Shown here: in pieces, positions 1 through 64,000 of the stretch
Position numbering within the stretch: position 1 is the stretch's first letter
Layout: each line of letters starts with the position of its first letter
NCBI GenBank assembly: GCA_010094025.1
Contig: ML991841.1
Span: 89,055 to 153,054 of the forward strand
Source: Viridothelium virens
Taxonomy: Eukaryota; Ascomycota; Dothideomycetes; Trypetheliales; Trypetheliaceae
Direction of reading: 5' to 3'
Length of the DNA: 64,000 bases
The notes under the pieces: model-generated
Told to the model about the DNA's origin: nothing
The model's database searches: none
What the model saw: the letters and a program-made list of their open reading frames with translations, nothing else
Program-made: the position numbers and the translations under genes

Positions 1-2758
1 GGGCGGGAGCCGTGGAACCCATCAGTCGCCTGAGACTCAGTAGCATTCAAGTCTGAAACAAGTTCAATTGTGGCTCATAACCTCTGCATCGGATGAGATA
101 GGAAAGATAGCAGTGCCATTTGGTGAGGATGGATTGCAAATGTAGGGAGATGAGAGTGGTTTGAGGTCTTTCCCCACGAGTTAGGTCGAAGTCTAATAAC
201 TTAGCACAAGATCGTCGGCCGGACCAGTCCGAAAATAAATGTCCGATCTGATCTCGCGGCTGCCATAGTAGATCTCGAAGATCAGATACGGTTAAAACTG
301 TCGAGCTTGGCTAAAGGGAGGGAAAGCGAAGGATGTGCGGCTAGATGAGCAGTAGCCTGCTATTGGTGGCGGTGGAAAAGGAGTGGACGGAGGACGGGTT
401 AGTCCGCATACGAAGTGCAAGGAAAAGATCCAGACCAAAGCCGCACCTGCAGCGACTGTGCAGCGACTGTGCAGTGACATTGTGGGGTCAAAGACGCTGT
501 GCCACATCCGGCCCAGAAGTCTTGCAGGCACCATCTCCAATCATAAGCCTTCATAGACGGCGTTTAAGGGGCTCCTAGAACAGAGCAGTAGAGGCTCCGG
601 GATGCCCTTCACACTTGACGGCAATCTGGTCTTTTCCCAGTCGCTCACTGGCCAGCCTATGCTGGTGTCTACGGAAAGTCAATGTGCCGGATTACCGGAG
701 CGTGAGGCAATTCTCACGGGGATGCTCGCGATGATCTATCTTAGATTGCGAAAGATTGCGAAAGCTCGCGAAAGATGCGGTACCGGGAGGCAGGGCAGGG
801 TAGTGCGATAAGGGCACCATGGCACTACATATCCACCGCAGGTCCCTGGAGATGAGATGTCATTGATATGAAGATCTCCATCCAGGCCTTTTGAACATGA
901 AACAAATGTCCGTGGGCAATTGATAATGAAATGGATGAGGATGTCGCCGCATGTAAGCCCTGGACAGGCTATTCCTGTTGGGGAGTGGAACCTCCCGCGA
1001 TTGCGCGTTCGCCGTTGGCGAGAATTGAAGGGTGGAAGGCAGAGCACCCAGAGCATCCAGCGGGTCCAATACGAGGCCATGCCTGCTGCTCCGTATGTAC
1101 CCACCGTCGTCTCCAGTATTGTGGTGCAGCACGCCAGTCCCTATCACCATGTAGCTACAGCGGAGAAAAAGTACATGTGAGGGAGATTCTTGGCGAATGC
1201 AGCGACGATTGGCGGAGAGGAGGCCGACCTTCGCTGGCCCGCCGCTTGGAGCCCTGGTGGCTCCAATGAACGCAGCATTTGACAGCCACTGATTCAGGTC
1301 ATGACCGTAGGCCGCTCGCGGTCTAACTAATGCATACGGAGTACCAACGCCGTGTCGATCTGGTTCTGGCAACAATTGAGGAGACAGTCGAGCAGGCGGG
1401 CAAGCGACGGTAAGAACGGCTGGGTCGGAAATGGGTTGGTGAGCGTTTCGGGATTATTATCATGGTTCTCATACACAGTCAGAGGCGGAAGAGAGGCTTG
1501 GGGCGGCGGTAGGGTGTCGACTGTTCTGGCATCGCGCCTCCTGGGCCCCCCCCAACGCCAGCGTGCATAAGCCCCAGGGTCGACATTGCACCTAGCGCTG
1601 CATAGGCGTGGGACGGGAGAAGCGATGGGCCATGGAAAGGAACGGGAGGCAAGCAAAGAACTGAGGTGTACGTATCCGCAGTGAGAGCTCGGCCAACCAC
1701 GAAGGGCCATGCACATCCCCGATGAGAGACAAAGCAAAAAGGCATGACGAGATACCATCTGAGAAAGCAATTGACTTGACCGAGATTGTCGGCTCTTTTC
1801 TGCAGACGCACTGATAGTGTATGGCCGTGGGTCCCCCCCCTTTGAAAGCATCAGTAGTGACCAAAGCACCAAAGCACCCAAGCATCAGGGAGCATCAAGG
1901 AGCATCAGGGAGCTCGAGTGGGCGTTGTGGGCCAATCAGAAGCGAGCTGGCGTTAGCCTCGCTGCCGAAACAACTCCTCTCGCATCCATCTCTCCCCCAT
2001 GATTCCCACTATCTTGACGTCCTCAGCCTGACTCCCTTTTCTACCCCCCGCCGCCTATCCTCACGACCTCTCTCTGCCAGGCCGGCCCCCCGTTGTTTGT
2101 GCATTTCTTTGCCGTCTCGTTTTTGCGCTGCTGCAGCTGTTTTCTGGCCCGGCTCGTTCCCCGAGACCTCGAAGGCGTCATTCCTCACAGTGGGCAATCC
2201 CAACACTCGCTTGCCAACACCTTCACTACCCCTCCGAAACGCTCCATTTGACAGGTCTTCCGCCTTGTCGACCTTGCAAGCTTCAATGTCCGCTTGAACA
2301 CACCCCTCTCGTCCGCTCCGGCAGGACTTATTTTTCCCTTTGCATGCCTAGGATCGCTCCCGGCAAGGTCTGCGGCACCATTCTGTGGCATCGCTCCTTG
2401 ACCGTCCCGGCCAGCTAATTCATCCCCGACACGATCACGATACGATTTCGCTTCTACAATTGTCTTAATATACCGCCATTATCTGTACGTATTGCCCTTT
2501 TGTTGCTCGTCGCGTGTTTATCCGTGCCACCATAAGCGAAAGGGGGTACGTGACAACTTCGGGACACCCTTCAACCTGGATATCTTCTGCCCTCACAACC
2601 AAATCTTTCCCCACCCGTTGTTTCCATAGCCATCACGTGTTATTTGCTGCCGATGGGTACCAGACGGAATGCTAAAGGATTCTCTCATTTCTAGGTTGAT
2701 TCCTCGTTCACCGTTACCCCTACACTCTGCACGAAGCCAGTCCTTGCCCCCAAGCCTC
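1..2758. other. Non-coding region and pyrimidine-rich leader of the BNI4-like gene
   Basis: No open frame here has the codon pattern, splice signals or motifs of a protein I recognise; the frames present are short and overlap on both strands. Positions about 1980-2660 are rich in C and T with many short CT runs, as is common for promoters and long 5' leaders of filamentous fungi, so this part probably belongs to the following gene. Two small decamer repeats occur: three copies of agcatcaggg-like units at 1881-1910 and three gcgaaag-containing units at about 744-773. Confidence 0.45.
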
Positions 2759-5296
2759 ATGGCTGAGGTACTAGCACCTGTTCTACAGTCCCCTCCGAAT
2801 CACTCCATGATGCACTCTCGCCCCTCGTCGGCCGATGCTTTTCACAATGGGTCGTTGGGACAATCACAACAAACTCGGCAGTCACATACTGCACGTGGCG
2901 CGTTCAATAATCAAAATGGATTGGGATACAGAGGGACTTCGACAGCTCCCGTAGCCCCTTACGCATTCCAGCACACACCCAACCTTCGTACTGAGGTTCG
3001 AACCAGCTCGGCCCCAGACGTCTTCAACCAAAATACTCAAGGCCTACCGCCACCCGGTCTACGACAAGGACATGTCGCCACCTCGTCAACATCAAGTCAA
3101 TCCTCTTCTTCATCTGGGTCCAATCCTTCCGTCTCCCAGGATGATTCTGCCATTTCTGTAAATACTAAAAAGCTGAATGACGTCAATCCGAGGGTGGTTC
3201 CTGTCATGAACCTATCCACATCAGTACCTGATCTAACCCTCAGCATTGATGGTACCAACCCCAAGTCTACGCCGGACAGATATCGCCGTGGTCACCGAAG
3301 AGCCGAGACGACTGTTCCGACCCAAGCCTCCAAAGGCTCAGCACAGCCATCTGCTGGTGGCATGGCCACGGTCGGGAACCTCTTTTCTGACGATGAATCT
3401 GCATCCCAAGTAAGACGACGGAGTGGAAGTCTAGGCTCAGGCATAAGTGCGGATGACAGCGTTGTACCTCGTACAGGCGGATCTGAACTAGCCAAACGCT
3501 ATCGACGAAGGAGTCTAGCAAATGTTGATACAAGTGGATGGGGAAACCTACCTACTCCTGAGTCAAATGCAGCACGACCGGTTCAGAGCCGTGACAATAG
3601 TCAGCTAGCTGCTCGACCCGTGTCTCATCATGAGCGAACTCCGAGCAAAGAAAGTGTATCCAAGGAAAATGTCACTCCAATACACACAGACATTAGACCA
3701 TCTTCGGTGAGCAAATGCCTTCGCTGAACCTTGGCCGGATCCTATCTACAGTGCTAATGCTTTTTCAGTCGCGACGAGAATCGCAGTCGACAGCTGTGTC
3801 CACGCCCTCCCAAATCAATCCTACCACTACCCGAAGCGAAGCCAAGTCTGTCAACATCCCCGCAAGAGGCTCTTCGGACGCCACCAAACGCGTCCTTGCC
3901 CCATCACCGCTTTCGAAACCTGCAACAACACGCGAAGATGGCCCAACGAAACCTAATGAGACTAGATCATGGGCCCAGGTTGCTGCTAAAGCCCCTATAC
4001 CTACATCTGCACCTGCACCTGCACCTGCACCGGCCGCTAGGCCAGCACCTACGACTGCTGCGCAGTCTCTAGCTGCACTCAACGAACGCGATCCTAAGCA
4101 GGGTGTCAAGTCAAGATTAAGAAGGGCCTTTTCATTTGGCAGTGCCCAGGAACTGAATCGTGCAGACAGCAAAGCTGGCGCTCCGAAGAAGTTGACCAAG
4201 AATGAGCCAACCCCAACACCTGCAGATGCGGAAGAGGCCGAACATGCGGCGATCGCTGCACGTCAAGAAGCAGCAGGCATAGGAGCGGGCATCTATTCGG
4301 GTCAGGGTGGATTCTCCGGGTCCACTGACAACCTCTCCATATCTTCGACTGCCTCATCGGCATCCATAATGCTTCGTAAGATGGGCAAAGGTGCCAAGAA
4401 AGGCGCTCGGTCGATTAAGGGACTCTTCCGTCCAAAATCTGTGATTGGCGTTCCGGCAGCCGACGGACCGATCCAACAGGCGCCAGCCGCGCAGGTCTCG
4501 ATGGTGACAGTAGAAGCAGAACGTGAAAAGGTTAACGTAAATGCCCACCCAGCCGAGCAGGTTGGTGGGGGCACTGGGTTTCCTAAGCTGGAGAGGAACT
4601 CTCTTGATGCTGCGAGCGTTGGTGTCTTGGACGAAAGACCAACCACGGCTGATATCAATAACGCGGATGCTACTGCTCGCAAGAGTATCATGGGGGGAGA
4701 AAGAGAGCGAGCAGAGGTTCACGCTGCTCTGACGCTCAAAAAGGGCATTCTCAAGCGTACGAACCTACAACAATCTACATATACTTTCTAAATTGCTGAC
4801 GAGCTATTGATAGGTGTCGGAACCAACTCTGCAACCTCATCCCCAGTCGCACACCCTGCCGATCAGAAAATAGGCGAATTCACTGGCCTACCCCAAATTC
4901 CTCGCATCAATGATAGCCCTGCCTCTAGTGCTCCGAGCACGCCAAGTGATGACCATCCCAGACGGATTGGTACACCTACGAATCAGACAGACCTCGACTA
5001 TTTTACGCAGAGAGTCTCGCGGTTGAATACGGGCACGCCACCTCGGAACATCAGTTTCAGTCCTCGCATTCAATTTCACGAGGTCTATGCAGCGCAAGAA
5101 TATGACCGTCGGGGCGAAATTGCGACTTGCAATCGATTGACCCCACTCTTAGCGCAGCAGATCAAAGAGGAGCTCAATTCCTTCAAAATGGTACGTTTCC
5201 AGATCATCCGTCTCATAATACTTGGCTCGTTGTTAATTTGGGATGTAGGAAATGGAGGTCCACGAGCAATCAAAACCGCATACTCACTTCTTCTAA
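2759..5296 (+). CDS. BNI4-like septum / bud-neck scaffold protein
   Basis: Proposed exons are 2759-3706, 3769-4756, 4814-5190 and 5249-5296, giving about 786 residues. An in-frame ATG at 2669 would add 30 residues; I chose 2759 because the MAEVLAP start begins the protein-like composition. Most of the protein is low-complexity Ser/Thr/Pro/Ala, with a basic KKGARSIKGLFRPKS patch and a KKGILKR motif. The C-terminus reads YDRRGEIATCNRLTPLLAQQ followed by IKEELNSFKM, and the last exon adds EMEVHEQSKPHTHFF. This is the conserved tail of fungal BNI4, which in yeast binds the PP1 phosphatase Glc7 and helps place chitin synthase III at the neck. A degenerate RVxF-type site (RNISF) precedes the tail. 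The rest of the family is poorly conserved, so the call rests on the tail. Confidence 0.65.
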
Positions 5297-6635
5297 TGAC
5301 TACCCACCAACATCTCCCCTGCATAAACCCATCACCACATGGGTCACGGCGTTATACGGGGTTCGGGCGGGGCTGTCAGCTTTCAAAGACTCCGGAATTC
5401 TACTCGCGCAGCATGGACGAGCATAGCAACTCTCCTCTTTCCGGTCCGATCATGTAACTTTCCTATGAGCTTTCACAACCTTGACATCTCTTTTTGCCAT
5501 TTTTCAGGTTTATGAGTACACACACACACACACACACATTCGCAAATCTAAGTCCTGGACAGCATAGCCTGGTAGTAGCGCACATTTCTCATGGGAATGT
5601 CGACCCGATTTGGGGGTCGTTCCTTCCGTTTTTCAATACAGATCTCTTAGGGCGGCAGCTTTGGACCCTCACCAAAAAAATGCTCGAGGTCGTTTTCTCT
5701 AACTTGGGATGGTGTGTGATGGGCCAGTGTCGTGAAAGGCCAGGGGCGGGGAAGAAAACATGGAAGATGGGAGGGATGGATATCATGTTGTTAGCTTTGC
5801 AAGAATTTGGAACGTCCTTTCGCTCCTATCTTCCTCTTCTTGATGGGTTTCATCGAAGCCCCTTTTTATCGTGTGGTTTGGAGGGATATAAGCTTCCTCT
5901 CGCCGGTTTTTCCTTTCGTCCTCGGGTCTATCTATTCCTGCTGCCTCTTCTTTCTTATGGATCTGCTGTGTTTCCGCAACAGCGGCGTCAGGCGCATGTT
6001 CGTGAAATCTCTGCGAGCAATTTGTTTGAATGCAAGAATGGCGGGGGGAGTGTGTGTGTGTCTTTGTGAGCAAAATGTGTTTCATACGTAGCGTGCATCA
6101 GGAAAGAGCCTCCGTGCTCGATGGAAGAAATGGAAATCTAATATTTGTGAATCATGTCAATCTGCCTCAACACACGTGCGAGGTGACCGAGCTATCCAAG
6201 GCTTATTGGATATTACCGCAAGCTACCCAGATTTTAACAAATCGTTGCGCACAGATCGTTGCGCACAAATCCGTCAGCCGCGCCTGCCCCTTAGAGGACG
6301 CCTTTCACATCATCACTCACCCTCACCTTTCAAGCTCCCGTGGCTCCCTTTGCCGAACCCGATGGGCGGACAATGCGGCCGCATTCTGTGCAACTACAAG
6401 CACAAGATCCAGAACTCTTGGCATCGGCGTAGCAGCCGTGCCTTCATCTAATGTCGCTTCGTAATATAAAACGGCTTGCCGTAGAGGGTGAGATGAGACC
6501 AGGTTCTTGAGTTCCTCCTTCCCAACAGTATCCTTCCTTCGAGCATCAATAGAGTCTCACTTACTACCCTTCTTCTTCCAATACGGACTACCTAACGCAA
6601 CCATAATCCTCGAGATAAAGTCTACCTGTCCAATC
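5297..6635. other. Intergenic region between the BNI4-like and aldo-keto reductase genes
   Basis: No supported gene. The left part is presumably the 3' untranslated region of the BNI4-like gene. It contains an (AC)n microsatellite at 5518-5538 and T-rich stretches. The right part leads into the aldo-keto reductase; the frame is open upstream of its ATG from 6507, but that part lacks family similarity. Confidence 0.4.
5518..5538. repeat. (AC)n microsatellite
   Basis: An uninterrupted alternation of A and C over about 21 bases, located roughly 220 bp after the stop codon of the BNI4-like gene, probably in its 3' untranslated region. Confidence 0.95.
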
Positions 6636-7580
6636 ATGCCCAAAATAATTGTTGGGCTCATGGGTGGTTCCGTAGGCAAGGGTTCTGCCTCCCTAGCTAC
6701 TTCGGACCAAGTCAGTGATTTCTTAATGTCACTCAAGAGGCACAATGTGCTGGAACTAGACACGGCACGAGTATACAATAGCGGTAAAAGCGAAGAGCTT
6801 CTCGGGTCTGTCCCTGCCAAGAGGGACTTTGCCATCGCGACCAAAGCTCCAGGCTTCGTGCCTGGCTCCCTCTCCTACAACAATGTCATCGCCAATTGCA
6901 ATGCGAGTCTCAAAGCACTCGGTACGAACAGCATGGACTTGTACTATTTCCACGGCCCAGACCGAAAGACGCCCCTTGAGGAATCCTGCAGGGCCATTGA
7001 CGAACTCCACCATCAAGGGAAATTCGACCGGTTCGGGATCTCCAATTTCAATGTCGCGGAGGTGCGGTCCATTCACAGCATCTGCAAAAAGGAGGGATAT
7101 GTACTTCCCACGGCATACCAAGGCTGCTACAATCCCTTGACACGAGCAGTGGAAGACGAACTATTGCCGACGCTTCGAAATTTGGGTATGGCCTTCTATG
7201 CCTTCAGTCCGCTTGCGGGCAGCTTCTTCTCTAAGCCCGTCGATGCGCTCCGTAATCCAACGCTTGGTAGCAGGATGAGTGAGATGGCGGTATTCCAGAG
7301 CATGTATATTAACGACATCTCACTCCCGCTTCTGGAGAATTTGACGAGTCTATGCGAAAGGGAAGGAATCAGTGTAAAGGAAGCTACGCTCAGGTGGATC
7401 ATGCATCATTCGGTGCTCGGCAAGGATGATGGTGTAATTCTGGGAGGTAGCGCGGAGCAGCTGGAGGAGAACATAAAGGCTTGTGAAAAGGGGTCGCTCC
7501 CAGAGAGCATTGTTGCGGATTATCAGGACATGTGGGTGAAATATAAGGAGGCCGGCAAAGCACCACCGCCTTCCGTCTAG
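6636..7580 (+). CDS. Aldo-keto reductase (AKR7 / aflatoxin-aldehyde-reductase-like)
   Basis: A single exon of 314 residues starting at MPKIIVGLMGG. The family's catalytic tetrad is visible: D42 and Y47 in LDTARVYNSG, K70 in ATKAPG and H106 in YYFHGPD. The GKFDRFGISNF segment and the C-terminal ILGGSAEQLEENIKA segment fit the NADPH-binding part of the (beta/alpha)8 barrel. Length and motifs match fungal AKR7-type enzymes, which reduce dialdehydes and other small carbonyls with NADPH in the cytosol. The frame is open further upstream (from 6507), but the extra residues are not AKR-like, so the ATG at 6636 is preferred. The real substrate cannot be read from sequence, and no biosynthetic cluster surrounds the gene. 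Confidence 0.9.
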   Translation: MPKIIVGLMGGSVGKGSASLATSDQVSDFLMSLKRHNVLELDTARVYNSGKSEELLGSVPAKRDFAIATKAPGFVPGSLSYNNVIANCNASLKALGTNSMDLYYFHGPDRKTPLEESCRAIDELHHQGKFDRFGISNFNVAEVRSIHSICKKEGYVLPTAYQGCYNPLTRAVEDELLPTLRNLGMAFYAFSPLAGSFFSKPVDALRNPTLGSRMSEMAVFQSMYINDISLPLLENLTSLCEREGISVKEATLRWIMHHSVLGKDDGVILGGSAEQLEENIKACEKGSLPESIVADYQDMWVKYKEAGKAPPPSV

Positions 7581-8281
7581 CTCACTATTTTGAATGAGAA
7601 TAAAGCTTTGCGGCTTATCTTGGTTGATCTCCGGTCCTTATACTAGCAGAACTTTGCTGCCATCCTCGGGTAGTCTTGCTCTGGACAACGGCCACGGTCT
7701 CACACGTGGAACTCCTCCTAGCCATTCCATCTCTGAAGGATGTCCTCCATTAACTGAGAAGTACAAATATCCGTCTGTGCCAACAGACACGGCCATCGTT
7801 CATTATTATCTCCTAAGCAATAATTCGCGCTGTCTTTGGTGGACGCGAATAAGGAAAGACTAATGAACTTACTTGTATCAACCCAATTGATCTGCGGATC
7901 CCTGACGAACAAAAATCTGAACTATCAGATCATTTCAGTGGCATTGACCTCTTCCCGGATTACTCGGACCCTTTCTGGTGTTTGTCAGATTGACTAATTA
8001 GGATCTTACTAGTGAAAGTATGACGGATAACATGCCACTCAGTTCGCATCTGGCTTTATCGGTTCGTTTTAACTCGCCGGCTACGCATTTACTTCATGTA
8101 GCTCCCGATCCCTCTGGGTCCCTCTCAGCGGAGATACAGAGCATAGGCGGAGCCACGCGATCACTTGGTTATTATCATTCGAGCTGGGCTTACACTTTAA
8201 TCAATTATACTTCTATTCAAGCGATTTATCCCTCGTAGCCCCGAGCTGACTTTCTGTCATTTCCTACGAGTGATCGAGTGA
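7581..8281. other. Intergenic region between convergent genes
   Basis: Lies between the 3' ends of the aldo-keto reductase (+) and the DUF4185-like gene (-). Only short frames are present and no repeats or RNA genes are seen. Confidence 0.4.
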
Positions 8282-9630
8282 TCATTTGAACAAGCCCTCG
8301 ATTTTGCTCTTTAGACCCTCTTTAAATCCACTTCGTTGCTGGGATGATTGTTCCTGCGACTGGAGTAGATCCGGACCTCCGACTGCGTCAAACCAGAATC
8401 GCGCGGCTAAAACTTTACCCCCCATTTGTCCACCATCACTCCAGGTACACAGCATTTCGCCCACAGCCATATTCGAGGCTTGAGGGTTCGGATATAGTGC
8501 GTAGCGTGGGCCACTCTCCCAGTCAGGATCTTTTGGTATCTCCCCGAGGTCTTGAACGTCCCATGGGCCAGTAACGACCGGAGCACAACCAACGTATAAA
8601 TGGCTTGCCATGAATTTGTTGACGCCGAACCACATGTATGGCTTGCCTTCCGGCGCTAGTTCTGGACACTTGATAATTGCACCTTGCGCTTGTACATTGA
8701 AGTCGCCTAGACTCTTCAGTTCGTCCAGGTCTGAGTAGTCCTTTGCCCATTTCCCGCCTTCACCATCTTTGACCCAAAACTCATAGTTCTCGCGTTGAGT
8801 GAAGACAGCATCTCTTCTGATCCGAGCGAACAAGTTCCGCATATCGAATGGTGGATTCGGCTCTTTTCCTCCTAAAAGATATACCCAACCATCGTCATCA
8901 CAGAGATGGGAGATGCTACCAAACCGCGGCTCTTCCTCCTGTCGGAAAGCTCAGTCATTTGCAGATGAGGCCAAGCAGAAGCATCACTCACACCAAAAAC
9001 CATCCTGTCGCCCATGATTCTCTCGGCCTTTGTGTGTAGACCGTCCTCTACGCTGACTCTACAGACGCCCATACCAAAGTGATGGCCAGCCGTACCCCCA
9101 TGCTAAAGTTCAGCGAGTTAGCCAGAACAGATCTGACAACGGGCAAGGACCAAATTTTTACCGTAAGCATCTTATCAAAAAACATCCAGCCGTGCTTCGA
9201 TCCAGGATGATCCTGGATGATGCCTCCAAAACTCCAACACGTCACCCTGTCATTATTCTTCTTGTGCTCCGGATCATTTTCATAAGCTTCCTCGCTTTCG
9301 GTGTGAGGCACGTATGACGAAACATAAGGCTGACTTTCTAAATATCGTGAAGCGGTGGGTTGGTTCAGAGGATCGGGGACATAGGCGATCGTATTGTTCC
9401 TCGCGCCAAGAAAATCTCCCTTGTCATCGAAGCAGAATGTATCTCCAAAAATATAGTACGTATTTCCCCCTAGCCAGACCGTGCGGCCAATATCGCGTGG
9501 AGTCTTCCGCCCACTGACTAATCGCGATCATCAATAAGCTACCGCCAAGCAGTATGGGGTACTTACCGTCTTTTACCTCGCCGAGAACATCAGTGCGAAC
9601 AAGGCGTGGTGGCCATCGCATGCGTCCCAT
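8282..9630 (-). CDS. DUF4185-like protein (putative beta-propeller, glycosidase-like)
   Basis: Four exons can be joined in frame on the minus strand: 9630-9567, 9517-9162, 9102-8992 and 8938-8282, giving about 395 residues. Introns are 42-59 bp with GT-AG ends. The product reads RDIGRTVWLGGNTYYIFGDT near the N-terminus, then a CWSFGGIIQD segment, EEEPRFGSISHL, and GPWDVQDLGE towards the C-terminus. The GGNTYYIFGDTF and GPW motifs recur in fungal DUF4185 proteins, which are thought to be five-bladed propellers related to glycoside hydrolases. Function is unknown. No clear signal peptide is seen with this start; the first exon is short (21 codons) and a different upstream start is possible. Confidence 0.65.
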
Positions 9631-10299
9631 GGCACACCGTCCGCTGCCTTGTCCTGGGCCCAGATTGCGCAGGCAACAAGACTCCTTCAACCATAGATAT
9701 ATGAAGAATCACATGTGCATAGACGCTTATCTTGACTCTTGGTGGCGGCAAAGCGCGAACTTCTTCAGTAACCCGATACCCCGCATCGTCTCGATTTCAT
9801 GAGTATAAAGGCATTCCAAACAGGCCGCGGTTAAGCTAGCGTCTATAGAGGACCACTCATCCCGACTAGCTAACAAGCTGGGGCTCAAGCGCGGGAGTTC
9901 TACGTCGTGAAATAGGACCCACTGACTTCGGAAAGCTAAAATAAATGAGATACAGCTGCAGGAGACGAATGGATTCTTACCCAATAATACTCATTCCATG
10001 CATATCTGTCACGTCCAACCCGGGATGCGGGAGATCTGCTCTCCATCAAGTGACTAAAGGTATAACTCCGCCCACCATTCATCTAGTAGTTTTTCGTCTC
10101 CTGAGAAAGTGAGATGGAGCACTCTAATAGGACTAGTGCATCTTCATGCCGATGTCAGCCCGCTAGAGACTACATCCGGCGCTAAGTTGCAACCACCGTG
10201 GTTCGCGTCAACGCGCTCTCCACTAATTTGCTCCGGCAAGCCGTGACCTGAGGCATCCTCACAGCAACTACATCCAATAGTGTCGCATCAATTACCCGT
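9631..10299. other. Divergent intergenic region (DUF4185-like gene / RdRP)
   Basis: Serves as the upstream region of both flanking genes, which point away from each other. No RNA gene, repeat or recognisable regulatory motif was found. Confidence 0.4.
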
Positions 10300-13200
10300 A
10301 TGACGTCGGAACTTCATTCCGCACCAAATTTGTATAATATTCCTGATGGTACTTCGACCAATGTTCCCCGTACTCCACCACATAAATCCCATAAAGAGAT
10401 CAATGACATCGTTGAGTCATTGAGCACAAGATATAAGATCCCACTATATAGGCGCGACGGCCCCTTCTCGCCCAGCCAACGCCGTCGAACAGATGGAGAC
10501 TCTTGCTATAATATTATCAGGATCCTCTTTTTCAGCAATCAAGCAGCGCTAGACAAAGTCATCCTCGATTTCGAAGGTAGCGTCTTCGAGAATGGCACAG
10601 TTGCTGGACGACTTCAACATCTTACGACATTGCTCCGTGATCAGTTCTGGCTGGAACATGAGCGAGTACCGTCGAGAATTTCTGTCGAAGAGAGGCTGAA
10701 TGCAGCTAAAATACCTAAGGATTCAGAGACGCCATCAGTGGACGCAGGTTCCACCTCACCGGGAGGCCTCTCTGTGAAGGTAGATCCTCCGACCATATAC
10801 AATGAAAGAAAGCATGGGAATATTATTCGCGACTCAACTGGACGGTTTGCCCCCCAGTTCTCGGCTTTACCATCCTCGGCTACAGGACAAGGCAGCCCAT
10901 CAAGGCAGAAGGACTTGCCACAAATTGAGCATAAACGTGTCAAAAGTACGGATAATTCCATACCCGAATCCCTGTCAGATGGAGATTGGTCCTATGATAC
11001 CGCTCCTGAGCATGCCGCGGAGTCTCCAACTCTGATGGCTCAGGCACAAAGGCAGATGAGATTGGGTCTGCAAGAATCAGGTAAAGCGCGCCATAGCATC
11101 TCCTCCCCATTTCGAACACCGGTATCATCACCAACCAAGGCAGACCGAAAGAGATTGTCTGATGAGCTTTCGGCGGAGAGCTTCGAGACTGCGCCACAGT
11201 CGGCAAAGAGGAATAGAAGTAAAGAGGCGATGCTGTATAGTAGCTTCACCTCTGAAGCTTCAACTCTTCGCTCCACGAATGGCTCTTTCTGGTCGCAGGC
11301 ACAAGATGGGCAAATCACCGGAAACACCTCTTTTGTAGCGGAACCTGAGATTGAACTGGAGCCGAGCCATATAACTACACTGGATCAATTAGACGACGAG
11401 ATACTTTCACAGCCAATGGAAGAGTTGCATCTGGGAGAAGCAGTGGTAGACGTTATTAGAGACGCAGACTCTCACATTCACCAACTTTCGCAGAGTGCAG
11501 AAGCTGGTACTCGGACTTCTGAGCACTATCTAGTCCGAGATCTGCCAAAGCATGGTCTGTTCTGCGAGGAGATACCAGCAGATATCGCTCCAACTAATTT
11601 CTTCGCACGATACGAGGTGTGTAGAGTTGCACAGCACACAGCAGTCGCAGTCCCAGAATTGCTTGCCGGGTATGACGGTAACTTTGATGATTACGACGCT
11701 CTATGGTCCCATCTTGGAACTATTGCGGGGTCTCAGAAGCTCCCAAAGCGGACAGACTCGACGGCCTGGGCCAATGCGAAGGCTCGCTCCCCTGAGGTAA
11801 TCCTTACAGGATCTCTATTCTTCAACCGCAAGCGGCGCAATTCTATCTTTCATTTGCGACTTGAACCAATCCAAAACGAAAAATCTTGTCGCTTCCAACG
11901 TGCTTTCCGAACTGATCGTTTTCTTTATCTGAATGTGCCCGCTGTCCGGCAAGTGCCGGAGGGGTTAAGTTACCTTAAGGGCCAGGAGGAGGCCCTCATT
12001 GGCCGCTACAAGCAATGGCTCGCAAGTGAGCATGAATTTTTGGGACGTAAGTGGCGAGTGTTAATGGTTGAGACGAAGCAAAGCAAGAAGATCGCTCGTC
12101 AGCCAAATGCCAAAATGGGACAAAGACTGATTCTCTTCGCAACGGACGGTGATGACGTACAGCACCTCCCTAACAAGTACGACCTGATGAACTCTTTGGC
12201 CGCCGAAAAATTCGAAGCACAGGATCTCGATCGTCTTATCAACTGGTTTTTGCCGATCAAGCAAAATCTTGATCAGCCTTTCTGCAAGGCATATTCACGT
12301 TTAGAGCTGGGTAGGCGCTCAGCTTCGCTTGTTTCAAGACAGATGCTCAACTTCAATAGGGTTCTCAAAAACAATACAAACCGTTCTTTTCTTGCCCAGT
12401 CAAATTCGGTATCGCGAAGACACGAAACCTGATGGAACGCCGGAAAGCATGGAATTCAACGACTCCTCTCTTGACTGGTCGATGAAGCTGGATTCTACTC
12501 TTGTCATGGACGACGTATGTGCATAAAGCTGCATCATGTGGCAACGCAGTCGCTAACTTCCGTAGGGATGTGGTGCTATTTCCTTAGGTGCAGCTCAAAA
12601 AATGTGGCAGATCATGGAGATGACCGACCCACTGCCCAGTGCTATACAAGCTCGAATTGGTAGTGCAAAGGGTGTGTGGTACATAAGTGCACCCACAGAT
12701 ACGACGTCTTCAGAACATCGCAAAACATGGATTGAAATCAAGCAGAGCCAGCTCAAATTCCATCCTCATGACGACGACCTGGTCGATAAGACTTGTGATA
12801 GGCGCAGATTGGCTTTTGAGGTACTCAAATATTCTAAGCCTCTTACGAGCTCAACTTTGAATTTGGCCTTCATTCCAATTCTTCAGGATCGCGGTGTTTC
12901 AATAGACAGCATCTATCGTCAGGTTCGGGATCATCTTGATTTCGAACGTGAGAATTTACTCCAAGCACTCAATGGGCCGACGAGCCTGCGGAGATGGATA
13001 AATGCCCGATATACACTGCCCGAAGATAATGATAGGGAAAATGGCTTGGCTTGGCTGGGTGGGCTACCATTCTCTTTACGGGAAAAGGTGATCTTTTTGC
13101 TTGAGGTATAGTAGCAAATGAAAACACCGCAGGGTTCTTTGAACGTTCTGACATTAGCTAGGGTGGCTTTGAACCATTGCAGAACCGATGTCTTGCAAAA

Positions 13201-14808
13201 GCAACGTATAGACTCGTTCATACATTTAGCTGGAAGTTCATACAGGGTTCGAGCATACCGCTTGGTCTGTCAACTAATGCTATCGGAATCGCGGATCCCA
13301 AAGATGTCCTTGCGCCAGGCGAGATCCATTTAGCCTTTTCGCAAGATTTCCATGACGAGAAGTCAGGACAAACTCTCTCGTTTTTGAATAAAAAGGATGT
13401 CCTAGTGGCCCGGCATCCTTGTATGCGACGTTCAGATATACAAAAAGTGAGAATCTTGCCGTTTCCTGGCTCAGTCTAACCTCTGCAGGTTCGCGCGGTC
13501 TTCAAGCCAGAACTTAGTCACATTCGTGATGTGGTCATCTTCTCACGGAAAGGCCAAATACCACTTGCACATAAGTTGCAAGGGGGCGATTATGATGGAG
13601 ACACGGTACAGAACCCTTACCTCCGCTTGTTTTGAAAGTAGACGCTGACGTTTCACCAGTTTTGGATCTGTTGGGAACCTCTTCTTACACAGGAATTTCA
13701 AAATGCTCCGGCACCAACCAATGTGCCCAGTCCCCAGTCATATAGGATTCGCGTCGACAAGACTCCTCTTCGCGCCATACTCAACGAGGCGGATCCGGAG
13801 CCATTACGAGAGTTTCTTAAGCAGAGTTTCCACTTCAGGAGTCAGCCCGACTTGCTAGGAGTCGTTACCAACGATCATCAGAGTCTTTCCTATGCCGAGA
13901 ATACGATTGATTCGCCTGGGTTGACTTGCTATGCTGACATGCACGACTATTTGATCGACTCTGCAAAGAATGGATATTCCTACTCATTTCAGGATTATCG
14001 CCGGTTCAAGGCCGATTGCAAGGACATCAGGATCAAGTCGCTTCCAGAACCCGCCTACAGAAAAGTCACCAAAGCAAAGATGGATACGACGACTATAAGG
14101 AGAGGCCAAAGCCTCATAGACCCCTCCATCAAACACAATCCACAACACATCGTCGACAAGCTTGTGTTTCAAACTATCGCACCTCACATCGAAGAAACAT
14201 TACGACAAGTCGACGCACGTTTCGCTGATTCACCGACCAGCGACCCAGAGCTTACGTCGCTCTACGAGGAATATCGCAGCTACGCCGAAGACGACTCCAG
14301 ACTTGGTGACGACTCCCTACGGAATGAGCTCGATGACCTCGTTCGACGGCTTGTCGATCTTAAAAACGAGTTCAATTCCGCGAGGGATCGAAAGTTCGAT
14401 ATGGACAATATTGAGCAATTTGAGGAGCATATTCAACGATTTCACAACATTTACCAAAATAATATCATACCGACCACACCCAGCCACCTTTCGCGTGACA
14501 TGCGACGCACGCTATGCAGGCGTAAAGGTCCTCATGAACCGACCGAATGGGATTTGCTGAAGGCATCAGCATTGCATGCGGTTTGTCACAAATCTTACTC
14601 ATTCGTGTTTCAGACTGCAGGAAAGGAACTCGTCGAGTTGAAGTCCGCAGCTTCGTCGTCTGGACGGAGGAACCTAGTGCATTCCCAGTGGGAGATGATG
14701 AAGCCGCGGAAGGCGAAAAAATTGGAGACTGCGGCTGCTATACGAGATGACGATGATGATGCAAAGAGCGAAGGCATGGCAGAGAACATCGCGGACGATA
14801 TGGAATGA
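10300..14808 (+). CDS. RNA-dependent RNA polymerase, QDE-1/RRP type (RNA silencing)
   Basis: Six exons join without frame loss: 10300-12310, 12360-12514, 12566-13105, 13162-13446, 13489-13605 and 13660-14808, giving 1418 residues. Introns are 42-56 bp. The catalytic DYDGD motif of cellular RdRPs lies at about residues 1031-1035 in exon 5 (LQGGDYDGDTF). Upstream motifs of the double-psi beta-barrel core include LGFSKTIQTVLFLPSQIRY, VMDDGCGAIS and KGVWY. Size and motif position are close to Neurospora QDE-1 (1402 residues, motif near 1007). The enzyme makes double-stranded RNA from aberrant transcripts for Dicer in quelling or related pathways. The N-terminal 350 residues are Ser-rich and poorly conserved. 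Whether it is the QDE-1, SAD-1 or RRP-3 orthologue cannot be settled without a phylogeny. Confidence 0.93.
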
Positions 14809-15527
14809 TCTCTTCAGTCACATGTTGGTTGCACACAATGGTTTTTTGGCGCAGGACTCTGGATGACGAGACCGTTCAAGTGGCATATTTGAATCATCTG
14901 GATAGAAGCTACGCGTGGAAGGTGGATGAGTGATTTACTCGGTCTCGGAGTTTCGCAGAGCCACGTCGGGGCATCAAGACGGAAGCTAGAATGTTGGTTG
15001 TTTACACAGGAAGGGTGATTACTTTGCCTTATTGCATGACTTATGACCACAACCACGCTTCCTTTCGGATTATTTGTGATACATTCTACATTTCTCTGAT
15101 GACGTGGGACTTCATTACATACATAGCGCAGAGACAGTTCATAGATGGCTTACCCGATCTCGGATTTCTAATCGATTTCAATTTCCAATCTACTTCCGAT
15201 TTCCAACCCATCTCTAATTCCTAATCAACTGTGGAGTCGTAAATGCTATAGCGCTATAGATTAGATCCCTGAAGACGGGAATAATAGCTTCCGGCTCGGA
15301 CTTACCCACGTCGCAATTCTACCCCTCCTCTGCCCTCCCTACTTATGTATACCTGATTCTTCGGTCCTGCGCCTAGGTCTTAGATCCGGCCGAAACTACA
15401 GCGCTAACAAAAGCATTCTCATTGCCGTGATTGCATTACATCACACCCAGATAGTCTGGAAATTTTCATCTTCGCAAGTCCAGTGCAGTTTTGCTTCTTC
15501 CTAATTTATTCTACGTATCTTCAAACG
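14809..15527. other. Intergenic region
   Basis: Between the RdRP stop and the start of the short-chain reductase. It contains short frames only. The stretch at about 15165-15225 has repeated tcnga/atttc words, which is mild low complexity. Nothing else was recognised. Confidence 0.4.
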
Positions 15528-16779
15528 ATGTGCGCTCTCAAAATAGACCATTCTATTGTTCCCAAGGACTCACTCGTCTTGGTAACGGGGGTAAACGGCC
15601 TCATTGGTAGCCATGTTGCGGATCAATGTCTTAAAGCCGGGTTTCGAGTGAGGGGGACTGCGCGAGACACGAAGAAAGCCGCATGGGTAAAGGACGTTTT
15701 CGACAAGCAATACGGGCCAGGGCGCTTCGAAGAGATCGTCGTCAAGGATATGGCTGCAGACGGTGCTTTCGACGATGCTGTGAAAGGTAAAATAAAATGC
15801 CGAACCTCATTACTGGAGAGATCTATCCTGTGTTGTCTTCGAGCGATATTGGAATGAAGAACTGACCGTCCACTCAGGTTGCGTCGGAGTTCTGCACACA
15901 GCGAATGTCATGACGTTTTCTGCAAATCCTCACGAAGTGATCCCACCAACCATTGCCGGGGCGACGAATTGCGCTCGTGCTGCGAAAAATGAACCTTCAG
16001 TCAAGCGTTTCGTGTACACGTCCTCCTCAACAGCATGCCTGACTCCGCAGCCGAACAAAGAGATTGTAGTAGACAAGGACATGTGGAATCAAGACGCGAT
16101 CAAGCAGGCGTGGAAGCCGCCGCCATACGAGGTAAACGTCTTTCGGGTTCCGAACCACAGGAGGTACAGAAAACTCAACGACTTACATTACAATAGGAAA
16201 GCCGGGCATTCGAGGTATACGCAGCGAGCAAGACCCAAGCCGAATTCGAACTTTGGGAGTTTATGAAGAAGGAGAAACCTAACTTTGAGCTGTCTGCTGG
16301 TATGTTCCATGGCGGCCATCGTGAAGACCAAGGACATCGGGTGACTGACATGCTGTCAAGTGCTACCCAACATGAATACTGGACGCGTCATATCTGTGGC
16401 CAACCAAAGCCACCCATCTACAACCGCTTTTCCAGTAAACCTCTATCAGGGCAATATCGATGCAGTGCTCGGCTTGGCGCCGCAATACTGGGTGGATGTG
16501 GAAGACGACGCACGCCTGCATGTCGCAGCACTGACACGGAAGGACACGGCGGGCGAGCGCATCTTTGCATTTACCGCGCCGTTTAATTGGAATGATTTCT
16601 TGGCAATGTATAGAAAGATGTTTCCGGATAAAAAATTCGCCGATGATGTTCAGGGACTAGGGAGAGACCTGAGCAAGGTGCCGAATGGAAGGGCGGAGGA
16701 GCTGTTGAAAGAGATGGGGAGACCTGGGTGGACAAGTTTGGAAGAGAGCCTGAGAAATAACTTGGAGGGCGTTGCTTAG
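15528..16779 (+). CDS. Extended short-chain reductase (GRE2 / dihydroflavonol-reductase-like)
   Basis: Exons 15528-15786, 15878-16131, 16197-16299 and 16361-16779 give 344 residues. The N-terminus has a beta strand followed by the Rossmann motif TGVNGLIG, then an Arg-rich turn (RGTARD) that favours NADPH. YTSSSTA and the catalytic YAASK (Y179, K183) follow, as expected for extended SDR enzymes. The C-terminal half (NTGRVISV, GNIDAVLGL, FAFTAPFNW) matches fungal aldehyde/ketone reductases of the Gre2 group. These reduce methylglyoxal, aldehydes or ketoesters in the cytosol with NADPH. The exact substrate is unknown and there is no obvious metabolic cluster around the gene. The start at 15528 follows a T-rich leader and gives the standard N-terminal length. 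Confidence 0.88.
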
Positions 16780-18034
16780 ATGCTGGTCCTGATCTTGTGG
16801 AATGAGTTGAAGTCCTAGAAGGTGTTGCGTTTGACACAATTAGAAAAGGTGCCGTCGGTGAAATAATTGATCCTTGATTTGCTTAAACAGATCTTGGTCG
16901 ACATAAAATTCCCTAACATTGATTAGCAATGGCCTTAAAAGAGTGCAATGGCTCTACCCACTTGGAAGTCAAGGGGTTGACATTCAATTGACATCTCAGG
17001 CATTTGCTCTGAGAGCATCTGGATTCGTGCTCGTTAAGTAACTGCCTCGATGGATTATGGGCATGTCATGCTGGGTACTCTGATGTGAGAATGAGTCGGA
17101 GGCACGGCGAAAGAATCCGGAAACAGTTTTCATTTCTCACCGGACTAAACTCCGATGTCCACCAAGACACCAGAGGTGAAGAGGTTAGCGTGAGGATCCG
17201 CTCCTTATCGTCCGTGCGTTTGACTGGGGGACAGATCCTCAATCCATCTGGACGGAAACTGGAGCCAAACCCGTGGCTGCGGATGAACTCTGTACGGAGA
17301 GGCCAACCGCAAGCCTTCAAAACATCAATAGTGAAAATCTGGAAGGCCGAGCATCGAGTAGCTCACTGAGCAGATGTTGAAGTATCCTAGATCATTCAGA
17401 ACGAGTTCTCGAACATGCCGAAGCGATCCGGCGCCTCATATCGGGCTAAGAGGGCTAAGATTTGATCATCATCAGCGGGAAACGGCGCAGCCAAGAGGAA
17501 GCGCAACGCCAAGCACGTGGAGAGCAGCAAACGGTGCAGTTCCTGTCAGCTCAGCACCAAGCGTCAAGCCTCTTCGTTACCGTCTTCTTCGTCCCGCTTG
17601 ACCTAAACTCTCAATTGCATGGAGCTTCCTGATCAGCACTCGTTCGCAGACCCGCAACCTGAGCCCCATGCGGCACTTCAGCCACCTGTCGAGCATCTGC
17701 CCAGCGACTGCTGTATGATTGGATAGCTCGAGCAATAAGGGCGAGATGATTGGGCACGCCCTGAACCATACGTCATGACGTCAAAAAAATCCCACAACAA
17801 ATGCTTGACCTTTCCGAACGCCTGCATCCCACGTGCATGGGCAAGCTGCGAGCTGCACCAAGCCCGAGCATCGATGCCTGGACCTTCGAACCCAGGTACA
17901 AAAATGGCTGCTCCACCCCTGGAAACCGTCCTCCTGCAAGGCGCTGGGCAAACAGTCTTTTCTCCTCCAAGTGCCTCTACAAGCTGTTCCTGCAGGGACT
18001 CATTCAATTGAGTTGACAAGGCAGCACAGCCAGC
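16780..18034. promoter_or_regulatory. Upstream region of the PhoD gene with two GCACGTGG motifs
   Basis: No gene is supported here. Two 8-bp GCACGTGG motifs occur in opposite orientation, at 17513-17520 (+) and 17829-17836 (read on -), about 520 and 205 bp before the phosphatase start. CACGTGG is the preferred site of the Pho4/NUC-1 class of bHLH regulators of phosphate starvation, so the location suggests phosphate control of the downstream phosphatase. This is inference from motif and context only. Confidence 0.35.
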
Positions 18035-20071
18035 ATGCAGTTACTTCATCTATTCGGCGCCCTCGCCGCAACCGTGCCTATTGCAGAGGCTTCCTGGGCG
18101 AAGAATATCAACTATCGATCTCCTTCAGAACATCACCCGGGTTTGGGTGTAGCCGTTCACAAAGTCGTCAAGCGTAACAATCCGGCGACGACTTACGGAG
18201 CTTCAAACCTCAATTTCACTCATGGCGTGGCTTCCGGTGACCCGTACCCTGACTCAGTCATCTTGTGGACGCGTCTAGCTCCCATGTATGCTTCTGATGC
18301 GTCGAACGCCTCCGTCTCCGGCTATGTCCCGTTGTATAACCACAATGACAATATCAACGTTTCCACGGGACCCGTTTGCGCACAGTACAAGGTTGCAGAG
18401 GATCAAAACTTTACCAACGTTGTGACATCAGGTCATGCATACACTAGTTCTGATGTTGATTACACTGTCAAGGTACGCAAAGCATTTAATTTGGCTACGT
18501 AGACGTTGTCGAGAAGGTCTTTCTTGAAACTGTCTACGTTGATCATCTCGTCGAGCTTCCCGGCTAATAGTTTTGTAGGTCGAGGCAACAGGTCTGAAGG
18601 CATACACGACCTACTATTATCAGTTTACGGTTTGCGGCTCTACAAAGGCCAGCCAGATTGGTCGAACCAAAACAACTCCAAACGCAAACGATGCAGTAAC
18701 GAGTGTCGGCCTCGCTGTTTACTCCTGCAGCAACTACCGTAAGTCCTTTGCGGCAACCTGTGAAAGCTTGATTTTTGACGATTCCTAGCATTCGGCTATT
18801 TCAACGCCTTCGGTAACCCAGCTCGCAAGGACTCTGTAGACTATGTCATCCATCTCGGTGATTATATCTACGAGTACGCCAATGGAGATTATGGATATGG
18901 TCAGACGATTGATCGTATTCCTATGCCTGATAGGACAATCTATACACTGTACGACTACCGTACAAGGCTCGCTACCTACCGCAACGACCCTGATCTCCAA
19001 CTGAGTCATGAAACCTTCCCCTGGATTCCTGTTTGGGACGATCATGAAGTTGCCGACAATACCTATCGCGATGCTTCCTCTGAGCTCAACAACACCGAAC
19101 AATCGTTTGTCCAGGACGGTGGTGTTAGCGTAGATCAACGTAAGATGAATGCTGTGCGCGCCTATTTCGAATGGATGCCGATCCGCCAAGTCGAGATGGA
19201 TGACAATCTTCGCATCTGGCGGTCATTCTCGATTGGTTCACTTTTTGACTTGATCATGCTTGACACCCGCCAATATGATCGTTCGATCACTGATCTTTAC
19301 TGGAATACTCACTACGTCCATCAGATTTCTTCTGATGCCGGCCGATCGATGATGGGCTCTCGTCAAGAGAATTGGTTTTACAACTCCCTCAGTTCGTCCG
19401 CTAGTCGTGGTGCGACATGGCGCATCATTGGTTCCCAGACGGTCTTTTCACGTATCAATGAGTCTGTTGCTTATGGTAACGTTGACCCGCTTGATTACGA
19501 CGCTTGGGATGGATATCAGTCAAACCGGAACAGGACCCTGAACCACTTGTACAGCAACAATATTGGCAACAATATCATGATTTCCGGTGATTCACACGCC
19601 TCTTGGGTCTCTGATCTTGTCTGGCTTGAAGACCATCCCTACGACAATGCTACGGGAGCCGGTTCTATTGGCGTTGAATTTGCTGGCTCAGCGGTCAGCT
19701 CGCCGTGCCCTTACGGTCAGAACATTTCCCTCTCAAGTGCCAACAATTATTCTCGGTGGCTCACCGACGCCAACCGTGAGCTTCAATGGCAGGACCTATA
19801 TTACCGCGGGTATTTTGAACTTCAAGTCGGCCACGATCAGCTCAATGCTCAGTACTTTGGCATGCCCACAATTGTCACACGAAACCCCTACGAAATCTCT
19901 CTAGCGAACTTCACTGTCCAAGCCGGTGCCAACAAACTGCAACGTCCAGTTGCTGGTGGTATTGCTGAGAGCGGAAGCTTGAAAAATGGCATTGTCAGGC
20001 AGACCAACTACACCCACAACACGGACAATAATACCTACTTCGTTAGTCAATTCAACCAAGAAGATTTGTAA
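18035..20071 (+). CDS. Secreted PhoD-like alkaline phosphatase / phosphodiesterase
   Basis: Exons 18035-18472, 18579-18738 and 18789-20071 give 626 residues. The first 19 residues (MQLLHLFGALAATVPIAEA) form a signal peptide. An N-terminal PhoD Ig-like domain contains FTHGVASGDPYPDSVILWTR, a family hallmark. The metallophosphatase core follows, with HLGDYIYE (about D224), WDDHEVADN and ISGDSHASW supplying metal ligands. Many NxT/S sites are seen, as expected for a secreted fungal glycoprotein. PhoD enzymes use Ca2+/Fe3+ and hydrolyse phosphomonoesters or diesters such as cell-wall polymers and phospholipids. The upstream region has two Pho4-type CACGTG sites, fitting a phosphate-scavenging role. 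The next gene starts about 340 bp downstream on the same strand. Confidence 0.9.
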
Positions 20072-20414
20072 AAAGGAGGCACAATGCAATGATGTGAGGG
20101 CATCTTGGATCAAGGGATACATGATATAATCTCCAGGATTGTGAGATCCATGTCTGTACATAAAGAAATAGCAGAACTCTCTTCAAAACATTGCCAACGT
20201 TGTATGGGGCTTATCAACATCACATCTTACTCCTAAAGTTTATTTATGCTATGATCAGCACTACATTATCTAGTATAAAGCAGGAATGCCGTCCGCTATC
20301 TCGCTCAGTGGTTGTAGGAAGCCTCAATCGTAGTGACAGGTAATTCTTATGGTTAAATAGAGTAGTGCGGGGCATAAAAAGACGGCCCCGTTATGGAAGC
20401 CAACGAGCATCGTC
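20072..20414. other. Short intergenic region (PhoD to DML1)
   Basis: 343 bp between two genes on the same strand, presumably terminator and promoter. No distinct motif or repeat was recognised. Confidence 0.4.
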
Positions 20415-22211
20415 ATGCACGAAATCTTAACCATACAACTCGGGCAGCAGAGTAATTACCTCGCCACTCATTTCTGGAACATTCAGGTACAAGTGTAGCT
20501 TTCATGGATGTCGAGGAGAATGCTCACCTTCTCTTAAGGAATCTTACTTCACGTACGGTGGACAGGATGAATCTCTCGTCGACCACGACATCCACTTCAG
20601 ACCAGGCATTGGCGCAGATGGAGCCGACACCTATACCCCCCGAGCCCTCATCTACGATCTAAAGGACAGCTTCGGCTCACTCCGAAAAACCAACGCGCTC
20701 TACGAAGCTGAGGAAGACCCCGCCTCGCAAAGCCTCTGGTACAACCTCCTCCCCCCAACGAACTCCCCTCCATCCCATCTCAGCAACTTTCTGACCATAA
20801 CCCCACACTCAGGAACGGCACCACCGTCCCCCACAAACAACCCCCCATCCCACCAATCCCCTACCAGGCCCAGCTCGACGCCGGCCTCCCCCCACCCCCG
20901 CTCACCCCGTCCTCCATTCGCTACTGGTCCGACTACAACCACCTCTTCTACCACCCGCGCTCGCTCATCCCGATCGCCGCCTCCTCCGCCTCGTCGCTAC
21001 AAGCGCGCCTGAGTCCCTTCGACACCTGGGATGCGGGTGACGAGCTCTTTGGGGATCTCGACCGCGACCACGACATCCTGGATCGCGACCTGCGCCCGTT
21101 CGCCGAGGAGTGCGATGCCCTGCAGGGAGTGCAGGTGGTGGCGGGGGTGGATGATGGGTGGGGTGGGTTTGCGGCGAGGTATTTGGAGAGGGTGAGGGAT
21201 GAGTTTGGGAAGGCGAGTGTCTGGGTTTGGGGGGTGGTGGATGGGATGGAGACGAGGAGGGTATGTGTTTTCATATCGGATCGCAGTGAGGAGAGAGAGG
21301 AGGGGATGGGGGAAGGGAGAGCCGTGGAATGAGACCTGTTCTGAGAGGTGGAAGCTAATGCATGTGATAGGAGAAGCAGTTGCAGCGTCTGGTCAACAGC
21401 GCGAAGTCGATGCGAGAGATCACTGCGCAGGCTTCGGTGTATGTTCCGGTGACGAATAGTCCGTCTGTGTTGCCTGGGTACGTCACGATAGAACCGTCCT
21501 CGCAATGGCATACGTCGGCACTGCAAGCTACGGCTTTCGAGAGTATGACGTTGCCGGCGAGACTGCGTGCGACGCTGGAGACCCGAGCTACGCTCGCGGA
21601 TATGGAAGTTGCGTTTAACAATCATGGAAATCGCAAGGTCGCTGGATTGGGGATGTCTGTTGCTGATTCTGACAACCTTGGAGAGCACAAGGAGACAGGC
21701 GAAGAAGAGGGTGTTGATATCAGTCTGCTTCCAAGCAGCCCCCAGGGCCCGCAAAGACTGGGTTCAAGAACGCATCTGTTTGGTAGCGCTGAGACTCTAC
21801 GTGGACCATGGAAGTCGGAAGAAGATGTCGTAATGGCGAATCCTGAGAGCAGGGATCGCTTTCAGTCAGGTCCTACCGTACACAAGTTAGTCGCCAACTC
21901 AGTGTCCATATAACGACATCAAACTGATCGAACTCCATAGATACCAAACCTCGCAGTTATTCCCGCAATTGAGCAGCTTCCCTCACATTTTCTCGAATGC
22001 AACATCAACATCAAGCACTGCATCGCTCGCTGTTCGGACATCTTTATCTACAAATTCGGCTATATCGGATCGCATTCGAGCAATGTCAGGCACTGTGCGA
22101 CGCCTCATTACCTTTGACGAGCGAGAGGCACTATGTAACGGATTGGAAGAGCTTTGTGATGAGTACATAGAAGGGTGGGAGAGTGGAAGCGACGAGGAGG
22201 ACGAGGATTGA
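20415..22211 (+). CDS. DML1: DML1/Misato homologue (tubulin-like, mitochondrial inheritance)
   Basis: Five exons (20415-20486, 20539-20738, 20813-21260, 21371-21885, 21941-22211) give 501 residues, the usual size of fungal DML1. The start [20 protein letters not shown] with WNIQ, then [51 protein letters not shown]-like text ([18 protein letters not shown]) and [19 protein letters not shown] are all family signatures. Misato/DML1 proteins combine a tubulin/FtsZ-like fold with a myosin-like segment. Yeast Dml1 is essential and affects mitochondrial DNA partitioning. An apparent frame change near 20740-20812 is fully explained by a 74-bp intron. The C-terminus is acidic (SGSDEEDED). It converges with PRP18 on the other strand. 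Confidence 0.92.
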
Positions 22212-22752
22212 GAAGGAGGACGTGCAATAATTACTAGACAATGGCGTGTGCCTCAAGTGGAAGTCTTACAAAGCGCTGGGTATGTAATTGCGTTGAACTG
22301 TGAGCGTCACTGTCTCATAGTGACAGACGCTAGCTTGACGTATACTGATGGTGTTTCTAGCTTGATCACGCCGGCGTTCCACATCGACAGCTTTCGGGAT
22401 CATTTAGAGAGTAATTGACCACGCTCTACGACTGCGGTCTCATTCAAGCGATACCAGTAGCCAGATCACTCAGAACAAAAACTAAGACCACGCGATGCCT
22501 TGTTCACACATTTTGTGGGGATGGATTGCTTCTTTCTTGTCTCCTACGCCACCTTTCCCTGTGTGAGGCATTACACGGTCTCAATTGGGCTCATCAATCA
22601 GCGAAATACGACGAGCATGTTATATTCTAAATTCAGTTCGCAAAGGCTATGGCGGTGAGTTCGAACGCATTCAAGACAGCAGGTGTACTATCGAAATAGT
22701 TTCTTCAGTGGGAATGGTGCTATTCTATGACTCATGGAGGCTGTATAGCTAT
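22212..22752. other. Intergenic region between convergent DML1 and PRP18
   Basis: 541 bp between two 3' ends. Short frames only. A GTTCGAAC-containing B-box-like word near 22650 has no partner A-box and no stems. Confidence 0.4.
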
Positions 22753-23874
22753 CTATCCCATAAGCTGTAACTGGTCATCTGGTGGCCAGCGTGTCTGTGC
22801 GAAGCTTAGACATCGTTTGATGCTTTGAAGATATTTTCTTGTTGTTTCGTCGCTCATGATATGAGCCGCTCCCTTGTCGCTTTCATGTAATTTCTCTCGT
22901 GCTGAACGCTCGTGAATACCGACCATAGTTACACCGATAGGCCATGCGCTGTAAATCATTAGTACTTAGCTTTGAGGAGAAGATCAAACGGGGACTCACG
23001 CTTTGCCGATACTCAATCTTAGATATCCATCATTGGCATCAACGTAACGTCTCTCCTGCGCCGCCTTAACAATCTCCACGACCGGCTCCAATACTCCATC
23101 TTCAACTTCTCTCTGCTCCATTCTCCGAAAGAGAGGTTTCATATTCTCTTTCGCCTGAATCATAGCATTATATGCAGCCTTACCCTGATAGCTTGTCTTG
23201 ACCTCTTCCGGACGTTGCTGTAACGCTATTTCCCATTCTGTAAAGACCATAGTGAAGTACGATGCCAGTTTTCTGAACAGATACTTGCGTTCAGCCTCAG
23301 TCTTAGGAAGCTTGGCCTCGACTTTCATGTCCTTTTCCGGCACCATTTCAAGTGTTGTAGGTATGGGTCCTTTGCTCATGACTGGCGCCGGTTTCATCAT
23401 TTTCCAATACCGTCTTAATCTTTGCTCATGATTCTCGCCGAATAGCGTTGCAGGTTGTTGCATCTCCCTCAGCTTCGTCACCAACTCTGCATCCTCTATC
23501 TCTTCCTGCTCAGGCAATGGCGTATTGTCCTCTGACACATTCTCCGGTGGCAAATCGGGCAGCCCTAATCGTTTTCTGCGCTTCCTCTCCTCCTCGGCCT
23601 CTTCTTCCTCTCGCCTTCTTTTGCTCTCCTCCGCCATTCTTGCCCGCTTCTCCTCGCGCTCTCGATCGCGAGTGGCTTCCTCCTCTTCAAGCTTCCGCTT
23701 CCGTTGATATTTTTCATCCTGTTCCTTCTTGAGGGCTTCTTGTTCGGCCCGGTAGTTGGCTTCGCGTTGAGCCTCAACTTCGGACCGTCTGAGGTACTTT
23801 TTGGGTCCGGTATCTGAGGAAGGTGGTGACTTGGACTTAGCGATTTGAGCCGACATGAGAGATGCGAAATCCAT
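22753..23874 (-). CDS. PRP18: Pre-mRNA-splicing factor PRP18
   Basis: Two exons, 23874-23000 and 22948-22753, joined by a 51-bp intron, give 356 residues. The protein begins MDFASLMSAQIAKSKSPPSS with GPKKYLRRSEVEAQ, the typical fungal PRP18 start with its splicing-factor motif. A long basic/acidic coiled segment covers about residues 30-115, and a PRP4-like (SFM) motif region TKLREMQQPATLFGENHEQR with LRRYW follows. The C-terminal five-helix Prp18 domain ends in WPIGVTMVGIHERSAREK and RKYLQSIKRCLSFAQ. Prp18 acts with Slu7 in the second catalytic step of splicing on the U5 snRNP. The gene shares a roughly 690-bp divergent upstream region with SAP18. Confidence 0.95.
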
Positions 23875-24563
23875 TTCGAACCTCAGTAGCTCTTGGTGAG
23901 CCTCAAAATGTTTTTCTGGTTTTTGGACCTGGCGATGGTGGCATTCAAAGTCAGTAGCACGAGTAGCGAAAGTCCGGAGAAGTGGATTGCTGCGGTCCTG
24001 GATTTTGTGCACCGCCGTACCTTCGCTCTAGATGAGGACTTCAGGAGCGGAGAACATCGCAACAACAAGGAATTGGGCAGATCGGATTGAAGGCGAGCTT
24101 CCAAATCCGTAGCTCGATCAGAAAAAATTGGTCTTATCTCCAATTGAGCATTGTTGAAGCGGGCGTAGTGGTGGCAAGTTTGTATGGGGGGTTTTAGGTC
24201 TCTCAGGGCAAATGGCACCCTTCGCTCACCGTAGTAAACAAACAATGACGTTGTAATACTGGTTTCCTAGGTGATCCGGTTAAAGCTTCTCCGAAGTCCT
24301 CATTGTTGCGGCGCGCGACTATTAATCACTGAGTGAAAGTGTGAAGCAGTTGCGGCGAAAAAACACCAAAACGCACAGACCCCGCTCGCGCTTTGGCCCA
24401 TCCTCAAAGCTTCGCGCTTCTCGTAACCTTCACGCATCCCATCTCAAACTCTCCGACTAAACGCAGCTATTCTTTTTCTGCACCAACCTTTCCTCGACCA
24501 AAATAGATCTGCTGCGATCTATTTGCTCTCCTACACCAATGATTCGTGATATATAGTATCAAA
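23875..24563. promoter_or_regulatory. Divergent promoter region of PRP18 and SAP18
   Basis: 689 bp separate the two start codons, which point away from each other, so both promoters must lie here. The right half is CT-rich on the plus strand just before the SAP18 ATG. No TATA-like box or specific factor site can be named with confidence. Confidence 0.5.
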
Positions 24564-25450
24564 ATGTCCAATCAAGGCGGCCCCAAAATCGACCGCCAAA
24601 CAACGACTCCCTTCCTCTTGCGGCTATGCTATAGAAACGGCTCATTTCATAGGTACGATACACAAAAATCGAGTCCCATCTTTAAAGAGCTACAAGCCCT
24701 TCCTCTATGATACGGCCAAACCTAATCTTATTTAGACCCGACGAATTCCCCACCCTCCCCTCGCATCCGACCCCCTCCCACCTCCAAATCTACACCTGGC
24801 AAAGCTGCACCCTCCGCGAACTAACCGCCCTCCTCACCTCCGCCCTCCCCAGCAACATCCTCCCCTCCCCCCTAATCGGCACGCGCCTCGCCTACCGCCT
24901 CATCTACCAAGACACCAGCCAGCCCAACCGGCCGGGCCCCGGGCGCTACCTCCCCAAAGACATCGGCAACGTAGTCATCGGCGCCGGCGGTCCCGGCACC
25001 AGCGGCGACGACCACGACGACGATGGACCCGCGAACGGAGAGCAGCCGCGCAGCAGAGACGCCGAGAGACTCGAGGGCGACGCGGAGAAGACGCTGCAGG
25101 ACGCGCGGTTCGTGATCGGAGACTACGTCTGTGTTGCGATTCTGCCGCCGCTGGCGAATGGGGCGGTCGCGGCACCGCCGCCTCCGGCGGGGGCGTCGTC
25201 GTATGGAGGTTCGAGGGGGGGACGGGGCGACTTCGGTGGAGGTGGGAGGGGAGGCATGCCGCCGCCGAGGGAGAATGGGTATGGTGGCGGGGGGTTCAGG
25301 GGGAGGGGCCCGCCGAGAGGCGGATATTCGATGGAGAGAGGTGGATTTCCGAGTGGAGAATGGAGGAGAGGCGAGAGGTTGCCGGATGGATCGTCGGGGG
25401 GTGGTGGCGGTGGGTATGGTAGGGGGAGGGGAAGAGGGAGGGGATATTGA
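24564..25450 (+). CDS. SAP18 family protein with Gly/Arg-rich tail
   Basis: Exons 24564-24652 and 24736-25450, joined by an 83-bp intron, give 267 residues. The first part has the SAP18 pattern: KIDRQTTTPFLLRLCYRNGS, RPDEFP, LQIYTWQSCTLRELTALL, RLAYRLIYQD, KDIGNVVIG, then DARFVIGDYVCVAI. SAP18 is a ubiquitin-fold partner of the Sin3-HDAC complex and of the ASAP/PSAP splicing-linked complexes. From about residue 160 the protein continues with a Gly/Arg/Pro-rich, RGG-like tail ending GYGRGRGRGRGY, which would favour RNA binding. Animal SAP18 is about 150-170 residues, so this one is longer. The tail region is markedly GC-rich compared with its surroundings. Confidence 0.88.
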
Positions 25451-25668
25451 AGACGCGCGGTAATTAAGCTTCTGGCAATGATATTAAATCTTGATGGGTC
25501 GTAGAAAAGCAAATAATGGGTATGTTTGAACGATTGCGATTTCATTCTGCTGATGAGGCTAACAGCACTTCGGCTAAGAGGTCATCCTACTTGCAAAATC
25601 GCCCAAAGCGATCAGTTTTCATTGAATTTGTCACAGCCGGAGCACCAATCTTCTCTTCATAGACTCCT

Positions 25669-26595
25669 CTCCAGGTCGTTCGAAATGGCTTAAAAGCCTT
25701 CATGTTCGGATGCAACCTCCAATCGCATCCTCTGAACGAGGACTTCCACGTCCCCGACGAAGTTTGCCCTAGTGACCGCTCTCCCCAAGCGATTCCAGGT
25801 AACTTCAGCAGTGTGTGGGTTCAGTGCGATTTGCTCGAGAAAGGGGATCAGCATTCTCAGGCTTGCGCTAAGAAGTCGCACAATGGAGACCCCGCGAAGC
25901 GCCTTGCGATTCGCTTCAGATACAGATCGAAAGAAAGCGGCCAAGTAAAGGAAGACTGGTGTAAGATGGAGATTAATTCCGATATGAAAAAGCTCAACTC
26001 GTTGGTGGACTTCCTTGACGGGGAGGATGAGGAGTATACTGCAAAACAGCCTCGACGCTTCCTTGCACAGAAGAAGGGTAGGAATAGAAGACTGGCGATG
26101 TATACGTAGGATTTCAAGATTCCATATTGCCTCAGGTCGAGGACAACTACAGTCGCGCCTCATGCCAACGGTATCACTACCGACGTAAATCAAGTTGACT
26201 AACTCCAGACTCACGTGAAAATCTGTTCCCTCGAGCATGCGAACGTTCTCACTCAAGTCGGGGCTCAGGGCGAAGAGAACGACCCGAAGTGCTATGCGAT
26301 GTCGCCTTGGCTGGATTTGGCTGAGAAGGATGCTAAAGACGGCATGGAGATTGCGAGTGCGATTGAATGCATGCAGATGTGCTGAGCTAATTCGAGGCTT
26401 TCTGCATGCGAAAACCAAAATCAGGAGAGGACTGAAGCTCATTTCTATGCTACTTGGAGCCTCTATGTAAGCTCCTTTAAGGTAATTAGGAAGGTTGAAG
26501 AGAAATCTGGGGGAACCTAGAATCAGCAAGATGGATAAAATGACATTATCGGTTCTCTGGACAGTAATATTATTTATCTTCAGACTTGAATTCAC
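25669..26595. other. Uncertain coding region, open on both strands
   Basis: The minus strand is open for 301 codons (26595-25690). The plus strand is open at 25702-26109 (135 codons) and again around 26210-26386, after an intron-like gtatc...gactaactccag segment. Neither product matches a family I know. The plus-strand version has a more protein-like, charged composition (for example RFRYRSKESGQVKEDW, SLVDFLDGEDEEY) and ends in a segment reading NDPKCYAMSPWLDLAEKDA, but the frames of its parts do not join cleanly. It may be a decayed gene. Transcript data would be needed to choose a strand. Confidence 0.25.
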
Positions 26596-26805
26596 AGCGC
26601 TCGTACAGCTGTGGAATGTTTTTACTCACACAAAATTTTAAAATGGCCCAGAAAAAAGTGGGCGTTAATATTGGAGATACTTAAGTACTGCTTCCATATG
26701 CCGTAATCATATTTAGGAAAGCGCGACGGGCTGCCGTAAATTTTTGTGTAAATCTTTCCATGATTGATATAGATATTCTTCAAAAAAGACTCCTTTGTTA
26801 AATCG
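26110..26805. other. AT-rich segment before tRNA-Cys
   Basis: Apart from the uncertain frames described for 25.7-26.6 kb, no gene is seen. From about 26480 the base composition turns clearly AT-rich and continues so to about 27330, around the tRNA gene. Confidence 0.4.
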
Positions 26806-26944
26806 GAGGCGGTAGCTCAGCGGTAAGGATCCCGCATTCCATGAATTAAATTTCATTCTAATCCGTCCTCGTATAGGTAGAGTATGGGATTGCAGTGCGA
26901 TTATTACCATCCTATGGTCAGGAGTTCGAACCTCCTTCGCCTCT
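26806..26944 (+). tRNA. tRNA-Cys(GCA), interrupted by a 13-nt and a 54-nt segment
   Basis: After removing 26823-26876 and 26896-26908, the remaining 72 nt fold as a full cloverleaf. The acceptor is GAGGCGG with TCGCCTC; the D-stem GCTC pairs with GAGT around loop AGCGGTA; the anticodon stem TGGGA pairs with TCCTA around loop TTGCAGA (anticodon GCA); the variable loop is TGGTC; the T-stem AGGAG pairs with CTCCT around loop TTCGAAC; the discriminator is T. Non-Watson-Crick pairs are G-U wobbles only. Length and the TTGCAGA loop fit fungal tRNA-Cys. The 13-nt segment sits at the normal 37/38 intron site. The 54-nt D-loop segment does not (listed separately). A run of eight T at 26953-26960 is a likely Pol III terminator. 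Confidence 0.75.
26823..26876 (+). other. GT...AG insert in the D-loop of tRNA-Cys
   Basis: A 54-nt segment beginning GTAAGG and ending GTATAG interrupts the D-loop after AGCG. It has a CTAAT branch-like word whose A is at 26861, 15 nt before the end, resembling the spliceosomal introns of neighbouring protein genes. Its first G completes the A-box word TAGCTCAGCGG, so the internal promoter stays readable. GGTA is repeated at both borders, which leaves the exact junction ambiguous by a few bases. Confidence 0.6.
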
Positions 26945-28060
26945 TTCTTGGATTTTTTTTCGTCCATTGCCCAAAGCCTATTATTTTCTGTATATGTGTC
27001 CAAATTTTTGCAGGAATCAATCTTGTAAAAGTACCCTGAGTCCAAACTTTATTGTTGCGGCAAGGTTTGTAAACAAGATATCCCTAAGGTAAACGCTGCA
27101 CTTCTTATGTTAATAAAACAACAATCCATTAAAGTCAGAATGTGAACATGTTTATATCAGAGTGGAGCTTTTTGCTCTACAATCAATTCAGTTACACGCG
27201 GTTATTCAATTGTTCATAAAATTTAACTTTAATAATTGGTAGAAGAGCCAAGCCTTGCAGGGAGTTTCTCTTCTGGTATATATAATTTCCGTCTTCCTCT
27301 CTAAATAGAACAAGCCCATTTAATTTACATATGTTATTCCATTCCTCAGAGACTTGTACCGTCGTTGGGACGTTTGTTGTTGCCCACTCTGGCAACCTCT
27401 CCACTATGCCCTCAATCAATGATGTGTCTAACTACATCTCTGAGCTTGGAGCTCAGAACTCAGCACTACATCTATCAACTGTTACATTCCGAGGGCGTTC
27501 GTCTAGTATGCTGAGCGCCTAAGTCCCTAATGCAGACGTCATCACTGTCGAGGTTCCAATATTCGGCCCACTGTCACTTCCTCACACAATAGTCGCGTAA
27601 ACTTGACAATAATTCCTAGAGGGTGGTTTGAAAATGTATGGGTTCCAGAAGCAGGTTCTGAGCACAGTCACTTAAGCCTAGACAACATTTGGGCATTGTA
27701 TACACAAGTCTGAGCACGGCTGAGTACAGCTAAGTAGAGTATGTATTACACTGTGGCGGAGGCTACATCAAGGCGAAAAACTCTGTTGTTCTATATAGCT
27801 ACAGCTGACTATTTAATGACCTCGGAAATTAAAGAGATGAACCCTCTAAGGTGGTCTATACCAATCCGGGCAAGAATCTACAACACCAATGACGAGCCAA
27901 TAGGAGCTATGAAGAAGCTGACGAAGATCCAGATCATCGCAAAGCCAGTCGCGCTTGTGAACGGCAACGATGAATTCGTCACCTTACCCGTAGAATACTG
28001 AGAAACTCTTCCAGGCTCTTTAAAAAGTTGTGCATGGCGCATGGCGCTTCCAATGGAAGG
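26945..28060. other. AT-rich, mostly non-coding segment with weak open frames
   Basis: A frame at 27741-28001 (+) encodes 86 residues with no family resemblance. Fragments at 27331-27522 (+), such as PSINDVSNYISELGAQNS, look protein-like but run into stops. This may be a decayed gene. No terminal repeats or transposase motifs were seen. Confidence 0.25.
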
Positions 28061-28663
28061 CTAGCCAGGAACATTCCTCTCATCATGCTCGATAAAGCCG
28101 CGCACATCACCGTCGAAGCGCTGAGACGCCATCAGTGTCCGCGTCGGAGGTTGTAGAATCGTATCCCTCAAATTCGGTATCTGCAACGGCTCACTCCTGA
28201 TCATCTGCTGTAGCTCAAATCCTGTCGTTGCCGAGCCACGGGGTGGTTCCTGGTGACGGTTGCTACCACTGGCGCCAATTGCTATAGGGCTGCAATTGCA
28301 GCATACATGAATGGAGCGGTATGTGTGCCAACCGACCCACAGATCATGCAGAATAGGAGCCTCCTCATCGTGTCCGTGTCTATCAAGGCGCTCGCGTCGA
28401 CCTCTGTAAACAGTATAACCAAGCATGAGGACGGCGACTAAGAAGGCTGGGATGGAGATGGCAATTGCAAGGGCAATTTGGCCACCTTTACCTAGGCTAG
28501 ATGGAGGAGGTGAGGGTGTCGATGATGGGACTAAGGTCGACGATGTGAAAGCAGCCGGCGTGGTCAAAGTTTCCGCCCACGAGAAGGCGTTGGGCGACAG
28601 AGAAGTCGCTGCAAGTAAAAAAACGACTGAAAATAAGCTATGATTCGGGATGTTATACATCAT
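28061..28663 (-). CDS. Single-pass membrane protein with Ser/Thr-rich ectodomain (no CFEM)
   Basis: An uninterrupted frame of 200 residues. It has an N-terminal hydrophobic signal-like stretch (FSVVFLLAATSLSPNAFS), a short Ser/Thr/Pro-rich ectodomain, one transmembrane helix (QIALAIAISIPAFLVAVLML) and a basic stop-transfer (RGRRERLDR). The cytoplasmic tail contains GHDEEAPILHDLWVGWHTY, then VCCNC and AIGASG. The tail is clearly related to the tail of the CFEM protein at 35.6-36.7 kb (GHDVEASMLQDLRVGLHTY, VCLNC, ALGAN), so the two are paralogues. Here the CFEM domain is missing. A role as cell-surface sensor or wall anchor is an inference from topology. The family has no established function that I can name. 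Confidence 0.6.
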   Translation of the reverse strand: MMYNIPNHSLFSVVFLLAATSLSPNAFSWAETLTTPAAFTSSTLVPSSTPSPPPSSLGKGGQIALAIAISIPAFLVAVLMLGYTVYRGRRERLDRHGHDEEAPILHDLWVGWHTYRSIHVCCNCSPIAIGASGSNRHQEPPRGSATTGFELQQMIRSEPLQIPNLRDTILQPPTRTLMASQRFDGDVRGFIEHDERNVPG

Positions 28664-29393
28664 TGAAAGCGCCCAAGCAACAAGCTTTGAATTACAACGA
28701 GGATTTGAAATTGTTGAAATGGTTGGAAGTATGAATATCGTGGTTTTGAAAAAAAGACCCAGATCAAGGACGAGATAAGTTGTAGTTGCGACGATATGAA
28801 TCAGACCTTAGATATAAAGACTCGAAAAAGCAGAGAGGACGAGAGGAGAAGGAAAGTCGTTGCATGGACAGGGGATGAACAAAGATAACAATCAACAAGC
28901 GCCTGATTTTCCAGTCCTAGTGGCTCTTTCGAGGTCGGCGTCAGGATTGAGCCCCCACTGGACGAAGACCGAGAAAGTATCAGCTCATCACCTGTCTTGA
29001 GCCGCAAAGTCTGCTGGATGACAATCGGTCGGTTCAGCGTCAAGCTCATCATGGACGAAACCGACTTCAACGTGCCCACATGCACGAGCCGGCCGTTCAT
29101 GTATCTGTGAAACTCCATCGGCCGACGATCATGCTCTAGACGAGCACTAGAGCATCTCTGCCTGAAAATTTACGCCTTTTTTCGGAGTAACATCATGCAG
29201 CACTCATCTCCTGCAGTATCGTCCATAGCTGTTGCCCGTGTCTACGTGCGGGAGACCAGATAGACAATTAGATTTCGTGTATGTAGTCAGTCCAACCCCA
29301 GTGCCGTCGAGAATGAATCTATTGTCCCTTAAGCCTAAAATAATTAAGCCGGTACACATACGCTCAACGATCCTGGGGATGTTCTGGCAAAAG

Positions 29394-29485
29394 AGTGACA
29401 AGGAGGTGTGGAGAATAGTGACAAGGATAGGTGGGACGAAGTGACAAGGATGTGAGGAGAGAAGGGACAAGGATGTCCGAAGAAG
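29394..29485. repeat. 23-bp tandem repeat, four units
   Basis: Four adjacent 23-bp units start at 29394, 29417, 29440 and 29463, each beginning agtgacaagga or a one-base variant. The units diverge in their second halves. Confidence 0.85.
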
Positions 29486-29699
29486 GTTTAAGAACTGTGC
29501 AACTGTGCAATCGCAGTGATAGCCCTCCAACGTACCGCGGGATGACGGGCTACCTGCTGATTGGCCAATGCTGAGTCGCCGCCTCCCTTCAACCAAGGGA
29601 CGACTAACGCGTTATGCTGACGCTCGGATACACATCCGGGGTGCGGGCCTGCAGGGGTACGTGTCATCAATCTGACCACCAGAGGTGCTACTCGTCACG

Positions 29700-29795
29700 C
29701 CAGCCTGCTGCTCGTTGCTCGTCAAGTCGGCCTGCTGCTCGTTGCTCGTCAAGCCAGCCTGCTGCTCGTCAAGCCGGCCTGCTGCTCTTCAACCC
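29700..29795. repeat. Minisatellite with 27-bp and 20-bp units
   Basis: Two 27-bp units beginning c(a/g)gcctgctgctcg are followed by two shortened 20-bp units with the same start. The short form lacks an internal gttgctc-type heptamer, so the array seems to have evolved by internal deletion or expansion. Confidence 0.8.
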
Positions 29796-31840
29796 GCCAT
29801 ACTCCTCTTCAACCCATTATTCTCATCTTTCAGCCATTATCCTCATCTTCATCCTATCCTATCAGCACTTAACCCATGACTGTGGTTCAGGTACGAACTG
29901 TCAGTACCAGCAGTGCCACGAGCTATAGCTCGGATCGCTTGGACCGATTCTCGCCTGGCGCTTTATCACCTTTCGGCCAATCCATCTTTGCGCCAAAGCA
30001 ACTCTCATCTCTTTACGGATCTCGATCTTTGCGTAGGGCCCCTACCTTTGCCTAGACCTCTTGTCTCTACGCAAGTCTACCTAACTCTCCAGCATGCAGT
30101 ATATGATGCTTGAATAGTGTTGGTTCATTGCATAGAATACATGCGTCCACATCGATCTACTTTGCCTTGTGTGTCGCTCATGTTATCCGACAAAAGCTCT
30201 GATCTCTATTCCAGAATCCACCCAGAGACCCAACGCGTTGTACTAGCGTAATTGAGGGTACTTTCAGCTTATGCATCCCTATTCCGTCCCATCCCATCCT
30301 GTTTCATTGTTTCTCAAATAATTCTTCGTGCTGCACTATCTGGAATCAATTCAACAATTAGCTACTGCAGAGTCGCCAGAGATAGAAGAAGACATTTGAC
30401 GACAATCAATAATCCCTACCTATCCAATAACAGTCTGCACTTAGTGAACTTTGAGAGCTGTTATAAGAAAATGGTAGCATGATCGCGGCAATTGGAAGGC
30501 GATGTGAGCTCACAACAAAGGCATCACGCCCATCGACTCTCAGCTTTTCGTCGCTCAATGTCTTAACCACAGTCACCTTGGCTGAGAGCTGCTTCATGGG
30601 ATGTGCCATTGAGCTGTGAGCTCAAAACGCCCTTCTAAAGTTGATGCCAAGTTTAACAGGTACGAATCATTCGTTGCACGTTGCTCACTCTCTTTACTGA
30701 GTCTCATGGAGCTGACATAGTCACACCAAACCAGAGCTATCGAAAAGTTGGAAGATACTCCAAGAACCAGAGTCGTGTTCGTTGGCCATCTGTCAGTCAT
30801 ATCGCCCTCCTTCTCGTGCTTTCTTGAGCCGAAAAAATGCACCTGAATCTAGAGCTGTCGAAGAGTCAAAGAAATCGCAAGCAAACGCAGGTTGTGGGCG
30901 TTTGCCAATGTCATCCCAGTGGGCTAGCCTCCTATTACTATGTCCAAAGAGTCAAGTCTACATATAGCCACCAGTAGAGTAAAGTGCGAGAACATACCGC
31001 TCAGCCAGCAAGATGTCGAGAAGATACGAACATGAAAATCTCTTGAACCAAATGCCATTGGGCACACACTACAGGCAGTCACACGGTATATGGCAGCTAC
31101 CTTCGCAAGGTGCCCAGTTTTCTCCAAGCATGAGTTGGACTCTCTTCTAAATCTCCGTGAAGGCACGCTTCGAGCAGCATATAGCGCCTAGTGGCACGAT
31201 ATGGAGGTTTCAAGGAAGACCTACAGCGAGTCTGTTGTCATTTTACTGGTACGCTTGAGGAGCCCGGTCAGCTTGTACTAAAAAAGCCTGTTAAAGATGA
31301 CAAGATTGATAAAATCAGGTGCAGGAGAAGATTGAGTCGACTGAAGATCTTTGGAGGCTGCTGCAGGAACGTAAAGCGCAGATTATCCACACGCAGGAGA
31401 AATATAGGGAAGAAATCCCTCGAATTCATTCTCGACAGCAACGTGCAACGCAACGGACCTGCAACAGACCCAATGTTGCAAGTGTAGATTGCCTTGCTTC
31501 AATACCACATCCCAACGGAGCCTATCGCCGAGTCGCAGGTTTGCTCGGATCGCCACACAATCAGATAACATACCTCACCGATGCATTCAATCACAATGAG
31601 GAGAAAGAGCAGACTACGCAGACCCCCTGCGCATCTTTTTAATCCTTCCGTCAAGATCCAACTTTCAGTGCTTAGAATACAAACCACAACAGCGCGGCAA
31701 AGATAATAAGGTAGTGACTCCTCTGGGGTATAGACCTGGATTTCATTTGCATCGAGCTTTGGAGAGTCCATTGATGGCTAAGTTTGAATTGCACAGACAG
31801 CTACCGACGTTCCAAAAAAAAAAAAAAATTCCTGGGGGCT

Positions 31841-34095
31841 TCAGTAAAGAATATCGTCGTGGTTGGCGTAACCACCCGATCGGGGGTATTTGAGCAAGAT
31901 ATTGGCTGTCGCAACAATGATTAGGAACAATAGAGCTGGCAATGAACACCAGACGGCATGTACAGTACTCGATACCTTATCCGTTTGGTCACCGGTTTCA
32001 GTCGCTTCAGAAGGTAAGGAATACGATCCAACACCCAGACCTCCATTGTCCGCGCAGCTAGAGTCTAGCCAGAGTGTGGAACTACTCACAGGTAAACCTC
32101 CGGATAGAACGCTCACGATCTCATCGCTCACGAGTTTCGCTAGACCGCCAACAGTGAGGGAAACTAATCTATCGATTACCGCGGTACTTGATCCGCCAGC
32201 CTCTTGCGGATGAATCAGTGCTACTCAAAAAAGCTAGCCGCGGCTCTTTCGAGGGACGGATGCCACCGGAAGGCCCCGATAGGCTATATGACGCCCGGTT
32301 AGGCTGGGATTTGACGCTTTTTGATCTAAAGCTAGTTGGTTGTCTTGGCAACGTCGCAGACCGGGTAAGGCCTGCGATTGTTGGTGTCATAGGGGTTGAC
32401 GTCGGAGCAGCGATGACGGAGATGGGCGGTACCCGGATTATATCAGCGCTTTTTGAGAAAGGCGTCGTACTAGTAGGTAAAGCAACATTCTATCCCTTGA
32501 TAAGGCAATATAGCAAGTCATATATGCAAGTTGCTTTGTTACTGACATAATCTTGAAAATGGGTACCAAGAGTGAATTTACATGCCTGCGATAGAGGGGT
32601 AGCACATACTCCGAGCCGAATCCATGGAAAGCAGCTGCGAGGGGATTGAAAGCTGAGGTCTGTACATTTCTTCAAAGACGGGTGCCTATTCACCCCGGTT
32701 GGATTGCCGAGGCTCCGGATGTTGCAAAAGCTAGCATCTAGGAGATCCTCTAACTTGCAAGAAATACGCACTGTTTGTGGATTTATGATATCCGCAAGGT
32801 CCATCACCTGATATTTCCACTCTTCGCTAAATGATTTGAAGTACAACTGTGATGCCCGCTTCTTATATTCAGACCCATCAGAAACGAATGCGAATATGAT
32901 ACCAGCACTTTCAGCCGGCAGGTACATCAATCATCACACCTGAGAGATCTGCTGGATCGATCTAAGGAGACAATTAGAATATGCTGTACCGAATGGCTTG
33001 TAATCTAAATCGGGACCGTCCTGCGTTCGTATGTCGGCTGATATTCCATCGTAATATGTCGTACAGATGTTGAAGTGAGCACCATAGCTTGACGTCGTTG
33101 CTCACAAAGCATCAAAGGATAGGCGTACAGAAAGCGATGTGAACGTAATGCGCGGAGCAAACGACTCCACAACAGAGTTTCCGAGGATGGTATTGTTTCT
33201 TAGTCCAGTCGTAGTTCGAAGGAAGAATACTTGGATGTTTTGTCCGCTAAGAGTGCAAGACCCCTGAGACGAACTTGGTTCATAGCTGCAAGTTCTTTCG
33301 CAACACGAAATCGTTACATGGTGGAGGACTGGTTGGGACCGGAGTCATGCCAGGGACAGTGGTAACATTCGTCGGTCTACCCAAGCTCCGGGAATACGAT
33401 GTTTAGAGTAAACGGCATTCGCTGATATCGACAGAGCAAGTAGGAACCGGTGGAGCGTCCTCCTCGCTAGGTGGCTGCCCAATTAGCGCTGCCGGAACCG
33501 CATAGGTAGAGTCGAATCAGACGGTAGTTAATAGTGTAGTCGCCGTTGGAGTAAAGCTCCATGTCGCACGCGGTACTCCATCGATGGTCATGTAAACATC
33601 ACCAAAACCTTGGGTAACCACACCAATATAGCTCCTGGTAACGACATTTGCGAGATAGCCGCTGAGTAGTCTACTGCTTTAGGCTTGCGCCCAGCTATTG
33701 GAGAAGCTCCTGTACGCAAAATAACTCGATCTACAAGCCATTTCTGGAGAGAGGGTTATAGCCATGCCTGCACTTCTGCTCATGACAAGGCTTGCTTTCG
33801 AAGACGTCCTATCGTCACTCAATCTCACTTTTGCCGATGCTCCCAGTCCTTGCATGATAAAGTCTCCGAGGTACGTGGCAGAGGGCCCGTCGCTGGTGGG
33901 ATCAAGCGGCTTGTATGCTGACAGACCTTGTTGTAGCAGAGAAGAGCTCGATAAGGACCAGGTAGCTGTACAAAGGAACATATGACTTCAGTGATTGTTG
34001 CCAGAAACTAGCTAGGAAGACTCACGTTGACAGAGCAGAAATAAAACGAGGATTCTAAGCACGAATAGCTGCAAATCCTGGTATGCTATGGGCAT
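31841..34095 (-). pseudogene. Decayed Ser/Thr-rich surface protein gene
   Basis: The minus strand begins with a plausible first exon (34095-34026) encoding a signal peptide (LFVLRILVLFLLCQ). A 60-bp GTGAGT...ACAG intron and a second exon from 33965 follow. That frame continues as protein-like text through three in-frame stops: TAA at 33681-33679, TGA at 33519-33517 and TAA at 33405-33403. The pieces between them (NVVTRSYIGVVTQGFGDVY, PPSEEDAPPVPTCSVDISEC) still read sensibly. Further on, SSQGSCTLSGQNIQVFFLRT and SAGIIFAFVSDGSEYKKRAS lie in shifted frames. The end has a membrane helix (LPALLFLIIVATANILL). Cys/Pro/Ser/Thr-rich secreted proteins of this style are common in ascomycetes. The breaks make this a relic. 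Confidence 0.5.
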
Positions 34096-35597
34096 TTTCG
34101 ATTATCGCTCGAAGAATGCCACCAGAAGGAGATACGCAGCTTTGAGAGGATGGAATTTACACAGAGCAAATGTCACCTCGTTGCATTTTGACTTGTCTGT
34201 GAGGCACGCCAATGATCTTACTGGCAATGATATAGGCGAGTATTGTTGACTATTCCCGGTGGAAATTTACCGATGGAAATTCACCGGTCTGTACAAGCTC
34301 GCCCAGTACCAGAGGCTGTATGACATGGAAGTTCATTCGTGCTTTGGATGTCTCAGATAAAGACGGGAGCGGCTACGGTTCCATTAAGAAGTGGCGTCAA
34401 GCTTTGTTGGAAATATTGAGGCGCGGCCCGATTAGGAATTGTCAGCTGAATTCTCTGGTAAAGGGCAACAGGCATAGTAGAAAAGGGGAGGTGACATGAT
34501 AGAGAAGGCAGCGACTATCTCAACAAGGTATATGCTCACTTACCTTGTCGATCGTGTTCCTCTGTATCAGGATAGGGAATCGCATGTAGAAAAATTTGGC
34601 GGCCACGAACGTCAGTTATCAGTGAAAAATTGAATGGTGTGGCAATAGAGCAATTCAGCAGATTTTTCGAATAACCTGGTTGCCTGATTGAGCGAAAAGC
34701 TGTCGATTCTTGTAACCTTCTGAAGTCACCTCATCGCCGTTACAAGGCAAGGTACCACAGTTTCAGATGGAGAAAAGAATCGTCGAAAATTTCCACACAA
34801 TTGGATAAAAGAATTATTCCCCAAATCTGCGTAAACGCACCATTTTTAAGTTCGGTTTCTCATTTCGTCCTTGTTCTTAAGAGCCAACAAAGCCACATGT
34901 AGGAAAGAAGTAGATAGTTTTCGATCGAGATACTAGGTCGGGGGTGCCGACTTGACACAAAAAGCTCGGACCAGTGTCGCACAATTATCACACGCTGACT
35001 AAACTGGCGGACAGTTCCTGCCTCCATTCAACAATGCTTTTGGTGACGGCACCGAAGTTGCGACCCTATTTCCTCTCACGATCATCCAAGATCCCAACGA
35101 CACGGTCGACAATCAATAGGAACGTCTGAATCCTCTCCCCCAAACATCATTGGCCACATACCGCAGGCAATCAAACAGTATATGCGAGCGAGGACACTCG
35201 AATTAGCCAGCAAGAATTGCAGGGGAAGTCTACATATAGGCGCTTATCGGGAATTTGGAGAGAGCATGGAAGCTGAATGAACGAGACAACCTCGTCTCAA
35301 ATACAGAACGGAATGAAGCTGCTACAATAATGACATGATCAAAGGATCGCCAACTTAAGGGTATTCTCATGACAACGTGGATAACATGAATGCCGACGGC
35401 GAATGGCAACTATAACTCTTACTACATGCTTCTAGAACTCCATACATATACAAGCATGCATACAAGCATTCCACAAACCTCAGTATCGATAACAGACGCA
35501 GTCCACAACGTCTAATTCAACATCGCCAGCATCTCCTCCCTGGTCGGTGCGATTGGGTAGTATTCCCAAAGCCAGAACCTTACAGGTTCTCTGAACG
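34096..35597. other. Intergenic region upstream of the decayed gene
   Basis: No supported gene over 1.5 kb. A tandem-like pair ggaaatt(t/c)accg occurs near 34260-34290. A 50-bp stretch at 35140-35189 resembles 31048-31098 (see findings). Confidence 0.35.
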
Positions 35598-36721
35598 CTA
35601 CGAAGACTCAGACGGTCGCGGTGCACTTCTAAGACCACGTTCCATACCTGCGTGCTCTTTCCCATTACCACCTCGATAATCCATCCGAAGCTCCTTGCCG
35701 TACCTCTCGGTATCTTGCTTATGCGGTTTCGGCTGCGGTGACTCGCTCGGATCCCCTGGCTCAAAAGCCTCCAACTCCACCGAGCGGCGACTTCCCCTAG
35801 AACGGCGGTCATCGCGATTCGCTCCTAGGGCGGTTGCGCCGCAATTGAGGCAGACGATGTTATGGCCATAGGTGTGCAAGCCGACGCGGAGATCTTGTAG
35901 CATCGAGGCCTCGACATCGTGGCCTTGTCGGCGACGGCGCTCGCGTTCACGCTGTCCCCGCCGGATTGTAAACCAGAGCGAGATGACGGCCAGGACGAAG
36001 AGACTGAGAGGAACGGAGATGGAGAGCGCGATGGTGCCCTTCTTGCTTAGAGTAGATGATGAGGATGGGCTTGGTGATGGGGTAGTAGCCGATGATGAAG
36101 ATAAGGGTGATGTTGGTATTGAAGCTGAGACTGGCGGAAGGGACGGGATTAACGATGAGAAGGTCGTCGGCAATATCGAGGAATTGAAGGATGTGGATGA
36201 AGTTGGTGACAAGGATGGATCTGGCGAGGGAAGCGAGGCTGACATTGGAGACGTCGGTTCAGCTGCTGGCACAAGAGTGGATGAGACAGCAGCAGTACAG
36301 CCACCACACTATCATTGTTTCAGCACAGGACTGATTGTTGTGGAGATGTCTTAAATGGGATGAAACTCACGTTGCCACCGCTGGCATCTTCAGCCACGCT
36401 CATGAACTCGTCTGGAGGTAATGCATTTTCTACTCCAGAAGCTTGGCAAGTCGCATCCCAGAGCTCCGCTGTTGCGTTCGCCTCCTCGGGCCCACAAGAA
36501 CCGCCGACACAGGTCGCGATCGACCTCTCAATATTAATATCGGGACATAGACATCCACTGACGGCGGTATGCGTAGATTCGTCAGTGCAGGGGGAAGAAG
36601 AGTAGAAGATTTCAAGACATGACTGAGCGCAGCTCCCGTATTCCGAGAGGTCTGGACTGACTGCGGAAAGAGCCGCAGGAATAATCGTCAGCCAATATAG
36701 CAATATGGCCAGAAAGAGCAT
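35598..36721 (-). CDS. CFEM-domain single-pass membrane protein
   Basis: Exons 36721-36371 and 36308-35598, joined by a 62-bp intron, give 353 residues. A signal peptide (MLFLAILLYWLTIIPAALSA) is followed by a CFEM-type domain of eight cysteines (CAQSC, SSSPC, SGCLC, IATC, GGSC, WDATC) at about residues 29-96. Next come a Ser/Thr/Pro-rich stalk of about 100 residues, one membrane helix (IALSISVPLSLFVLAVISLW), a basic stop-transfer and a roughly 120-residue hydrophilic tail. CFEM proteins act in haem or iron uptake, wall structure or host sensing. The domain order with a cytoplasmic tail suggests a surface receptor-like protein. The tail is paralogous to that of the gene at 28.1-28.7 kb. Confidence 0.82.
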
Positions 36722-38331
36722 GTTGAATGCCTTATCGAAAAGACCTGGTGTAGTTAAAACACTGAGGAACATGTATATGAGAAGATCAGACGAGGAATAG
36801 CAGCAGTCAGAGCCACGAATGAAAGTAAGAAAGACTTCTGTGGCAGAACACCATGGATTGGACCTCTCATCTGATAAGAATGAAAAAGGGAAAAGACGGA
36901 TATGTAAACGGTAGAAAACCTTCACACTTCCAGTCTTGCAAGGTATGATCCTGAGACGAGCCAACGGACGAAGGGGGCAGAAGCTATCGCTCGTCTCTTC
37001 GTCGATCAACGCGTACGATCTTATTCTGAGAAGACGTATGGCGTGGATTTCTAGACCTACTTCCGAAGCTTCCTGTGGCAAATTACTGGGGTAGTCGGCA
37101 TTCCTCCGCCGAAATGCTCATAATCGATTGACCTGCCGTTCGGGATGTCCAATCCTTGCCGAAGGGTTGTGCATGCGGCAGCATTAGGCAGACTTGGGAC
37201 TGGTGTATAGCCCCAAGTCAAATTCAGACGGAAACAAAGGTGACGTTATCGACGTCACAAGGGATTTCCGCGGTCCTCGTGAGCGCCACCAAGCCGACGT
37301 GGATGCATCCCAGGTGTCAGCCTGCTGTATTGGGGACCTTGGTGAAGGTGATAGATATGGAGATGATTCCTTGGAAATCCAATGCGAGAAGGAACGCGAA
37401 TGGCGCTGAGACGGCAGCGGGTGCTAAGGCACTGGCCGAAGGTACATCGGTACATGGACTCGTCTATGCAAGACATCATACGGTCCAAATAGGCTTGCTT
37501 AATTAAGGAGAAGCCTAGAACAAATGAGCATTGTCCCAGGGTGAGGGCATTGCTTACGCCGGCACGACTTTCCACCGCTAGAAGTGCAAGAGGCATGGTC
37601 CGTCTCTAGCTGCCATGCTCTACCTCGATACGACTGGTAAGCGATGGCGGAGGCCGGGCCGGCCGCTTGATCACTAGCCCCCGCCCCTCGAGAAGCCTCA
37701 TAGGGATGATATGAGTTGAGGATTGGGAGTTTCCATGACATTGCCTGCTGCGGTGACTTCGAGTGACGTTGAGGTGCCAACGGCCAATCGAGGTCGCCGC
37801 TTCATGTCCAACCAGTGAAAGGCCGGCTCGATGTCGATGTCGCTAACTACAAGCAGCAGACATACCTCGGGGTGCGAAGTATCCTTGTCTCGAATGCGCA
37901 GAGCATTCGAGTCTCTGAGGCGCAGAATGTTCTTGGCTTGGAGGAAGCCTTGGAAGGGAGGGGTGCTAAGGTATGGCGTACTCGAGGCGAACGTCGTTGC
38001 ATCGTTGCACCGTTGGTCGGCCGCCGATCTTCCGAATGGCAGGGGTTTATGCTTGGCGCGCCGTGCGAAACCCGGTGCTGGGGACGGGGGATCGGCAGCG
38101 CTAGGAGCCACCACGGTAGATGCCGTTCCAAATTACTGCGTTGGTAGAGGCTGCGCGCTCAGTTAAATAAAAGAGGTGAAAGGAGACAATCTGCCCATTT
38201 CTTCTGCCTTTTTCGCATCTAGGTGCCTAGCTCCACCGTAAGTACCGAAAGTCTCATACGGTCAGTCCAAGCTGAAAGGCTCAGCAACCAATCATCATTC
38301 CGTTCATTATCTTTTGTAGATTGCCTTAGGC
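36722..38331. other. Intergenic region between two minus-strand genes
   Basis: 1.6 kb. Several overlapping frames of about 110 codons exist on both strands at 37.2-38.2 kb, but none has recognisable motifs or splice structure. A minus-strand frame at 37596 begins with a signal-like stretch (MPLALLAVESRAGVSNALT) but soon loses protein character. Confidence 0.35.
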
Positions 38332-41160
38332 CTAGCTGCTTGTCTTCGCAAATACAAACTCGATTCTCGTCTCCGAGTCTTTCAGCATGTTAAGCAAAAC
38401 TTCATCTTTGATGCCCGCTTCCATCCCTTCAACGGCTTCCGAGGCCAAGAGCGAAGTATCCACATGATTGTACTGCATTAGCGTCTGCATCTTCTGCTCT
38501 TTGACAGTTGAAGCGCTCGCTCGCTTCACATCTTCCATGATCTTGCGTCCCTGCGCATTGGCATCCAATTGCGATGCTGTTATGAGGGTCGGCAGTGTCA
38601 GAAGGTCCTCGTCGCTAGCATCTGTCTGGGTTTCGCTGTCATTGTCCGTATTCTCATCATCACCTTTGACTCCGCCCCTTTCCATCTCTACACTGCCACC
38701 GCCTTTACCCCCGCAAAAACAGCCCAATAAGTCGTGCGTTCGACATCCACCCCCTTCCTCCAATCGAAATAAATCCCTCAACTCCTCTCTCGAAAACCCC
38801 TGCGCGCTCTTCTTCCCATCCACTACCGCATCCGCGAGTCCCATCTTCATCCTCTGTCGCTGGAAGATCTTCTCATCCATGGCACCCTTCAGAATCAGCC
38901 TGTAGATGCTCACTGGTCGTTTCTGCCCGTCGCGATGGATGCGAGCCATGGCTTGCGCGTCGGTGGCTGGATTCCAGTCTGCATCGAATAAGACAAGCCG
39001 AGACGCGCCAATGAGGTTGAGACCTGTGCCGCCGGTTTTGGCGGAGAGCAAGAAGGCGAAGGTGGCCGAAGATGGAGTACGGTTGAAGCGGTCAACGAGA
39101 GACTGGCGTTGGGAGGTGGGCGTGGTGCCGTCGAGGCGAAGGAAGGGGTACGACAGTGAGGAGAGTAAGGCGCCGAGCATGTTAAGAGTAGACGTGTAGT
39201 TTGACACAATCACAATCTTCTCCTCTGGACGGTTAGTGCGTATGTGGTGAAGGAGGTTGTCGAGGACTTGGAGCTTGGCGCTGGCGCCCGGGTATGACAG
39301 GGCAGACTGTGGTATGGATGACAACATCTCGCTCATAAGAGGACTTGGACTAGCGTCATCCGAAACCTTAGACTTGAGAAGACTCGGACCATTGCAGACC
39401 TTCTTGAGAATGTTGATGAGCTGTAGTGAGGCCTCGGAACTTCCAAGCACAGAGCCAAATGCCGGTGAAGAAACGATGCTGCGGTAGACGCTCGCTTGAG
39501 CTGACGTAGGTCTGCAAAATAAGACGTACTCAGTTTTTGGAGGAAGATATTTTGCAAGTATTTCAGCGGTGCGGCGGAGAATGAATTGACCCGTCAACGA
39601 TGCAAGCTCTGTACTCCGATCTTCACCCTTCTTAACATCGCTGGCTGATGCTTCAGGCTGGCGGCTTTTTACAATCGGTCCCTCAAATTCTCTCTTAAAG
39701 GTATTGTAGCGACCAAGCAGACCGGGATTGACGAAATCCACCATTGTGTAGAACTCGCTAAGGTCATTCTGAATGGGGGTTCCCGACAGGATGATTCTTC
39801 GCTCCGTGTTCAATGATTTGATAGCCAAGGCTGACTTATTCTGGGCAGTCTTCAATCGGTGGCCTTCATCCGCGATGACGATGTCGATTCCAGCACCCTT
39901 CTTCAAGTCCTCCTGCACAGATCGGAGCTTCTCGTAGCCAATGATCATGACTCTGTAGCTCTTACCCATGGTGAAATCCGTGAGCCGAGTCTTCTTGTCG
40001 TCCGCAACAAAAACGCCAATCCTTTCATTGCCGAGCCACTTTTTAAACTCCTTGCGCCAGTTGTTAATCAAGGTCACTGGACAGACAATCAGCGCCTTCT
40101 TAATCACCGGTGCATCCTCAAAGATGGGATTCTGCTTCAGCAGTGTCCACAACAAAGCAATGGTCTGCAAAGTCTTGCCCAGTCCCATTTCATCAGCGAG
40201 GATCGCTCCTTCTCCGGCGTAGTCTCGCATACCCATTACGCACTCGTACAGAAAGCTAATGCCTTGTCGTTGGTGTTCACGTAGACGCTTGGAAAGGAGC
40301 GGGTCTACAACCACATCGACGAGTCTTTTGCCGTTTGGAGCTTGCGTCGGCCTACACATCACTAAAGCGCCTTCGTCGTGAGGATCATGTCTTGGTACCG
40401 GGTCAGTAGCCTTTTCCTTTCTTGGTAGAATGGTAGAGGAGAGGAGTGGAGTCCTGAATCCAGACATCGTAGCCTTGCTCTGAGATGTGGCCGAGTTGAT
40501 TTTCTCTTGTTGCTGTGTTTCAAGTTTGACCCTCTTCGTTGCATTTGTAGAGGCTGTTGTAGGCGGCTTGAACTTGGCCATCGGCGCTTCTGGGCGGGCA
40601 TCGGCTGCATTTCTACTTTTAGATGATTTACCTGCGAGGAACTCCTGTCGAGAAATAACGGAGTCTACTTCGATATCTCTGCCGCCGACTGAAAGCATGG
40701 ACCCAGGCAGAAGTGGTGCGGTACAGGAGGCCTTGCCCATCTCTTTACCGGAGCTGTCATGCAGCTTAGCATATCCACCAGAAACTAAAAGCACGCCATC
40801 TCCATCCCAAATCTTATTCTTCCTGTTTGTGAATTTACGCCTATGAAAGTGAGTGCGCAATGCTCAGGAATGATTGGAAGGAGTTGTATACCATAACACT
40901 GTGTAGAAGGCTTCTACTCCGGCATCTTGTTTGCTCGAGCTTGGCTGAGTACTCGTGGTATTGATGACGCTCAACAAAGGTTTTCGAAAGTTGTTCGTCA
41001 ATTGTGTAGCTATTATCGAAGGCTGTACTACTTTTTCAACTTCGTCCTCTTCCTGGCTAATGCGCCGTCTTTTAGCCGGGTGAGCATCTTTCTCTTGTAC
41101 ATCGTTGAATTGTGTTGATTTGCGATTGAGCAGTGGAGGTCTGAAAGGTTTACCTCTCAT
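38332..41160 (-). CDS. RDH54: RDH54/TID1, Rad54-family DNA translocase
   Basis: Exons 41160-40892 and 40840-38332, joined by a 51-bp intron, give 925 residues, almost exactly the size of yeast Rdh54 (about 924). The N-terminus is basic, and the exon junction creates the family-typical WRKFTNRKNKIWDGDGVL segment. SNF2 motifs follow: DEMGLGKT (Walker A, about 306-313), IVIADEGHRLK (DEGH, about 414-417), LSGTPIQND, then the helicase C-domain with RLDGTTPTSQRQ, LLSAKTGGTGLNL and ARIHRDGQKRPV. Rdh54 remodels Rad51/Dmc1 filaments and chromatin during homologous recombination, especially in meiosis and in clearing Rad51 from undamaged DNA. A cysteine/glycine-rich stretch (GGGCRTHDLLGCFCGG) lies after the helicase core. 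Confidence 0.95.
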
Positions 41161-41646
41161 GGCAAGTCGTTGAGAGGGTAAAAAGTGGTCAGTATTTCAG
41201 GTCGAAGCAAGAGCGCGAGCCGCGGCGGTCGACGCGATCCTAGCAAACGCGAAATCACATGACTGCGCACCCTTCGTCGCAGATGTCGATCCTTCTTCTG
41301 ATCACATCCTCAATCTCTGGCAAGAATCTAATCTTCGGATAGATCAGGCTCTATGGAATCGGCAGAAGCCTCCGTCCTTGCGTATCTACGTCAGTGGGTG
41401 TCTTGCGGTAGTATTATGGAGAACTACATATTATCCTTACTGATAGCGCGAATAAATTTAGATGATGAAGAGATAACAATATGATTGATCCTCAGCGCCA
41501 GCCATCAAAGACCCAGCCATCCAGCAACGCTGTTAAGATCCCAATCAGAGCATTTGAAAAAACGTAAAACCCCGGCTACATGAACCATCAACTCTTAGCC
41601 AGCCATAGCTATCGAAAACACCTTAACTTCGCAAGCATAGTGGAAG
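41161..41646. other. Upstream region of RDH54
   Basis: 486 bp between the RDH54 start and the end of the next minus-strand gene. No motif was recognised. Confidence 0.4.
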
Positions 41647-43404
41647 TCACCTAAAGCTCGAAAAACTTGCCATCGAGTTCAGAGATGCATAACGTCTTCG
41701 TTCCTCCCGGATATCTGCCGTACCACTTGAATGTCGACGATCAAGAGTCAAGTCCATATCCGAGCCACTCTCCTCCCTCGATCTTCGAATATCTTGCGCA
41801 GAGGTTTGCGTTGACTCGCTGTCTAGACGACGACTGCGCACGTCATCCTGCGTCAAAGAACCATGTGATCTTGGTGATTGAGGAATGTATGGAGAAGGTG
41901 CAGCGGCAACTGGTACGCCAAGAACAGTTGCGCTTCCTCTTGGCGATTCGGAGTAAGAGACATGTCCAGAAAGGCGATGAGATGATGTTGTCAAGTAAGA
42001 CACATGTCGACTTCTCTCGCCTCGATCTTGGCCATCATCAGAAACCACGACATTGGTTGGACGAGGCATGTCACTGGGGAATGCACTCCCTGCGTGCCAG
42101 ATTTCCGGAGATATTGAACGACGCTGCTGATCTGGTTCCCCAATGTTATTTTGGCGATGCCGCATAAACTCGATATACCCCTGCCCTCTGTGTTCCGAGC
42201 GGTCCGAGTCGAGGTCGAAAAGGAGATCCGGAGCGGATTGAGAAGCAGCAGCACGCACGGACGAAGTAGATCCTCTTTTGCAGTGACAACCAGGATGGCA
42301 AAAGCATCTAATCGGCCTCTGCCTCGCTGGGTCGGCATTTGCCAGTCGTGTCTTTAACGACCTTTTCTGCTTTCGCTTCTCAATGGTGTCAGAATCCTCC
42401 CTCTTGCTTTTCTTTTCGGTGTCATTTTGTGGGTTGGGGCTGATTTTGGCATTAAAATCGTCCCCAACCTCTGCACGACTTTGCCTATCCTCAGGCTGGA
42501 TACGAGAGCTCTCATAAGATTGAGGGAGGCGGGCCCCCGCATTGAGCGACTGCCCAGCTCCAATAGAGTTCGATGCAGGGTCAGCAAGATGCGACTGATG
42601 GTCACCTGCTCTTTTCTCGGCATCATTGTGACTAGTCGATCCCGTGGCAGAACGCTTTATTCTCGAGATCCGAAATTCCACATCAAAACCCAAGCGTGCA
42701 AGAATTCTCTTAAACCGTTTCCTAGTGCGTGATGAATTTTTCGGTGCAGTTTGTGGGGGAGTATTGCTCGTTTGGGTTGGTGGATCCTGGACATCAGTAG
42801 GCCGAGATGGTGCCTGCGGTGTCAACTCAGGACTCTCAATGGTTGGTGCTGCTGCTGGACTTTCAGCCTCGGCGGTGGTTGACGGCACTGGAAGTAAGGA
42901 GGTACTAGATTCTTCTGAACCTCTAGGCATAGGAGGGACGATGTCATCGCTTTGAGCCTCGGCGACAGAAGTGAGGTGGGCCAACGAGTTGTGAGTCTCT
43001 TGCAATCCAGGTGCAGCAAAAGCCAGTGAAGCTGCCGACGTCGAGCAGATAGCAAGAGCAAGCGGATGAATGCGGTCTTCGCTGTCAGATGCTAAGGTTT
43101 CCTGAGAAAGCAGTGATGAATGTGTCGAATTGCCGCCGAGGGAGAACCAATGTCTTTTGCATTTTTGGCAATGAACCCTACTGTACTGCAGCGGATTGAG
43201 GGAGAATCGCATTTTGTTGTGCCAGTGCTTACAATGAGGGCAGTTCCCGTGGAGCGATATGGTCGTCACACTGACAAAGCTCGGCGTGTTCGACATGTTT
43301 CGTCCGGTTCTGCTTGCACCTGGGTTGCCGACAGTCGAACCGGATCCTACACCTGGGGCTTGCCGTGGACGGACCGTTTCACTGTTGCCTGAGGCGGACG
43401 CCAT
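41647..43404 (-). CDS. Fungal zinc-ribbon protein of unknown function
   Basis: A single exon. The ATG at 43404 (MASASGNSE) gives 585 residues; an upstream in-frame ATG at 43476 would add 24. Near the N-terminus a zinc-ribbon-like pattern is visible: CPHC, then 20 residues, then CQKC, followed by KRHWFSLGGN. The rest is disordered, rich in Ser, Pro, Arg and Asp. A second Cys/His cluster (CFCHPGCHCKRG) lies about two thirds along, after a basic KRKQKRSLKTRLAN stretch that could be a nuclear signal. A hydrophobic Ala/Ser-rich stretch (IHPLALAICSTSAASLAFAA) follows the zinc ribbon. I recognise the layout from hypothetical proteins of filamentous fungi but know no function. Confidence 0.7.
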   Translation of the reverse strand: MASASGNSETVRPRQAPGVGSGSTVGNPGASRTGRNMSNTPSFVSVTTISLHGNCPHCKHWHNKMRFSLNPLQYSRVHCQKCKRHWFSLGGNSTHSSLLSQETLASDSEDRIHPLALAICSTSAASLAFAAPGLQETHNSLAHLTSVAEAQSDDIVPPMPRGSEESSTSLLPVPSTTAEAESPAAAPTIESPELTPQAPSRPTDVQDPPTQTSNTPPQTAPKNSSRTRKRFKRILARLGFDVEFRISRIKRSATGSTSHNDAEKRAGDHQSHLADPASNSIGAGQSLNAGARLPQSYESSRIQPEDRQSRAEVGDDFNAKISPNPQNDTEKKSKREDSDTIEKRKQKRSLKTRLANADPARQRPIRCFCHPGCHCKRGSTSSVRAAASQSAPDLLFDLDSDRSEHRGQGYIEFMRHRQNNIGEPDQQRRSISPEIWHAGSAFPSDMPRPTNVVVSDDGQDRGERSRHVSYLTTSSHRLSGHVSYSESPRGSATVLGVPVAAAPSPYIPQSPRSHGSLTQDDVRSRRLDSESTQTSAQDIRRSREESGSDMDLTLDRRHSSGTADIREERRRYASLNSMASFSSFR

Positions 43405-44372
43405 GATGATATGCGAATATGCGGATTGCTTAGGCTGCAATACTTCACGTATACAATGACCCAGCACCGTAGCCAACGTACGTCCAAGCAGCTTATGAAA
43501 GTATAGCTACCGCCTGCAAATACTGGTTAGCAAAGATTGTAGGATATCCAAGCGAACAGGCCTGATTATCATAAGTACGCACCAAGAAAATGACAAGACA
43601 AGACCAGTAAAGAAAACACGCACGAGCAAGTGCTTTCGCAACGCTAACTAACGGACTATAAGCGTGGAGGAATGGAACGGTGTGCTTATGGACCTTCCAC
43701 ATCGGACGGGACAGCCTGAGTAAAATAGGGCAGAACGCTGTGTTAGCCTAACCCGTCAACCTATACAACTAACAGGCAGCAAAAGCGACCTGCCTTTACT
43801 AGGATGGTTGTCAGCATGCATGGAGTTCAGGCAGTGCCAGTCACGGGCGGTACCTCAGCCCCCGTCGCCTCAACACTGCATAACGCACTAGAGGAAAATG
43901 ATTGGGAGAGAAGGGTCGAAAACGTTAGTATGACGGGGCCGCAAAGAGAAGAAAACGTAGTAATTTTCGAAATAGTAATTCGAGAGATGTTACAAATTAA
44001 AAAGCTTCCGGATCTAGAGCAACAAGACCAGGTCGCGCAGGTGCATTAGCGGAGTTATAACCTGGGCTCGATACGCCCGCTACCACGGCAAAAGGCATGC
44101 TAATTGTAGGTTAGGAGAGTAGTGAGCTGATGATAACAAGAAGCTTCTGAATACTTTATTTTTTGCGCTCCAGAGATTGCTGCGCGTCCAGGATATCTTT
44201 GGAAATGAGAGTAGCAATACAATTCGATGATCATGTGAAACTGGAGATACGTATGTGGAAGTACCCACCTGAGGCTCAGGTCTCCAGACCCTGAGCGACT
44301 TACCTACCTTACCCACCTAGGTACCCAGAAGGCCTATCTCTTTTGAGCCTCTTGATCCTGCACTATTCCATC
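43405..44372. other. Divergent intergenic region
   Basis: 968 bp between the zinc-ribbon gene (-) and the GNAT gene (+). A frame at 43804-44049 (+) of 81 codons has no resemblance to a known protein. The word gggctcgatacgccc near 44063 resembles a tRNA B-box, but no A-box or matching stems were found. Confidence 0.35.
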
Positions 44373-44957
44373 ATGGCTGAGCAAGAGACGGAGCCCCAAC
44401 TTGTGTCTATCGTTTCACCATCAGGTCGCCTCTTGCTGAGAAGTCCAGAGAGCGCAGACGCCGTAGCGATATTAGGCAACGTAACGAACCCGGAGAATGT
44501 TGCCTATTTGCCTCACCTTAATCATCAGTATCATACCTTGGAACATTACAGCGAACTGATCCAGCAGTGGCGAAACTCATCACTGGTGACTAATCTCTTC
44601 CTTGTCATCGTCCGACGTGATGATGACAAGATTATCGGGGACTGCAAGTTTGAATCACTCAGCCCGGAAGGTGGAGACTGGGAGGTTGGCGATTGCAGTA
44701 TCATGATCGATTCGGCGGAACAGGGCAAAGGCTATGGCCAAGAGGCACTCCGGACGCTCTTCGACTATGCATTCGGAACGTTGGGCCTGGACAGTCTGAC
44801 CATGTCGACAGCTGAGGAGAATCTACCGATGAGAGGGCTAGCTGAGAAGATGGGCCTCCACGGTCGCATCGAGCCAAAACCACCATCAGGGAGACATATT
44901 GTGTATCGGCTCGCAGAGGAAAATTGGTGCATCAAGCACGGAAGAGTCGAGATCTAA
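44373..44957 (+). CDS. GNAT-family acetyltransferase (RimJ/RimL type)
   Basis: A single exon of 194 residues from MAEQETEPQ; the frame is open 10 codons further upstream. Features of the RimJ/RimL-like GNAT group are visible: a central strand and turn VGDCSIMIDSAEQGKGYGQE, where QGKGYG is the acetyl-CoA pyrophosphate-binding loop (Q/RxxGxG), followed by ALRTLFDYAFGTLGLDSLTM and ENLPMRGLAEKMGLH. Proteins of this group transfer acetyl from acetyl-CoA to amines, often protein N-termini or small molecules. The substrate cannot be told. It lies 278 bp upstream of the leucine gene on the same strand, with no evident functional link. Confidence 0.9.
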   Translation: MAEQETEPQLVSIVSPSGRLLLRSPESADAVAILGNVTNPENVAYLPHLNHQYHTLEHYSELIQQWRNSSLVTNLFLVIVRRDDDKIIGDCKFESLSPEGGDWEVGDCSIMIDSAEQGKGYGQEALRTLFDYAFGTLGLDSLTMSTAEENLPMRGLAEKMGLHGRIEPKPPSGRHIVYRLAEENWCIKHGRVEI

Positions 44958-45145
44958 AATCGACGACAGGGCGCAGGATCGGGAGGGAAAAGCTGGGTGG
45001 CGTGGGAGACGCTTGCGCTCGTGTGTGCTCTGCGTGTCTGCGCCCGGTGTTCTCTTGCGATGTTTGCCCCACGTCCGCAACGCTTCAGTGGCCGTGGCAC
45101 CGTGGTGCGTGAGCTCTCAGACTGGACGCCAACGCCTTCACTGCG

Positions 45146-45155
45146 CCGGTCTCGG
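45146..45155 (+). promoter_or_regulatory. Leu3-like site upstream of the isopropylmalate dehydrogenase
   Basis: CCGGTCTCGG differs by one base from the Leu3 consensus CCGGNNCCGG and lies about 80 bp before the start codon. Leu3 controls leucine biosynthesis genes in yeast and other ascomycetes. This is a single imperfect match, so it is only suggestive. Confidence 0.3.
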
Positions 45156-45235
45156 AGCAAAAATCATCGTGCTTTAACAGCGAATTTGGGAGGCTTCGTC
45201 CCACGACTTCCAACCGAATCATCGTCAAGGTAAAG

Positions 45236-46615
45236 ATGGCACCGGCCAGAATTGTTGTATTTGCAGGTAAGAATCCATCTTTCCATCTCCACTGCCGCAA
45301 TCAGCCACCACTGACGTCACTGTGTAGGGGACCATTGTGGACCAGAGGTAGGCTGAGCCTCGTGCAATTGTCTTTTGACGACCAGAACTGATAGGCAGCA
45401 GGTTACAGCAGAGGCTTTGAAGGTATATACCGTCATCAACTGCTCTTGCTTTGGTGCCTGGCTGAATCGTTATAGGTGCTTAGAGTCATCGAAAAAGAGT
45501 CGGATCTCCAATTCGATTTTCAAGAGCATTTACTCGGAGGGGTATGCGCACATTTTGTCTCCTGCACCCTGAAGATTGCACTGATACCTTTGGCTAGGCG
45601 TCAATCAACGCGACAGGTCAGCCTCTGACTGACGAGGCTTTGAATGCAGCCAAAGATGCCGACGCCGTCATCTTGGGGGCAATAGGTGGTCCAGTAAGTG
45701 TCATAGTACAAACACACAAACTCTGGCTTACTGGCCTTCCCAAAGGAATGGGGTACGAGCCAAGTCCGCCCTGAACAGGGAATCCTTAAGCTCCGTAAAG
45801 AGATGGGCACATTTGGGAACCTTCGACCATGTTTCTTCGCCTCAGAAGCTCTCGTCGACACATCGCCTCTGAAACCTGAAGTCTGCCGCGGCACAAACTT
45901 CATGGTTCTCCGCGAGCTCACGGGAGGTATTTACTTCGGTGACCGTAAAGAAGACGATGGCAGTGGTTATGCACTGGACACAGAACCCTACTCGCGGATG
46001 GAAATCGAACGAGTGACAAGACTAGCGGCATACCTGGCCATGGCAGAAGACCCACCACTGCCGGTATGGAGTTTGGATAAAGCCAACGTCCTGGCAACGT
46101 CGAGACTCTGGAGGAAGACAGTGACCGAGTTGATGGCTAAGGAGTTCCCGAATCTCAAGCTTGGTCACCACCTCATCGACTCTGCAGCCATGTTGATGGT
46201 AAAGAACCCACGAGCCCTGAACGGTGTCATTGTTACAAGCAACCTATTCGGCGACATCATTACTGATGAAGCAAGCGTCATACCCGGTAGTCTCGGCCTA
46301 CTACCTAGCGCCAGCTTGGCCGGTATTCCAGATGGTAAGACAAAATGCAATGGCATCTACGAGCCTATCCATGGATCAGCGCCGGACATCTCGGGTAAAG
46401 GAATCGTCAATCCAGTGGCGGCGATTCTATCGGTGGGTATGCTATTGAAATATTCTCTACTTCGACCAGACTTGGCTTCAAAGATTGACGCTGCCGTGCG
46501 AACGGTGATAGAGAGTGGTGTAAAGACTACCGATATCGGCGGAACAGCGAGCACTAAGGAGGTAGGTGATGCAGTCGCTAAGGAATTAAGCTCGATCATC
46601 AAGAGTGGCAAATAG
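45236..46615 (+). CDS. 3-isopropylmalate dehydrogenase (leucine biosynthesis)
   Basis: Six exons join in frame: 45236-45266, 45328-45347, 45402-45422, 45476-45541, 45598-45693 and 45746-46615, giving 367 residues (yeast Leu2 has 364). The N-terminal text is spread over micro-exons of 31, 20 and 21 bp. Family motifs: [30 protein letters not shown] at the start, [24 protein letters not shown]-like text ([13 protein letters not shown]), [45 protein letters not shown], and [20 protein letters not shown]. The enzyme oxidises and decarboxylates 3-isopropylmalate with NAD+ in the third step of leucine synthesis. It is the LEU2/leu-1/leu2A type; fungi can have paralogues. An imperfect Leu3-type site lies upstream. 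Confidence 0.95.
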
Positions 46616-46944
46616 GACGAGGCTGTGAGATACTGAGCATTCCTGCCCGGGAGACTTTTGGAATGTACCACCTTGCTCGGTGAAGATGGGAGCTGGCTTT
46701 ACCCAGTCTACGAACACATAACGTTTACCGAGCCTCTTATAAGGTACAAGTGCTACCATTCATGCAAGCCTTTTTTATGCTCGACTCTCCCTTGACGTAG
46801 GTCTTCCAGATTCCCACAAATGAAGAAATCCCTGCTGCCCCACAAATTTTTGTAGTTGCAATGATTCAGCGATAGAGATCCGACCTTCCCATTCCTCCAC
46901 CTCCCACCCTCTCCAATCCCCACCCATCTCCTATCCACATCTCC
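46616..46944. other. Intergenic region between convergent genes
   Basis: 329 bp between the 3' ends of the isopropylmalate dehydrogenase and the UPF0303 gene. CT-rich near 46880-46940. Nothing else was seen. Confidence 0.4.
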
Positions 46945-47460
46945 TCACTGACCCAAATACTCCTTCAACACCTCCACAATCACCTGATGATCCTCCTCCT
47001 GCCTCAACCCACTCACCACCACCACCCCGACCACGCCTTCCACCCCCTTCACCCGTATCGGAAACCCCCCACCATGAATCGCATATTCATACCCGCGCTG
47101 CTCCCCCAACCCCGTCCGCCGCAGAAACTCGCCGTCCTCCAGATACTTCCGCCGCATCCACCACGTGCTGCGGCCCCACCGCAACACCGTCGCCCGCTTT
47201 CGCGCTACCCACACCTCGTTGTCCGGCGTCACGCCCCCCGGTCGCGTCACGCTGTGGAAGAGGAGCTGGGCGGAGTTCGCGAGCGAGATGGAGATGACGA
47301 CGGCGGAGGAGGGGGCCAGCGCGAGGAGCCGGGTTCGCAGCCGCGTGCCTAGGTCCCAGGCGGTGTCGGCGGTGAAGGAGGGGAGGGTAAGGGCGGCTTC
47401 GGTGGCTTCGATCGTGGGGAGGTCGGTTGCGGGAGAGGGGAGGGCGGTGGTGCTCGCCAT
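46945..47460 (-). CDS. UPF0303 / HbpS-GlcG-like protein (YBR137W type)
   Basis: A single exon of 171 residues. It shows the family pattern: FTADTAWDLGTRLRTRLLAL, then VVISISLANSAQLLFHSVTR, DNEVWVARKRATVLRWGRST, and a C-terminal YEYAIHGGGFPIRVKGVEG with VVVVSGLRQEEDHQVIVEVL. These match the UPF0303 / haem-degrading (HbpS, GlcG) fold, whose yeast member YBR137W is a cytosolic protein linked to tail-anchored protein handling and stress. The biochemical role is not firmly known. The gene is GC-rich with strong third-position G/C bias, and converges with the leucine gene. Confidence 0.85.
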   Translation of the reverse strand: MASTTALPSPATDLPTIEATEAALTLPSFTADTAWDLGTRLRTRLLALAPSSAVVISISLANSAQLLFHSVTRPGGVTPDNEVWVARKRATVLRWGRSTWWMRRKYLEDGEFLRRTGLGEQRGYEYAIHGGGFPIRVKGVEGVVGVVVVSGLRQEEDHQVIVEVLKEYLGQ

Positions 47461-48087
47461 GGAGGGTTGGTATTTGGTGGACGTGTTCTGGGTATTGGGG
47501 AGAGATGGAAGGGTTTTTTACATTGTATGGGGAACGAGCTGTCTGGAGTAGTAGCAGCCCCCTTAGATGTGGCGTTTGACATGAAAGACCTGCCTTGGTA
47601 AGATAGAAATTACGGAGCTGCCCCACTTTCTTCTTGAGCTGCCCGTTTCATCCTGACTTTCATGGAAGGTGGGGCTTTCCTCCGATCTCGGTGAGAAACT
47701 ACCTACCCAGATCCAGACCACTACTCCGTATATGCAGTGCTCAAGATTCTTGGAGACTACCCTTCGTCATAACCAGGCTTGGGCCAAGGATGGTCAGGGA
47801 TGTATATTTTAGTGAGATACATAGAAACCTGGAATTATCCGCATTGTACCGTGTATCATCTTGTCCAACGAGTTAATTGAAAATTTTGAAACTTTTGCTA
47901 TCGGCGCCGCTTCCTTCTAGATCAGGAAATAAGTCGTGGAAGGGACCGGAAAAGTGGGCAATCTTGGCGTTGTGAAAGGACAGGGGCGGAGCTTGGTTTT
48001 GCTAGGTTCTGTCCGCTTTGGTGTACTCTCGTTGGCACTGCAAGTGATCTTATATATATTTTAATTGAGACTTTGCGTACTTGTCTT
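47461..48087. other. Region between the UPF0303 gene and tRNA-Thr
   Basis: 627 bp, upstream of the UPF0303 gene. No protein-coding signal or repeat was found. Confidence 0.4.
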
Positions 48088-48092
48088 GCCAG

Positions 48093-48147
48093 GTAAGCAG
48101 CGAATGGCGCCCCGTGTAGATTTCAGAGGCGTTGACAGATCTCTCAG
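48093..48147 (+). other. GT...AG insert in the acceptor stem of tRNA-Thr
   Basis: A 55-nt segment starting GTAAGC and ending TCTCAG, with a TTGAC branch-like word whose A (48135) lies 12 nt from the end. The upstream flank CAG gives CAG|GTAAG, a textbook 5' splice site. Without excision the 5' acceptor strand would read CTCAGCT, with a C-C mismatch at the first pair; with excision it becomes GCCAGCT and pairs along all seven positions. Confidence 0.6.
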
Positions 48148-48208
48148 CTTGGCGCAGTGGTAACGCGTCGCACTTGTATTGCTCAATATGATATGCGAAG
48201 ATCACTGG

Positions 48209-48258
48209 GTAGGCTTAATACTGTCAAACGTATTCGTATCGTGCTTAACCTTTGTTAG
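48209..48258 (+). other. GT...AG insert in the T-arm of tRNA-Thr
   Basis: A 50-nt segment starting GTAGGC and ending TGTTAG, with a CTTAAC branch-like word 10 nt before the end. It lies exactly between the 5' strand of the T-stem and the T-loop. Its last two bases together with TTCGATTCC still give a readable B-box, so transcription by Pol III could survive the insertion. Confidence 0.6.
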
Positions 48259-48278
48259 TTCGATTCCAGTAGTTGGCA

Positions 48279-48509
48279 GTAAATCCACTGGCAAAACACC
48301 TTTTTTTTTTTTCCTTTTTTTTTTAATCTCTTCTTATTCTGCCCCGGTGGTCACCGTTACAGTCCACAGAGCCTTTTCGATTAAAATTAGGTTTTCTCGA
48401 TTTTTGTTGATATGGCTTTTAGCTGCAGAGATTAAGTATTGAAGATATCTTTGCATGCCTGGAGCAAGATATTGAAAACTCTATTTTGGCATCCGATAGC
48501 TGCAGATTC
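48279..48509. repeat. T-rich tract downstream of tRNA-Thr
   Basis: Two T-runs (12 and 10 T) at 48301-48324 separated by CC, followed by generally T-rich sequence up to the end of the carboxylesterase gene. Probably a Pol III terminator plus the esterase 3' flank. Confidence 0.6.
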
Positions 48510-50148
48510 TCATACTGGGGGTACCGCGCCTGGCTTTCCAACAGCCCCGTTGCAAGGCTCCTCCAAAATATTGGTAGATATATTCTGAACGACGACACCA
48601 TTAAATGCAAACTCCAGAGCCTGCCCACCAGGCTTGTACTCAGGCCAGCCAGCTTTACTCAACCCATTCACCGGGTCGGAAATGAAATCTAGATAATAGT
48701 CCTGCATCTGTCTGGACACAGCAAGCTCAAACGGCGTACTTGCACCACGAGCAATCCCCGATGTGCCAAAGATAAGCGGCAGCTCCGACGAATGATAAGC
48801 TCCTTCCCACGGCCTTGGAGCAATATTACTAAAGTTTCCTGCGTACAGATATCGGTGTGTCGGCACGCCTACCGCATACCGATTGGTTGTCGTCAGGTCT
48901 GCTGGGCACAAGAACTCATTTAGGGTGGTCATGTTCGCAGCGGTTATATTCACTCCATTAGGGTTAAATGATACCAGCGAGCGCCCTTCATCCGCATTCG
49001 TGCCAAGGATAGCAGGCTTCTTGGTGAAGTTGCCTGCGAGCGCGCGGGCTGTGTAGTTTGCGAATCTCGTGCGGTTGTCGACGACCTGGTTAAAGGACAA
49101 GCCCGGCGCCGTCCCCGCGTCTCCATACGCTTTCAGGAATGCCTCGATGTCGGCTTGCGGGACCTTCTTAAGGCAAGAGAGTTGCGCTTGGTCAGATCCT
49201 GTGCAGTTGAAGTGTGCGGCGACAAAGGTGAAATTGCTGGTGGCTGGGGCAACGTTCCCAGCGGGTAAGAGGGCACTACCGGAATCGAGGATGAGGCCCG
49301 CAATGATGGGGTCAGTTGGGTAGGCGAAATTGTAGTAATCGACGGATTCGGCGCCGGCAGATTGACCCCAAATGGTGATCCGGGAGGCGTCGCCTCCGAA
49401 GGCGTGGGCGTTGGTCCGTACCCATTCAAGGGCGACGCGTTGGTCAAGAAGTCCAAGATTTTGATCGGAGAGGGGAATTGCGCCGGACTGGGGGAAACCG
49501 AAAATGTTGAGGCGGTAACTGAAAAATGTAAGCTTGGATGCCAGGACTGATACAGGAAATCGGTAGCCACGGTCATGGACTTAATGGAAAAACGTACTTG
49601 ATGCCAATGACAATATGTCGGCCGGTTCTCTGAACCCATTGAGCGGGGATCTGATACTCGATCTGCCCACCACCCGTCTGAAAACCACCTCCATAAATCC
49701 AGACTAGTACCGGGAGAAGCTCCTGCTGCCCTTGTCCGTACTGTGCAGTGCTGTTACAGTCCGATGAAGTTTGATACGGGGCCCAAACATTCAACGTCAG
49801 ACAGTCCTCGGACGTAGGGCCTGATATCACAAATTGAGGCGCATCTGTGTTGTATACTGAAGGAATTGAAGAAGCATACTGGGGACAAGAAGGGCTAAAG
49901 GATGTTGCGTCAATTGTCCCGTTCACTGGTGATTTTGGAACAGCCGGTTCCCATCTTAGATCTCCAACGGGAGGCTCTGCGAAAGGAATGCCATAGAATT
50001 CGGCAACACCAGGTGTGCTGCCATTGATGAAACCAGAGACCGTCCCGATAGAAGTATTAATGGTGAGGGTCTTTACTGCTGCCGCTACGGAAATGTAGCT
50101 AATTATTAGACCAATGAAAGTCGCTCTGACGTTATGAGGAGGCGCCAT
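48510..50148 (-). CDS. Secreted type-B carboxylesterase / lipase
   Basis: Exons 50148-49598 and 49518-48510, joined by a 79-bp intron, give 519 residues. An N-terminal signal peptide (FIGLIISYISVAAAVKT) is followed by the carboxylesterase type-B pattern: FYGIPFAEPPVGDLRW, SEDCLTLNVWAP, the oxyanion-hole loop VWIYGGGFQTGG, and the nucleophile elbow GQSAGAES with Ser at about 237. A conserved His occurs in AYHSSELPLIFG. Many N-glycosylation sites support secretion. Family members hydrolyse esters of lipids, esters of phenolics or xenobiotics; the true substrate is not predictable. The gene diverges from the nitrogen-regulator-family gene, with about 460 bp between starts. Confidence 0.92.
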
Positions 50149-50612
50149 GATCTTGATTTCGGCCTGAGAAAAGGGGAGGCTCGCGAAACTTCATCTTTAT
50201 GAGGAGAAATTGAGTATTTAACCATAACTCGGCTGTATTCGGTCCTTTGTTGACGAAAAACGTCATGATCGCAGAACGATCAAACCCTTGGACTTACTGG
50301 GTAGACTATGATGCTCATTTGCCTAAGTCCAGTACTTATTGCAGATACCCTGACGTCGTTGACAGGCATTGGGAATCAGGTACGCGGGGAACGATAGCAC
50401 CATTGTGTGGGGATGGAGTCCGGGATGGATTTGCCGTCGGGTTTAGCTCAAAAGGGGGAGATAATTGCGTTGTCAGGACAACCGGGTCCCTGCCGCGATC
50501 TGTTTATGCCCGCGGATGCACCACCGATTTTGATCCACTAGGAGCAGTTCTTGAGGCTTGGGCAATCACCTCCAGCATTCCTACATTCTCAACATTACAC
50601 AAGAGTCATGCG
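50149..50612. other. Divergent upstream region
   Basis: Between the carboxylesterase (-) and the nitrogen-regulator-family gene (+). The plus strand is open and in frame with the latter from 50247, but this stretch lacks similarity to the family, so it may be leader rather than coding. Confidence 0.4.
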
Positions 50613-52913
50613 ATGGCAATGAAGCGCGAGTCTTCTCTTTCCTTTGCAATTCTTGAAGATCCAGCGGCGGGTCTACCGACACCAGATTCTGACATTGATC
50701 AATCGTTTGACGAACTAATAACACGTTCTATACCGGTCGGCGGCAACAATGATTCAATCTACCCAGCAGAGACACATCGCGAACCAGTCAAAGAGCAGGA
50801 AGAACACTCAGATTCCGAAAATCAACCACCAGACCGCTCCTCCGATGTCTCCTTCAACCCCCCTTCATCCGACTCGACTTTCTCACCCGCACCTCCATCC
50901 GAGTATTCTGCGATATCAGATCACGGTGAACATCCTCAAGCTCAATCCTCACCATCTAGACGTATCTCCGCGATGACTATGTCTTCGATATCGGAAATGG
51001 AATCCGAAGACAGATACCCCATCCAATATACACCGATCCGCAACCGCGCATTGTTTCGCAGCCCAAATACTGCAGTGGACGCCATGCGCATCGAAACTAG
51101 TACCAAAAACAGGTCAGCGACAGTAAGAAGGCGCGAAGAGCGCGCACGAGGTGAGAGTGGACTCCACGGGTCACCACCAGCATATAGATCTTCTCCACAG
51201 CAGGCATCGCCAGGCTTACGCAACTCACCCAGAGCTTCGGAGAGAGGTTCGCCGCGCAGCGTAAAAAGCGTGAGGGGTGCCAGATCGCCGAGGCCGACGA
51301 TCGGGACAGCATCGCAGGATCCGGCGCCGGCAGTGAAGCAGCAACTGGGACCACTTGTATTGCTACATAGTACAGTGCTACAGTCAGCTGAACCCGAATT
51401 CTCGGATGCACTCCTCTCGGAAGTGCTGCCATCAAAAGTGCTCAACACGTACAAAGCGAGTCGAGCGACGTTAATGCAGAAAATAGGACCTGTAGTGCGG
51501 CAGAGAGGAATCCTGTTAAGGCACCCGCGTAACGACTTTAACGAGCTGTTGGAGAGAATCTTGACGACCTTGGGCTTGGAGAATACCGCAGAAGTCTTGA
51601 GTGATGGTGAAAGCGACGATCCAGATCCGGAACAAGAAAGAAAAAAATGTGGGCAAAAGTGTGATAGCTCCGAGGAAAGCGAAGATGATCAGGATTCAGA
51701 TGGTACGGTCTGCGAGACCTACTGTCCAACACCGCAGCTTTCTCGGCGACCAGGCGAGAGTGCGAGGATTTGCTCTACTTGTGGTCGTCCTAGGCAGTTC
51801 CTGCGTGTCCGTGACAATGCCCTTAGCAATCGGTATGACGTTAAAGTCTACGCGGCCAATGGATTGATCGGCACTCAAGTTTGGGAAGCTGTATGGCAGG
51901 AGATGGAGCGAGTTGATGTGGAGATTAATGTGGCATTGCCAGAAAAGTGGAGGCGAGTGTTGAATGAAAAGGCTAGAGAAATTGAAGAGGATGAAGAGAA
52001 TGAGGAATTGATGAATGATCTACTTGGGAAGGATGACTGCAACGAGGAAGAAAAGGATCTTTCAGTCAGCGCCGACAGGAACCCAAGCCGCAAATATTCG
52101 GACTTGAGCCAAGGACTGAAGCCTCGAAAACGTGTACAAGAATCACAGCAGGACAGAGCTGAAACAAAGACGGGTCAAGTTACGCGAGAAGAGATGCATT
52201 CAACGATTGGACCTGATATGAGATCAGTTGAGAGAGTGTGTACCGTGAAAAGGAGTGTATCGTGCGAAAATTTGTTCCAGATGTTTCAGAATCCAGCTCA
52301 AACGCCAAGGAGCCAAGAATCACCATCAGACGTTCCTCTTTCCGATCTTGTGAAGAATTATCTATGGCTGCTGGCCCAGGACTCGAGAAATATTGCGTTG
52401 TTCGCTCTTGTTCTTGCTGCAGCAGTTCTGCTCGCGTCGAGGGCGGCCAATTCGCCAGAACAGATCGGGATCACGCAAGACCGACTCGCAGATTACAGTC
52501 TAGTGCCTCCAGCCATGGAAGTCACTGCACTGTCATCTTTGAAGCCTGCCGAGGAGGAGATTGTTGAGACATTGAAAGAGCAAGTAACTAAGATATCGTC
52601 AGCATTGACCTCGAATGCTGCAGTGGAAAGCTCCGCAACCAGCTTAAGCCCGGGAGAACAACCTACAATTGAGCCACCCAAAACAGAAATTCTACCTCAA
52701 GACGCATATCCGGATCACGAAGACTTGCTACCCGAGCCACTGGAGCCTCCGGAGCCTCGGTTTCCTTTTGATAATCCGACGACTGGAAGGATGGACCAAT
52801 CCATGGCCGAGTTGTCGCTTCCTCTGCCGGTTTGTTGTCTTGGGGAGGCAGTTGCGGTGCGAGAGGAGGAACCGGATGAAGAGGAGGCTGGCGTACTGGA
52901 AGATGCGGACTGA
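50613..52913 (+). CDS. 'Pathway-specific nitrogen regulator' family protein
   Basis: A single long exon; the start MAMKRESSLSF at 50613 gives 766 residues, and an in-frame ATG at 50247 would give 888. The N-terminal third is disordered, Ser/Pro-rich. The conserved core reads LGPLVLLHSTVLQ, LPSKVLNTYKASRATLM, RGILLRHPRNDFNELLERIL, CSTCGRPRQ, and RYDVKVYAANGLIGTQVWEA with WQEMERVDVEI. This core is shared by fungal proteins that databases label 'pathway-specific nitrogen regulator', a label I regard as weakly supported. After an acidic region there is one clear hydrophobic helix (IALFALVLAAAVLLASRAA), so the protein is probably membrane-anchored near its C-terminus, which sits oddly with a transcription-factor label. 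Confidence 0.75.
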   Translation: MAMKRESSLSFAILEDPAAGLPTPDSDIDQSFDELITRSIPVGGNNDSIYPAETHREPVKEQEEHSDSENQPPDRSSDVSFNPPSSDSTFSPAPPSEYSAISDHGEHPQAQSSPSRRISAMTMSSISEMESEDRYPIQYTPIRNRALFRSPNTAVDAMRIETSTKNRSATVRRREERARGESGLHGSPPAYRSSPQQASPGLRNSPRASERGSPRSVKSVRGARSPRPTIGTASQDPAPAVKQQLGPLVLLHSTVLQSAEPEFSDALLSEVLPSKVLNTYKASRATLMQKIGPVVRQRGILLRHPRNDFNELLERILTTLGLENTAEVLSDGESDDPDPEQERKKCGQKCDSSEESEDDQDSDGTVCETYCPTPQLSRRPGESARICSTCGRPRQFLRVRDNALSNRYDVKVYAANGLIGTQVWEAVWQEMERVDVEINVALPEKWRRVLNEKAREIEEDEENEELMNDLLGKDDCNEEEKDLSVSADRNPSRKYSDLSQGLKPRKRVQESQQDRAETKTGQVTREEMHSTIGPDMRSVERVCTVKRSVSCENLFQMFQNPAQTPRSQESPSDVPLSDLVKNYLWLLAQDSRNIALFALVLAAAVLLASRAANSPEQIGITQDRLADYSLVPPAMEVTALSSLKPAEEEIVETLKEQVTKISSALTSNAAVESSATSLSPGEQPTIEPPKTEILPQDAYPDHEDLLPEPLEPPEPRFPFDNPTTGRMDQSMAELSLPLPVCCLGEAVAVREEEPDEEEAGVLEDAD

Positions 52914-55641
52914 GTAGATCGCTGTCCCGAACCAGTGTTTGAGGTGTTTCGCGAAGACATTATTGTTGAGCTTTTAGATTCTCTGTTTGTGCGTTCTTTG
53001 ATACGAAATGCTCGTGGACAATGAATTGAGTGCTTCTGCAGACAGCTTCTCCAACCTTGCCTCATCGCGAATACCCTTATATACCATCTCCTCTATCAAT
53101 ACGATAAAGCATTGATTGTGCCTTTCGGGCAAATGAGGTTAGGCTGAATCAGCTTTGTCTGATCTACCTTATGTACACCGGAGATCCACCATGGTGTAGC
53201 TGGTGGTGGAGGTCGTGAAGATCTACTCACCTTCTTCAACAGGCAACTCCACATGCGAGGCTCGCATCCAACTCAATACACCTTTTCCATTATTTCAGAC
53301 AGAGCAAAGCCTTGTCAGAATTCTCCATCGCCAATCAGGGTTAACCTGATCCGTGTAGGTGTATCTATCGAAAAGAGGCAATACACTTAGTTACTGTTTT
53401 GTGCGAAGGATTGTAGAAGAAAGTGAAGATGAGATAGATTAGTGGATCTGAATGAAATTGCCTGCGTGTAGTGTCATGATCAGAGCTCACAGTGCCAAGT
53501 TTGTTTATAGCAGCATATTTGTTTCAATCCAGCCAAGTGTCTCAAGTCTCAAGATAGATTTCCTTCGATAGTCACTACCACTGGATTGTGTGGCGAAAAC
53601 GCGGGAGTTGTTGGAGTGCATTGTCACGTTCGGGTGATCATATTATCACGTTGAACGACTATGTACTCAAGGCCCGAGCTGAGGAGGCTGTGAAGGGAAC
53701 AATGGTACAATACGGTAGAGGGAGTCTAGCAAGGGACGGTACGGCGTAAAGACTATTAAAACACCGTTACGTAGGATCGTGCGCTCCAGTGCGCCGTACT
53801 TTCCGCAGTTTGCTCGGATTACTTTGCCTTTCTCCATGTGCGGCGAATCGTTGTTGTGTCAAAGTCAGCTCCTTGTGGCTGGCTGACGTTGGGTTTGTCA
53901 TTTCACTATTTGGTGGTTTTGTCCACGAGCCCATCTGAGGCTAGCAAGGGGAGTCCGTATCTTGGTCCGTGCACCAGGGGTCAGATTTTGGTTCTCGGTC
54001 CTCTATCTTCGGAGTGTCCCCTCTTATTATTACTGCTACTCTCAGTCATCTCTTCGGCTTTTCTCTCTTCCGTGTCAGAGGCTGAGGAGACTACAAAGTC
54101 TCCTCTTTCCTAACGTCAACCCGGCGATACCGCGAGTAGCCGGCGCGAAGATTCCGCTTGGCTGCTAAAACCACTCTGACCTGCAGCCGAGCACTGGCGC
54201 GATCTGCTATCCTTGTCTTCCTCCCTTCATTGGAATGCCGTTGTGAGATGGCAGTGGGACGTTGTTTGAGACTAAAACACGGTTTATGCCGTGGATAGAC
54301 ACTCTAGGCATCTATGCCCGTTCCCTGAAGCCAAAATGGTGAGGCGCGTGTGTTCCATTCCCTGGGCCAATCTCCTGGCTGGTCACTATGCAGAACAATA
54401 TTCTTCATGAACGACGCAGGGTCTATACGAGGAGCAAAACTGCCTTGTGCTGCGCTAATGTGTAGGAGCAGCACCGCCTCGCAGAGGGGAGCACTGCTTT
54501 TCACCCAAGTAGGAAACCACTATACTTAGGTAGGAACGGCAGTGCAGAAAGCCCCCGGCGGCCAGGCTTCCCCTATACCTTGAAACCATCAGAATGAAAT
54601 CACTCACCACTAGTCATTCTACCGGGGCCAGGTGTTGGGTATTGGAGTCAGGGCGAGCGTGCGACAAGTTCTTGCGGATGGATTTCGGCTAGGCGAGCGA
54701 GGTTGTATAGATATTAATCCTGCGGAATTGTATGGTGTACTTCCTAGTACCTTGCGACAAGCCGTAGGTTGGGTGGGCACATGGCGCGATTGGTTTAGTT
54801 GTAGTGCAGGATTCAACCCCTTGCCCTCATAGAAGCCTGATGCCAGCAGGAGGGAAGAACATGCGACAAAAGGGTGCCCAACGAATCGCCATTGAACTAT
54901 AGCGACCAAGTAATTTCAACGGCATTCCGAATTTGATTAAAAGACTACGTGTCAGTCTCAGACCAACTAAAACGTCTCATCTACAGGCTCGGGCCGTGTC
55001 AAAGCGTACAAATTTGTCTTGATCCCCCAAAAGGCCGAGAAAAGTCTAGTAATTTATACAAAAAAGGAAAGCGTCAGAGCAACTCGATCTGTATCCAAAA
55101 GACCCGAAAATGACACCCGCTCTATACAATCGCAAACAGAAGTACTCCATCCGACGTCCCAAATGCAAGAACGCTTCCAATGGTATCATAAATTAATAGT
55201 AGGAAATGGCGTGCACTAATAGTATCGTTAGAAGGCGAACAAGGGCAGGCTCTTGCCCAGCCCGAGCCTGTAGCTAGTAATTTGAAAAAAGAAGTCGTAA
55301 TGCCGTTCTCAGAATGGAAACGGCCCCGGAGTCGTTTCGCTGTAGATCATTCCCCATGTATGAATTTTGTTCCAATTGTCAAAAGATGAGTGAAGATTTA
55401 AAGACAATTGAAAGTCGCTCTAAGGATTTCGGATTTACGACGGGTGGGTCGAGTATCGGGAGCTGGGGTACTGACGCCGTGGTTCGTCGGGCGGCAAGGG
55501 GCCTGCCCTTACTGTTGCCGTTCCTTTCCTTTCCAGTAAATATCGCCCGGGGGCATTAGGTGTGATTGCGATGGGCTTCGTTGATTTGAAGGAATCCTGA
55601 AATACACGTAGAACGTCTCAGTCTGGCTATCGCCTTCATCG
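52914..55641. other. 2.7-kb gene-free region between convergent genes
   Basis: No supported coding region. The word gcgacaa occurs three times (about 54660, 54751, 54860). Tract 54780-54920 contains A-box- and B-box-like words on both strands but no foldable tRNA. The rest has only short frames. Confidence 0.35.
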
Positions 55642-57587
55642 TCACGCCCACAAGGTCGACGGAGCTGGTACGAACCCGGAAGATGGAGCGCTCATGTAAC
55701 CCACTTGGCCGAACTCGCCGTAAATCCCCTCCATGTGATCCTGACCGGGAACACTGCCGGCTCTTGAATACGCTGGAGACGCAGATGGAGACACATAGCT
55801 ACTGCTTGCGCCAGTAGTCAAACTGAATGTGTCACCTCCGAGAGTCCCATATGTAACAGGCACTTCCAAGTAGTAAGTCGATGGAGATCGCTCTCCCATT
55901 CCCGGTATAGAAGCCGGTGTGAGTGGAGATGGTGCAAAGGCAGGGCTCATGCTGCCGACTTTGGAGGGGTTGAAAACATTGAAGTCGAAGTCAAATTGTG
56001 AAAATCCCTGATTTGGGGCCTGGCGGATGGCTTGTAACTCCTCACTCTCCATCTGCTGTCGGCGCCAATCCATCTGATTCCTATATGACATTGCTGTTTC
56101 CCGTGAAAGCTCCATCATCGTCGCTGCCGCCTGCGCATTCTGGGCAAAGGATTGGCTCGTTTGCAAAGCATCAGTAATGCGAATAATCTCCTCAAGTGGA
56201 CAAAGACCCAGATTCGCACAAAAGCTAGCGCCAACGTCAGGAAATAGCGGCTCCAAGGCAAGTGCGGTTGTGTAAAAGTACGCCAGTACGAGTAACACAG
56301 AGAAGTCTCGGCGTTGCGATCCAAGAAGCTGAATAGGGACCCAGAAAAGCCATTTGCGCAGCACGTAAAGGTAGCTGAATTGCTGTTCTGCTGTCTGGGC
56401 GGGACTTGAGCTTTGTAGACGTTGTATGTAGCTCTGCAATTGCTGAATCCAGCTCGCCATGTTCTCATGGCTAATCAAGTAAGGTTGAAGCCTTTGGAGG
56501 GAATTATGCAAGTTCTGCAAAGTAAGAAGATGTTGTTGTCGTGCGTCTGGCGTGACCGGAGTTCCAGAAGTATGGCCGGAAAACTGATGGCTTGTTAAGC
56601 CTTGGGAAGTTATGTAGTCAACGAACATTGACTCTTGCTTCCATGGTTGCATATTGGAGAGGACCTACTTAAAGTTAGTCAATAGTTCCTAGTGATCAAG
56701 TCGCGGCGATTACCGTCTTGATCCCACTCATAAGGGAAGACCATCCATGCCTTTCGAGACTCTGTCAGCCCTCATGCAAATACGAACGGGGGCCATATCT
56801 TCCTACCAATCATTGGCTTGCCATGACAGCAATAAAGATGCGGCCAGTACAGCATCCGAATTTTGCTTAGAAAATGCATCAAGCGCATCATGCAATCCAT
56901 TGAGAGCGATACCACTATGCTGAAATGCCAGATTCTTGGTTTCTTGAGATTGGGACGCCCAAGCAAGATGCGTAGCGGAAAAGCCCAGAACTGCGTGCAT
57001 TAGAAATGAATGAGATGACGCAAGCGAGATAAATCTAGAGAAAGTCAGCATCTGGACGGAGACATTGCACCTGACTGTACCGCTGACCTAGGCATGTACT
57101 CAACCCACAAGGTTAGTTTAGAGGATTTGCTCGCAATCATGTCGTTCGAGATCTGGGACAAATGATAAAGTAGACGAAGATCGTCTCGAGAGAAGGCCGT
57201 CCAGTGTGGTTGCGGGTAGATTTGAAGTTCGGGAAAGGGAAAACGACCGGTTTGCTGCCATACGTCGACGCTGTGCTCAATGTCGGGGGTCCACATGAGA
57301 TTTGGCTGCTGAGGTTGCGTTGCGATTTCTTCAATAGTTGGTGCTGTCGGATTATCCATATAATCACATCGGACTTGATGCTTGGTGCAATTGCGACTGT
57401 ACCAAGATTAGCACTTGAGACACTTTCAGCGCGCCAACGCACACCATCGAATCTTTCGGAGTTGGATGTCAAATTACCATTGTGGAAAAGTCTCATCACA
57501 GCGAATATGTCTTTTCTTGCAAGTCTTACAGCCTTTCCGAGATTTAGTATGACTTCGACGGGAAGGACCTCCACCAGGGCCAGCCAT
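55642..57587 (-). CDS. Zn2Cys6 fungal transcription factor
   Basis: Exons 57587-57478, 57396-57088, 57034-56807, 56759-56714 and 55642-56664 give 571 residues. The N-terminus carries a complete binuclear zinc cluster: CKTCKKRHIRCDE, then FPQCRNCTKHQVRC, where the second half is created by the first splice. The preceding RRSHTKSRKG is basic, as usual. The middle region (LLYHLSQISNDMIASKS, HAVLGFSATHLAW, LAASLLLSWQAND, GWSSLMSGIKTVL) is the DUF3468-like fungal regulatory domain seen in sterol-uptake-type regulators (UPC2/ECM22-like layout). The C-terminus is Ser/Pro/Gly-rich and could activate transcription. The acceptor of exon 4 is the least certain junction. No target genes can be inferred from neighbours. 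Confidence 0.9.
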
Positions 57588-60500
57588 TTCCAGACGGATT
57601 CTTCGGAACCAGGTGAATGCGCTTGATAAGATCCAAAGGTTAGGTGACCAGATGTGGAGCTGGATGGAGTACAAGTGGATGGTCTGGTTTTCGCAGAAAG
57701 ATTGCTATGGTAGACAGAAGGGTTTTGGATGGAAATAAAGAGGCCAGAGGTTCGGGTGGTTTTAGCCTAGAACATCGATTTGCCCTAGCTTCTGGGTAGA
57801 AGATTGGACCAGGTTGGTATGAGAAAAGCAAGCGTGATCGGGAGATTTTCGGTGCTTAATTAGCTCCCTTTAAGACTAGGTAGGGAAAGATGAGAAAAGC
57901 TGCGGCAGTGGCGTCAGAGAGCAAGTATAAACGAGTGTGCAAGGGGAACAATCTAGAAGCGAGCGTGGGTGTTCAGCAACGATGCTGTCGAGCATCTGAG
58001 GCTCCCAGTGCGAGCCTTATAATTTGGAAAGATGGGGTCCTTGCAGCCAACGATGGGTTCGAGAAAGCAAAAAGAAAGGGCTTGTTGAACGCAAGCGTGG
58101 CAGTTTATGGAGCAACGACCTGAGCTGGGGGCTCGAAATAGAAGCGAGTGTACATGGTAGACCATTTCAAAGTTCGGACGATTAAGACTCCTAGCCAAAG
58201 GGTGAGCATGAGAGAGGATACCGTTCGTATGACATAGCCTGGTGCTACCGTTCCTGACTGACGTTTCCGACGTGCTGCTCGTTCCGCCGCCAGGCGCGAG
58301 CTGCCAGGATCATGCGTGTCTCACACTGGGCTGCTTGTCTGTGCACTGCTACCGTTCCAGGAAATCTGAGCACCGCTCGAATTGGCGTGGTGGCCCACGA
58401 TCCCATCCAGCACCCTGGGCCGACAGCCTCTTCTGGACGGAAGCGTTAGGACGCCATGCATAGACCCTGGTGCCGATTCCCACGGCGGTTGCTGGCTAGT
58501 AGCCCGATGACGAAGTCGCCGTGGTCATCGCGTTGGGTTGGGGGATTAGGGAGATCGCCTCACCGAAGGATGTCATCCGTGAGGTGGGCTTTGGACTTTG
58601 GACGCAGATGCACTCACGCCTTCACACCTTCACATATTTTCCACCGCCCAGGTAATGGGCCTGCGACGCACCCGCTCCAAGCCGGCCGATATGACGATGC
58701 AATCGGGTGCCATGGCCGCGGTGAGAAAAAGCGCCGTGGAGCTGAGGAGAATGCGGTGGAGCAGAGAGCGGTATGGCACGCCCCCGGACCCGAAGTGGAC
58801 ATGCAGGCGAAGTGGGAGGGGGTTAGACATGGGGTGGCTGCTGTGGGATCGAGAAATTTTTTGCTGGAGTCAGCGTTCACTTCACCATCATGAGCACGAC
58901 GCAACAGCCATAACCATGACCATGACCAGAGCCAAGAGCAAGATCACCAAAGACCACCAAGACCACAGACCGTGGCCGCTGCAGGACCATGGGCCATGAC
59001 CAAACAACCATGACTGAGATCCGGCGCGGCGGGACGGCGGTCTGGAAAGCGCGGCCTAAGCGTGGCTTTCTATTTTTGCCCGCATGTAGCAAATCAGCCT
59101 CAGCGGGCCGAAATGCTGGGGGGGCGCGCCATGTGCACGCTCGTCGGCATGCTTCAGAACTGCCCTATTCGGCGTCTTGGGGTCGGCTCATCTGGTACCA
59201 GGTACTCCGTGGGCCGCCAAGGGACCTGCTAATGCCAAGGCTCGCCGCTGTGCTCCTCAGACTGGGCTCGCTCTCGAGCAAATACAGACGGACGGTATGC
59301 CCGAGTCTCGGGCTACGTGCGTCGTCCCAGCCAATATCGTGCGAAAACACCTGTCTGCTCTTCAATTCATTGCGCTGGCGCCCAGTCACGGCATTGCCAG
59401 CACTATTGAAAGCCTGTTCCCCCCCTTTCTTCCTTCATCCTTCTCTACCCAGCAGGCCCTAACGGATAGTTCAGTAGCCTGCAGCCCGAAACTGGCTCGT
59501 GCCGACCAGTTGCCCAGCAATTGCCCAACACAGTGCTTCCCTGCCCAATTCGCCCATACAGAATCCACCAATTCATGATGACTCTAAATCTAGCGCAACG
59601 GCGACGAGACTCGCCAACTAGGAAGGGTGAAGCGAATCAACGCTCGCCATAACCGATGTGCGGCTCAGACAAGCGACAGCGAGGGGAAAAGCGAGTCATC
59701 TTCCATAGCATCGAAGCAGACTCTCCATCTTCCGTTCCCTCCCTAGCCCCGCAGTAGGGTGACGATTACTCACTGCGGCTTCTTAGGAGAGATGGCATGG
59801 TGGCATGGATCACTGTTGGATTAGAAGGTCCCGTGAACAGACTAGAAATGCCAGTATGTAGTAGATTGTGGCCCTCTCTATTTTTCTCTCTTTTAGGCAC
59901 TCCTTAATGACTCCTCAACAATGTAGGGGCGACTCACAGATTACTCTACCAGCAGCAAAGCCACACCGACGCCCCGAGGCAACATGGCGTAGGGCTGAGC
60001 ATGACGTCGCCGCGTTAGACTTCCATGAGTGTTCCCATAACATTCGACGCTACCGTCGCAACGGGACAGTGACATCGTGAGGCTCAAGCCCAAAATTCTG
60101 GACGGGGTGTTTGCCACTTGAATCTCGCACGATTATCTCACAATACTCACATCAATAAAGGCGGTCTGCGGCGTTGAATATTGGGTGCTGTTGTTGGGGT
60201 CTAAGCCACCACAGCAGCACGCTAGGGAGCGGCCAATGATATTGTTACTATTTCTGCAATGCGGCCGCCCGTCGAAGTTTGGGCCCTTTTCTTCGCTTGT
60301 TCCACACTGTCGCGTGGCCGGCTGAGAGATCATCCAGACTCTGTTCATCCCTTGAACAGATCTCGGCCGACCTTGTCCTGGTCACACAGCATAATTGCTG
60401 CATTCGACCCCTTTGTGCGACGGCTAGGGTAGCCTGACCAAAGCCACCTCCCATTTCTCAGCACTCGGCAAGGCTTGTATGAGTGCGCCCTTATCATCAT

Positions 60501-62892
60501 TACAACAGCTTGGAGCCTGGTACTGTAAGCCTGGCGAATAAATGAGTCAATGGCCCACGCCGAGTCTCCGTTTAATACACAGTTGTAGCATCAAGAGCAA
60601 ATTGAGTTAGGTACCTGAATACAACCGGCTGACTATACATACCCTCCGGGTTGTTGGTTAGCAGATGTTTGATATTTAGTATGATGATGGACAGCCCTCT
60701 CCACAGTCGGTGAAGTCGTCTTATCCATCATTCTCGCGGCGACATTGGATCGGAACCTGAAACCTTAATCCGGAGTAAACGAGCAATTGCTGTCATTTAC
60801 TCGAAGAGCTAGACACTGCCCATTCGCCACGCAAGTGCGGACGTCACGATCACGGCGGCGGTCCAGCATCACTTCCTCTGCACGCTATCCTCGGTTTTTA
60901 CAGGCCACGATCAAGCAAGTACTTGCAGAGTCCGATCATTTTTAGGACGCCTGGGTTTGGGAATACGGCACGGCATGCTTTCAATGCAGGCCATAGGGAA
61001 GAAAATTACGTTTCCGGCTCCGATTGGTTGATTCACTTGAATCACAAGCTTTTCCTTACTGCGGCAGCCCTGTCGATTGGACGGAATTCTGGAAACCTGC
61101 GCCTTTGAGTACCAAATATCCCGGGAGCTAGACAAAGCGAAGTTGAGGTGGCCGGTGGCCTGAACCGTCCCCGCATCGCTGGAGCCATTCGGATGCCTTC
61201 CATTCAAGTCATCTAAAAAGGTTCCAAAGGTATGCAATATTTTTTTAACACCCAAAAATAGTGCAATATTCATTCTCTTGAATATTGACCGGGAATTGAA
61301 GTTGCGCTGATGCGCTAGAGCTTTTCGCTTACCTTTCGGGAACATTCCGTCATACACCCATTATGATGTAAGAAAAGCTGAATGACAAAAAGGTGCTGAC
61401 AAGTCTCGCTCCGCATAGAGATTATATGGAGTAGTCATGGAGGCAAATCAGAAGCGAACGATATCCTCCTAACAGTTCACCTCAATTAGAATTCCGGGAA
61501 GTCCTTCAAAAGGCCATATCACCGTCTCGTAGATCTCCGCGAGAACTGTGTCACTGTAGTCTTTCCACCAATCTCCAATGACATGATTTGATCCCCGGAC
61601 TAGAGATCGCCCTTTCTCTTGGCAATTTTATGCAACCAACGAGGCCCTTTGTGCGGAAGAGATGGCTACTAATTGACCGTAGAATTCAAACTCGAAACAC
61701 GGTACATAGGATAGGGTGCATACTGACTGTTCCTCTTGCATACATGATTTAACTACCACGAGTAAGAAATAGGAAACGTTCCTTCAAATCATTAAACCGT
61801 TTCTGTAATCTGACTCTGCAGAACACAGTCGCATAGATGGTGACTCTTTGGGCAAGTGCGCTTGCTAGTTTCAAATGGCTAGGGTGGCTAGTGTCTCGGC
61901 ACTAATTGCCTCAGGTTCGCCGGATGCCTAAGGTAAGGTGGTAAGGTACTCTGATACACTGTCAGATGAAACTCTCAGAATCGGGACTTCTGACGAGCAT
62001 TTAGCCTTCGACCACGCGTCCCAAGCTTGCGCAGATCAACCGCCGGCGATCAGCCGCTGGCCCGTGTGCTCCATGTTTCCGCCTTGCTACTGGCTTACAA
62101 TCTCTTCTCCGAAGCCCTAAAGATCTAACTTACTAAGGCGATAGCTAATTACTCGAATCCCTTTGTTTGATCATTCTTACGGAATAATTGTCCCGTGGTA
62201 GCCAGCATGCACGCAACCAGATCGTCTTCGCTGCGAGCTTACTCTACTACTGTTGGATCTAAGGGTTGGGGTCACATAATTATTGCTCAGCAAATGATTA
62301 GGTGGATGTTGACGATGGCATAAAACAGACTCAAGGAACAGTCTCACGAACCTAGTTGCTATTCCTTCCACATGCTTGCAAATGTTGGTCCATCTGATCA
62401 GGCACCGTGAGCGAGTCAGAGACAAAGTCTTCCAGTCACACGGATAATCAGGGCAGTCCAAGGCCAAGCACGCTTACAATATCCGTCAACCCATGAGATT
62501 CAGCTACGCCCTTGACTTCCTAATTTCTCATCATGCTGTACTACCTTGGCATTGGGATTGATTCATCCCAGTTTATTTGAGAGGTCTTCTTGGCATATGC
62601 AATAAGCAGATGGGACTTCTGACACACAACCTCCTACAAGCTCCTGATGACACCGCCTCGGATGTTGTGTCGCCAGGGTATAACGAAATTCGCTTCCAAA
62701 TAAGTCCGAGACGATTTAGCAAAGTAAACTTAGAGGTAAATGAGGCTTGGTGGCATTGGGCTAGGCGAGATCTTTGACATTTACACGTTCTGTGAGCCCC
62801 TTAGCAAGATTTAAAAAATCCGTAGTTGGATTTCACTCGGTCACCAAGCCAAATATCGCAAAAGAAATTTCTTATAATCCCACTCTTTTCCC

Positions 62893-62921
<29 letters not shown>
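62893..62921 (+). repeat. Poly(A) run of 29
   Basis: An uninterrupted run of A in otherwise mixed sequence. It could be a microsatellite or the tail of an old retroposed copy; no recognisable retrotransposon sequence precedes it. Confidence 0.95.
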
Positions 62922-62924
<3 letters not shown>

Positions 62925-63975
62925 CAAAAGGCCCCAATTAGGTTTCAGGTCGTTATCCAAACGGCCACCTTCAGTCTCAACAAACCGTGGCCACGGGGGT
63001 AGAAAAACTACCATCTCACTTGGCCTTGAGCATCGGAAGCCTGACTTGCAGAACTAGCCTCAACCTACTATGGAGCCGTGACGTCGATCTGGGAATAGGA
63101 TGTGAATTGTGGGTCGAAAAGAGTAAGCAGGGCTCAAGGGAGTGGAAGGGAGAAGATGAATGCCCAAAACATGTTGAAGAACCATTATGGTACCAAACCA
63201 CTGGACTCAAAGTATTGTCCAACATAAATAACGGGCAAACAGTACGCCGAAGATCTCGTCGAAAGATCTCCAACACTGAGTTAGATTTACTAATCGTGAA
63301 GACTTTGAGATTTCCCAATATATCTGGACTGCCGTCAAAGAAACTTTTCTGGTAGGATTCGCTCTAAATTACTTCCCACATTAATATTACCCGTACAAAA
63401 ACAGAGCCAAGATCCTTTTCGTACTCGCCCAGAGAAAAAACATAGCCAAATCCAGACCTGGGGAACGTACCATCCAAATCGACCCTGTCTATAATAAAAA
63501 AAGCCTGACTAGCTGCTGCATCCACCGTATACACTCAGTGGCGGCATCGTCTGCTTGACTAGATCCAACTCAAGATCTCTCTTTTATCTATCCGTGAACC
63601 GATGCTTCATAACTCCTACCACCTTCTCCGACAGGCTGTTGACTCGATACCAACCCGTTTTGTCTATCCAGTCCCATATGCAATCGAACTCTTTTCTCGT
63701 TCGTGGCTTTGACCCCTCGCTTTCCAAGACCACACGTATCCAACTTCTCCACTTGCCATTGTCAGTCCCAACAGAAGCACCTGCCCACAACCACTCCTCC
63801 TACCACAATATCTCCTCACCCGGTTCTTTCGCCCAAGCCAAGCATCACCCTCCCCGCTCATCCTCTCCAACTGACTTGCATCCCTTGTAATTCCAATCCT
63901 CCAATCTCACTTCCTCCCCTTCTTCTTTTTCCCCCCTTGATCCCCCAAAATATCATCAAACGTCTTCCCGCCACT

Positions 63976-64000
63976 CCCCCCCCCCCCCCCCCCCCCCCCC
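63976..64000 (+). repeat. Poly(C) run at the window end
   Basis: At least 25 consecutive C, cut by the end of the window. It may be real or a sequencing/assembly end artefact. Confidence 0.9.

Follow-up and report, generated by a model that had tools for sequence, protein, structure and literature searches.

The bark lichen Viridothelium virens (Dothideomycetes, Trypetheliaceae) harbors, within the 64,000-nucleotide stretch of contig ML991841.1 analyzed here (the window), a tRNA-Thr(UGU) gene at 48088–48278 on the plus strand. The gene is interrupted by 55 nt between tRNA positions 5 and 6 (5/6), by 14 nt at 37/38 and by 50 nt at 53/54. Such an arrangement raises the question of which machinery removes the two segments lying outside the canonical 37/38 site, and whether a gene of this build is in use.

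Organization of the tRNA-Thr(UGU) gene and a second gene in the window

The Thr gene is located between genes for an HbpS-like protein (46948–47517, minus strand) and a carboxylesterase (about 48513–50190, minus strand). The ORF at 45803–46615 encodes a protein 100% identical to V. virens 3-isopropylmalate dehydrogenase. Elsewhere in the window (about 10252–14000) is a gene with five predicted introns; its product resembles a Trypethelium subeluteriae protein of the family PF05183 (RNA-dependent RNA polymerase). An earlier note, made from the sequence alone, had described the three interruptions of the Thr gene, and the positions and lengths it gave were exact to the base. The GTAAGC..CAG and GTAGGC..TAG ends were confirmed, and both branch-like words were present. 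The features of the gene are as follows:

48051..48059, plus strand: TATA element of the RNA polymerase III (Pol III) type, 37 nt 5' of exon 1
48088..48092, plus strand: exon 1, tRNA positions 1–5, pairing with positions 68–72
48093..48147, plus strand: ectopic intron 1 at 5/6, 55 nt, GTAAGC..TTGAC..CAG
48132..48136, plus strand: branch-point-like TTGAC of intron 1, putative branch A at 48135, ending 11 nt before the intron end
48148..48208, plus strand: exon block 2, positions 6–53, within which the 37/38 intron lies
48150..48160, plus strand: A box TGGCGCAGTGG, uninterrupted in genomic DNA
48179..48192, plus strand: canonical intron at 37/38, 14 nt
48209..48258, plus strand: ectopic intron 2 at 53/54, 50 nt, GTAGGC..TTAAC..TAG
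48245..48249, plus strand: branch-point-like TTAAC of intron 2, putative branch A at 48248, ending 9 nt before the intron end
48257..48267, plus strand: B box AGTTCGATTCC, one mismatch, interrupted by ectopic intron 2
48259..48278, plus strand: exon 4, positions 54–73
48301..48312, plus strand: T-run resembling a Pol III terminator, beginning 22 nt past the 3' end of the gene

TATA-like words upstream of the gene begin at −37 to −33 relative to 48088. The B box keeps all but one base despite being split, because intron 2 ends in AG. Excision of all three introns yielded a 72-nt cloverleaf with a full 7-bp acceptor stem and a 5-bp T stem. This was identified by ARAGORN as tRNA-Thr(tgt), in line with the earlier note; the same call was obtained when the 14-nt intron was retained, and no tRNA was called on the unspliced gene. 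Neither ARAGORN (bacterial setting) nor Rfam at the gathering score listed a tRNA in the whole window, and a genome-wide Rfam search detected the Thr gene only as a below-cut-off match (23.2 bits). No uninterrupted tRNA-Thr(TGT) gene was found in the assembly (30.7 Mb, 175 contigs), where the spliced tRNA used as a query matched only pieces of the interrupted gene, a result in favor of the reading proposed earlier. Placement of the introns by structure alone gave nine tied best solutions for intron 1, GT-AG among them, and two for intron 2, of which GT-AG was one.

The Thr gene scored 30.0 on our parser, a crude scheme of our own and not a covariance model. The same scheme was applied to 1057 window tiles on both strands with zero to two GT-AG excisions, the plus-strand tiles of the Thr gene being excluded. 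A single locus scored above 20 (29.2), the next tile reaching 19.9. This locus is a tRNA-Cys(GCA) gene with the following features:

26806..26944, plus strand: tRNA-Cys(GCA) gene from the tile scan, with TATA at 26768 (−38) and a T-run from 26953
26823..26876, plus strand: ectopic intron at 18/19 (site read from the sequence), 54 nt, GTAAGG..CTAAT..TAG
26896..26908, plus strand: 37/38 intron, 13 nt

The A box of the Cys gene, TAGCTCAGCGGTA, is still readable in genomic DNA because the intron supplies its own GT. ARAGORN called the locus tRNA-His(atg) before excision and tRNA-Cys(gca) after it.

Ectopic introns in the nuclear tRNA gene set

A genome-wide search for tRNA genes with several introns, a check put forward in the earlier note, revealed that the build of the Thr gene is shared. 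Among 44 parsed nuclear tRNA genes, 27 carried ectopic GT-AG introns (32 introns) and 17 did not. Two ectopic introns each were present in the genes for Thr(TGT), Arg(TCG), Arg(TCT), Asn(GTT) and Gly(TCC). One was present in those for Ser(CGA), Trp(CCA), Lys(CTT) (two copies), initiator Met, Pro(CGG), Arg(CCT), Thr(CGT), Ala(AGC), Ser(AGA), Ala(CGC), Leu(CAA), Gln(TTG), Asp(GTC) (two copies), Ser(GCT), Arg(ACG), Gly(GCC) (two copies), elongator Met, Leu(TAA) and Cys(GCA). The initiator tRNA-Met was found in the assembly only in interrupted form. The structure of these genes, their motifs and the lack of an intact tRNA-Thr(TGT) or initiator tRNA-Met copy in the assembly are direct observations. 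As more than half of the readable nuclear tRNA genes are interrupted in this way, tRNA production apparently requires the mRNA-splicing machine in addition to the tRNA-splicing enzyme. The 44 parsed genes in 30.7 Mb are mostly single per anticodon.

The ectopic sites span 5/6 to 59/60, the commonest being G18/G19 (6 of 30 introns, plus that of tRNA-Cys), and none of the 30 lies at 37/38. Canonical 37/38 introns co-occur in many of the same genes, being present in 30 of the 42 script-parsed ones. They differ from the ectopic introns in site, in length (7–39 nt) and in that none of the 30 is of the GT..AG form.

The 44 genes comprise 42 parsed by script, one parsed by hand (L036) and the tRNA-Cys gene of the window; sets of 31 introns exclude tRNA-Cys, and sets of 30 exclude L036 as well. 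The Rfam search gave 40 tRNA matches, 31 of them above cut-off, with 16 on contig C129, which appears to be mitochondrial, and 15 elsewhere. The parsed genes were drawn from the Rfam matches over cut-off outside C129, from weak matches and from B-box searches. From a first list of 76 candidate places, all except two on C129 were fetched. A second list supplied 20 new places, of which 8 parsed as tRNA genes (L152–L156, L158, L160 and L163) and 12 did not; its places on C8, C25, C39, C79, C81, C94 and C96 were left unread, and one on C71 is the tRNA-Cys gene. The fractions given here apply to the parsed genes alone, since several isoacceptors were missing from the set, namely Phe, Tyr, Ile(AAT), Leu(AAG, CAG, TAG) and Val(TAC).

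As a control, 55 loci (L088–L142) were fetched by pattern alone, one of which, L106, proved to be a tRNA gene. With up to two excisions, none of the 59 B-box-like sites in the remaining 54 loci reached a score of 20 (best 18.0) under a rule stricter than that used for the genes (GTR..YAG, 42–70 nt). One of the control loci, L107, gave ARAGORN matches under a looser single-excision test, and the parser lends it no support. For 25 genes with ectopic introns, ARAGORN returned the expected anticodon in 25 when all introns were removed, in 23 when only the ectopic ones were removed and in one from genomic DNA, even though introns of up to 60 nt were allowed on unspliced DNA; the corresponding numbers for 17 genes without ectopic introns were 17, 15 and 15. 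Standard finders would hence be expected to miss or misname much of such a tRNA set.

Splicing signals, signs of use and competing explanations

When the intron boundaries were placed by the cloverleaf only, blind to dinucleotides, GT-AG was among the best placements for 19 of 30 introns and any other pair for at most 4; in the other 11, the best placement was not GT-AG, which lay 0.1–2.2 points lower. Four signals that had not been used to find the introns were compared with 3779 random GT..AG segments. A purine at +3 was present in 29 of 32 ectopic introns (vs. 47% of the random segments), G at +5 in 29 of 32 (vs. 26%), a YAG 3' end in 29 of 32 (vs. 40%; the other three end in AAG) and yTrAy within 35 nt of the end in 30 of 32 (vs. 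20%). The branch motif occurred in 29 of 31 introns as against a shuffled mean of 12.7 and a maximum of 20 in 500. The introns are 46–64 nt long, centered on 51, plus one of 99 nt. Similar signals were seen in 11 mRNA introns (42–79 nt) of three protein genes in the window, predicted with V. virens and T. subeluteriae proteins with GT..AG enforced. Under the same rule these showed a +3 purine in 11/11, YAG in 10/11, +5 G in 8/11 and yTrAy in 7/11, the last two making this small sample weaker in signals than the tRNA introns. The hexamer GTAGGC that begins Thr intron 2 also opens two of them. In their 5' splice site, branch point, 3' splice site and length, the ectopic introns would thus belong to the U2 type, and of the two options left by the earlier note, spliceosomal-type introns or an ectopic class of another kind, the motif, length and placement tests favor the former.

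Recent copying of introns, or an introner-like family, was also considered. In an all-against-all comparison of 31 tRNA and 11 mRNA introns, where a single shuffled set scored 13 at best, six pairs exceeded that value: Asp–Asp (24), L082–L154 (17), L155 with an mRNA intron (15), L079 with mRNA introns (15 and 14) and Gly–Gly (14). The two paralogue pairs are expected; no introner-like family was seen in this comparison, since the other pairs are weak, and the proposal was set aside.

Elements expected of Pol III genes surround and pervade the interrupted genes. A TATA element was present at −42 to −30 in 18 of 25 genes with ectopic introns and in 10 of 17 without, compared with 0/24 and 0/17 in the control interval −62 to −50 and 1/21 and 2/17 at −80 to −68. 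Both genes with a 5/6 intron have TATA about 37 nt upstream of their 5-nt first exon. Runs of at least four T started no more than 22 nt from the 3' end in all 25 script-parsed genes with ectopic introns, some of which had been found through such runs. The A box reached at least 0.89 of consensus in the genomic DNA of 22 of 25 genes and was clearly broken in three; it is mostly kept because most D-loop introns begin with GT at or near GG. The TATA elements near −37 and the T-runs suggest that these are Pol III units. The Thr gene itself combines the cloverleaf, promoter and terminator expected of a functional Pol III tRNA gene.

For the paralogous genes, the acceptor pairs given here were read off the sequences. 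The two Asp(GTC) genes have an intron at the common site 24/25, and their mature parts are identical at 65 of 72 positions as compared with 38 of 51 columns in the introns. Between them, both bases of acceptor pairs 4-69 and 7-66, which face each other across the intron, have changed. In the two Gly(GCC) genes the common site is 25/26 (mature parts 66/71, introns 34 of 52 columns); pair 4-69 is changed on both strands and 5-68 from T-G to C-G. The introns of the two Lys(CTT) genes at 12/13 match in 33 of 53 columns, which does not exceed the best of 200 shuffles. The second Lys(CTT) gene (L036; G000:C63:130200-131300) retains a 50-nt intron, GTAAGT..CTAAC..TAG, that is intact and lies at 12/13 like that of its sister. 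Its T loop is damaged and its T arm is four bases shorter than that of the sister gene, and it is possibly a recent pseudogene. A tRNA-Trp candidate (L030; G000:C2:516867-520030) has T6 in its intron and a 31/39 mismatch.

From the signals and gene parts described above, it is very probable that the ectopic segments are introns of the U2 type, that the tRNA genes they interrupt are functional Pol III genes, and that the spliceosome removes these segments while SEN removes the 37/38 introns. The Thr gene would be a working gene transcribed by Pol III from the TATA at −37, the A box and the B box up to the T-run. Its two ectopic segments would be ordinary U2-type introns of about 50 nt with a 5' splice site, a branch point and YAG, to be excised by the nuclear spliceosome, and the tRNA endonuclease and ligase would take out the 14-nt intron. 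Since one ectopic intron interrupts the acceptor stem and the other the T arm, the ends would be trimmed and CCA added only once the spliceosome has acted, which would set the putative order of maturation. Points against this reading are the 11 introns whose best structural placement is not GT-AG, the T6 and the 31/39 mismatch of the tRNA-Trp candidate, the damaged second Lys(CTT) gene, the weaker signals of the small mRNA sample, the three broken A boxes, the intronless U6 and 5S genes, the weak central-helix control described below and the isoacceptors missing from the set.

Two of the alternatives concern the nature of the segments. Endonuclease-type ectopic introns cut at bulge-helix-bulge (BHB) motifs, as in Cyanidioschyzon and Crenarchaeota, would account for the positions, for archaea have multiple non-canonical tRNA introns at similar sites, e.g., 53/54 and 59/60, according to the available text of PMC4090602. 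One of the 31 ectopic introns does have the strict BHB motif, a weak yardstick in this genome as few 37/38 introns pass it either (3/30). At the junctions, where the earlier note had proposed looking for such folds, BHB pairing was at the permuted level (central-helix pairs 1.58 vs. 1.55, sd 0.14; outer pairs 1.26 vs. 1.35), and the Thr introns form 1 and 2 of the 4 central pairs. For the central helix the positive control is weak, the 37/38 introns being barely over permutation (2.13 vs. 1.93); their outer pairing, 2.9 of 3, arises partly by construction. The A-I pair was present in 21 of 30 of the 37/38 introns vs. 9 of 31 ectopic ones, and an endonuclease origin does not predict GTRNG, yTrAy or YAG. 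Chance-level pairing speaks against the endonuclease option, which is highly improbable. Degenerate group I introns or another self-spliced or maturase-spliced class could be thought of because, in the accessible part of PMC8527467, lichen rDNA holds degenerate group I introns besides spliceosomal ones. The motifs here are of the U2 type, no Rfam family reached the gathering score in the window, and the two Thr introns, the only ones folded, gave structures no more stable than those of shuffles (z +1.6 and +0.6), making such a class so improbable as to be nearly negligible. A ribozyme origin of the Thr introns (55 and 50 nt) was rejected for want of an Rfam match in the window and of a stable fold.

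The other two concern the use made of the genes. According to the portion of PMC4090602 at hand, eukaryotic tRNA genes with short insertions are usually regarded as pseudogenes, and the damaged T loop of the second Lys(CTT) gene would suit the idea that inserts have disrupted tRNA genes now out of use. Decay of this sort is nevertheless very unlikely, as 27 of 44 genes are affected, among them the sole initiator tRNA-Met copy found. The exons form full cloverleaves flanked by promoter-like and terminator-like elements, acceptor stems show paired changes between paralogues, and an intact Thr(TGT) copy was not found in the assembly. The suspicion of a decaying relic, raised in the earlier note, was testable to this extent and met with many sibling genes of like build instead of one relic. 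A Pol II non-coding transcript, spliced as such and then processed to release the tRNA, would make spliceosomal splicing unsurprising, and it would accommodate the T6 within the intron of the tRNA-Trp candidate, which should stop Pol III. It would leave the TATA near −37, the mostly intact A boxes, the B boxes and the 3' T-runs unaccounted for. Moreover, runs of at least four T are rarer in the tRNA introns than in shuffles (5/32 vs. 9.9, P = 0.026, a modest effect), unlike in the mRNA introns (5/11 vs. 2.6), while runs of at least five T did not differ significantly (1 vs. 3.4, P = 0.12). A Pol II origin is improbable to a still greater degree than decay.

Relation to known introns and consequences for tRNA production

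Splicing of tRNA is described as spliceosome-independent, e.g., in the available text of a 2026 review (PMC13149111). Among openly licensed PMC papers, as far as their available text goes, none was found that describes nuclear tRNA genes with spliceosomal introns, and the accessible parts of PMC6652019 and PMC11782384 held nothing further on the subject. The closest system is lichen and ascomycete rDNA, which contains spliceosomal introns, one of which was reported to be removed from a Pol I transcript by yeast spliceosomes (PMC8527467, available part). These introns are likewise mRNA-type (57 bp in the tested case), ectopic and situated in a non-Pol II structural RNA gene of lichen fungi, but the gene product is rRNA and the polymerase Pol I there, as against tRNA and Pol III here; the word "tRNA" is absent from the main text of that paper in the part available. 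The V. virens assembly gave no match to the ITS1 primer site.

A spliceosomal intron within a Pol III transcript is known from U6 snRNA genes, e.g., that of fission yeast, which contains an mRNA-type intron; this case differs in concerning a single snRNA and in being thought to result from reverse splicing near the catalytic nucleotides (PMC10484740, in the text available). The U6 copies found in V. virens, in contrast, are intronless. Ectopic tRNA introns also occur in archaea, in a red alga and in nucleomorphs, where their removal is attributed to the endonuclease, except that of very short nucleomorph tRNA introns, which is said to be unexplained. The introns of Cyanidioschyzon merolae, nucleomorphs and Crenarchaeota are similar to those of V. 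virens in lying outside 37/38, in numbering several per gene and in affecting much of the tRNA set. They differ in being attributed to the endonuclease and BHB-like motifs, whereas V. virens has BHB pairing at chance and spliceosomal signals (PMC4090602, PMC4033280, both as partly available).

It is probable that two splicing machines are obligatory for tRNA production in this lichen, the majority of isoacceptors, the sole initiator tRNA-Met found among them, needing the spliceosome. The same reading holds that intron sites may have been filtered by the internal Pol III promoter, in that at the favorite G18/G19 site the intron GT rebuilds the A box. Since these isoacceptors could not be made without the spliceosome, translation capacity would be directly coupled to pre-mRNA splicing. 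By analogy, a parallel may be drawn with the rDNA introns proposed to slow lichen growth. If the preferred reading is true, a genome with mRNA-type introns in over half of its parsed tRNA genes would break the rule of spliceosome independence and extend spliceosomal introns from mRNA, rRNA and U6 to tRNA. It would also point to large-scale action of the spliceosome on Pol III transcripts of high structure, and would provide a natural system for asking how essential RNA genes get invaded by introns.

Among other Pol III RNAs, no introns were present in the three U6 and five 5S copies found in the genome. One of the U6 genes (L161; G000:C116:32600-33200) has a B-box-like GGTTCGATCC about 28 nt beyond its 3' end, which resembles the downstream B box of yeast SNR6. 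Another locus with the B-box/T-run pattern (L164; G000:C2:162300-162900) is a candidate U5 snRNA gene (Rfam RF00020, 40.5 bits, gathering score 40).
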